Assembly (NCBI GenBank): GCA_945861265.1
Contig: CAMAUC010000031.1
Coordinates: forward strand, 1-35,452
Length of the DNA: 35,452 nucleotides
Reading direction: 5' to 3'
DNA from: Rhizobium sp. Q54
Lineage (GTDB): Bacteria > Pseudomonadota > Alphaproteobacteria > Rhizobiales > Xanthobacteraceae
Part shown: piece by piece, positions 1 through 35,452 of the stretch
How positions within the stretch are numbered: position 1 is the stretch's first letter
Layout: each line of letters starts with the position of its first letter
Translations under genes and position numbers: made by a program
Notes under the pieces: model-generated
Databases searched by the model: none
What the model saw: the letters and a program-made list of their open reading frames with translations, nothing else
What the model was told of the DNA's origin: nothing

Positions 1-297
1 ATCAACGTGCACGACCAGTGGGCCTGCGAATCGATGGGAACGATCCAGGATCGTACGAGGGAGCACCTTGGCCAGTCCGACAAGGCGATCAGCGCCTACC
101 GGCGGCTGCTGCGGCAAGCGATCGACGACACCCGGAACGGCGGCAAGCCGCTGATGGTGCTCGACGCGCGCCAGGCGCCGAACCTCACCGGCCCCGCCGC
201 CATCGACGGCATCGGCCCGAGCGAGGACTGGCAGGGCTACTGGCAGAAGACCGACCAGACCAAGCGCAAGGCCGCGAGCTGGGCGAATGGGCGGTGA
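1..297 (+). CDS. Rieske-type aromatic ring-hydroxylating oxygenase alpha subunit, C-terminal fragment
   Basis: The reading frame is open from the first base, so the 5' part of the gene lies outside the window; 98 residues remain. The segment reading QDRTREHLGQSDKAI followed by a YRRLL helix resembles the C-terminal catalytic domain of phthalate- or vanillate-type Rieske [2Fe-2S] oxygenases. These hydroxylate or demethylate aromatic substrates using electrons from a separate reductase. The Rieske cluster motif and mononuclear-iron ligands would be upstream and cannot be checked. The aromatic-acid transporter 300 bp downstream on the same strand fits an aromatic catabolism locus. Substrate cannot be assigned. 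Confidence 0.75.
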   Translation: MNVHDQWACESMGTIQDRTREHLGQSDKAISAYRRLLRQAIDDTRNGGKPLMVLDARQAPNLTGPAAIDGIGPSEDWQGYWQKTDQTKRKAASWANGR

Positions 298-325
298 GGC
301 TTGCGGATGAAGTGCAGTCTCTCCG

Positions 326-485
326 CGTCATGGCCGGGCATAGCCGTCCGAAGGACGGCGTCGCTTCGCTCGCCTATGTCCCGGCCATCCACGACTTTCT
401 TTCTTACTTTGAAAAGCAAGACGTGGATGCCCGGGACATAAAGGCGTTCACGCCCGTCTTCGACGGGCTATGCCCGGGCATGACG
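326..485. repeat. Long imperfect palindromic intergenic repeat
   Basis: The 302-bp gap between the Rieske fragment and the MFS gene is mostly one imperfect inverted repeat. The left arm starts CGTCATGGCCGGGCATAG and the right arm ends CTATGCCCGGGCATGACG. A second pair of complementary blocks lies inside (CCTATGTCCCGGCCATCCACG against CGTGGATGCCCGGGACATA), either side of an AT-richer centre near 390-420. Short open frames cross it but look non-genuine. From memory, such 'gccgggcatag' palindromes are widely dispersed in Bradyrhizobium-like genomes; a genome search would confirm it. Confidence 0.75.
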
Positions 486-599
486 GATTTTGAATGACGC
501 TATCCTTTCCACATACCCCGCTATCCATCTTGCGCGCGGGGGCATACCATTACCGCAAGGCCGCAAAGGCCGAACGAAAACAAATGCCCCGGGGAGGCA

Positions 600-1958
600 A
601 TGATGGCGGATCAACCAGTCGTTCAGGTGTCACGTCTGCTGGACGAGCGCGGCCTAAGCTCGTTTCAGATCATGCTAATCGTCTGGTCGTTCTTCATCGT
701 TCTCATTGACGGCTACGACATTGCCGCGATCGCCTTCGCCGCGCCCAGTCTCGCCAAGGAGTGGGCCTTGAAGCCGGGCGCGCTCGGGCCGGTGTTCAGC
801 GCCAGCCTGATCGGCATTCTGTTCGGCTCGGCGCTGTTCGGCTTTATCGGCGACCGGTACGGCCGCAAGGCGGCTTTGGTCTGGGCCAATCTGGTGTTCG
901 GCGTGTTCACGCTCGGCGCCGCCTATTCCACCAATCTCGACCAGATGTTCTGGCTGCGCCTGCTCGCCGGCCTCGGCATCGGCGGCGTCATTCCCAACGT
1001 CGTCGCCATCAACGCCGAATCGGCGCCGCGCAAATTGCGCGCGACCCTGGCGATCATCGCCGTCGGCTGCGTGCCGCTCGGCGGCGCCATTCCCGGCTTC
1101 GTGACCGCGGCTTTGGTGCCGACGCATGGCTGGCAGATTATTTTTCTGATCGGCGGCATCGTGCCGATTATCATCGCCATCGCCGCGCAGATCGGCCTGC
1201 CGGAATCGATCAAATACATGGCGCTGCACGAGAGCCAGCGCGGCAAGATGGAAAAAACCATTAAGGCGATCCGGCCGGACTATGTCGTGCCGCCCAATGC
1301 CAAATTCGTCATCGAGGACGAGAAGCAATATGCCGGCTTCAGCCCGGGCCATCTGTTCCGCGATGGCTTGGCGCTGATCACGCCGTTGCTGTGGCTGCTG
1401 TTTGCGCTCAACCTGATGGGCTATTTCTTCCTCATCAGTTGGACGCCGACCTTGATGATCGCGGCCAAGCTGCCGCCGGCGACCGCGGCGCTGGCTGGCG
1501 CCAGCCTTCAGGTTGGCGGCACCGTCGGCGCGCTGCTGTTGTGCTGGTGGCTGCAAAAGCACCGCTTCCTGGCGGTCGCTATCCTGTTCGTGGTCGCCGT
1601 TCCGGCGGTCGGCGCCATCGGTTTTGCCGCCGGGCTGGCGTCGCAGACCGCGGTGCTGGTGACGATCTTCGTCGCCGGCTTCCTGGTGCTCGGCATCCAG
1701 TCTGGCATCAACGTGATCGGCGCGATGGTCTACCCGACCTCGCTGCGCGCCAACGGCTCGGGCTGGGAACTGGGCATTGGCCGCATCGGCTCGATCGTCG
1801 GGCCGCTGGTCGGCGGACTGTTGATCGGCTTGCCGGTCGACCAGCTCTATATGTGGTCGGCGCTGCCCTTCGCCGCCGGCGCGGTGATCTGCTTCATCAT
1901 CCACCGCCTCAACGCCGCGCGGCTCGCCGCCCATCCGGAACTCAAAGACGCGCAATAG
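600..1958 (+). CDS. MFS transporter, aromatic acid:H+ symporter (AAHS) family
   Basis: A 452-residue inner-membrane protein with about twelve hydrophobic segments. It probably imports an aromatic acid with protons. The AAHS signature DGYD is at residues 37-40 in TM1, the MFS loop 2-3 motif GDRYGRK at 84-90, and an RLLAGLGIGG segment follows at 120-129. Length matches PcaK/BenK/MhpT-type carriers. The start is one of two adjacent ATGs (600 or 603) behind a GGGGAGG ribosome-binding site. The Rieske oxygenase fragment upstream and the flavin oxidoreductase downstream suggest an aromatic catabolism context. The exact substrate is unknown; a generic sugar-porter MFS is the less likely alternative. 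Confidence 0.88.
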   Translation: MMADQPVVQVSRLLDERGLSSFQIMLIVWSFFIVLIDGYDIAAIAFAAPSLAKEWALKPGALGPVFSASLIGILFGSALFGFIGDRYGRKAALVWANLVFGVFTLGAAYSTNLDQMFWLRLLAGLGIGGVIPNVVAINAESAPRKLRATLAIIAVGCVPLGGAIPGFVTAALVPTHGWQIIFLIGGIVPIIIAIAAQIGLPESIKYMALHESQRGKMEKTIKAIRPDYVVPPNAKFVIEDEKQYAGFSPGHLFRDGLALITPLLWLLFALNLMGYFFLISWTPTLMIAAKLPPATAALAGASLQVGGTVGALLLCWWLQKHRFLAVAILFVVAVPAVGAIGFAAGLASQTAVLVTIFVAGFLVLGIQSGINVIGAMVYPTSLRANGSGWELGIGRIGSIVGPLVGGLLIGLPVDQLYMWSALPFAAGAVICFIIHRLNAARLAAHPELKDAQ

Positions 1959-1979
1959 CGTCTCCCGCACCGAACGAAG

Positions 1980-2007
1980 CGCCCCCGGCGATACGCCGGG
2001 GGCGTTT
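1980..2007 (+). terminator. Rho-independent terminator of the MFS gene
   Basis: A perfect 11-bp stem CGCCCCCGGCG (1980-1990) and CGCCGGGGGCG (1994-2004) with an ATA loop is followed by TTT. It lies 21 bp after the MFS stop. The opposite strand has no T-run, so it serves mainly the plus-strand gene. Confidence 0.85.
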
Positions 2008-2012
2008 CTGCG

Positions 2013-3101
2013 TCAGAACGGCTCGTAGTCGCGCAAGGCCGGGATCACCTTCTCGCCGAACAGTTTGATCGAGCGCATCAGGTCGGCCTGCGGCAGATCC
2101 GAAAAATTGAACTCGCCGAGGAACACGTTGAACAGGCCGGCTTTGGCGGCGGCATGAATCTTCGCCGCCACGGTTTCGGGTGAGCCGATGAACACCAGCT
2201 CGTGCTTCATCAGGTAATCGGCGTCGAACAGATTGGCCATGATCTCGGAGGCGCCCGGTTCGCCGCGGCCGATGAATTTTTTGGCGTGCTCGCGCACGCG
2301 CTCCTCGAAGGTCTCGCCGGGTTTGGCGTGCGGCAGAAATCCCTCATAGGCGCGAGCCGCGCGTTTGAGCGCGACATCGATCGCCTTCTCGTCGGTGTCG
2401 TCGACATGGACGATGGTGCAATAGGCGATGTTGGGCTTTTTCGGGTGACCGGCCTTGGCCCAGTCCTCGAGAAATTTTACATAGCGCGGCGCCGCGTCCT
2501 TGCGCGGATAGATCAGGAAATAGCCTGGGTTGATGCCGTTCTTGGCGCAGAATTCCAACGTCTGGGGATCGCGGCTCATCATCCACAGCGGCGGATGCGG
2601 CTTCTGGAACGGCTGCACCGAGATTTCCGCCGATTCGGTCTTGTGGTTGTCGCCGTTAAACGAGAACGGCTGCTTCTCGCCATAGGCCGCGCGCATGTAA
2701 TCGACGAATTCCAGCGTCGGCGACTTGCGGAAACTGTAGTCGAGGCCGAACGGCTTGAAATATTCGGCGCTGATGCCCGGCACCAGGCCAAGCTCCATGC
2801 GCCCGCCCAGCATCTGGTCGACGATGGCGATCTCCTCCACGAGCCGCAGCGGGTGATAGAGCGGCACGATGTAGCCCATCGGCCCGATGCGCAGGTGCTT
2901 GGTGCGCGCGCCGGCGCCGACCGCGTAGAGGCTGGGCGAGGAAATCCAGCTTTCGTCGGGGCGAAAATGATGCTCGACGCAGAACGAATAGTCGAAGCCC
3001 AGGCCGTCGCACAATTCCAGTTCGCGCCAGAGTTCCTCGTAGCGCTGGTGCGGGGTCATGCCCGGCTTGGCCCAGATATGCGAAAAGTGCGCGAATTTCA
3101 T
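2013..3101 (-). CDS. LLM-class (bacterial luciferase-like) flavin-dependent oxidoreductase
   Basis: A 362-residue soluble protein of the luciferase-like monooxygenase family, a TIM barrel using reduced FMN (or F420) from a partner reductase. The early strands are clear: MKFAHFSHIW at the N-terminus, GFDYSFCVEHHF near residues 35-46, then a SSPSLYAVGAGARTKHLRIGPMGYIVPLYHPLRLVEE block typical of the family. Length is normal. An AGGGAAG ribosome-binding site precedes the ATG. It is divergent from the DUF1244 gene with a 90-bp gap and convergent with the MFS gene. The product may oxidise a small organic substrate; nothing in the sequence identifies it. Confidence 0.9.
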   Translation of the reverse strand: MKFAHFSHIWAKPGMTPHQRYEELWRELELCDGLGFDYSFCVEHHFRPDESWISSPSLYAVGAGARTKHLRIGPMGYIVPLYHPLRLVEEIAIVDQMLGGRMELGLVPGISAEYFKPFGLDYSFRKSPTLEFVDYMRAAYGEKQPFSFNGDNHKTESAEISVQPFQKPHPPLWMMSRDPQTLEFCAKNGINPGYFLIYPRKDAAPRYVKFLEDWAKAGHPKKPNIAYCTIVHVDDTDEKAIDVALKRAARAYEGFLPHAKPGETFEERVREHAKKFIGRGEPGASEIMANLFDADYLMKHELVFIGSPETVAAKIHAAAKAGLFNVFLGEFNFSDLPQADLMRSIKLFGEKVIPALRDYEPF

Positions 3102-3191
3102 CGTTTCTTCCCTGTGACGGCTTTTATTGGCTCTGGAACGCAGCGACGGCTGCGCCTATCTTAACGGACGGAACCGCGAAGGATACCGCTC

Positions 3192-3500
3192 ATGACCGAC
3201 AAGATTTCCGATGACAAGACCCGCACCGAACTGGAAGCCGCGGTGTACCGGCGTCTGGTTGAGCACCTGCGCGGGCGCAACGATGTGCAGAACATCGACC
3301 TGATGAATCTCGCCGGTTTCTGCCGCAATTGCCTGTCGAACTGGATGAAGGAGGCGGCCGACGCCACGGGCCTGCCCATGTCCAAGGACGAGAGCCGCGA
3401 GATCGTTTACGGCATGCCCTACGACGAGTGGCGCGCCCGGAACCAGAAAGAAGCGTCGCCGGAGCAGAAGGCGGCTTTCGAGAAGTCGCACCGGCACTAG
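3192..3500 (+). CDS. DUF1244 family protein
   Basis: A 102-residue cytosolic protein matching DUF1244, a small, mostly helical family common in proteobacteria with no assigned function. The hallmark block DLMNLAGFCRNCLSNWMKEA lies at about residues 36-55, with two cysteines (CRNC) that could bind metal or be redox active. A GMPYDEWR motif follows near residue 74. There is no signal peptide or membrane segment. It starts 90 bp from the divergent flavin oxidoreductase, so both promoters share that gap. Structural-genomics models exist for the family, but I know no established role. Confidence 0.85.
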   Translation: MTDKISDDKTRTELEAAVYRRLVEHLRGRNDVQNIDLMNLAGFCRNCLSNWMKEAADATGLPMSKDESREIVYGMPYDEWRARNQKEASPEQKAAFEKSHRH

Positions 3501-3529
3501 GCCGCGAAAAATATTTTTTTGTCTGCCCA

Positions 3530-3566
3530 AGATTCTTTCACTTTGCCAAGATTTTTCACTTTGCCA
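3530..3566. repeat. Short tandem duplication after the DUF1244 gene
   Basis: Two adjacent copies: AGATTCTTTCACTTTGCCA (3530-3548) and AGATTTTTCACTTTGCCA (3549-3566), differing by one base and one deletion. They sit in an AT-rich patch that contrasts with the surrounding GC-rich DNA, just after an ATTTTTTT run. Function unknown. Confidence 0.7.
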
Positions 3567-3584
3567 TGTGAACAACGTGGATGA

Positions 3585-3612
3585 CGGGCCTATTTCCTTG
3601 ACCTGAGGCCCG
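3585..3612 (+). other. Hairpin between the DUF1244 gene and gapR
   Basis: A 7-bp stem CGGGCCT (3585-3591) / AGGCCCG (3606-3612) with a 14-nt loop. No T-run follows, so it is at best a weak terminator for the DUF1244 gene. Confidence 0.4.
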
Positions 3613-3631
3613 GTAATTCCGAAACCTCACT

Positions 3632-3691
3632 GGTAATCTGGCGGCATGAATGCCGCGCTTGGGTAATCTGGCGGCGTTGACGGCCGCGTTT
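3632..3691. repeat. Two tandem 30-bp hairpin-containing units in the gapR leader
   Basis: GGTAATCTGGCGGC occurs at 3632-3645 and 3662-3675, exactly 30 bp apart. Each copy runs into a hairpin: GCGGCA-TGAA-TGCCGC (3641-3656) and GCGGC-(7 nt)-GCCGC (3671-3687). The second unit ends 19 bp before the gapR start, so these hairpins probably lie in the promoter or 5' leader. They may be operator copies, perhaps for autoregulation. Confidence 0.7.
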
Positions 3692-3710
3692 AAGTTTCAA
3701 GGAGTTCTCG

Positions 3711-3986
3711 ATGCCTTCTTCCGCAGCGGCCGAACAAGAAGCACCATCAACCCGCTTCGCCAAAGACCAGCTCAAGGCGATCATCGAGCGCATCGAGAAG
3801 CTTGAGGAAGAAAAGAAGGCGACCTCCGAGGACATCCGCGATGTCTACGCCGAAGCCAAGGGCAACGGCTTCGACGCCAAGGCGCTGCGCGCCATCGTAC
3901 GCATGCGCAAGATGGATTCCGACGAGCGCCGCGAGCAGGAAGAGATCCTGGAAACCTACATGCACGCGCTGGGCATGTTGCAGTAG
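3711..3986 (+). CDS. gapR: GapR-like DUF2312 nucleoid-associated protein
   Basis: A 91-residue protein matching DUF2312. In Caulobacter the family member GapR is an essential nucleoid protein that encircles overtwisted, AT-rich DNA ahead of forks and transcription and stimulates topoisomerases. The diagnostic block [22 protein letters not shown] (about residues 15-36) begins a long coiled-coil helix. [28 protein letters not shown] follows at about 42-69, and the C-terminus is acidic. The start is set by an AAGGAG site 7 nt upstream. Residues 1-14 are a variable tail. It is preceded by the tandem hairpin units and convergent with the DUF882 gene, 19 bp away. Confidence 0.93.
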
Positions 3987-4005
3987 GCGACGGACGTATG
4001 TGCGG

Positions 4006-5475
4006 CTAGCGCAGCGCCGCCGTCATCTGCTCGGTGAACGTCGCAGTTGCCAGGAACTCGATCGCCTGGCCGTCGAAGCGGTCGGCGGTCATGCCGAGAT
4101 GCGGGTCGTCCGCGAACGTCATCACCAGCGACTGCGCCGGCTTGTAAAATAGATCGGCCGAAGCGCGCATCGGCGGCGCGCCAAGATACGTCGCGGTCAT
4201 CGCGCCGCTGATGCTCGGCGCCAGCAGGACAGCGCGCAGCCACGGGCTGCCGGGATTCAGGACGCCGCCGCTCAGCGCCGGAACGAAGGGCACAGCGAAA
4301 GCCTCGGCGGCGGCTTTCGCCGGCATCGCCGGCGCAGGCACGCGCGCCACGGCCGCGTTCGCCGTTCCGATGAGCGAACTTCCTATTTTTGAACTTCCCA
4401 GTGATGAACTTCCCATGGGCTTAGCGCGCACAGGCGGTATCGGCGCAGGCGTCTCGGCATAGGCCAGCGACGGCGCGGTGCTGGCGGTGATGTCGGGCTC
4501 GGCGTCGGCAACCGCGAAAGGCGGCTGCGCGTCGACCGTCGCGGCCTCGCTCAAAGGCTCGAGGTCGCTGCTTTCAATCTTGCTGTTCCAGGCTTTGCGC
4601 GTGTCGGTAGCGACCAGCGCGGCGACTGCGACCGGCCGCGCTGCCGGCAGCGGCACCACGCGCTCGACGGCGACCTTCCGCGGACCGGCGGCCAGAGACA
4701 CGGACGACGGTTCGTTGCCGCGACGCTCGACATCGGCCAAAGCCAGCGCATAGCCCGGCAGCGGCTTGCCATCGGACGGCACATGCACGGTGCGCCCGTC
4801 CGGGAACACCTTGGCCAATTGGTCGTGGGTCATGCGCGGCCAGTGCCGGACCGTGCCGGTATCCATGTGCACGAAAGGCGAGCCTGAGGTTGGATAGAAA
4901 CCGACGCCGCCGCGTTGCAGGCGCAACCCCACTTCGCGCAATTTTTCCAGATCGACGCCGGGAATGGCGAAATCCATCGCCTGGCCGGTGACGTGATTGC
5001 TGTTCTGGGCGACGCCGCTCGAGCGGGCGCGCAGCATGGCGTTGGTGCCGGGCGCGCGATAGCCGCAGATCACCTCGATCGGCTGCTTGCCGCCGACGTC
5101 GCGATAGGCGAGCCACAGGATGTCGTACAGCTTGGGGTCCATACGGGTGGACTCCTCGCGCCGCCAGTCGCGCATGAACCAGTCGAGCTTCCTCAGCGCG
5201 GCGTCGTCATAGCGGCCATCGCGCTTGTAGGTGACGGTGATGGTCTCGCCGGTATGCAGGTGGTGAAACGACAGGGTGCGGGTGTCGCCTTCGGCCGACG
5301 CGGTTTGCAGCGAGTCGTTGGCGCCGAGCAGGATCAGCCCGGCGAGGCCGAGCGGCAAGCCCAATGACAGGCAATGCCGCGCGGTGGAGCGCAGCATGGA
5401 CAGCCCATACGATTGCCGACAACCGCCACGCGCTGTCACAGATCTGTTCCGCCGATACCGCTGCCTCAGGGACAT
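4006..5475 (-). CDS. DUF882 (YcbK/M15-like) cell-envelope protein with long low-complexity tail
   Basis: About 489 residues. An N-terminal hydrophobic segment (SLGLPLGLAGLILL) acts as signal peptide or anchor. The DUF882 domain follows, starting near RTLSFHHLHTGETITVTYKRDGRYD. DUF882 is related to M15 peptidases (YcbK, VanX-like zinc carboxypeptidases). Plausible metal-site segments are YRAPGTNAMLR, NSNHVTGQAMDFAIPG and PFVHMDTGTVRHWPR, with His and Asp at the expected places, so peptidoglycan amidase or carboxypeptidase activity is inferred. The C-terminal half is Ala/Pro-rich with a GSS(S/K)(L/I) repeat near the middle and no recognised domain. Start is uncertain: ATGs at 5511, 5475 and 5397 are in frame with no strong ribosome-binding site. 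It lies beside an L,D-transpeptidase, supporting a cell-wall role. Confidence 0.82.
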   Translation of the reverse strand: MSLRQRYRRNRSVTARGGCRQSYGLSMLRSTARHCLSLGLPLGLAGLILLGANDSLQTASAEGDTRTLSFHHLHTGETITVTYKRDGRYDDAALRKLDWFMRDWRREESTRMDPKLYDILWLAYRDVGGKQPIEVICGYRAPGTNAMLRARSSGVAQNSNHVTGQAMDFAIPGVDLEKLREVGLRLQRGGVGFYPTSGSPFVHMDTGTVRHWPRMTHDQLAKVFPDGRTVHVPSDGKPLPGYALALADVERRGNEPSSVSLAAGPRKVAVERVVPLPAARPVAVAALVATDTRKAWNSKIESSDLEPLSEAATVDAQPPFAVADAEPDITASTAPSLAYAETPAPIPPVRAKPMGSSSLGSSKIGSSLIGTANAAVARVPAPAMPAKAAAEAFAVPFVPALSGGVLNPGSPWLRAVLLAPSISGAMTATYLGAPPMRASADLFYKPAQSLVMTFADDPHLGMTADRFDGQAIEFLATATFTEQMTAALR

Positions 5476-5533
5476 CGCCACGCCTGATCGAGGCCGTCGC
5501 GACGACGGCATAGTGTTGTCGGGCTTTGGTTAA

Positions 5534-5552
5534 CCGACCCTTTATCGGTCGG
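5534..5552 (-). terminator. Candidate terminator after the L,D-transpeptidase gene
   Basis: Stem CCGACC (5534-5539) / GGTCGG (5547-5552) with a 7-nt loop, about 100 bp past the transpeptidase stop on the minus strand, then TTAACC. The T-run is poor. A second imperfect CCCCC/GGGGG pairing lies at about 5558-5587. Confidence 0.35.
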
Positions 5553-5654
5553 ATTTACCCCCGGAAGCCATGATGCCTACGGGGGGAAATGGGCGGAAAA
5601 AGGCCGCGCGCGGGGCGGCCGTGGGGCGACCTTGGCGGCGACCTTGGGGTTGTC

Positions 5655-7583
5655 CTACCGGAAGACGTGATCGAAGAACGTAAACGGGCTCGATACTTGG
5701 CGGCGCTCGACCCTGTTCAGGACTTCCTGGTTGCTGCGCATGGTGAGGAGTTCGTTCTTGGGCTCCGGCGGCGGCGCCACGTCGGCGACCCGGCGCTCGT
5801 CCGACTGCATGATGGCCTTGATGCGCTGGTCGAAGCCGTAAATGTCGTCGCGGACCACCAAAGTGCCGGCATCGTCGATATAGGCGGTCTGATAGGTCAG
5901 ATGCACCATCGGCCGCTTGTCGAGCTTGAAAGTCTTTTCTTCCTGCCCGACCAGGCGTTCGATCTGGCGGACGTCCGGCGCGGAACCGGCCAGCGCCAGG
6001 CCGAGCATGACCTCGCCGAACTTGATCGGATTTTCCACCCGCATGCAGCCATGGCTGTAGGCGCGCCGCTCGCTGGCGAACAGCCGCTTCTCCGGCGTGT
6101 CGTGCAGATAGACCTGGAACTTGTTCGGGAAGTTGAACTTGATGCGGCCGAGCGCATTGGCCGCGCCCGGCGGCTGCACCACATTGATGTGGCCGTCCGG
6201 TCCGCGCTTCACCTCGAGACCCATGCGATCGAAGATCTGCGGGTCGCTGGCGTAAACCGGCAGCAGTTCGTTCTGGATGATCGACTGCGGCACGTACCAC
6301 GACGGATTGACGACAACATTGTCCATTGCCGCGGTCAACAGCGGCGTCTGCGTCTGCGGCCTGCCGGCGACGATCTTGGTTCGCCAGGCGATCTTGTCGT
6401 CGCGCACGACCTTGAGCGTGTAGTCGGGAATGTTGACCATCACATAGGTTTTGCCGAGATCGCGCGGCAGCCAGCGCCAGCGTTCCATCGTGGCGGCGAC
6501 GGCGTCCGCCTTCTGCGCGGCGTTCGGACCGTTGATGGCGGCGAGCGTGCGGGCATCGATCACGCCGGTCGGCTTGATGTCGGCGCGCGCCTGCACGGCC
6601 TTGACCGCGTTGAGCAGCGCCTTGTCGTAAACCAGTTCGTCCGGCTTGCCGGCTTCCTTCTGAACCTTGACCAGCTTGAGCTTGCCGGTGCGCTTGTCGC
6701 GCACTTTCATCGTTTCCTGCGTCGCCGCCCCAGCCGCGAGGCTGACGTTGAGGCGCTCGCGCAACTGCGGCACGCGCGCATCCTTGTCGCCCGGCTTGAT
6801 CGCGGGACCGCCGGCGATGCGGCGGTCGGCGTCGTTACGCGATCCGCCGGCGCGCAACTCGGCGAGCTTGGCCTTGAGCGCTTTGTACGCCTCATGCGGC
6901 GGATCGAAACTGTTGAACGCGGCGTTGATGTCGCGGGCCTCAGGGATTCGTTTGAGAATGTCGGCCGGCTCGGGCGTGTGCGCGCCGTAATCGACTTCCG
7001 CGACGACGCGGTTCGGCGCGATGCGGCCCGCCGAGAGATGACGGGCGAAGGTCATGATCGATTGCGTCAGCCTGATATCGGCGGCGGCGAGCGCGTCGGC
7101 GCCGGTCGCGGCTGCGAAGTCCGGCGCCGGATAATCGGTGGGGTCGAGCGCGTCGGCGCTGGCATTCTTCAAGCGGGCGATCACCGCCTTGGCGTTGCCG
7201 GTGAGGCGGTCGTCGCGAATCCAGATCGGCGCGAACTGGCGCGCCGTGTAATAGCTTTCCAGCGCCTTGCGCTCGGCCGGATTGTCGATGCGCTTGTCCA
7301 GCTTCTTGACCTGCTCGCGCAAACGGTCGGCGATCTGGCTGTCACTGGCGGCTAGTGCCTTGTCGAGCGGGGTGAGCTCGCTGGCATTTGCCGACGCAGC
7401 GGGCTCCGGCGCGGCCGGCGTTTGCGCCAGCGGTTCCGGCTTTGCCGGTTCGCGCGGCGCGGGCTGCGCCGCCGGCGCGATCTGGCGAATGGCGTCGGGC
7501 GCGGCGGCCGAGATGCGCGGCGTTGCGACGATCAGCGCCAGCATGGTGCCGGCAAGGAAATGGTCGAGCCTTACATGACGCAT
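5655..7583 (-). CDS. Periplasmic L,D-transpeptidase (YcbB/LdtD-like, YkuD domain)
   Basis: A 642-residue exported protein that probably makes 3-3 (mDAP-mDAP) peptidoglycan crosslinks. The start at 7583 has GTGGAG upstream and begins a clean signal peptide (MRHVRLDHFLAGTMLALIVATPRISAAA). An Ala/Pro-rich linker is followed by the transpeptidase scaffold region and a PG-binding-like segment (VKAVQARADIKPTGVIDARTL). The YkuD catalytic domain runs from about residue 395 to 545. The active-site motif is SHGCMRV with Cys513, preceded by a conserved YLHDTPEK segment with the assisting His. In-frame ATGs at 7604 and 7688 would only disrupt the signal peptide. Convergence with no other gene and the adjacent DUF882 protein suggest a cell-wall pair. 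Confidence 0.92.
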   Translation of the reverse strand: MRHVRLDHFLAGTMLALIVATPRISAAAPDAIRQIAPAAQPAPREPAKPEPLAQTPAAPEPAASANASELTPLDKALAASDSQIADRLREQVKKLDKRIDNPAERKALESYYTARQFAPIWIRDDRLTGNAKAVIARLKNASADALDPTDYPAPDFAAATGADALAAADIRLTQSIMTFARHLSAGRIAPNRVVAEVDYGAHTPEPADILKRIPEARDINAAFNSFDPPHEAYKALKAKLAELRAGGSRNDADRRIAGGPAIKPGDKDARVPQLRERLNVSLAAGAATQETMKVRDKRTGKLKLVKVQKEAGKPDELVYDKALLNAVKAVQARADIKPTGVIDARTLAAINGPNAAQKADAVAATMERWRWLPRDLGKTYVMVNIPDYTLKVVRDDKIAWRTKIVAGRPQTQTPLLTAAMDNVVVNPSWYVPQSIIQNELLPVYASDPQIFDRMGLEVKRGPDGHINVVQPPGAANALGRIKFNFPNKFQVYLHDTPEKRLFASERRAYSHGCMRVENPIKFGEVMLGLALAGSAPDVRQIERLVGQEEKTFKLDKRPMVHLTYQTAYIDDAGTLVVRDDIYGFDQRIKAIMQSDERRVADVAPPPEPKNELLTMRSNQEVLNRVERRQVSSPFTFFDHVFR

Positions 7584-7761
7584 GAACTTGAACTCCACAC
7601 GCATTCGCCAACGGAATGCTTCATATGCCGGGCAGTGTCCTAACCGGTGCGGCCCCCGACGCGCCTGTAGCCAATCCAGCGGCGCCATTATGCGGTGGAA
7701 CGCATAGGCGGTTCAAAGATTTTCGCCGTCGTGCGGGCGCTTACTTCGCATCAAAGCTAAC

Positions 7762-7799
7762 GCTGAATCTAATCGTTAAAATTTTAACGATTATTCAGC
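7762..7799. promoter_or_regulatory. 38-nt AT-rich near-perfect palindrome overlapping a stop codon
   Basis: Arms GCTGAAT + AATCGTTAAAA (762-768, 771-781 of this kilobase) pair with TTTTAACGATT + ATTCAGC (7782-7799): 18 bp with one 2-nt bulge (CT, 7769-7770) and no loop bases at the centre. It includes the response regulator's TAA stop (7791-7793) and lies about 180 bp upstream of the transpeptidase start. No T-run follows on either strand beyond the arms. It could be a protein-binding operator or a terminator; a loop-less centre favours protein binding. Confidence 0.7.
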
Positions 7800-9332
7800 C
7801 GCCATTGTTTCGTTAACCGCGACTTCGGCGGCTTCTTCTTCAAGACCGAGGCCTTCCAGCTTGCGATAGAGCGTCGAGCGGCCGATTTTCAGTTTGCGCG
7901 CGACCTCCGACATCTGCCCGCGGTAATGCGCGATGGCAAAACGGATGGCGTCGCGCTCGATATCCTCGAGCGGTCTCACATCGTTGTGAGAATCGGTTAA
8001 CGGCAGAGATGGCGCGACCATCGTCAGGCCGGGCTTCAGCCGCGCCATGCGGTCGCTGATGCTGAGGGGAACATCCGCCGGCATGTCGGGCGCCATATCG
8101 GGCGACGCCTCGATCAACTGCTCCGGCTGATGGTCTATGGGCTGCGCCGCCGGATCGGCCGTCACCTGCGGAAATTCGTTCATCCCGACGCTGTCACCGT
8201 CGGCGAGCACGACGGCGCGGAAAATCGCATTCTCGAGCTGGCGCACATTGCCCGGCCAGCGGAACGCGGCAAGCTGCGCCATGGCCGAACCGTCGAGCGC
8301 ACGCAGGCGCTTGCCCTGTTCGGCGGCGATGCGGGTGAGGAAGTGACGCACCAGTTCGGGGATGTCTTCCGGACGCTTGCGCAAAGGTGGGATCGTGATC
8401 GGAAATACGCACAGGCGGTAGAACAGGTCTTCGCGGAAGCGGCCGGCCTTCACGTCGGCGATCAGGTCGCGGTTGGTCGCCGAGACGATGCGGACATCGA
8501 CCTTGACGGTCTTGCGGCTGCCGACCGGCTCGACTTCGCCTTCCTGCAGCGCACGCAGCAATTTGACCTGCGCGGCCATCGGCAGTTCGCCGACCTCGTC
8601 GAGAAACAAAGTGCCGCTGTCGGCTTCGATGAACTTGCCGGTGTGCTTCTCAGTCGCGCCGGTAAAGGCGCCCTTCTCGTGGCCGAACAGGATCGACTCC
8701 ACGAGGTTCTCCGGCATGGCGCCGCAATTGACCGCGACGAAGGGCCGGGCGCGGCGCTCGCCAGAGCCGTGAATGGCGCGCGCCATCAATTCCTTGCCGA
8801 CGCCGCTTTCGCCTTCGATCAGAACGGGAATAGTGGAGGCGGCGGATTTTTCGGCGGCGCCCAGCACAGGCTTCATCGCCGGCGAGCGGCTGATGACGTC
8901 GGACAAAGTCAGAGTGCCGTCGCGGCTGCGCTTGACGCGCTGCAATTCGCTGGCCAGCGCGCGGGTGGCCAGCGCATTGCGCAAGCTCACTTCCAGCCGC
9001 TCGGGCGAGGCGGGCTTGACGACGAAGTCGGCGGCGCCGGCCCGCATCGCGGACACCACATTGTCGATGCCGCCATGCGCGGTCTGCACGATCACCGGGG
9101 TGTCGAGCCCGGCCTGGCGCATGCGCGCCAGAACGCCGAGGCCGTCGAGGTCGGGCATCACCAGATCGAGCACGACGCAGTCGACCCGGGTCGCCTGATC
9201 GCCAAGGAGGAGGCTAAGAGCGGCATCGCCGCCATCGGCGGTCAGCGCCCGGTAGCCGAAACGCTGCGCCATGGCCTCGATCAGACGGCGCTGCACCGGA
9301 TCGTCATCGACGATCAACACCACTTCCGACAT
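7791..9332 (-). CDS. Sigma-54-dependent response regulator (NtrC family)
   Basis: A 513-residue transcription activator with complete NtrC architecture. The receiver domain has the acidic pocket D9-D11, phospho-acceptor Asp56 (VVLDLVMPD) and Lys106. The AAA+ domain has Walker A GESGVGK (174-180), the sigma-54 contact loop GAFTGA (221-226) and Walker B TLFLDE (241-246). A linker of about 70 residues follows, then a Fis-type HTH (MSEVARKLKIGRSTLYRKL) at the C-terminus. It should activate sigma-54 promoters when phosphorylated. No cognate kinase is adjacent. A CtrA-like box lies about 80 bp upstream. It lies upstream of the transpeptidase on the same strand, but a 208-bp gap with a palindrome argues against a simple operon. 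Confidence 0.95.
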   Translation of the reverse strand: MSEVVLIVDDDPVQRRLIEAMAQRFGYRALTADGGDAALSLLLGDQATRVDCVVLDLVMPDLDGLGVLARMRQAGLDTPVIVQTAHGGIDNVVSAMRAGAADFVVKPASPERLEVSLRNALATRALASELQRVKRSRDGTLTLSDVISRSPAMKPVLGAAEKSAASTIPVLIEGESGVGKELMARAIHGSGERRARPFVAVNCGAMPENLVESILFGHEKGAFTGATEKHTGKFIEADSGTLFLDEVGELPMAAQVKLLRALQEGEVEPVGSRKTVKVDVRIVSATNRDLIADVKAGRFREDLFYRLCVFPITIPPLRKRPEDIPELVRHFLTRIAAEQGKRLRALDGSAMAQLAAFRWPGNVRQLENAIFRAVVLADGDSVGMNEFPQVTADPAAQPIDHQPEQLIEASPDMAPDMPADVPLSISDRMARLKPGLTMVAPSLPLTDSHNDVRPLEDIERDAIRFAIAHYRGQMSEVARKLKIGRSTLYRKLEGLGLEEEAAEVAVNETMAAE

Positions 9333-9413
9333 GAATCACTCCCACCACCGACGCCCGCACGCGAAAGCGCGGCTCACACCTGTGCCGATTTGGTGCAGTG
9401 TCGGCGATCCGGC

Positions 9414-9428
9414 TTAAGAGGCTGTTAA
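9414..9428. promoter_or_regulatory. Candidate CtrA-binding site (TTAA-N7-TTAA)
   Basis: TTAAGAGGCTGTTAA matches the alphaproteobacterial CtrA full-site consensus TTAA-N7-TTAA exactly. It is 82 bp upstream of the divergently read sigma-54 regulator start. A GGTTAACC palindrome lies about 18 bp further at 9446-9453. CtrA is the cell-cycle master regulator in Caulobacter and relatives; regulation here is inferred from the match only. Confidence 0.5.
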
Positions 9429-9485
9429 GTCCGTGGCGAAAGCCTGGTTAACCGATCGTTGCCAGCCGGCGGCCGGGGGTGTGCC

Positions 9486-10154
9486 TCAGAGGGCGGAGAG
9501 GATTGCGCCGACCGCGGGCTGGACTTCCGCCACGCCGCGCCAGACCATCTCGCCGGCGACATAGAGGATGATGAGCAGGCCGACATAGGCGATCCAGCGA
9601 TGCTTCTGCAGCAAATTGGCGATGAAGTTCGCGGCGATGCCCATCAGGGCGATCGACAAAATCAGGCCGAACACCAGCACATAAGGGTGGTCGCGCGCGG
9701 CGCCGGCGACGGCAAGCACGTTGTCGAGCGACATCGATACGTCGGCGATGAGGATCTGCACGGCGGCCTGCCGGAAGGTCTTGCGCGGCGCATGGCCGGC
9801 GATGGTGCCATCGGCATTGAGGTCGGCGTTGGCCAGCGCCTCGGTCGCTTCCTGTTCCGCCTCGTGCGATGTGCGCAGTTCGCGCCACATCTTCCAGCAC
9901 ACCCATAACAGCAGGATGCCGCCGGCGAACAGCAGGCCGACGATTTGCAATAGCTGCGTGGTGACGCCGGCGAAGGCGATGCGCAGGATGGTGGCGGCGG
10001 CGATGCCGGCGAGGATTGCCTTGGTGCGCTGATCTTTGGGAAGGCCGGCCGCGGCCAGCCCGATGACGATGGCATTGTCGCCGGCGAGCACCAGGTCGAT
10101 CATGACGACCTGGAGAAAAGCGATCATCGCTGTAGACGTGAAGAATTCGATCAT
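9486..10154 (-). CDS. TerC/YjbE family integral membrane protein
   Basis: A 222-residue protein with about seven hydrophobic segments of the TerC family. Members are implicated in metal homeostasis, notably manganese export and metalation of secreted proteins, and in tellurite resistance. The two inverted half-repeats with conserved acidic motifs are visible: DLVLAGDNAIVIG at residues 20-32 and DVSMSLDNVLAV at 138-149. A hydrophilic loop (about 92-126) separates the halves. Length matches YjbE-type members. The start ATG follows a leader carrying a GNRA-type hairpin. No other metal genes are adjacent. Confidence 0.9.
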   Translation of the reverse strand: MIEFFTSTAMIAFLQVVMIDLVLAGDNAIVIGLAAAGLPKDQRTKAILAGIAAATILRIAFAGVTTQLLQIVGLLFAGGILLLWVCWKMWRELRTSHEAEQEATEALANADLNADGTIAGHAPRKTFRQAAVQILIADVSMSLDNVLAVAGAARDHPYVLVFGLILSIALMGIAANFIANLLQKHRWIAYVGLLIILYVAGEMVWRGVAEVQPAVGAILSAL

Positions 10155-10189
10155 GACCAGGGGCCTTGCTAGTAATTCCAGCCGACATC

Positions 10190-10205
10190 GCAGCCTCGCG
10201 GCTGC
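10190..10205 (-). other. GNRA-tetraloop hairpin in the terC leader
   Basis: On the minus strand GCAGCC-GCGA-GGCTGC forms a 6-bp stem with a GCGA tetraloop, 36-51 nt upstream of the terC start. Flanking GGGCCCC (near 10210) and GGCCCC (near 10160) blocks may pair with each other's surroundings. A structured leader is plausible; I could not fit a known riboswitch consensus. Confidence 0.4.
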
Positions 10206-10239
10206 CAGAGGGGCCCGGTCTGGCGGTGGGATTTTGCGA

Positions 10240-10581
10240 TTAGTTTTTCTGCCTCAGTTCAAACAGCTGCATGACGTTCTCAGGTTCGGTCATCATCGCC
10301 GTGGCGCAGCCGATCAAGGTCAGTGCGCCGGAGACATCCCAATAGGTGACGAAAGCCGGCTTTGCCTTGCGCTGCCGCCAGCCGAGCGCGGCGAGGATTG
10401 CTGCCGACACGAACAGGGATGCGGCGACGGCGGGGTAGAGCGCATCCGGCGAAATTTCCCGGGCCGCATAGGCGGCGAGAATGGCGCTCGCGCCGGCGGC
10501 GAAAACGAACAAGTGGACTGGCCCGATGGGCTGCGAAAGCGCGCCCGTCTCCTGGATCTTTGCCGGAATTCTTGTGGCCAT
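10240..10581 (-). CDS. Small membrane protein of unknown function
   Basis: A 113-residue protein with three hydrophobic segments: about residues 22-40, 47-66 and 80-95 (PVHLFVFAAGASAILAAYAA, ALYPAVAASLFVSAAILAAL and WDVSGALTLIGCATAMM). A basic RQRKAK loop separates the second and third. AGGGAGAAC precedes the ATG. It lies 85 bp upstream of terC on the same strand and could share its transcript, and it is divergent from the XRE regulator. I do not recognise the family; it resembles short conserved hypotheticals of Hyphomicrobiales. Confidence 0.72.
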   Translation of the reverse strand: MATRIPAKIQETGALSQPIGPVHLFVFAAGASAILAAYAAREISPDALYPAVAASLFVSAAILAALGWRQRKAKPAFVTYWDVSGALTLIGCATAMMTEPENVMQLFELRQKN

Positions 10582-10657
10582 TCCGTTCTCCCTGACGCCT
10601 CTGGATGGGGCGCGTAACTTTGGCGGACAGCCGAAACGTGCTATTCTGCATTCGGTC

Positions 10658-10676
10658 CATTCATATTTCGTGAATG
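10658..10676. promoter_or_regulatory. Inverted repeat upstream of the XRE gene, possible operator
   Basis: CATTCA (10658-10663) and TGAATG (10671-10676) flank a 7-nt AT-rich spacer, 26 bp before the XRE start in the shared divergent region. Symmetric sites in this position often bind the XRE protein itself. Inference only. Confidence 0.4.
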
Positions 10677-10701
10677 ATAGTTTAGTAAGTTTGAAACGTC
10701 A

Positions 10702-11031
10702 ATGAACGCAGGATTACCGCGCTTGAACGAGCAGCCGCATTCCGCGAAAGGTCCTGAAGAAGCCAAGCTGCGCCGCAAAGAAGCGGGCACATGGCTGAAG
10801 GCGCTGCGCCAGCGCGCTGGTTTGTCGCAGATCCAGCTCGCCGAACGGCTGGGCTACAAATATTACACTTTCATCGCCCAGGTGGAGAATGGCCACGGCC
10901 GGGTCCCGACCGAGGGCATGGAAGCCTGGTCGCTGGCGCTCGGCGAGGATCCTTCCAGCTTCGCCCGTCACTTGCTGTCCTTTTACGACCCGGAACTGCA
11001 CCGGCTCCTGTTCGAGGTGAAGCCAAGGTGA
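10702..11031 (+). CDS. XRE-family helix-turn-helix regulator
   Basis: A 109-residue DNA-binding protein. The HTH-XRE domain spans about residues 29-85: WLKALRQRAGLSQIQLAERLGYKYYTFIAQVENG, with the usual Ser-Gln pair opening helix 2. LSFYDPELHRLLFEV follows at the C-terminus. No effector domain is attached. No clear ribosome-binding site is seen before the ATG. It is 4 bp from the next gene, so the two are probably translated together. Its targets are unknown; the inverted repeat just upstream is a candidate for autoregulation. A toxin-antitoxin antitoxin role is possible but the partner does not resemble a known toxin. Confidence 0.85.
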   Translation: MNAGLPRLNEQPHSAKGPEEAKLRRKEAGTWLKALRQRAGLSQIQLAERLGYKYYTFIAQVENGHGRVPTEGMEAWSLALGEDPSSFARHLLSFYDPELHRLLFEVKPR

Positions 11032-11035
11032 AGAC

Positions 11036-11488
11036 ATGAACATCGTCCCGTTTCCCCGCCGCGACGGCGATATCGTCGGCCTGTGGCAACGCTTTGAAAT
11101 ACAGCGCGTCGCCGACGCCTGCGCCGAGCCGCTGTCGCGCGGCGAGGTGAGCGGCTGGGAAGCCGGCGTCACCGAGGCAGGCGATCCGCAGTTGTACCTG
11201 CTGGGCCCGCCGCCGGAACGGGAATGCCTGGTCTGCCTGACGCGGATCGGCCGGCTTTACGTCATGGAGGACGGTCAAGGCCGAATCCTGTTCGAGCACG
11301 ATGCCATCGGCGTCCTGGCAGAACAGATGCGCGGCGTTCTCCGCCGCAAGAAGGCGGCGATCATCACCCGTATCGCAGCCGCCTGGATCGCCGTGCGGGA
11401 AACTTTCGAGGAAAAGGTCGAACCGGCGCTGGCCGAACCGATCGAGATGGTCTCGCTGATCGCGCCGCAATTCGGCGCCTTCCTCTAA
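11036..11488 (+). CDS. Conserved hypothetical protein, partner of the XRE regulator
   Basis: A 150-residue soluble protein beginning MNIVPFPRRDGDIVGLW, with no signal peptide or membrane segment. AAGGTGA precedes the ATG and the gap from the XRE gene is 4 bp, implying co-expression. The middle has ECLVCLTRIGRLYVMEDGQG, a beta-rich stretch, and the C-terminal third is helical (RKKAAIITRIAAAWIAVRETFEEKVE). I do not recognise a domain. The pairing with an XRE gene is suggestive of a dedicated regulator/partner module, function unassigned. Confidence 0.75.
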   Translation: MNIVPFPRRDGDIVGLWQRFEIQRVADACAEPLSRGEVSGWEAGVTEAGDPQLYLLGPPPERECLVCLTRIGRLYVMEDGQGRILFEHDAIGVLAEQMRGVLRRKKAAIITRIAAAWIAVRETFEEKVEPALAEPIEMVSLIAPQFGAFL

Positions 11489-11537
11489 AAGCGCACACGC
11501 GCATGCGATCCTGCGCGGTTGCCTCGGGCGCGATCGT

Positions 11538-11581
11538 CCCTATCTTGTGGGATCAAGCGAATCTCCAACTTGTCGATAGGG
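11538..11581 (+). promoter_or_regulatory. Possible ribosome-site-masking hairpin before the M3 peptidase gene
   Basis: CCCTATC (11538-11544) can pair with GATAGGG (11575-11581), which contains the AGGG ribosome-binding site 5 nt before the ATG at 11586. The 30-nt loop and 7-bp stem make this marginal. Confidence 0.3.
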
Positions 11582-11585
11582 CAGA

Positions 11586-13442
11586 ATGTCAAAAGCCGCG
11601 AAGCGCGTACCCAGCCGTGCCCGTCCGACCGCGATGTCCCGGAAGTCCAAGCCGTCGGCCAAAGGCGCTAAATTGAGCAGCCTGCCGGTCTGGAACCTCA
11701 ACGACCTCTATCCCGGCATCGACAGCCCCGAATTGAAGCGCGACCTGGAAAAGGCCGACGCCGACTGCGCCACCTTCGAGAAGGACTTCAAGGGCCGGCT
11801 GGCTGAGCTGGCCGCCGCGCCGGAAGCGCCCGGATTACTCGACGCGGTCAAGCGCTATGAGGCGATCGGCGATCTGCTCGGCCGCATCGGCTCTTTTTCC
11901 GGCCTGCTGCATGCCGGCAATTCGACCGACGCCGCGATCACCAAATTCTACGGCGACATGAGCGAGCGCATCACGCAGGCCTATTCGCATCTGCTGTTCT
12001 TCGATCTCGAATTGAACCGCATCGACGATGCCGTACTCGACGCGGCGATGAATGGCCCGCTCGGCCATTACCGGCCGTGGATCGAGGATGTGCGCAAGGA
12101 AAAGCCGTACCAGTTGGAAGACCGCATCGAACAGCTCTTCCACGAGAAGTCGCTGACCGGCTATTCCGCCTGGAACCGGCAGTACGACGACACCATCGCC
12201 GCGCTGCGCTTCAAGATCGGCGGCAAGGACATTTCGATCGAGCCGGCGCTCAACCTGATGCAGGATGCCGACGGCAAGAAGCGCAAGGAAGCCGCGCAAG
12301 CGCTGGCGAAAACCTTCAAAGCCAATCTGCGCCCGTTCACGCTGATCACCAATACGCTGGCCAAGGACAAGGAAATCTCCGACCGCTGGCGCGGCTTCAA
12401 GGATGTCGCCGATGCGCGCCATCTGTCGAACCGCGTCGAGCCGGAAGTGGTAGAAGCGCTGGTCTCCGCCGTGCGCGCCGCCTATCCGAAACTGTCGCAC
12501 CGTTATTATGCGCTAAAGGCGAAATGGTTCGGCAAGAAGAGCCTGGCCTATTGGGACCGCAACGCGCCGCTGCCCAAGGTCGAGCAGCGCACGATTCCCT
12601 GGGAGACCGCGCGCTCGACCGTGCTCGACGCCTACGGCAAGTTCTCGCCGAAAATGGCGGAGGTGGCGGACGGGTTCTTCCAGAAAAACTGGATCGACGC
12701 CGGCGTGCGCGAGGGCAAGCAGCCGGGCGCTTTCGCCCATCCGACCGTGCCGTCGGCGCATCCTTATGTGCTGCTCAACTATCAGGGCAAGCCGCGCGAC
12801 GTGATGACCTTGGCGCACGAACTCGGCCACGGCGTGCATCAGGTGCTCGCGGCGCCGAACGGTCCGCTGATGGCGCCGACGCCGTTGACGCTCGCCGAAA
12901 CCGCGTCGGTGTTCGGCGAGATGCTGACCTTCCGCAAACTGCTCGCCGGCACCACCGACACGAAACAGCGCAAGGCCATGCTCGCCGCCAAGGTAGAGGA
13001 CATGATCAACACCGTGGTACGGCAGATCGCGTTCTATAGTTTCGAGCGCAAGGTTCATCTCGAACGCCGCAACGGCGAACTGACTTCCGACAAGCTGTGT
13101 GAGCTGTGGATGTCAGTGCAGAGCGAAAGCCTGGGGCCGGCGATCGAACTGAAGGAGGGCTACGAGACTTTCTGGACCTACATTCCGCACTTCATCCATT
13201 CGCCGTTCTATGTTTACGCCTATGCCTTCGGCGATTGCCTGGTGAACTCGCTCTACGCCGTCTACGAGAAGTCGAACGAGGGCTTCGCCGAGCGCTATCT
13301 CGCCATGCTGGCGGCCGGCGGCACCAAGCACCACTCCGAACTGCTCAAGCCGTTCGGGCTGGATGCCACCGACCCCAAGTTCTGGGACGGCGGGCTGTCG
13401 GTGATTGCCGGGCTGATTACTGAGTTGGAGGGGTTGGGCTAG
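11586..13442 (+). CDS. M3 family oligoendopeptidase (PepF-like zinc metallopeptidase)
   Basis: A 618-residue cytosolic zinc peptidase that cleaves short peptides. The catalytic motif HELGH is at residues 411-415 (His411, Glu412, His415) and the third zinc ligand is probably Glu438 in the AETASVFGE motif. The long helical N-terminal region (about 70-200) encloses the active-site channel, as in PepF. Length matches the family. ATG 11586 has AGGG upstream; an internal ATG at 11634 would drop only a basic, low-complexity N-terminus. Its TAG stop directly abuts the GTG start of the ABC1 kinase, so the two are translationally coupled. Role is probably peptide turnover. Confidence 0.95.
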   Translation: MSKAAKRVPSRARPTAMSRKSKPSAKGAKLSSLPVWNLNDLYPGIDSPELKRDLEKADADCATFEKDFKGRLAELAAAPEAPGLLDAVKRYEAIGDLLGRIGSFSGLLHAGNSTDAAITKFYGDMSERITQAYSHLLFFDLELNRIDDAVLDAAMNGPLGHYRPWIEDVRKEKPYQLEDRIEQLFHEKSLTGYSAWNRQYDDTIAALRFKIGGKDISIEPALNLMQDADGKKRKEAAQALAKTFKANLRPFTLITNTLAKDKEISDRWRGFKDVADARHLSNRVEPEVVEALVSAVRAAYPKLSHRYYALKAKWFGKKSLAYWDRNAPLPKVEQRTIPWETARSTVLDAYGKFSPKMAEVADGFFQKNWIDAGVREGKQPGAFAHPTVPSAHPYVLLNYQGKPRDVMTLAHELGHGVHQVLAAPNGPLMAPTPLTLAETASVFGEMLTFRKLLAGTTDTKQRKAMLAAKVEDMINTVVRQIAFYSFERKVHLERRNGELTSDKLCELWMSVQSESLGPAIELKEGYETFWTYIPHFIHSPFYVYAYAFGDCLVNSLYAVYEKSNEGFAERYLAMLAAGGTKHHSELLKPFGLDATDPKFWDGGLSVIAGLITELEGLG

Positions 13443-14831
13443 GTGTCAAAAGACACCCCTCCCACCGACACCGAAAAAAACCGCTTCGCCGCCCGCGCGC
13501 GCCGCTATGCCAAGGTCGGCACCAAGGTCGGCGGCGTCGCCGCGCGCGTGGCCAGCCAGCGTTTCCTCGGCGCCAAGCCGGATCGCGCCGGTAACGCCTT
13601 CGCGCTCGCCGCGGCACTCGGCGGCCTGAAGGGGCCGATCATGAAGGTGGCGCAGTTGCTCGCCACCATTCCCGACGCGGTGCCGCCGGAATACGCCGCC
13701 GAGTTGATGAAGCTGCAAAGCCAGGCGCCGCCGATGGGCTGGGCCTTCGTCAAGCGCCGCATGAACGCGGAGCTTGGTGCAGACTGGCAAGCGAAGTTCA
13801 AGAACTTCGAGCATCAGCCGGCCGCCGCCGCCTCGCTCGGCCAGGTACATCGCGCCACCGCGCTCGATGGGTCCTTGCTGGCATGCAAGCTGCAATACCC
13901 GGACATGCAGTCGGCGGTCGAAGCCGATCTCAATCAGTTGCAGATGCTGTTTTCCCTGCGCAAGCGTTTCGATCCGGCGATCGACACCGACGAGATGGCG
14001 GTCGAGATCGGCGCGCGCCTGCGTGAGGAACTCGATTACGCTCGCGAGGCGAAACACGCCGCGCTCTATCGGGCGATGCTCAAGGACGAGCCGTCCATCC
14101 GCGTGCCGCAGGTTTGGCCCGAACTGTCCAGCGGCCGGCTGCTGACCATGCAATGGATGGAAGGCAGCAAGATGCTGTCACATACCGACGACAGCCTTAG
14201 CGTTCGTAACAAACTCGCCACCGCGATGTTCACCGCCTGGTGGTTTCCGTTCAGCCGCTTCGGCGTCATCCACGGCGATCCGCATCTCGGCAATTACACG
14301 GTGTTCGACGATGCGAAAGGCGACGCCGCCGGCATCAATCTGCTGGACTATGGCTGCATCCGCATCTTCCCGCCCGGCTTTGTCGGCGGCGTGGTCGATC
14401 TCTATCGGGGCCTGCTTGAAGGTGACGATGCCCGCGTCGTCCATGCCTACGAGACCTGGGGTTTCAGGCGGCTGACCAAGCCCCTGATCGACGCTCTCAA
14501 TATCTGGGCGCGCTTCATCTATGGTCCGCTGCTCGACGACCGCGTCCGCACCATCGCCGACGGGGTCAAGCCGTCCGATTACGGCCGCAAGCAGGCCTTC
14601 GAGGTGCATCAGGCCCTGAAAAAGCTCGGCCCCGTCCAGGTGCCGCGCGAATTCGTCTTCATGGACCGCGCCGCCGTCGGCCTCGGCGCCGTGTTCCTGC
14701 ATCTGGCGGCGGAGCTGAATTTCTATCGTCTGTTCAACGAGGCGATAGAGAATTTCGACCTCGGCCAGGTGGCGGCGCGGCAGACCGCCGCGGTCGATGC
14801 CGTTGGCCTGAAATCCTCCACAGGGGCCTGA
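13443..14831 (+). CDS. ABC1/AarF/UbiB-family atypical kinase
   Basis: A 462-residue protein-kinase-like ATPase; relatives (UbiB, COQ8) support ubiquinone biosynthesis. The family's KxGQ element appears as KVAQ at 68-71. The Ala-rich nucleotide loop is PAAAASLGQVH (126-136). The catalytic loop is HGDPHLGNY and the metal-binding motif is LLDYG, as DFG equivalent. A conserved EELDYAREAKHA segment precedes these. There is no membrane anchor at the C-terminus, unlike UbiB proper. Translation begins at GTG immediately after the peptidase stop, with GGAGGGG inside the upstream coding end. Whether it serves quinone synthesis here is inferred from family knowledge. Confidence 0.92.
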   Translation: MSKDTPPTDTEKNRFAARARRYAKVGTKVGGVAARVASQRFLGAKPDRAGNAFALAAALGGLKGPIMKVAQLLATIPDAVPPEYAAELMKLQSQAPPMGWAFVKRRMNAELGADWQAKFKNFEHQPAAAASLGQVHRATALDGSLLACKLQYPDMQSAVEADLNQLQMLFSLRKRFDPAIDTDEMAVEIGARLREELDYAREAKHAALYRAMLKDEPSIRVPQVWPELSSGRLLTMQWMEGSKMLSHTDDSLSVRNKLATAMFTAWWFPFSRFGVIHGDPHLGNYTVFDDAKGDAAGINLLDYGCIRIFPPGFVGGVVDLYRGLLEGDDARVVHAYETWGFRRLTKPLIDALNIWARFIYGPLLDDRVRTIADGVKPSDYGRKQAFEVHQALKKLGPVQVPREFVFMDRAAVGLGAVFLHLAAELNFYRLFNEAIENFDLGQVAARQTAAVDAVGLKSSTGA

Positions 14832-14931
14832 ATCCGGGCGCCTCCTTGCCGCCGCCGGGCGTTGCCCTGACGCCCCGATTGCGCTAACCCCTCTGCCGTC
14901 AGGGATTTGAGCAATTCGGAGAGATTCCCCC

Positions 14932-15228
14932 ATGGCCGACCACGGCACCGTCCAATACGAGACCGCAACCGGCAACGACTATCCGGCGCACGAAAACACC
15001 TACGAGACCTTCGTCAAATTCGCCTTCGTGGGGTCGATCCACATCATCAATCTGTTGCTCGGCCTGACGGTCGGCGGCGTGATGGGACACTGGCTGACGT
15101 CGATCCCGGTCTTCCTGATCGCCATCATCGGCCTGATCCCCGGCCTGGTGACCGGTTCGAAGACTTCGAGCTACGTCGCTTTCGTGCTCTGCTTCCTGAT
15201 CTTTGCCTTCACCGGTCTGTCGCACTAG
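14932..15228 (+). CDS. aa3-type cytochrome c oxidase subunit IV
   Basis: A 98-residue membrane protein of the bacterial aa3-type CoxIV family, an accessory subunit of cytochrome c oxidase. The N-terminus carries the typical DYPAHENTYETFVKFAFVGS motif (about 17-36). Two hydrophobic stretches follow, IHIINLLLGLTVGGVMGHW and the region from IPVFLIAIIGLIPGLV to the C-terminus, so there are two or three membrane spans. GGAGAG precedes the ATG. It sits just upstream of pntAA, an arrangement I recall from other Hyphomicrobiales, though the gap with a GC hairpin may separate transcripts. Confidence 0.85.
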   Translation: MADHGTVQYETATGNDYPAHENTYETFVKFAFVGSIHIINLLLGLTVGGVMGHWLTSIPVFLIAIIGLIPGLVTGSKTSSYVAFVLCFLIFAFTGLSH

Positions 15229-15257
15229 CGCATAATTGCAAAGTTACCGAAACCGCG

Positions 15258-15275
15258 CCGGGCGGCCACGCCCGG
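15258..15275 (+). other. GC-rich hairpin between the oxidase subunit IV gene and pntAA
   Basis: A 7-bp stem CCGGGCG (15258-15264) / CGCCCGG (15269-15275) with a GCCA loop, 29 bp after the subunit IV stop. No T-run follows, so it may attenuate or stabilise the transcript rather than terminate it. Confidence 0.45.
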
Positions 15276-15306
15276 CCGGCGACAACCGGTAAAGCAGGGG
15301 CCGTGA

Positions 15307-16440
15307 ATGCGAATTGCCGTAGCGCGTGAAACCGAAGCGCAGGAGCCGCGCGTCGCGGCCACGCCGGAAACCGTCAAGAAATTCAAGGCGCTCGGCGCCG
15401 ATGTCGCGGTCGCCCGCGGCGCCGGCATCGCCTCCGGCATTCCGGACGCCGACTATGAAGCTGCCGGCGCGACCATCGGCGAAGACGTCGTCAAGGACGC
15501 CGACCTCGTGCTCAAGGTCCGCCGCCCGGCGGCCAACGAACTCTCTTCTTACAAGAAGGGCGCGCTGGTTCTGGCCATCATGGACCCTTACGGCAACGAA
15601 GCCGCCCTCAAGCAGATGGCGGTCGCCGGGCTGATTGCCTTTGCCATGGAATTGATGCCGCGCATTACCCGCGCCCAGTCGATGGACGTTCTCTCCAGTC
15701 AGGCCAATCTCGCCGGCTACCGCGCCGTCATCGACGCCGCCGAGCAATATGGCCGCGCGCTACCGATGATGATGACAGCGGCCGGCACCGTCCCGGCGGC
15801 CAAGGTTTTTGTCATGGGCGTCGGCGTTGCCGGCCTTCAGGCGATCGCGACCGCGCGCCGCCTCGGCGCGGTCGTCACCGCGACCGACGTGCGCCCCGCC
15901 ACCAAGGAGCAGGTCGAAAGTCTCGGCGCCAAGTTCCTGGCGGTCGAGGACGAGGAATTCAAGAACGCGCAGACGGCCGGCGGCTACGCCAAGCCGATGT
16001 CGGCTGAATATCAGGCCAAGCAGGCCGTGCTCACCGCCGAGCACATCAAGAAGCAGGACATCGTCATCACCACCGCGCTGATCCCGGGCCGACCGGCGCC
16101 GCGCCTTATCACCTCGGAAATGGTGCACTCGATGCGTCCGGGTTCGGTGATCATCGATCTCGCGGTCGAGCGTGGCGGCAATGTCGAGGGCGCCAAGCCC
16201 GGGGAGATCGCGGTCGTCGGCCCGGCCAAGATCGTCGGCTATCTCAATGTGCCGGGCCGCCTCGCGGCGTCCGCGTCCGCGCTCTACGCCAAGAATCTCT
16301 ACACCTTCGTCGAGACCATGATCGACAAGAAGGAAAAGAAACTGGCGATCAACTGGGACGACGAGATCATCAAGGGCACCGCGCTGACCCGCGACGGCGC
16401 CATCATCCATCCGAATTTCATGCCGAAGACGGCAGCCTAA
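15307..16440 (+). CDS. pntAA: NAD(P)+ transhydrogenase alpha subunit, NAD-binding domain I
   Basis: A 377-residue soluble domain I of the proton-translocating transhydrogenase, which moves hydride from NADH to NADP+ using the proton gradient. The N-terminus MRIAVARETEAQEPRVAATPETV is typical of the alanine dehydrogenase/PntA fold. The NAD-binding Rossmann motif GVGVAGLQAIATARRLGAVVTATDVR lies at about residues 175-200. ARITRAQSMDVLSSQANLAGYRAV precedes it. In this group the alpha subunit is split into two genes, so this protein ends before the membrane domain. AGGGG precedes the ATG. pntAB follows after 12 bp. Confidence 0.96.
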   Translation: MRIAVARETEAQEPRVAATPETVKKFKALGADVAVARGAGIASGIPDADYEAAGATIGEDVVKDADLVLKVRRPAANELSSYKKGALVLAIMDPYGNEAALKQMAVAGLIAFAMELMPRITRAQSMDVLSSQANLAGYRAVIDAAEQYGRALPMMMTAAGTVPAAKVFVMGVGVAGLQAIATARRLGAVVTATDVRPATKEQVESLGAKFLAVEDEEFKNAQTAGGYAKPMSAEYQAKQAVLTAEHIKKQDIVITTALIPGRPAPRLITSEMVHSMRPGSVIIDLAVERGGNVEGAKPGEIAVVGPAKIVGYLNVPGRLAASASALYAKNLYTFVETMIDKKEKKLAINWDDEIIKGTALTRDGAIIHPNFMPKTAA

Positions 16441-16452
16441 GGGGCGTCACCA

Positions 16453-16776
16453 ATGCATGACCTCGCAACCGCGGTCGATCCCTTTACCTTCCGGCTTTCG
16501 ATCTTCGTCCTCGCCGTCTTCGTCGGCTATTACGTCGTCTGGTCGGTGACGCCGGCGCTGCATACGCCTTTGATGTCGGTGACCAACGCGATCTCCTCCG
16601 TCATCGTCGTCGGCGCGCTGCTCGCCGTCGGCGTGCCGCTCGCCGTCAACGACAACGGCCCGCTCTGGGCACGGATGTTCGGCTTCGTCGCGCTGATTTT
16701 CGCCTCGATCAATATCTTCGGCGGCTTCCTGGTCACCTCGCGCATGCTGGCGATGTATCAAAAGAAGAAGAAATAG
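16453..16776 (+). CDS. pntAB: NAD(P)+ transhydrogenase alpha-2 membrane subunit
   Basis: A 107-residue membrane subunit that supplies part of transhydrogenase domain II. Three to four hydrophobic segments are visible: SIFVLAVFVGYYVVWSV, LMSVTNAISSVIVVGALLAVGV and FGFVALIFASINIFGGFLV. The TPLMSVTNAIS motif with conserved Asn is the hallmark of PntA membrane halves. It ends in a basic KKKK tail. The gaps are 12 bp to pntAA and 5 bp to pntB, so all three share a transcript and probably assemble together. Confidence 0.95.
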   Translation: MHDLATAVDPFTFRLSIFVLAVFVGYYVVWSVTPALHTPLMSVTNAISSVIVVGALLAVGVPLAVNDNGPLWARMFGFVALIFASINIFGGFLVTSRMLAMYQKKKK

Positions 16777-16781
16777 CAGCC

Positions 16782-18176
16782 ATGAACGCCAACATCGCAG
16801 CGCTGCTTTATCTCGTCGCCGGCGTCCTGTTCATTCAGGCGCTGCGCGGACTGTCGAGCCCGGCTTCGAGCCGCATGGGCAATCTGCTCGGCATGATCGG
16901 CATGACCATCGCGGTGGTCACCACGCTCGCCGCGCATCCGCCGACCGACACGATCGGCTGGGTGCTGGTCGTCGGCGGCATTGTCATTGGCGGCGGCATC
17001 GGCGCGGTTATCGCGCGCAAAGTGCCGATGACCTCGATGCCGGAACTGGTAGCTGCCTTCCATTCGCTGGTCGGCATGGCGGCGGTGCTGGTGGCGGCGG
17101 GCGCCTTCTACGCGCCGGCGGCCTTCGACATCGGCACGCACGGCCACATCCATCAGGCCAGCCTGATCGAAATGGCGCTCGGTGTCGCCATCGGCGCCTT
17201 GACGTTTACCGGCTCGGTGATCGCCTTCCTGAAATTGTCCGCGCGCATGAGCGGCGCGCCGATCATGCTGCCGTTCCGCCACGTCATCAACATCGCCATT
17301 GCGCTCGCTTTGGTGTTCTTCATCTATGGCTTCTACGTCTCGCAGTCGGCGCTCGACTTCTGGCTGATCACCATCCTGGCGCTGGCGCTCGGCGTGTTGA
17401 TGATCATCCCGATCGGCGGCGCCGACATGCCGGTCGTCATCTCGATGCTGAATTCCTATTCCGGCTGGGCCGCCGCCGGCATCGGCTTCACGCTTGGCAA
17501 TTCGGCGCTGATCATTACCGGCGCGCTGGTCGGTTCATCGGGCGCGATCCTGTCCTACATCATGTGCCACGCGATGAACCGCTCGTTCGTCTCGGTCATC
17601 CTCGGCGGTTTCGGCGGCGAGACCGCCGCCGCCGGCGGCGCGGTCGAGGCGCGCCCGGTCAAGCTGGGGTCGGCGGAGGACGCCGCCTACATTATGAAGA
17701 ACGCGCAGAAGGTCATCATCGTGCCGGGCTACGGCATGGCGGTGGCGCAGGCGCAGCACGCGCTGCGCGAAATGGCCGACCGTCTCAAGAAAGAAGGCGT
17801 CGAGGTCAAATACGCCATTCACCCGGTCGCCGGCCGCATGCCCGGCCACATGAACGTTCTGCTCGCCGAAGCCAACGTGCCTTACGACGAGGTGTTCGAG
17901 CTTGAGGATATCAATTCCGAATTCGCCCAGGCCGACATCGCCTTCGTCATCGGCGCCAATGACGTGACCAATCCGGCGGCTGAGGAAGACAAGACCTCGC
18001 CGATCTACGGCATGCCGGTCTTGCAGGTGTGGAAGGCCGGCACGGTGATGTTCATCAAGCGGTCGCTGGCGTCAGGCTACGCCGGCATCGACAACCCGCT
18101 GTTCTACCGCGACAATACGATGATGCTTCTCGGCGACGCCAAGAAGATGACCGAGAGCATCGTCAAGTCGCTGTAG
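16782..18176 (+). CDS. pntB: NAD(P)+ transhydrogenase beta subunit
   Basis: A 464-residue subunit with a membrane part (about residues 1-260, roughly nine hydrophobic segments) forming the proton channel. The C-terminal domain III binds NADP(H): KVIIVPGYGMAVAQAQHAL, then HPVAGRMPGHMNVLLAEANVPYDEV and FVIGANDVTNPAAEEDKTSPIYGMPVL. Length is normal. Conserved membrane elements include HSLVGMAAVLVA and SGWAAAGIGFTLGN. It completes the pnt operon and is followed by a strong hairpin with T-run. Confidence 0.97.
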   Translation: MNANIAALLYLVAGVLFIQALRGLSSPASSRMGNLLGMIGMTIAVVTTLAAHPPTDTIGWVLVVGGIVIGGGIGAVIARKVPMTSMPELVAAFHSLVGMAAVLVAAGAFYAPAAFDIGTHGHIHQASLIEMALGVAIGALTFTGSVIAFLKLSARMSGAPIMLPFRHVINIAIALALVFFIYGFYVSQSALDFWLITILALALGVLMIIPIGGADMPVVISMLNSYSGWAAAGIGFTLGNSALIITGALVGSSGAILSYIMCHAMNRSFVSVILGGFGGETAAAGGAVEARPVKLGSAEDAAYIMKNAQKVIIVPGYGMAVAQAQHALREMADRLKKEGVEVKYAIHPVAGRMPGHMNVLLAEANVPYDEVFELEDINSEFAQADIAFVIGANDVTNPAAEEDKTSPIYGMPVLQVWKAGTVMFIKRSLASGYAGIDNPLFYRDNTMMLLGDAKKMTESIVKSL

Positions 18177-18180
18177 CCCT

Positions 18181-18230
18181 AGAGCCTTTCCGGCTTTGAT
18201 GGAATCAAAGCCGGGGCTCTAATCTTTTGT
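18181..18230 (+). terminator. Rho-independent terminator of the pnt operon
   Basis: AGAGCC (18181-18186) pairs with GGCTCT (18215-18220) and CCGGCTTTGAT (18190-18200) with ATCAAAGCCGG (18204-18214). A TTT bulge sits on the 5' side and the loop is GGA. The stem is followed by AATCTTTTGTTTT, and it starts 5 bp after the pntB stop. It overlaps the edge of a dispersed repeat. Confidence 0.85.
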
Positions 18231-18280
18231 TTTGTCGCGTTTTCTTCACGCGAACCGGTGCCCACTTCGCTCGAAAACGC
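18225..18280 (-). repeat. Dispersed palindromic repeat, copy A
   Basis: Read on the minus strand this 56-bp segment matches 28785-28840 on the plus strand at 53 of 56 positions. Outer arms GCGTTTTC / GAAAACGC (18237-18244, 18273-18280) can pair, with an inner AACCGGTGCCCACTT core. It lies between the pnt terminator and the formyltransferase gene. Confidence 0.88.
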
Positions 18281-18281
18281 T

Positions 18282-19022
18282 TTAAGCCGTCCTGGCAAAC
18301 CGTTCGATGGCCAGCATTTCGGCGGTCTCGATCTGCGGATCGGCCGGCGGCGGCACGTAGCGGAATGTGTGGCCGTGCAATGTCACGGTCAGGCCGTCTT
18401 CCTTGTCGCCGTGGCCGAAGACCGCGACGCGGCGGTCGAGATCGTCCTTGGCCACCGTCGTCGGCACCGTGCGCAATTCCTCATATATTCGCCGCGTGGT
18501 CTTGCGGCCGCGCCAGGTCACCGGCAGCGTCGCCAGCGCTTCAGCGCGGGTCAGGGCCTGCGCCAGATTCCAGAATATCCGCGCCAGCGCGACGAAGGCC
18601 ATCTGCTCGAGGCGCTTCGCCGTCGCGTTGGGCGGAACGCAGAACAATTCGACGCCAACGATCGGTCCGGCATCGACCCGCTCCAGCATGACATGGGCGG
18701 TGACGCCGAAGGTTGCGACCTGGTCGTAGACCGCGAAGTGTGCCGGGCCCCAGCCGGGATAAGTCGGCGGGCCCGGGTGAAAATTGTAAGCGCCATAGCC
18801 GAGCGCATCGAGAATGCGCGGCGGCACGATGACATCGGTCGAGAAGGCGATCAGCCGCGCCCGCGCCAACTCGTCGGGCGCGAGGGCGTCAAGCTCTTCC
18901 AGCGCATCGACGTGGCGCACGTCGATGCGCGGATCGCGAATGCCGAGCACGCCGGCCAGCGCCGCGGCCTCGATCGGGCCGGTCAGCAGAAAGATGGTGT
19001 CGAATTCCGGAAGGTCGCTCAT
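18282..19022 (-). CDS. Formyltransferase-fold protein (Met-tRNA formyltransferase-like)
   Basis: A 246-residue protein with the formyltransferase core. The signature NFHPGPPTYPGWGPAHFAVYD lies in the middle (HPG motif with catalytic Asn and His), followed by GVTAHVMLERVDAGPIV, which carries the catalytic Asp. Folate-dependent enzymes of this type formylate amines or tRNA. The protein lacks the long C-terminal tRNA-binding domain of true Fmt and is shorter, so another substrate is likely. ATG at 19022 starts a sensible N-terminus (MSDLPEFDTIFLLTG); an in-frame GTG at 19079 is the alternative. Standing alone, its pathway cannot be inferred. Confidence 0.82.
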   Translation of the reverse strand: MSDLPEFDTIFLLTGPIEAAALAGVLGIRDPRIDVRHVDALEELDALAPDELARARLIAFSTDVIVPPRILDALGYGAYNFHPGPPTYPGWGPAHFAVYDQVATFGVTAHVMLERVDAGPIVGVELFCVPPNATAKRLEQMAFVALARIFWNLAQALTRAEALATLPVTWRGRKTTRRIYEELRTVPTTVAKDDLDRRVAVFGHGDKEDGLTVTLHGHTFRYVPPPADPQIETAEMLAIERFARTA

Positions 19023-19240
19023 GCGGCGCCCCGCGAAATCGCATCGCAGAGTGGGCCGGTAGCGGCATGATTCAGACACGCCAATATTACGCTGCGCCTC
19101 AACATCACAAGTCCCCGCCGGGATACGTCCCGCGAACAGATGGCTTCGCCGCCGGCACGCCGAGAATTAGCGCAACGTGGTGAGGATTTGGTTAAATTAT
19201 CGGTCCGTTTACTTTAACGGGCGTGCTATCGGGCTTCTTC

Positions 19241-19260
19241 GCGCAGCGCCGGCGCTGCGC
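19241..19260. other. Perfect 20-bp GC palindrome at the 3' end of the histidine kinase gene
   Basis: GCGCAGCGCCGGCGCTGCGC at 19241-19260 is perfectly self-complementary and directly abuts the kinase stop codon (19261-19263). No T-run follows on the minus strand. It may act as an mRNA 3' stabiliser or a weak terminator. Confidence 0.6.
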
Positions 19261-20364
19261 TCAATCCGCGGCTTTCGCCGGCAGTGGCACCGTGCCATGC
19301 ACGCGAATGCCTTCCGGCCGATAATCGATGCTGACCTTGGCCTGGATCTGCCCCGGCAGCACGAACTGCAAAAGCCGCGAGCCGAAGCCCTGCCGCGTCG
19401 GCAACGTCACTGTCGGTCCGCCGCTCTCCACCCAGTCGAAGTTCAATTGGCGACTAGAGGCCGTAATGGTTTCGCTCCAGGTCACATCGACCTTGCCGCC
19501 ATAAACCGACAACGCGCCATATTTGGCGGCGTTGGTGGTGAGTTCGTGCATGGCGAGGCCGAGCGGCACCGCCGCCTGCGCGGCGATCTCGACCGGCGGC
19601 CCGGTCAGGCTGACACGGCCGTCGCTGCCGTCGTCGAAGGCGTCGAGCTCGCTGTGCAGGATGTCGCCAAACGACACCGGGCGGCTGTCGTCGCTGAGCA
19701 GCACATGGGTCTTGGCCAGAACGCCGATGCGCCCGATCAGCGCGGTCTGGAAATCCTCGATGCTGGTGGCCGTGCGCGCGGTCGAACCCATGATCGCCTG
19801 CACAGTGGCCAGCGTATTCTTCACGCGGTGGTGCAGTTCGCGCACCATCAGGTGCTGCCGTTCCTCGGCGCGTTTGCGCTCGGTGATATCGATCAGCATG
19901 TTGACGGCGCCGACCAGCCGGCCGGCCTCGTCATGCAGCGGCGTCGGATAGGGGATGAAGGGCACCCGCGTGCCGTCCGGCCGCTCGCAGATCGCCTCCA
20001 TGCCGCGCACCGGCCGGTCCTCGCGCAAAGCCAAGGCCATCGGGCAGTCGCCATGCGGCAACGGCGTGCCATCCGGCCAATAAAGCTTCCACGAGCCGCA
20101 CCATTCGGTAGAGCCGGGCGTCGGTCGGTGGCCCCATAGTTCGGCGGCGGCTTCGTTGTAATAGGTCAGGCGGCCGGCGGCGTCGGTGGTGTAGACAGCG
20201 GCGGGCAGGGCGTTGAGAAGCTCGCGGAAGCGCCGCTCGCGCTCGCGCAGCGTTTCCAGCGTGCGCAACGCGCCGGCCAGTGGCACCACGGTGTCGTCGG
20301 CTGTCGCATGCGCGCTCACGGCGCGCTCGAACTCGCTTTCCAGAAACCCGGCCTGCTTATCCAT
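19261..20364 (-). CDS. PAS-domain HWE-family sensor histidine kinase
   Basis: A 367-residue cytosolic sensor. A short N-terminal helix leads to a PAS domain at about residues 45-165 (LLNALPAAVYTTDAAGRLTYYNEAAAELWG). The HWE-type kinase core has phospho-acceptor His179 in ELHHRVKNTLATVQAI, the N-box HELTTNAAKYGAL with Asn278, and the WVE motif at 311-313 that names the family. HWE kinases are mostly alphaproteobacterial and often serve light, redox or general-stress signalling. There is no membrane segment and no response regulator next to it. The signal is unknown. Confidence 0.93.
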   Translation of the reverse strand: MDKQAGFLESEFERAVSAHATADDTVVPLAGALRTLETLRERERRFRELLNALPAAVYTTDAAGRLTYYNEAAAELWGHRPTPGSTEWCGSWKLYWPDGTPLPHGDCPMALALREDRPVRGMEAICERPDGTRVPFIPYPTPLHDEAGRLVGAVNMLIDITERKRAEERQHLMVRELHHRVKNTLATVQAIMGSTARTATSIEDFQTALIGRIGVLAKTHVLLSDDSRPVSFGDILHSELDAFDDGSDGRVSLTGPPVEIAAQAAVPLGLAMHELTTNAAKYGALSVYGGKVDVTWSETITASSRQLNFDWVESGGPTVTLPTRQGFGSRLLQFVLPGQIQAKVSIDYRPEGIRVHGTVPLPAKAAD

Positions 20365-20536
20365 TCCCCAAGGTATCCAGTCTCTTGCGCGGTCCGGCGT
20401 TAAGGGAGTTGCCGGGACCTGACAGCCCCAATGTCTTTAAAGCCGGCAAAACACATATGGTTCCGTGAAATTGTCGATATCGCCCTCATCGGCGCGAAAA
20501 GGGTTAAGGGATCCCCAGCCCCGGGGAGGCAAACGC

Positions 20537-20564
20537 AAAAAACGCGGGACCTTGCGGACCCGCG
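20537..20564 (-). terminator. Rho-independent terminator of rpsU
   Basis: On the minus strand a 9-pair stem (one T-T mismatch) with a GCAA tetraloop spans 20543-20564 and is followed by six T residues (20537-20542). It lies 27 bp beyond the rpsU stop. Confidence 0.92.
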
Positions 20565-20590
20565 CTTTGCAACGGAATCTGAAATTTCGA

Positions 20591-20911
20591 CTAGAAGCGC
20601 GAGCCGCCGCCGCCGGCGCCACCGCGGCCGCCACGGCCACCGGCACCACCAGGACCACCCGCGCCGCCGGGACCGGCTGCGCCCGGAACGATCCGCGGCT
20701 TCATCGGCAGCAGGCCTTCGCGCTGCATCTTCTTGCGCGCCAGCTTGCGGGCGCGGCGGACGGCTTCCGCCTTTTCGCGCGCCTTCTTTTCCGACGGCTT
20801 TTCGTAATGGCCGCGAAGCTTCATTTCGCGGAAAATGCCCTCACGCTGCATCTTCTTCTTGAGCGCCTTGAGGGCTTGGTCGACGTTGTTGTCGCGAACG
20901 AGAACTTGCAC
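20591..20911 (-). CDS. rpsU: 30S ribosomal protein S21 with Gly-rich C-terminal extension
   Basis: A 106-residue ribosomal protein that acts in translation initiation near the anti-Shine-Dalgarno end of 16S rRNA. The S21 core is clear: [31 protein letters not shown], then [24 protein letters not shown]. The start is the GTG at 20911, behind GAAGGAG; the frame extends upstream but S21 starts here. Typical S21 is about 70 residues. This one adds a tail, about 77-106, made of Gly, Ala, Pro and Arg. A well-formed terminator follows. The gene stands alone, between purK and the kinase. Confidence 0.95.
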
Positions 20912-21119
20912 GCAGGCTCCTTCGTTGGTGTCGGAACGAATTTCGGTCAAAAGCCGCAATAAATGGGCTCTTTGAGTCGGGTGGCTTTAGCAGACCTTTT
21001 CCGGTGAGTCTATTGGAACGGCCAAAAAAGCGCGATTTCCGGGCTGTTCCGCGGGTTTCCGCCGGGAGGCAGCTTTCGCGGCGGCGGCCGGGGGTGCCGT
21101 AAGGGGCCGGAAATCGGGC

Positions 21120-22196
21120 CTATTTGGTGTAAACCCGCGTCACATGGCCCATTTTGCGGCCCGGCCGGGCGTCGGTCTTGCCGTAGAGATGCACCGAGGC
21201 GCCGGGTACCGTCAGCCAGGCTTGCGTCTCGTTCACTTCCGATCCGATCAGATTGGTCATCTCGACCTTGCGGCCGAGCCGGATCGGCTTGGCCAAAGGC
21301 CAGCCGGCGACGGCGCGGATATGCTGCTCGAACTGCGACACCGTGGCGCCGTCGATGGTCCAGTGGCCAGAATTATGAACGCGCGGCGCGATCTCGTTGA
21401 CCAGCACCGTCTGCTTCTTTCCCTCTTTGACCATGAACATCTCAACCGCCAGCACGCCGACATAGTCGAGCGCCTTGGCGATGCGGGTGGCGATGCGCTT
21501 CGCCTCGGCGGCCAGCGCCGGCGATACCTTGGCCGGCACCGTCGAGATTTTCAGAATATGGTCGCGGTGCTCGTTCTCGGTCACTTCGAAACACTCGACA
21601 TGGCCGTCGGCGGAGCGCGCGGCAATCACCGACACCTCGCGCTCGAATTTGACGAAGCCTTCGAGAATGCACGGCGCGTTCTTCAATTTGCGCCAGGCCG
21701 TATTGGCGTCGTCGCCGGGCATGATCTTGACCTGGCCCTTGCCGTCGTAGCCCATCGTCGTCGTCTTCAGCACCGCCGGCCGGCCGACTTTGTCGAGTCC
21801 GGCGGCGAGCTGCGAGGCCGAATGCACGGCGGCGTAGGGCGCAACCGCGATCTTCAGCCCGTCGATGAAATTCTTTTCGATCAGCCGGTCCTGCGTCAGT
21901 TCCAGCACATGCGGATCGGGGAACACCGGCTTGCGCTTGGCGAGGAAGGCCGCCGTCTTGGCCGGCACATTCTCGAACTCGTAGGTAATGATATCGACGC
22001 TAGATGCGAATTTCGCCAGCGCCGCCTCGTCCTCATACGCGGCGCAGGTCGAGGCCCGCACGACTTCGAACGCGCCGGAATCTTTCTCGGGCGAATAGAT
22101 ATGGCAATGCAGCCCGAGCCGCGCGGCTGCGAGCGCCAGCATGCGGCCGAGCTGGCCGCCGCCGAGAATGCCGATCGTCGATCCGGGTTTCAGCAA
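21120..22196 (-). CDS. purK: N5-carboxyaminoimidazole ribonucleotide synthetase
   Basis: A 358-residue ATP-grasp enzyme of purine biosynthesis that carboxylates AIR with bicarbonate and ATP to N5-CAIR, the substrate of PurE. The N-terminal dinucleotide-like motif is TIGILGGGQLGRMLALAAARLG. The ATP-grasp region contains TTTMGYDGKGQVKI near residue 150, ILEGFVKFEREVSVIAARS near 180-200, and NEIAPRVHNSGHWTIDG near 270, which are PurK hallmarks. Length is normal. It lies downstream of purE on the same strand, separated by 66 bp that hold a palindromic repeat. Confidence 0.97.
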   Translation of the reverse strand: MLKPGSTIGILGGGQLGRMLALAAARLGLHCHIYSPEKDSGAFEVVRASTCAAYEDEAALAKFASSVDIITYEFENVPAKTAAFLAKRKPVFPDPHVLELTQDRLIEKNFIDGLKIAVAPYAAVHSASQLAAGLDKVGRPAVLKTTTMGYDGKGQVKIMPGDDANTAWRKLKNAPCILEGFVKFEREVSVIAARSADGHVECFEVTENEHRDHILKISTVPAKVSPALAAEAKRIATRIAKALDYVGVLAVEMFMVKEGKKQTVLVNEIAPRVHNSGHWTIDGATVSQFEQHIRAVAGWPLAKPIRLGRKVEMTNLIGSEVNETQAWLTVPGASVHLYGKTDARPGRKMGHVTRVYTK

Positions 22197-22213
22197 CTTG
22201 AAAATTCTCTTTT

Positions 22214-22262
22214 GCGCATGATCTTATCCAAAAACCGGTTCCCACTTTTCGGGATCATGCGC
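22214..22262. repeat. Palindromic repeat between purE and purK
   Basis: GCGCATGATC (22214-22223) and GATCATGCGC (22253-22262) are perfect 10-bp arms around a 29-nt centre that holds AACCGGTTCCCACTT. The last base overlaps the purE stop codon. The core is similar to the AACCGGTNCCCACTT core of the dispersed repeats at 18225 and 28785. Confidence 0.8.
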
Positions 22263-22747
22263 TAATCCTTCGGCTTCTTCGCCACAGACTTGGTCTGCTT
22301 GGCGCGCCAGGTATCGAGCCGTTTGGCGAGCGCCTTGTCGGACAGTGCCAGGATCGCGGCGGCGAGCAGCGCGGCATTGATCGCGCCGGCCTTGCCGATC
22401 GCCAAAGTGCCGACTGGAATGCCGCCCGGCATCTGCAAAATCGACAAAAGCGAATCCTTGCCTTCCAGCGCATGCGTGTTGATCGGCACGCCGAGCACCG
22501 GCAAAGGCGTCATCGACGCGGCCATGCCGGGCAGGTGGGCGGCGCCGCCGGCGCCGGCGATCACCAGCTTGAAGCCCTTGTCGCGGGCGCCCTGGGCGAA
22601 ATCGAAGAGCCGCTTCGGCGTGCGATGCGCCGAGACGATCAGCGCCTCGTAGCCGATCTTGAGGGCGTCGAGCGTCTCTGAGGTGTGCTTCATCGTGGCC
22701 CAGTCGGATTGACTGCCCATGATGATCGCGACCGGTTTTGCAGCCAT
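22262..22747 (-). CDS. purE: N5-carboxyaminoimidazole ribonucleotide mutase
   Basis: A 161-residue enzyme that converts N5-CAIR to CAIR in purine synthesis. The family signature [15 protein letters not shown] is at the N-terminus, followed by [14 protein letters not shown] (near residue 40), [16 protein letters not shown] (near 65) and [33 protein letters not shown]. The start at 22747 is supported by GGGGGCAAA just upstream and by the canonical N-terminus; the frame stays open further but with unrelated residues. It is the first gene of purEK. A basic C-terminal tail (KKPKD) is unremarkable. Confidence 0.97.
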
Positions 22748-22909
22748 TTTGCCCCCTGTCCCACGCCCAAAGCGGGCGGAAGGAAGCGGCGGATTATAGG
22801 TCTGGAACCTTCGCTGGCAAGGTGAAATGGACGCGCGGAACGCGCTATGCTGGTTGCGGGGCGGGAAAGATTCGCCATCCGCGGACCGCGTGCAAAAAAA
22901 GGTCGGATA

Positions 22910-23548
22910 GTGACGTCCAATAGCCAGGGGGCCGAAGCTGCGGAGCTGCCCGCCGACCGCGATCTGAGCGCGGCGCCGGCGGACCATCTGCTGGCCGAGA
23001 TCGAGCGGCTGCGCGCCGAACTGCGCGTGGCGGAGCGCAAGATCGCCGAGCTTGAAGCGCGCGCCGATGTCGATCCCTTGCTCGATATTCTCAACCGCCG
23101 TGGCTTCGAGCGCGAACTGGCCCGCTCGCTCGCTTACGTCCGCCGGTACGGCACTGATGCCACTTTGATGGTGATCGATCTCGACGGCTTTAAAGGCGTC
23201 AATGACCGGCACGGCCATGCCGCCGGCGACGCGCTGCTCAAGGCGGTGGCCGCCGCGCTGCGCGGCAAGGTGCGCGCCTCCGACGTGGTGGCGCGGCTCG
23301 GCGGCGACGAGTTCGGCGTGCTGTTGTGGAACGTCGATGCCGGCCGCGCGGCGGCCAAGGGCGTCGAGCTGGAAAATATCATCGCGCAGGCGCGCGCCGA
23401 TCATAATGGCGCAGCGCTGCAAGTCGGCGCCAGCGCCGGCGCGGTGGCGCTCGCGCCCGAGTCGAGCGCCGAGGCGATCATCGACGCCGCCGACAAGGCG
23501 ATGTACGCGCGCAAGCACGGGCGGCGGGGATACACCGCTAGGCAATAA
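22910..23548 (+). CDS. GGDEF-domain diguanylate cyclase
   Basis: A 212-residue cytosolic protein predicted to make cyclic di-GMP from two GTP. A helical coiled-coil (about 24-55, [25 protein letters not shown]) leads into a complete GGDEF domain with [13 protein letters not shown], the metal-binding [10 protein letters not shown], and the active-site GGDEF at 131-135. An RxxD inhibitory I-site (RASD, 122-125) sits five residues before it, so product inhibition is likely. No sensor domain is attached. The start GTG 22910 gives a family-like N-terminus; ATG 22847 is in frame. Its 3' end overlaps the converging YdcH gene by 11 bp. Confidence 0.9.
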
Positions 23549-23744
23549 TATCCGGCGTCAGCTGGTCCTCGACCTGGCGGATCTTGTCGCGCAGCACGAG
23601 TTTGCGTTTTTTAAGCCGCTGCACCTGGATCAGGTCGGAACCGGGCGACGTCATCAGCGCCTCGATCGCGGCATCGAGGTCGCGATGCTCCTGTTGCAGG
23701 CGCGCCAGTTGCTCGCGCAACGCAACTTCTTCGTTGTCGTTCAT
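23538..23744 (-). CDS. YdcH family protein (DUF465)
   Basis: A 68-residue coiled-coil protein of the YdcH/DUF465 family, function unknown. The core [22 protein letters not shown] leads into a variable loop and the diagnostic [20 protein letters not shown]. The start is ATG 23744, with an in-frame GTG two codons earlier (23750). It converges on and overlaps the cyclase gene end by 11 bp. The first double-hairpin element lies 61 bp upstream, and a second YdcH gene sits on the other side of that element. Confidence 0.88.
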
Positions 23745-23804
23745 CGCCACCGCTTGTTTGCTTGACGTCCGGCCACAGGGAACCTTGAGAGGTATTATTG
23801 GACG

Positions 23805-23971
23805 CTAGTGGTCCGATTCTAACATTCGCACCCCATCTGCGGAGCCACTATTGCGAATGTTAGAATCAAAGGACCACTAGCAAGTTATTGCTGCTAGTGG
23901 AGCTTCGGATTTGACGTTCGCTTAGGATAATTGCGGCAATCCGGCGGCGAACGTCAAATCCGCTCCACTAG
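23805..23971. repeat. Paired CTAG-bounded hairpin element, locus 1 (167 bp)
   Basis: Two long hairpins separated by exactly 13 nt. H1 (23805-23880, 76 nt) has a 10-bp stem CTAGTGGTCC, then a 16-bp stem GATTCTAACATTCGCA, with an AAA bulge on its 3' side and a 21-nt loop. H2 (23894-23971, 78 nt) has CTAGTGGAGC, a TTC bulge on its 5' side, then 15 bp GGATTTGACGTTCGC, and a 25-nt loop with GGATAATTGCGGCA. All listed stem pairs are Watson-Crick. The element is intergenic between two ydcH-like genes. The rest of this gap (23972-24181) shows nothing I can name. Confidence 0.93.
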
Positions 23972-24181
23972 CGACCTGAATTATCACGTTTTCCACAGCC
24001 GTCGACAAGCGTTACAAAATTTGCCCGATTGACCAAGGGCTTTGGCTAAAAAATTGATTGATCGCTAACCGCGCTTTACCGCCACCCTTGCGGCCTGTTC
24101 GGGTTAGACTTACCTTTTACTGTGTCGGGTTATCGTTAGCGTGCCAAATCAGCGAGCCAAACATCATCGTTCAGACTGAAT

Positions 24182-24226
24182 CCATCCAAACCAAAATCAT
24201 GCAAACTAAAGTCATGCAAACCAAAG
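24182..24226. repeat. Three tandem 15-bp units upstream of the second ydcH-like gene
   Basis: CCATCCAAACCAAAA, TCATGCAAACTAAAG and TCATGCAAACCAAAG follow one another at 24182, 24197 and 24212. Copies 2 and 3 differ at one base and copy 1 is degenerate. They end 18 bp before the ATG, so they lie in the leader; the function could be regulatory or replication slippage. Confidence 0.75.
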
Positions 24227-24244
24227 ATTGAGGAGACATCAGGC

Positions 24245-24430
24245 ATGTCGATGCAATCGCATCTTGCGGAACTTGAAAAAAAGCACCGGGCCCTGGCCGA
24301 CCAAATCAGCGATTGCCAGGCGCACCCCGCGGTTGATGATCTGGAAGTTGTGGAACTCAAACGGCGAAAGCTGCTGCTCAAGGACGAGATCGAGCGGATC
24401 CGTCACACCGAAAACGACAGCGTGCACTGA
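24245..24430 (+). CDS. YdcH family protein (DUF465)
   Basis: A 61-residue coiled-coil protein of the same family as the gene at 23538-23744. HLAELEKKHRALADQISDCQAHPAVDDLEVVELKRRKLLLKDEIERIRH includes the diagnostic LKRRKLLLKDEI helix. GAGGAG lies upstream of the ATG. It is the second YdcH copy in 900 bp and is in opposite orientation to the first, with the paired hairpin element between them. A hairpin terminator follows. Confidence 0.9.
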   Translation: MSMQSHLAELEKKHRALADQISDCQAHPAVDDLEVVELKRRKLLLKDEIERIRHTENDSVH

Positions 24431-24461
24431 CCTCGCACTTCTTGTTATTGCATTGGGTTTA

Positions 24462-24501
24462 ACGGACCGGACCCGGGATATTTCCCGGGGCGGCCCGTTT
24501 T
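24462..24501 (+). terminator. Terminator of the second ydcH-like gene
   Basis: An ACGG...CCG...CCCGGG arm (24462-24477) pairs with CCCGGG...CGG...CCGT (24484-24498) around an ATATTT-like loop. TTTT follows. Small internal mismatches interrupt the stem. It lies 32 bp after the stop and just before the converging LysR gene's stop. Confidence 0.75.
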
Positions 24502-24511
24502 ACCGTTCCGG

Positions 24512-25423
24512 TCAAAATCCTTTATAGACCGCCTTGATCTGCTGGCGCAGCCAGTCGTGTTTGCGGTCTCTTTCGCTGCGGCCGTGCCACACCATATTGG
24601 TGGCGATCTTGCCGATATCGAGCGGGATGCGCCGCTTCACCAGGCCGAACGATGTCGCGAAGACGTCAGCCGCGAGCTTGCTGAAAACGCCGATCATGTC
24701 GCTGCGGACCAGGAGTTGCGGCACGGCTGTGAAATTCGACACCGACACCAAAGCGTGACGTTTGCGATTTGAACGCGCCAGAAGATCGTCGAAGATGGCG
24801 CGGCGCCCGCCGGTTGCGCTGACCACCAGATGCGGAAACGACAGCACCGCCTCGATATTGAATTTCGATTTCGGCTTCAACAGCGGGTGGCCGGCGCGGA
24901 AGACGCAGTAGAGGTGTTCGTCGAGCAGAAATTCCGCGTTCAAATGGCGCGGCATTTCGTCGAACCAGCCGAGCGCAATGTCGATCTGATCGCTGTCGAT
25001 CAAATCCAGCGCTTGGCTCCGGTCGGCGGTTCGCACATGCAACTCGAGACGCGGCGCCGACGTCTGCAGCCGGGCGAGCAGCGGCGGTATCACCGCCAGC
25101 GTCAGGCGGTCCGGCATGCTGATCCTGCAGACGCCTGTGGCGTTCGCCGGGTCGAAGGCCGGCGCCTGAAACAGGCAGTCGCCGATCTGTCCGAGCGCCT
25201 CGCGCAGCGGCTCGCGCAAGGCTTCGGCGCGCGGCGTCAGCACGAAGCCGCCGGCGCCGCGCACCAGCAGGTCGTCGCCGAGCAAACGCCGCAGCCGGTG
25301 CAGCGAATTGCTGACCGCCGGTTGGGACCGCCCGAGTTTTGCCCCGGCCCGCGTGACGCTGCGTTCCGTCATCAGCGCATCGAGCGCCTTGAGCAGGTTG
25401 AAGTCGAAATTCCGCAGCGGCAT
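24512..25423 (-). CDS. LysR-family transcriptional regulator
   Basis: A 303-residue LTTR. The N-terminal winged HTH reads FDFNLLKALDALMTERSVTRAGAKLGRSQPAVSNSLHRLRRLLGDDLLVRGAGG, with LTPRAEAL following, as in the NodD/LinR-like branch. The effector domain (about 90-300) has a PBP2 fold. The start at 25423 is backed by AGGTGGA upstream; ATG 25450 is in frame and less likely. It is divergent from the metallo-beta-lactamase-fold gene with a 124-bp gap, the usual arrangement for a LysR protein and its target. The effector is unknown. Confidence 0.92.
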   Translation of the reverse strand: MPLRNFDFNLLKALDALMTERSVTRAGAKLGRSQPAVSNSLHRLRRLLGDDLLVRGAGGFVLTPRAEALREPLREALGQIGDCLFQAPAFDPANATGVCRISMPDRLTLAVIPPLLARLQTSAPRLELHVRTADRSQALDLIDSDQIDIALGWFDEMPRHLNAEFLLDEHLYCVFRAGHPLLKPKSKFNIEAVLSFPHLVVSATGGRRAIFDDLLARSNRKRHALVSVSNFTAVPQLLVRSDMIGVFSKLAADVFATSFGLVKRRIPLDIGKIATNMVWHGRSERDRKHDWLRQQIKAVYKGF

Positions 25424-25547
25424 CGTATCCACCTGATGAATGGTCCGCATTTCTACTATTGATTTGGTTTATGCGATAGCCGGGCCTAGCGTTGGCCGGC
25501 CAAAGCTGCCCGGTTTAACGTGGCGGCGATCGGGAAGGGGAACGGCC

Positions 25548-26549
25548 ATGGACAGTCTTTCGCGTCGCGCGCTCCTGAGCGCCGCAGCGGCCGGCGCAAC
25601 GACGGCGGTCGTCGCAGCGGCCGGCGGTCGCCCGGCTCTTGCCGCCGCGCCGCAGAGCGGCCAACAGGCGCCCGGCTTTTATCGCTACAAGGTCGGCAGT
25701 ATTGAAATCACCGTGCTGAACGACGGCGTCAGCCGGATGCCGATCACCGACGGCTTTGTCGAAAATGCCACCAAGGACGAAGTCAACGCGGCGCTCGACG
25801 CGGCCTTTCTGGAACGGGATTTCTACGCCGGCCCCTATAACCCGATCGTCATCAATACGGGCACCAAGCTCGCTTTGGTCGATACCGGCACCGGCGACGA
25901 AGGCTTCAAGTCGAGCAAAGGGATCAATGGCCGCCTGCCGATCAGCCTCGCCGCTGCCGGCATCGATCCGGCTTCGATCGATGCGGTGATTATCTCGCAT
26001 TATCACGGCGACCACATCAACGGCCTGATCAAGGCCGACGGCTTGCTGGCTTTTCCCAACGCGGAAATTCTGGTGCCGGCCGCCGAACACAAGTTCTGGA
26101 TGGACGATGGCGAGATGAGCCGCGCGACCAAGCCGCGCGTCGTCTTCGGATTCAAGAATGTACGCCGTGTATTCTCGTCCGAGGTGCTCAAGCGTTTACG
26201 CACCTACGACTGGGGCAAGGACGTCATCGGCGGCGTCACCGCCATCGCCACGCCCGGCCATACGCCAGGCCACAGCGCGCACGTCGTGTAATCCGGCGGC
26301 AAATCGGTCTATGTCCAGGCCGACGTCACGCACGCACCGTTTCTGTTTGCGCGTCATCCGGAATGGCACTTCATGCTGGACGTCGATCCGGTCGCCGCCG
26401 AAGCCACCCGCCGCAAGGTCTACGACATGCTCGTTGCCGATCGAATGCTGGTACAGGGATTCCACTATCCGTTTCCGGCGGTCGGTCATGTCGAAAAAAG
26501 CGGCGCCGGCTATCGGGAGGTTCTTGTGAACTGGTCGGCGGCGATCTGA
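25548..26549 (+). pseudogene. Metallo-beta-lactamase-fold hydrolase interrupted by in-frame TAA
   Basis: The frame codes an exported MBL-fold hydrolase of 333 residues if the TAA at 26289-26291 (codon 248) is ignored. It has GGAAGGGGAA before ATG 25548 and a twin-arginine-type signal (SRRALLSAAAAGATTA). The first metal ligands HYHGDH are at 151-156 and GHTPGH at 237-242. After the stop the same frame continues with clear family sequence: YVQADV, holding the bridging Asp (codon 259), and GFHYPFP, holding the last His (codon 306), to TGA at 26547. A 247-residue product would lack these two ligands and probably be inactive. A sequencing error or a true nonsense mutation are both possible. The LysR gene opposite is the likely regulator. 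Confidence 0.85.
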
Positions 26550-26558
26550 GGCGTCCCC

Positions 26559-26725
26559 CTAGTGCCGCCGATTTGAAGTTCCTGCATCACCTGCCGCGAG
26601 ATCCATCAGGAACTTCAAATCGATAAGCGGCACTAGAATCAGATACTTGCTAGTGCCCCTTTGTTTCCGAAGTTCGTGTCAGTGCTCGCTGCGATGTATC
26701 ACGAACTTCGGAAACGGGGCACTAG
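26559..26725. repeat. Paired CTAG-bounded hairpin element, locus 2 (167 bp, inverse orientation)
   Basis: Two hairpins again 13 nt apart. H3 (26559-26636, 78 nt) has CTAGTGCCGC, then 16 bp CGATTTGAAGTTCCTG, a 4-nt ATAA bulge on its 3' side and a 22-nt loop. H4 (26650-26725, 76 nt) has CTAGTGCCCC, a TTT bulge on its 5' side, then 16 bp GTTTCCGAAGTTCGTG and a 21-nt loop. Its reverse complement aligns with locus 1 in element order, lengths and bulge side. It starts 9 bp after the TGA of the broken hydrolase gene and ends 74 bp before the first receptor gene. Confidence 0.93.
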
Positions 26726-26799
26726 GCATTGCAAAATCATTACTGGTAGGCTCCGCGCATCCGAGACACGACCGCGGCAACCATAGAAGGCTAAACGCC

Positions 26800-27783
26800 A
26801 TGCGAAACTCGAAAGTAGTCCTGACCGCGGCCTTATTCGTTTGCGCAGTCGCCTTCGCGCCCGGCCATGCCGTGGCCGCGACCGATTATCCGACGCGGGC
26901 CATCACCATCATCGTGCCCTATCCGGCCGGCGGCGGCGTCGACGCAATGGCCCGGGTGGTCGGGCAAAAACTGTCGGACGCCTTCAAGCAGCCGGTCAAT
27001 GTCGAGAACCGCGGCGGCGGCGGCGGCACCATCGGCTATCGCGCCGTGTCGCGCGCCGCGCCGGATGGCTACACCTTGCTGCTTGGCCACACCGGTTCGG
27101 TGTCGATCAATCCCAGCCTCTACGTCAATCTCGGCATGAACCCGACCAAGGATTTCGCGCCGATCGGCCTGATCGCCTCGATGCCGGTGGTGTTGCTTGC
27201 CAATCCGTCGTTTCCAGCCAAGACGGTCGCCGAATTCATTGCGCTCGCCAAGAAGGAACCGGGCAAGCTCAACATCGGCACCTCCGCGGTTGGCACTGGC
27301 GGCTATATGGCGGCCGAGCTGTTCAAGTCGGTGGCCGGCATCGAAGGCACCATCATTCCGTACAAGGGCACCGCGCCGGTGATGAACGATCTGCTCGGCG
27401 GCCATGTCGCGATCGCCTTCGGCGTGCTGCCACCCGCGCTCGGCAATATCGAGGCCGGCAAGTTGCGCGCGGTCGCGGTGGCGAGCCCAAAGCGTTTCTC
27501 GCTGCTGCCCAATACGCCGACTTTCGACGAGACCGGCCTGCCGGGCTTTGAGGCGGTACTGCACTACGGCCTGCTGGCGCCGGCCGGCACGCCGCCGGAG
27601 ATCGTCGAAAAACTCAGCGCCGAACTGCGCAAGCTCGCCGACGACAAGGATGTTCAGCAGCGCATCCACATGGAAGGCGGCGATCCGATGACCTCGACCG
27701 CGGCGGAATATGCCGCCGATATCGCCACGGAAGAAAAGAAATGGGGCGGCCTGGTGCGCAAGCTTAACCTCAAGGTCGATTGA
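26800..27783 (+). CDS. Tripartite tricarboxylate transporter substrate-binding protein (Bug family), copy 1
   Basis: A 327-residue periplasmic solute receptor of the Bug/TctC family. The signal peptide is MRNSKVVLTAALFVCAVAFAPGHAVAA. The family hallmarks are YPTRAITIIVPYPAGGGVDAMARVVGQKL near residues 30-55, NVENRGGGGGTIGYRAVSRAAPDGYTLLLG, and IPYKGTAPVMNDLLGGHVAIAF. These bind carboxylates for TctAB-type permeases; the ligand cannot be read from the sequence. ATG 26800 follows AGAAGG; upstream in-frame ATGs give an unrelated N-terminus. The next gene is a second receptor 22 bp on. No TctA or TctB permease is present in the window. Confidence 0.93.
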   Translation: MRNSKVVLTAALFVCAVAFAPGHAVAATDYPTRAITIIVPYPAGGGVDAMARVVGQKLSDAFKQPVNVENRGGGGGTIGYRAVSRAAPDGYTLLLGHTGSVSINPSLYVNLGMNPTKDFAPIGLIASMPVVLLANPSFPAKTVAEFIALAKKEPGKLNIGTSAVGTGGYMAAELFKSVAGIEGTIIPYKGTAPVMNDLLGGHVAIAFGVLPPALGNIEAGKLRAVAVASPKRFSLLPNTPTFDETGLPGFEAVLHYGLLAPAGTPPEIVEKLSAELRKLADDKDVQQRIHMEGGDPMTSTAAEYAADIATEEKKWGGLVRKLNLKVD

Positions 27784-27805
27784 TCGAGTGTAAGGGGAGG
27801 ATGCC

Positions 27806-28777
27806 ATGCGGTCTCTGCTGCGAAGTCTTGCGCTCGCTCTGCTCATGCTCGTCGGGGCGTCTCAGGCGCGCGCTCAGGATTATCCGAACCGGCCGATCAC
27901 GCTGATCGTGCCGTTTCCAGCCGGTGGCAGCACCACGGTGATGGCGCGCAACGTCGCCGACAAGATGTCGACCCTGCTCGGGCAAAACATCGTCGTGGAA
28001 AATCGCGCCGGCGCCGGTGGCACCATCGGCACCCGCCAGGCGGCGAAGTCGCCGCCGGACGGATACACTATTGTCCTAGGCTACACCGGCACGTTTTCGA
28101 TCGCACCCAGTCTCTACGCCGATCCCGGCTACGATCCGCGCAAGGATTTCGCGCCGATCGGTTTGATCGGCACCGCGCCGAGCGTGATGGTGGTGCATCC
28201 GTCGGTGCCGGTGAAGTCGGTGGCGGAATTCGTCGCCTACGCGAAGGCGCAAGCCCAGCCGGTCTCCTATGGTTCGCCCGGCGTCGGCACCGCCAATCAC
28301 CTGGCCGGCGAACTGTTCGCCAGTGCGACCGGCGTCAAGCTGCAGCATATCCCGTACAAAGGGTCGGGCCCGGCGATGACCGATCTGATCGGCGGGCACA
28401 TTCCGATGATGTTCGTGCCGATTCCGAATTCCATCGGTAATGTGCAGGGCGGCAAGCTGCGGGCGCTGGCCGTGACCAGCCCGAAGCGCTCGGCGCTGCT
28501 GCCGGATCTGCCGACGGTGCAGGAATCCCTTATGAAGGATTTCGACGTGGCGTTGCGCTACGGCTTGGCGGCGCCGGCCGGCACGCCGCGCCCGATCATC
28601 GACAGGCTCAACAAGGCGCTGAATGACGTGCTCGCTTCTGCCGATGTGCAGCAGCGGTTGACCACCGAAGGGGCCGAGTCACTGGCCGGGACGCCGGAGG
28701 CTTACGGCGTGGATATCGACAAGGAAGAAACCATGTGGCGCACGCTGGTGAGCGGACTTGGGCTGAAGGTGCAGTGA
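27806..28777 (+). CDS. Tripartite tricarboxylate transporter substrate-binding protein (Bug family), copy 2
   Basis: A 323-residue paralogue of the previous protein, with signal peptide MRSLLRSLALALLMLVGASQARAQ. It has YPNRPITLIVPFPAGGSTTVMARNVADKM, VVENRAGAGGTIGTRQAAKSPPDGYTIVLGYTG, and HIPYKGSGPAMTDLIGGHIPMMF. The two differ in most residues outside these motifs, so their ligands may differ. AGGGGAGG precedes the ATG and the 22-bp gap implies co-transcription. Bug receptors are often present without a dedicated permease, so the pair may share a distant TctAB. Confidence 0.93.
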   Translation: MRSLLRSLALALLMLVGASQARAQDYPNRPITLIVPFPAGGSTTVMARNVADKMSTLLGQNIVVENRAGAGGTIGTRQAAKSPPDGYTIVLGYTGTFSIAPSLYADPGYDPRKDFAPIGLIGTAPSVMVVHPSVPVKSVAEFVAYAKAQAQPVSYGSPGVGTANHLAGELFASATGVKLQHIPYKGSGPAMTDLIGGHIPMMFVPIPNSIGNVQGGKLRALAVTSPKRSALLPDLPTVQESLMKDFDVALRYGLAAPAGTPRPIIDRLNKALNDVLASADVQQRLTTEGAESLAGTPEAYGVDIDKEETMWRTLVSGLGLKVQ

Positions 28778-28784
28778 CGCTGTA

Positions 28785-28840
28785 GCGTTTTCGAGCGAAG
28801 TGGGTACCGGTTCGCGTAAAGAAAACGCGTCAAAACAAAA
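28785..28840 (+). repeat. Dispersed palindromic repeat, copy B
   Basis: A 56-bp copy matching the reverse complement of 18225-18280 at 53 of 56 positions. Arms GCGTTTTC (28785-28792) and GAAAACGC (28821-28828) can pair. It lies just after the second receptor stop, where copy A lies just after the pnt operon, so both are at gene 3' ends. Confidence 0.88.
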
Positions 28841-28872
28841 AGCCCAGCCAGCGACGTAGCCCAGCCCGCTGC

Positions 28873-29127
28873 TCAATGCGGCAATGTGCTGTCGCGGTCG
28901 CCGCTGATGAGCGCCGCTTGCGCCCGTTGCAGAAAAGCGTCGGCGACCGATCCGGAGGCGCCGTCAGCCCACCTTTTTTGCTGTAAAAGGACGAGCGCGA
29001 ACAGGACCAGTACGGTGGCGATCATGAAGGCATTCAGCAGCCCGCTGAGGACGGGATGCGTTGGGATGGCGACGGCCAGGTTCCGCGGCGAACGCTTGCG
29101 TTTCGGGCGTGGCAGGTCGGTCGGCAT
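28873..29127 (-). CDS. Small single-pass membrane protein of unknown function
   Basis: An 84-residue protein with a basic N-terminus (MPTDLPRPKRKRSPR), one membrane segment (AFMIATVLVLFALVLL, about residues 33-48), and a soluble tail. The Lys/Arg-rich start favours an N-in orientation. GGAG lies upstream of the ATG. It is divergent from the next gene, with 165 bp between starts. I do not recognise the family. Confidence 0.7.
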   Translation of the reverse strand: MPTDLPRPKRKRSPRNLAVAIPTHPVLSGLLNAFMIATVLVLFALVLLQQKRWADGASGSVADAFLQRAQAALISGDRDSTLPH

Positions 29128-29292
29128 GGGATCGCTCCATGATGCATGGACCCAGACTCAAACTCCGCTACCGGGAAAGCCTACATCGCCGCGGCGGAAA
29201 AGTCTCATTGCCAAAGCCCCGATCTGGCCGTATTTTCAGGCTTCGCTATGCTGGCGAAGCAACAAGAGCGCAGCAAGACCGAAAGGGCAGCC

Positions 29293-29637
29293 ATGACAAA
29301 CTCGCGATTTGGCCTGAAATCTTGCCGCCGGCACGGGCTCGTCAGCGAGATCGCCGCGATGGCCGCTGGCGCGATCGGTATCCTTATGCTGGCCGGCGTC
29401 GCGGCGCAGGCTTTCACCTTCAGCGACCAGCCGAGCGGCGGCAGCGCCGACAGCGCGACGAAATTCACCGATCCGGCCGACCGGGCCAAATCGCGCATGA
29501 ACCCGAACGGCAATACCGGCGACCGCACCACGATCCAGGGCGGCAACACCACGTTCCAGTTCGGCGGCCGCGAGTCGTTCGAGGAACGTTACGACACCAA
29601 CCGGATGTTCAGCCCGAACAATCTGATGGGCCGGTAA
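29293..29637 (+). CDS. Secreted or membrane-anchored small protein of unknown function
   Basis: A 114-residue protein beginning MTNSRFGLKSCRRHG with GAAAGGGCAG upstream. One hydrophobic segment (MAAGAIGILMLAGVAAQAFTF) acts as signal peptide or anchor. The tail is polar, rich in Gly, Asn, Thr and Asp, ending GGNTTFQFGGRESFEERYDTNRMFSPNNLMGR. Similar Gly/Asn-rich secreted hypotheticals occur in Bradyrhizobium-like genomes, from memory. An in-frame ATG at 29146 gives an implausible N-terminus. It converges on the enoyl-CoA hydratase gene with a 9-bp gap. Confidence 0.75.
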   Translation: MTNSRFGLKSCRRHGLVSEIAAMAAGAIGILMLAGVAAQAFTFSDQPSGGSADSATKFTDPADRAKSRMNPNGNTGDRTTIQGGNTTFQFGGRESFEERYDTNRMFSPNNLMGR

Positions 29638-29646
29638 GGCGAAGCT

Positions 29647-30393
29647 TCACCGCTTCCGCGACATGAACGCCATGAACGCCGCCTGCGCGTCGGGCGATTG
29701 CAGCCGCGCCTTGAAGGCTTCCGCTTCCTCGTCGATGCGCGCGATAATCTCGTCGGGCGTCCCGCGCATCAGCCGGCGCGACACCAGCACGCCCTGCGCC
29801 GGCAAGGCGGCGATTCTTTGCGCGGCGGCGAGCGCCTGCGCCTCGGTCTCTTCGTTTGCTACCACCGCATTGACGATGCCGGCGTCTTTCGCCTCCTGCG
29901 CGGTGAGCGGCTGACCCATCACCAGAAGCGAAAAGGCGCGCGCATGCCCCATCAGGCGCGGCGCGATCAGGCTGGAAGCCGCCTCCGGCACCAGGCCGAG
30001 CGCGACGAAGGGCGTCGACAGTTTCGCCTCGGCGCTGGCGACGACATAATCGCAATGCAAGAGCATCGTGGTGCCGACACCGACGGCGTTGCCGTTGACC
30101 GCGGCGACGATCGGCTTCTCGCATCGCGCCAGCGCGTAAAGGAAATTCAGGATCGGCTGGCCGAGTGAGCCGCCGCCCGCCGCCTTCATGAAATCGCCGA
30201 TGTCGTTGCCGGCGCAGAAGACATTTGGCCCACCGGCGATCAGCAGACATTTGATGGCGTTGTCGGTCGCCGCCGTACCGATCGCCTCGGCCATCGCCTC
30301 GTACATATCGAGCGTCAGCGCGTTTTTCTTGTCCAGCCGGTTCATCCGGATGGTGCGGATCGCTCCGTCGTCGGTGATCAGGATGTCGGGCAT
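29647..30393 (-). CDS. Enoyl-CoA hydratase/isomerase family protein
   Basis: A 248-residue crotonase-fold enzyme. MNRLDKKNALTLDMYEAMAEAI opens the fold, and CAGNDIGDFMKAA is the first oxyanion-hole segment. AVNGNAVGVGTTMLLHCDYVVAS is the second oxyanion-hole segment, and STPFVALGLVPEAASSLIAPRLMG carries the likely acid/base Glu. Members hydrate or isomerise enoyl-CoA in fatty-acid or aromatic CoA pathways. It follows the acyl-CoA synthetase gene on the same strand with a 62-bp gap, so a shared beta-oxidation-like role is likely. The precise substrate is unknown. Confidence 0.92.
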   Translation of the reverse strand: MPDILITDDGAIRTIRMNRLDKKNALTLDMYEAMAEAIGTAATDNAIKCLLIAGGPNVFCAGNDIGDFMKAAGGGSLGQPILNFLYALARCEKPIVAAVNGNAVGVGTTMLLHCDYVVASAEAKLSTPFVALGLVPEAASSLIAPRLMGHARAFSLLVMGQPLTAQEAKDAGIVNAVVANEETEAQALAAAQRIAALPAQGVLVSRRLMRGTPDEIIARIDEEAEAFKARLQSPDAQAAFMAFMSRKR

Positions 30394-30455
30394 GGGGGAC
30401 TTTCGGTTATCGGCGGGAGTCTAATCGCGCTTGCGAGCTAGGAAGGTATGAACGT

Positions 30456-32099
30456 TCATACCCCCTTCGTCATCTCTCTCAATTTAAACTTCTGTATCTT
30501 CCCCGTGCTGGTCTTCGGTATCTCCGTGAAGACAAAATGGCGCGGCACCTTGTAGCCGGCGAGATGCGTCTTGCACCATTGCATTAGCTCATCAGCGGTG
30601 GCGGATGCGCCGGGCTTGAACTCGACGAAGGCGCACGGGGTCTCGCCCCATTTGTCGTCCTGCTTGGCAACGACCGCGACCGCCATCACCGCCGGATGCT
30701 TGTACAAGGCATCCTCGACCTCGATCGACGAGATGTTCTCGCCGCCGGAAATGATGATGTCCTTGGAGCGATCCTTGAGCTGGATATAGCCGTCCGGATA
30801 GATGACGCCGAGATCGCCGGTGTGAAACCAGCCGCCGAAAAAGGCCTTGTCGGTCGAGGCCTTGTTCTTCAAGTAGCCCTTCATCACCACATTGCCGCGC
30901 ATCATCACTTCGCCCATGGTCGCGCCGTCGCGCGGCACGGGCGCCATCGTGTCGGGATCGCGCACGTCGAGCGCCTCGAGCGCGCCGTAGCGCACGCCCT
31001 GGCGCGCCTTCTTCGCCGCCTGTTCGGCGAGCGGCAGGCCGTCCCATTCCGTGTGCCAGTCATTGACCACGGCGGGGCCGTAGCATTCCGTCAGTCCGTA
31101 GAGATGCGTAACGTTGAAGCCGGCGCCTTTCATCGCGGCGAGCACCGCTTCCGGCGGCGGCGCCGCAGCGGTGAAAAATTCGACAACATGCGGCAGCGGC
31201 CGCTTCTCGCTCGTCTCGGCATTGAGCAGCACCGACATCACGATCGGCGCGCCGCACAGATGCGTCACCTTGTGATCGGCAATCGCGTCATACATCGCCT
31301 TGGCGCGCACCGCGCGGAGACAAACGTGCGTGCCGGCCACCACCGAGATCGACCACGGGAAGCACCAGCCGTTGCAATGAAACATCGGCAGCGTCCAGAG
31401 ATACACAGGATGCTTGCCCATCGAACAGGTGACGATATTGCCGAGCGCCAGCAAATGCGCGCCGCGGTGGTGATAGACCACGCCCTTCGGGTCGCCGGTG
31501 GTGCCGCTCGTGTAGTTGAGGCAGATCGCGTCCCATTCGTCGTCCGGCATCGACCATGCGAAGTCCGGATCGCCGGAGGCGACGAAGTCCTCGTATTCGA
31601 TTGAGCCCAAGCGTTCACCGTTGCCGGAATATTCCGGGTCGTCATAGTCGATCACCAGCGGCTTCACCTTGGCCAGCGCCAAAGCTTCCTTCATCACCTT
31701 GGAAAACTCGCGGTCGGTGATGACGACCTTGGCGTCGGCGTGATCGAGCGAGAAGGCGAGGATCGCCGCATCGAGCCGCGTATTGAGCGTGTTGAGCACA
31801 CCCTGCGTCATCGGCACGCCGTAATGGCATTCCAGCATCGCCGGCGTATTGGCCAGCATCGCCGAGACGGTATCGCCGCGCTTGATGCCGGCCTTCGCCA
31901 GCGCCGAGGCCAGCCGCCGCGACCGCGCATAGAAGTCGGCATAGGTGCGCCGCAACGGCCCGTGGATGATGGCGGTGCGATCCGGGAACACGGCCGCCGC
32001 GCGCTCGAGAAAGCCGAGCGGCGTCAGCGGCTGGTAATTGGCCGGATTGCGGTCGAGATCCAGATCGTAGGCTGTCTTGTCGTAGGGCGTTTTCGCCAT
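30456..32099 (-). CDS. Acyl-CoA synthetase (medium/long-chain, AMP-dependent)
   Basis: A 547-residue ANL-family enzyme that activates a fatty or carboxylic acid to acyl-CoA with ATP. The AMP-binding P-loop reads YTSGTTGDPKGVVYHHRG, followed by LPMFHCNGWCFPWS and LYGLTECYGPAVV. The C-terminal hinge is DRSKDIIISGGENISSIEVEDALYKHPAV and the catalytic Lys motif is PKTSTGKIQKFKLRE. The start at 32099 follows AGAGGGGAAA; ATG 32150 is in frame and less likely. It sits between the TauE-like exporter gene (55-bp gap) and the enoyl-CoA hydratase gene, all on the minus strand, forming a probable operon. Confidence 0.95.
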   Translation of the reverse strand: MAKTPYDKTAYDLDLDRNPANYQPLTPLGFLERAAAVFPDRTAIIHGPLRRTYADFYARSRRLASALAKAGIKRGDTVSAMLANTPAMLECHYGVPMTQGVLNTLNTRLDAAILAFSLDHADAKVVITDREFSKVMKEALALAKVKPLVIDYDDPEYSGNGERLGSIEYEDFVASGDPDFAWSMPDDEWDAICLNYTSGTTGDPKGVVYHHRGAHLLALGNIVTCSMGKHPVYLWTLPMFHCNGWCFPWSISVVAGTHVCLRAVRAKAMYDAIADHKVTHLCGAPIVMSVLLNAETSEKRPLPHVVEFFTAAAPPPEAVLAAMKGAGFNVTHLYGLTECYGPAVVNDWHTEWDGLPLAEQAAKKARQGVRYGALEALDVRDPDTMAPVPRDGATMGEVMMRGNVVMKGYLKNKASTDKAFFGGWFHTGDLGVIYPDGYIQLKDRSKDIIISGGENISSIEVEDALYKHPAVMAVAVVAKQDDKWGETPCAFVEFKPGASATADELMQWCKTHLAGYKVPRHFVFTEIPKTSTGKIQKFKLREMTKGV

Positions 32100-32154
32100 C
32101 TGGTGTTTCCCCTCTTTCGGTAAGTTACGAGGGGCAGGCGCATCAATCAATTGT

Positions 32155-32922
32155 CTAATGATGCAGCAGCACGACCATTCCCTCGCGCGTCAGTTCGATG
32201 GAAATCAGCAGCATGATGCCGAGCGTGATCTTGTAGAAAATCTCCTGCGGCGTCACCCGCACCAGCCAGAAGCCGAAAATATTGGCGGCGATGGCCAGCG
32301 GCAGCAGCGCCAAAGTCGTGCCGATGCCCTGGGTCGTGAACTGGCCGAGCGCGAAATAGGGCACCACCTTGAGCCAGTTGATAAAGGCAAAGACAATGGC
32401 ATTGGTGCCGACATAGGTCATTTTCGGCAGGCGCAGGCCGAGCACGTACATCTGGTAGGGCGGGCCGCCGGCCTGGCAGATGGTCGAGGTGAAGCCGGAC
32501 AGCGAGCCCCAGAACACGCCGGCGGCGACGCCCGGATGCCCGGGCTCGCGCGGTATCCGCAGCATGCCGATCAGACTATAGGCGACGAAGGCGATGGTCG
32601 TGACGCCGATGAAGACGCGCACCGCGGCATCCGAAATATAGGCGGCCAGCAGCCAGGCGGCGCCAATGCCGATGATCGCGCCGGGAATGAAGATGGCGAC
32701 GACGCGCCTGTTCCAGTCCTTGCGGTAGACCCAGACCGCGTTGGCGTCCTGCACGATCATGATCGGCAGCATGATGGCGGCGGCCTCCAGCGGCGGCATC
32801 ACCAAAGCCAGCATCGGCGTCGCCATCTGGCCGACGCCGGCAAAGCCGCCTTTCGACAGGCCGAGCGCGATCACCGCCGGAATGGCCAGGGCATAGAATA
32901 GAGGGTCGGTGATGATGGTCAC
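32155..32922 (-). CDS. TauE/SafE family sulfite/organosulfur exporter-like protein
   Basis: A 255-residue protein with about eight hydrophobic segments of the TauE/SafE (DUF81) permease family. Members are proposed to export sulfite or sulfonates, or other anions. It begins at GTG 32922 with AGAAGG upstream and contains LGLSKGGFAGVGQMATPMLALVMPPLEAAAIMLPIMIVQDANAV, the first conserved half-repeat, then GFTSTICQAGGPPYQMYVLGLRL. The N-terminal start is set by the ribosome site; the frame runs on upstream without homology. It is first in the operon with the acyl-CoA synthetase gene and divergent from prpE by 114 bp. The substrate is unclear. Confidence 0.88.
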   Translation of the reverse strand: MTIITDPLFYALAIPAVIALGLSKGGFAGVGQMATPMLALVMPPLEAAAIMLPIMIVQDANAVWVYRKDWNRRVVAIFIPGAIIGIGAAWLLAAYISDAAVRVFIGVTTIAFVAYSLIGMLRIPREPGHPGVAAGVFWGSLSGFTSTICQAGGPPYQMYVLGLRLPKMTYVGTNAIVFAFINWLKVVPYFALGQFTTQGIGTTLALLPLAIAANIFGFWLVRVTPQEIFYKITLGIMLLISIELTREGMVVLLHH

Positions 32923-33036
32923 GGGCGGCCTTCTTTGGCCGCTTCCTACGCAATCATCCGGAGGTTCGCCAGCCTTGTTTACGCATGTCCGGCAGGACAC
33001 AATCACCGGCAAAGACGTGCTTCGAGGAGAACGCCG

Positions 33037-34947
33037 ATGACGACCGCCAGCCGATATCCTGACATCTATGCGCGCTGGGCGCGCGACCCGGAGGGCTTCT
33101 GGGGCGAGGCGGCGTCCGCCATCGACTGGATCGACAAGCCGAAAAAGGTGTTCGACAGGGACGCCGGTATCTACGGCCGCTGGTTCACCGGCGGCACCTG
33201 CAACACCTGCTGGAACGCCGTCGACCGCCAGGTCGCCGCCGGGCGCGGCCAGCAGGCGGCCATCATCTACGACTCGCCGGTCACCAACACCAAGCAGACA
33301 TTCACCTATGGCCGCCTGTTGTCCGAGGTGCAGATCCTCGGCGCCATGCTCACCGACTTCGGCGTGCGCAAGGGCGACACCGTCATCCTCTACATGCCGA
33401 TGGTGCCGGAGGCAGTATTCGCCATGCTGGCCTGCGCCCGCATCGGCGCCATCCACTCCGTCGTGTTCGGCGGCTTCGCGCCCAAGGAACTCGCCACCCG
33501 CATCAACGACTGCAAGCCGAAGCTGATCCTGTCGGCGTCCTGCGGCATCGAGGGCACTCGCGTCATCGCCTACAAGCCGCTGCTGGATGAGGCCATCGAA
33601 CTGGCCAAGCACAAGCCGGAGGCCTGTCTCATTCTTCAGCGCCCGCAGGCCGAGGCGAAGATGATCGCCGGCCGCGATCACGACTGGCGCCGCGTCTGGG
33701 AGCACGCCGTCAATTACGCCAAGACGAGCGAATGCGTGCCGGTCGCGTCGACCGACCCGCTTTATATTCTCTACACCTCGGGCACGACGGGAATCCCGAA
33801 AGGCGTGGTGCGCGACAATGGCGGCCACATGGTCGCGCTGAAATGGTCGATGAAGAATCTCTACAACATCGATCCCGGCGAAGTGTGGTGGTGCGCCTCC
33901 GACATCGGCTGGGTCGTCGGCCATTCGTACATCGTCTATGCGCCGCTGCTGCATGGCGCGACCTCGATCCTTTACGAAGGCAAGCCGGTCGGCACGCCGG
34001 ACGCCGGCGCTTTCTGGCGCGTCTGCGCCGAGCACAAGGCTGTGTCTTTGTTCACCGCGCCGACCGCGTTCCGCGCTATCCGCAAGGAAGACCCGGACGC
34101 GAAACTTCTCAAGCAACATGACCTCTCGTCGTTCCGCGCGCTGTTTCTCGCCGGCGAGCGCGCCGATCCGCCGACCATTCAATGGGCCGAGGAAGTGTTG
34201 AAGGTGCCGGTGATCGACCACTGGTGGCAGACCGAGACCGGCTGGTGCATCGCCGGCAATCCGGTCGGCTTGGGCGCGCTGCCGGTGAAATACGGTTCGG
34301 CCTGCGTGCCGATGCCCGGCTACGAGATCGATGTGGTTGACGAGGCCTGCCACAAGGTGCCGGCCAACAAGATCGGCTCGATCGTCATCAAGCTGCCGAT
34401 GCCGCCCGGCGCATTCCCGACGCTCTGGCAGGACGACAAGCGCTTCCGCGAGGCCTATCTCGACGAATTCCCCGGCTACTACAAGACCGCCGACGCCGGC
34501 TATCGTGACGAGGACGGCTACGTTTACGTCATGAGCCGCACCGACGACATCATCAATGTCGCCGGTCACCGCCTCTCGACCGGCGGCATGGAGGAAGTGC
34601 TGGCTTCGCACCCGGACGTAGCCGAATGCGCCGTGCTCGGCATCAAGGACGACATGAAGGGCGAAGTGCCGTGCGGCTTCATCGTGCTGAAGTCGGGCGT
34701 GACCAAGGCGCCGATCGAGATCGAGAAGGAAATCGTGCAGCTGGTGCGCGACAAGATCGGGCCGGTTGCCTCTTTCAAGCTGGCAATCACGGTGGCCCGT
34801 CTTCCCAAAACTCGCTCCGGCAAAATCCTGCGCGGCACCATCAAGAAAATCGCCGATGGCGATTCCTGGACCATGCCGGCGACCATTGATGATCCGGCAA
34901 TTCTCGGCGAGATCGAGGGCGCGTTGAAGGGAAAGGGTGTGGGGTAA
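33037..34947 (+). CDS. prpE: Propionyl-CoA synthetase
   Basis: A 636-residue acyl-CoA synthetase of the acetyl/propionyl branch. The length and N-terminal block (YARWARDPEGFWGEAASAIDWI...PKKVFD) match PrpE, which activates propionate for the methylcitrate or methylmalonyl-CoA route. The AMP-binding motif is YTSGTTGIPKGVVRDNGGH, with DIGWVVGHSYIVYAPL and HWWQTETGW as conserved acetyl-CoA synthetase-type motifs. The catalytic Lys lies in LPKTRSGKILRGTIKKIADG, a site often acetylated in relatives. The start at 33037 has GAGGAGA upstream. Acetyl- versus propionyl-CoA preference cannot be proved by sequence. Confidence 0.92.
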   Translation: MTTASRYPDIYARWARDPEGFWGEAASAIDWIDKPKKVFDRDAGIYGRWFTGGTCNTCWNAVDRQVAAGRGQQAAIIYDSPVTNTKQTFTYGRLLSEVQILGAMLTDFGVRKGDTVILYMPMVPEAVFAMLACARIGAIHSVVFGGFAPKELATRINDCKPKLILSASCGIEGTRVIAYKPLLDEAIELAKHKPEACLILQRPQAEAKMIAGRDHDWRRVWEHAVNYAKTSECVPVASTDPLYILYTSGTTGIPKGVVRDNGGHMVALKWSMKNLYNIDPGEVWWCASDIGWVVGHSYIVYAPLLHGATSILYEGKPVGTPDAGAFWRVCAEHKAVSLFTAPTAFRAIRKEDPDAKLLKQHDLSSFRALFLAGERADPPTIQWAEEVLKVPVIDHWWQTETGWCIAGNPVGLGALPVKYGSACVPMPGYEIDVVDEACHKVPANKIGSIVIKLPMPPGAFPTLWQDDKRFREAYLDEFPGYYKTADAGYRDEDGYVYVMSRTDDIINVAGHRLSTGGMEEVLASHPDVAECAVLGIKDDMKGEVPCGFIVLKSGVTKAPIEIEKEIVQLVRDKIGPVASFKLAITVARLPKTRSGKILRGTIKKIADGDSWTMPATIDDPAILGEIEGALKGKGVG

Positions 34948-34956
34948 CTTTTTTCA

Positions 34957-35014
34957 CCTCTCCCCGCGCGCGGGGAGAGGTCGACTCGCCGAAGCGTTCA
35001 GCGAAGGCGAGTCG
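34957..35014. repeat. Palindromic repeat at the 3' end of prpE
   Basis: A perfect 24-bp palindrome (CCTCTCCCCGCG with its complement, 34957-34980) is followed by arms CGACTCGCC (34982-34990) and GGCGAGTCG (35006-35014). A TTTTTT run precedes it and GGTGAGGGG follows it. From memory, such 'cctctccccgcg' elements are common in Hyphomicrobiales intergenic DNA. It marks the boundary with the AT-rich gene beyond. Confidence 0.85.
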
Positions 35015-35059
35015 GGTGAGGGGCCTAGCTTTTAATCGGGAGTGGATCGAAGCGTATTC

Positions 35060-35452
35060 TTACTCAGAGCGGACGTACTTTTTCAAACCGAGCACATCTT
35101 TGAACCCGGAGTGGACTCGGAATTGAGAAGCGTTTTCATTAAATGTACTTCGCTGGTCTTTATATTTCCAAATATATTCGGCACCGCCGCCGCCGCCGCC
35201 CGGTGAATAATAGCCGATCAAGGAAAAATCATACAGCTGCTTCATTGCGAGGTCTGGATTGTCGTCACCTGATAGCAATGACTTTCTTTTTTGCCAGGCG
35301 GCTATAAAATCGTCGCGAGTAAATTGCAGAGATTCTAGGTTTTTAAGAACCTCAACATAAAATTCGTAATTTGGTAGGTGTTTGTAAATTTCATCCTCGA
35401 GCTCTCGATACATGTACTCAGAATAATGTGGCTGAGCCTCCAATATGTGTTT
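35060..35452 (-). CDS. AT-rich gene fragment, possibly P-loop ATPase (Sll1717-like) C-terminus
   Basis: The frame runs from the window edge to TAA at 35060-35062, giving 130 residues with the N-terminus missing; no start is needed within the window. Its codons are much more AT-rich than its neighbours. The tail reads DFSLIGYYSPGGGGGGAEYIWKYKDQR then FRVHSGFKDVLGL. This resembles the C-terminus of Sll1717-type P-loop ATPases, which occur in accessory regions, but the ATPase motifs would be outside the window. Treat the name as tentative. Composition suggests recent transfer. Confidence 0.55.
   Translation of the reverse strand, partial: KHILEAQPHYSEYMYRELEDEIYKHLPNYEFYVEVLKNLESLQFTRDDFIAAWQKRKSLLSGDDNPDLAMKQLYDFSLIGYYSPGGGGGGAEYIWKYKDQRSTFNENASQFRVHSGFKDVLGLKKYVRSE

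Follow-up and report, generated by a model that had tools for sequence, protein, structure and literature searches.

The locus at positions 26559-26725 raises the question of what kind of entity a pair of CTAG-bounded hairpins at a fixed distance represents, how it came to stand where it is, and why its stems remain paired. The window, i.e. the whole stretch of DNA analysed here (35,452 nucleotides), contains two such loci. As described in the original prediction, and with every coordinate and length exact, locus 2 (26559-26725) consists of two CTAG-bounded hairpins in the order 78-13-76, 167 in total, and locus 1 (23805-23971) follows the order 76-13-78, that is, the locus-2 unit in the opposite orientation; the agreement between the two quoted spacers, given there as 9 of 13 positions, is 8 of 13 on recounting. 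We consider it likely that the 167-bp locus is a non-autonomous mobile element that inserts at CTAG and is built of two inverted palindromic units around a putative IHF site. The element is about 163 bp long plus the target CTAG, and lands mostly between genes. The features of the two loci are the following.

26559..26636, + strand: hairpin alpha of locus 2, 78 nt (sequence, inverted repeat, folds and hairpin parse)
26559-26568 / 26627-26636: foot of alpha, 10 bp, with CTAG at each end
26569-26584 / 26607-26622: stem of alpha, 16 bp, with the loop at 26585-26606
26623-26626: 4-nt bulge ATAA of alpha, on the spacer-facing arm
26637..26649, + strand: spacer of locus 2, 13 nt, AATCAGATACTTG, a putative IHF site
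26650..26725, + strand: hairpin beta of locus 2, 76 nt (sequence, inverted repeat and folds)
26650-26659 / 26716-26725: foot of beta
26660-26662: 3-nt bulge TTT of beta, on the spacer-facing arm
26663-26678 / 26700-26715: stem of beta, with the loop at 26679-26699
26559..26562, no strand: CTAG of the left boundary, the insertion target, single in the empty sites of the relatives G037 and G024
26722..26725, no strand: CTAG of the right boundary, a duplicated (or element-carried) copy of the target, from the empty-site comparison
23805..23880, - strand: hairpin beta of locus 1, 76 nt, of the other subfamily (type A)
23881..23893, - strand: spacer of locus 1, CAGCAATAACTTG on the alpha-to-beta strand, with 2 mismatches to the IHF consensus
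23894..23971, - strand: hairpin alpha of locus 1, 78 nt

The pattern CTAGTG-N50-75-CACTAG occurs exactly 4 times in the window, whereas 100 shuffles give a mean of 0.02. Folding energies, computed for locus 2, are far below those of shuffled sequences both as RNA (-92.4 versus -43.8 kcal/mol, z -12.3) and as DNA (-57.7 versus -19.7, z -12.4).

The same architecture recurs in copies from other genomes, collected with a finder that accepts hairpins of 64-90 nt whose feet have at most one mismatch to CTAGTG/CACTAG and whose neighbours lie 8-20 nt apart. Among the 187 distinct units that could be oriented (9 of 196 could not be oriented by the rule used and are excluded from these counts), alpha measures 75-81 nt with mode 78, beta 73-79 with mode 76, and the whole unit 163-171 with mode 167; the spacer is 13 nt long in 137 units and has other lengths in 50. 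Read from the outside inwards, alpha and beta are similar, each starting with the CTAGTG foot followed by stem blocks of 10 bp and 16 bp, and their arms resemble each other more when they belong to one unit than when they come from different units (0.622 versus 0.540, reached in 0 of 5000 shuffles). Each hairpin carries a bulge of 2-5 nt, mainly A, on the arm that faces the spacer, and both bulges face it in 150 of 153 neighbouring pairs (loci not deduplicated). Thus the unit is an inverted dimer. In addition, the loop motif GCNGC is present in 29 and 19 of 39 representatives (alpha and beta, respectively), the means for shuffled loops being 5 and 4.

Copies are mostly pairs at a fixed spacing rather than single hairpins or hairpins at unrelated distances. 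Of the 153 neighbouring pairs, 103 lie 13 nt apart, most loci having been fetched with a pattern that demands 11-16 nt, and 18 of the 19 hairpins sought singly in the genome to which the window belongs (G000, the host genome; 3.75 Mb in 133 contigs) are matched by a partner outer arm one unit away. The opposite tendency is seen in a 400-kb sample of G084 chosen by position, where 18 hairpins have no neighbour at 8-20 nt, some of them being halves of units interrupted by another unit.

That the doublet moves as a whole is seen from its empty sites. At locus 2, the G037 and G024 genomes align with the flanks of the window and have one CTAG in place of CTAG-unit-CTAG, the region being too diverged to judge in the other two of the four aligned relatives (G035 and G031). 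Locus 1 is without the unit in G024, G002, G014, G013, and G035, and the sites there read CAAG or TAAG, so the duplication of the CTAG target is clean at one site only, that of locus 2. The locus-1 orthologue of G037 (L045) has a 20-nt remnant, CTAGTGGATCGGACCACTAG, at the place of the unit, which suggests an internal deletion or an excision scar. Units also insert into one another. Samples of 400 kb contain 11 neighbouring hairpin pairs with one common CTAG in the complete genome G084 and 3 in G161; in G084 some units stand end to end, and others are nested at the inner CTAG, between a hairpin and the spacer. Of all CTAGs, 138 of 242 in the G084 sample and 88 of 290 in the G161 sample lie inside hairpins. 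In a relaxed search, CTAG is found at both outer ends of 129 of 160 doublets, and the ten bases flanking each side of these 160 have no strong consensus. Taken together, the empty sites and the shared and nested CTAGs identify the doublet as the moving entity and CTAG as its target: the doublet inserts in full, and the CTAGs of other units are among the sites used.

The host genome holds 19 exact hairpins. Queries with the outer arms of two subfamilies retrieve 11 pairs in it, 7 of type A and 4 of type B, some with mutated feet, as well as three lone or broken copies on contigs C5, C28, and C86; the unit is therefore dispersed, and its 167 bp have no coding capacity. The single-hairpin pattern is present in 24 of 40 genomes of the genus, at least one of these matches being due to chance (L030), and the stricter doublet pattern in 121 of 391 genomes of the family, in 28 of its 47 genera. 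The numbers of forward doublet matches reach 349 in G084 and 290 in G161. Mutated copies are present in G033, and other genomes negative for the exact pattern may hold them too. In a sample of the phylum, the doublet was found in 4 of 398 genomes, all from the class of the window genome, and in none of the 263 sampled proteobacteria outside that class. Among the matches listed in a scan of named genomes are Hyphomicrobiales, Sphingomonadales, Caulobacter, Hyphomonadaceae, Parvularculaceae, Rhodospirillales, and other alphaproteobacteria, four of the listed loci being labelled Proteobacteria only. Of 79 stretches of viral contigs, 6 pass the test for facing doublets; in L373 (1586-1700) and L387 (2566-2680) a common repeat containing CACTAGTG mimics the doublet pattern and there is no doublet. 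The plasmid search gave no match for locus 2 and four records matching locus 1. One of these, the Aminobacter plasmid pSR3 (L456), has at 2501-2670 a match 75% identical to locus 1, inside an ectoine-uptake cluster, between ehuC and the gene of the substrate-binding protein.

Hundreds of gene-less copies pose a concrete search problem, namely which enzyme moves them. The search covered the RAYT/Y1, IS200, and IS481 families. In the 101 loci scanned, 30 of which were the best RAYT matches, doublets or hairpins occurred only at IS200 and IS481 loci. The IS200-type transposase, which resembles that of ISMex34, is encoded in 9 of 391 genomes (E up to 1e-30). In four of the five copies inspected (L292-L295, not L296), one of the five having an internal stop, a CTAG lies at a short and similar distance outside the left-end hairpin. 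Two of them, in L292 (G075) and L295 (G332), at about 1230-2060, abut the outer end of a doublet and have CTAG beyond their other end; the doublet CTAG at the junction reads CTAA or GTAA. An IS481 copy in L262 (G115; 1375-2421), with CTAG at each end, lies a few bases away from a doublet. These IS200 and IS481 copies look like CTAG-seeking insertion sequences that land at the doublets. Their presence demonstrates that these bacteria have CTAG-specific enzymes of two chemistries. Our tentative suggestion, which we hold to be possible rather than probable, is that the doublets form a class-wide family moved at CTAG by a hairpin-recognising enzyme outside the RAYT, IS200, and IS481 families, co-evolving with both hairpins. 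If this reading is true, one genome holds several subfamilies matched in specificity.

Two other assignments of the enzyme are compatible with the anatomy. The doublet might be the MITE of a DDE transposase with a CTAG target (IS481 or IS5/IS630-type), bounded by ordinary terminal repeats, which we find doubtful. The TG..CA ends with CTAG on both sides agree with it, as does the occurrence of CTAG at both ends of the true IS481 in G115. However, IS481 matches over the curated cut-off are found in only 4 of 18 doublet-bearing genomes, compared to 2 of 16 genomes negative for the exact pattern, and are absent from G000, G084, and G161, so that IS481 was rejected; weaker matches are present in 31 of the 34 genomes. 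Neither an autonomous element with doublet ends nor any arm pair beyond the distance of one unit was found in the host genome, searched with the arms of two subfamilies at up to two mismatches. Clusters of ORFs near doublets (at least four loci; clusters unannotated) appear by eye to be transporters, kinases, and enzymes, and no transposase was recognised among them. Moreover, linear terminal repeats would need neither the pairing within each hairpin nor the inward bulges.

The second assignment, a REPIN or BIME proper spread by RAYT or by another Y1 transposase (IS200/IS605-like) that would cut single-stranded DNA at the tetranucleotide foot, appears to us unlikely. It draws on the pair of inverted palindromes with a tetranucleotide foot and a bulge, on the unchanged target in the empty-site comparison of locus 2, and on the CTAG outside the left-end hairpin of the ISMex34-like copies, two of which abut a doublet. 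At the same time, RAYT (NF047646, E<=1e-10), present in 156 of 391 genomes of the family, is not enriched where doublets abound (20 of 54 genomes with at least five forward doublet matches versus 136 of 337 others; Fisher p 0.76), and G161, with its 290 forward matches, has no match to RAYT or Y1_Tnp, nor has G000. The Y1 family (PF01797), absent from G000 and found in 4 of 40 genomes of the genus, had no CTAG hairpins at the five loci inspected and was likewise rejected. The restriction of doublets and hairpins to IS200 and IS481 among the scanned loci also speaks against this assignment, and the ends of the IS200 copies are, by eye, unlike the hairpins.

The preferred reading of a CTAG-inserting element with two hairpins is supported by the stems, which co-vary. 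Among 39 representatives (less than 88% identical over the outer arms), most variable positions have two to four types of Watson-Crick pairs, with 96% / 94% of the cells paired. Arms pair with their own partners at 0.965 / 0.955 (alpha / beta), values slightly flattered by the choice of the bulge length that maximises pairing, versus 0.577 / 0.625 with partners dealt from other representatives and 0.13-0.34 with slid partners. The covariation check put forward in the original prediction was run against a tree-aware null, in which an equal number of changes was re-placed on a FastTree tree of 174 rows in 200 simulations, and the result is far above it: 14 of 26 pairs in alpha and 10 of 26 in beta exceed every simulation, and 3 of 26 positions show coupling between the alpha and beta outer arms. 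Hence the stem structure is kept via compensating changes, as had been claimed. The interpretation of this pattern as selection on structure holds for the compensating changes; what it misses is that the locus is a CTAG-targeted mobile repeat with inverted palindromes around a conserved spacer. Mismatches of the A.C type are no rarer than G.T (36 versus 38 in alpha, 74 versus 44 in beta), which means that there is no RNA-wobble signature.

A mutational origin of the near-perfect arms, by template switching that corrects quasi-palindromes rather than by selection on pairing, is in our opinion quite unlikely. The arms are indeed near-perfect in the 39 representatives, and the lone copy on C86 of the host genome has lost its bulge; yet 150 of 153 pairs have retained their asymmetric inner bulges, and correction explains neither the spacing nor the conserved spacer.

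The alpha-to-beta consensus of the 137 spacers of 13 nt is AATCATAAAnTTG, with T12 in 135, T11 in 122, G13 in 120, and C4 in 102 of them. The consensus of the IHF site given in PMC9820253 is also 13 bp long, WATCARNNNNTTR, and the spacer of locus 2 fits it exactly. Of the 137 spacers (the 50 units with spacers of other lengths lie outside these counts), 5 have no mismatch to this consensus, 45 have one, 29 two, 19 three, 12 four, 18 five, 7 six, and 2 seven; thus 79 of 137, and 12 of 16 divergent representatives, have at most two mismatches, and 39 of 137 have at least four. The mean for the 16 representatives is 2.25 mismatches versus 5.24 with shuffled bases, and the reverse complement fits poorly (at least four mismatches in 15 of 16). 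Patterns of equal degeneracy do as well in 0.2% of permuted and 0.02% of random cases. Position 6 is T in 100 of 137 spacers, where IHF prefers A or G, and one G084 subfamily has five mismatches. Since the spacers are related, the fit amounts to about one observation, that of a conserved 13-mer matching 8 of 9 specified positions. An IHF alpha gene is present in the host and scores above the curated cut-off (132.5 versus 120.25 bits; the search covered IHF alpha only). From the consensus fit and this gene, the spacer is a probable IHF binding site. In 75 of 187 oriented units the spacer contains a GANTC (CcrM-type) site or has one at its edge; the GANTC site overlaps the putative IHF site.

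According to PMC9820253, IHF bends DNA by about 160 degrees and also binds four-way junctions. The following mechanism can be proposed. IHF would bind the spacer and bend it sharply, bringing the two palindromes together, and these, in single-stranded or supercoiled DNA, would fold out into hairpins or cruciforms. The feet of the hairpins might then be recognised by a trans-acting transposase, which would cut at CTAG, the bulges of 2-5 nt on the inner arms allowing it to tell outer from inner ends. Once inserted, the unit may act as a feature of chromatin or of transcript ends, by analogy with the BIME-1/RIB elements of E. coli.

The elements named RIB and RIP are grouped here with BIME-1. In E. 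coli BIME-1, as described in PMC2817692, oppositely oriented palindromic units have an IHF-interacting sequence between them. The doublet has the same layout of two opposed palindromic units at a short, near-constant distance with, judging by sequence fit and the host gene, a putative IHF site between them, the comparison being one of layout. It differs in its longer hairpins (76-78 nt), CTAG feet, CTAG insertion, lack of association with RAYT, and occurrence, so far as seen, in alphaproteobacteria only. By this analogy, the doublet, with its probable IHF site, would work as a BIME-1/RIB that is long and mobile. With the GTAG REPs and REPINs it shares inverted palindromes tagged by a tetranucleotide, a non-autonomous nature, and several families per genome; in contrast to them it has CTAG for GTAG, about two to four times the length (REPs measure 20-40 bp according to PMC3733652), and no RAYT association. 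Identity with the GTAG REPs is ruled out by the tag, CTAG being at both ends in 129 of 160 doublets, and by the enzyme. Bacterial MITEs are similar in being short, devoid of coding capacity, and bounded by inverted repeats, and in the CTAG duplication seen at locus 2, whereas the doublet has, in place of a single pair of terminal repeats, two hairpins that are each self-contained, and no parent insertion sequence was found among the families searched. Some small mobile sequences contain IHF sites, as noted in PMC2229807.

The CIR and RIME repeats have an inverted-repeat organisation. They are, like the doublet, intergenic repeats of alphaproteobacteria, CIR of Caulobacter and RIME of rhizobia (described in PMC10969869 and PMC2573895); the doublet could be identical with one of them. 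Br-REP1 of Bradyrhizobium japonicum is reported in PMC5082802 as an intergenic palindrome found in 3'-UTRs, with the consensus CCGGAATCTCGAGATTCCGG, inside a three-palindrome element; CTAG is missing from this consensus, unlike the feet of the doublet. The earlier statement that no named family has this exact layout agrees with the open-licence literature, the search of which did not find the doublet layout in print and is for its scope a weak one; at the same time the architecture is that of BIME-1/RIB, and the doublet may prove to be a CIR or RIME repeat.

These data suggest that the BIME-1 layout, opposed palindromes plus an IHF site, originated, or else was retained, in a second large class of bacteria, its form in alphaproteobacteria being longer, mobile, and targeted to CTAG. 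The doublets also make up a natural covariation data set for the recognition of DNA hairpins, and they supply candidate IHF sites and CTAG landing pads throughout alphaproteobacterial genomes.

As to the gene context, none of the 21 hairpin pairs of the G161 sample overlaps heuristic ORFs (at least 300 nt), which cover 85% of it; in the G084 sample 14 of 36 pairs do, several at ORF edges. The orientation relative to the GC skew is opposite in direction in the two samples, with small numbers in both. Locus 2 precedes a gene of the TctC family. That the doublet is mainly an RNA element (a 3'-UTR double stem-loop, terminator, or mRNA stabiliser), its repeats being kept for this role, is very improbable in spite of the highly stable RNA fold of locus 2 and its start 9 nt past the TGA that closes an open frame, since terminator-like sites are lacking in 26300-26900, G.U is not in excess over A.C among the mismatches, locus 1 is situated between two small ORFs facing outward, and the neighbours of the 21 pairs in the G161 sample have mixed orientations (tandem 8, divergent 6, convergent 6, contig-edge 1). 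The gene upstream of locus 2 (25440-26549), of the metallo-beta-lactamase superfamily (PF00753), has an in-frame stop and is either a pseudogene or affected by a sequencing slip. Rfam gave no gathering-level match at either locus; its only match in the window is the terC RNA (RF03067, 52.9 bits) at 10174-10226, directly upstream of a TerC-family gene (PF03741).
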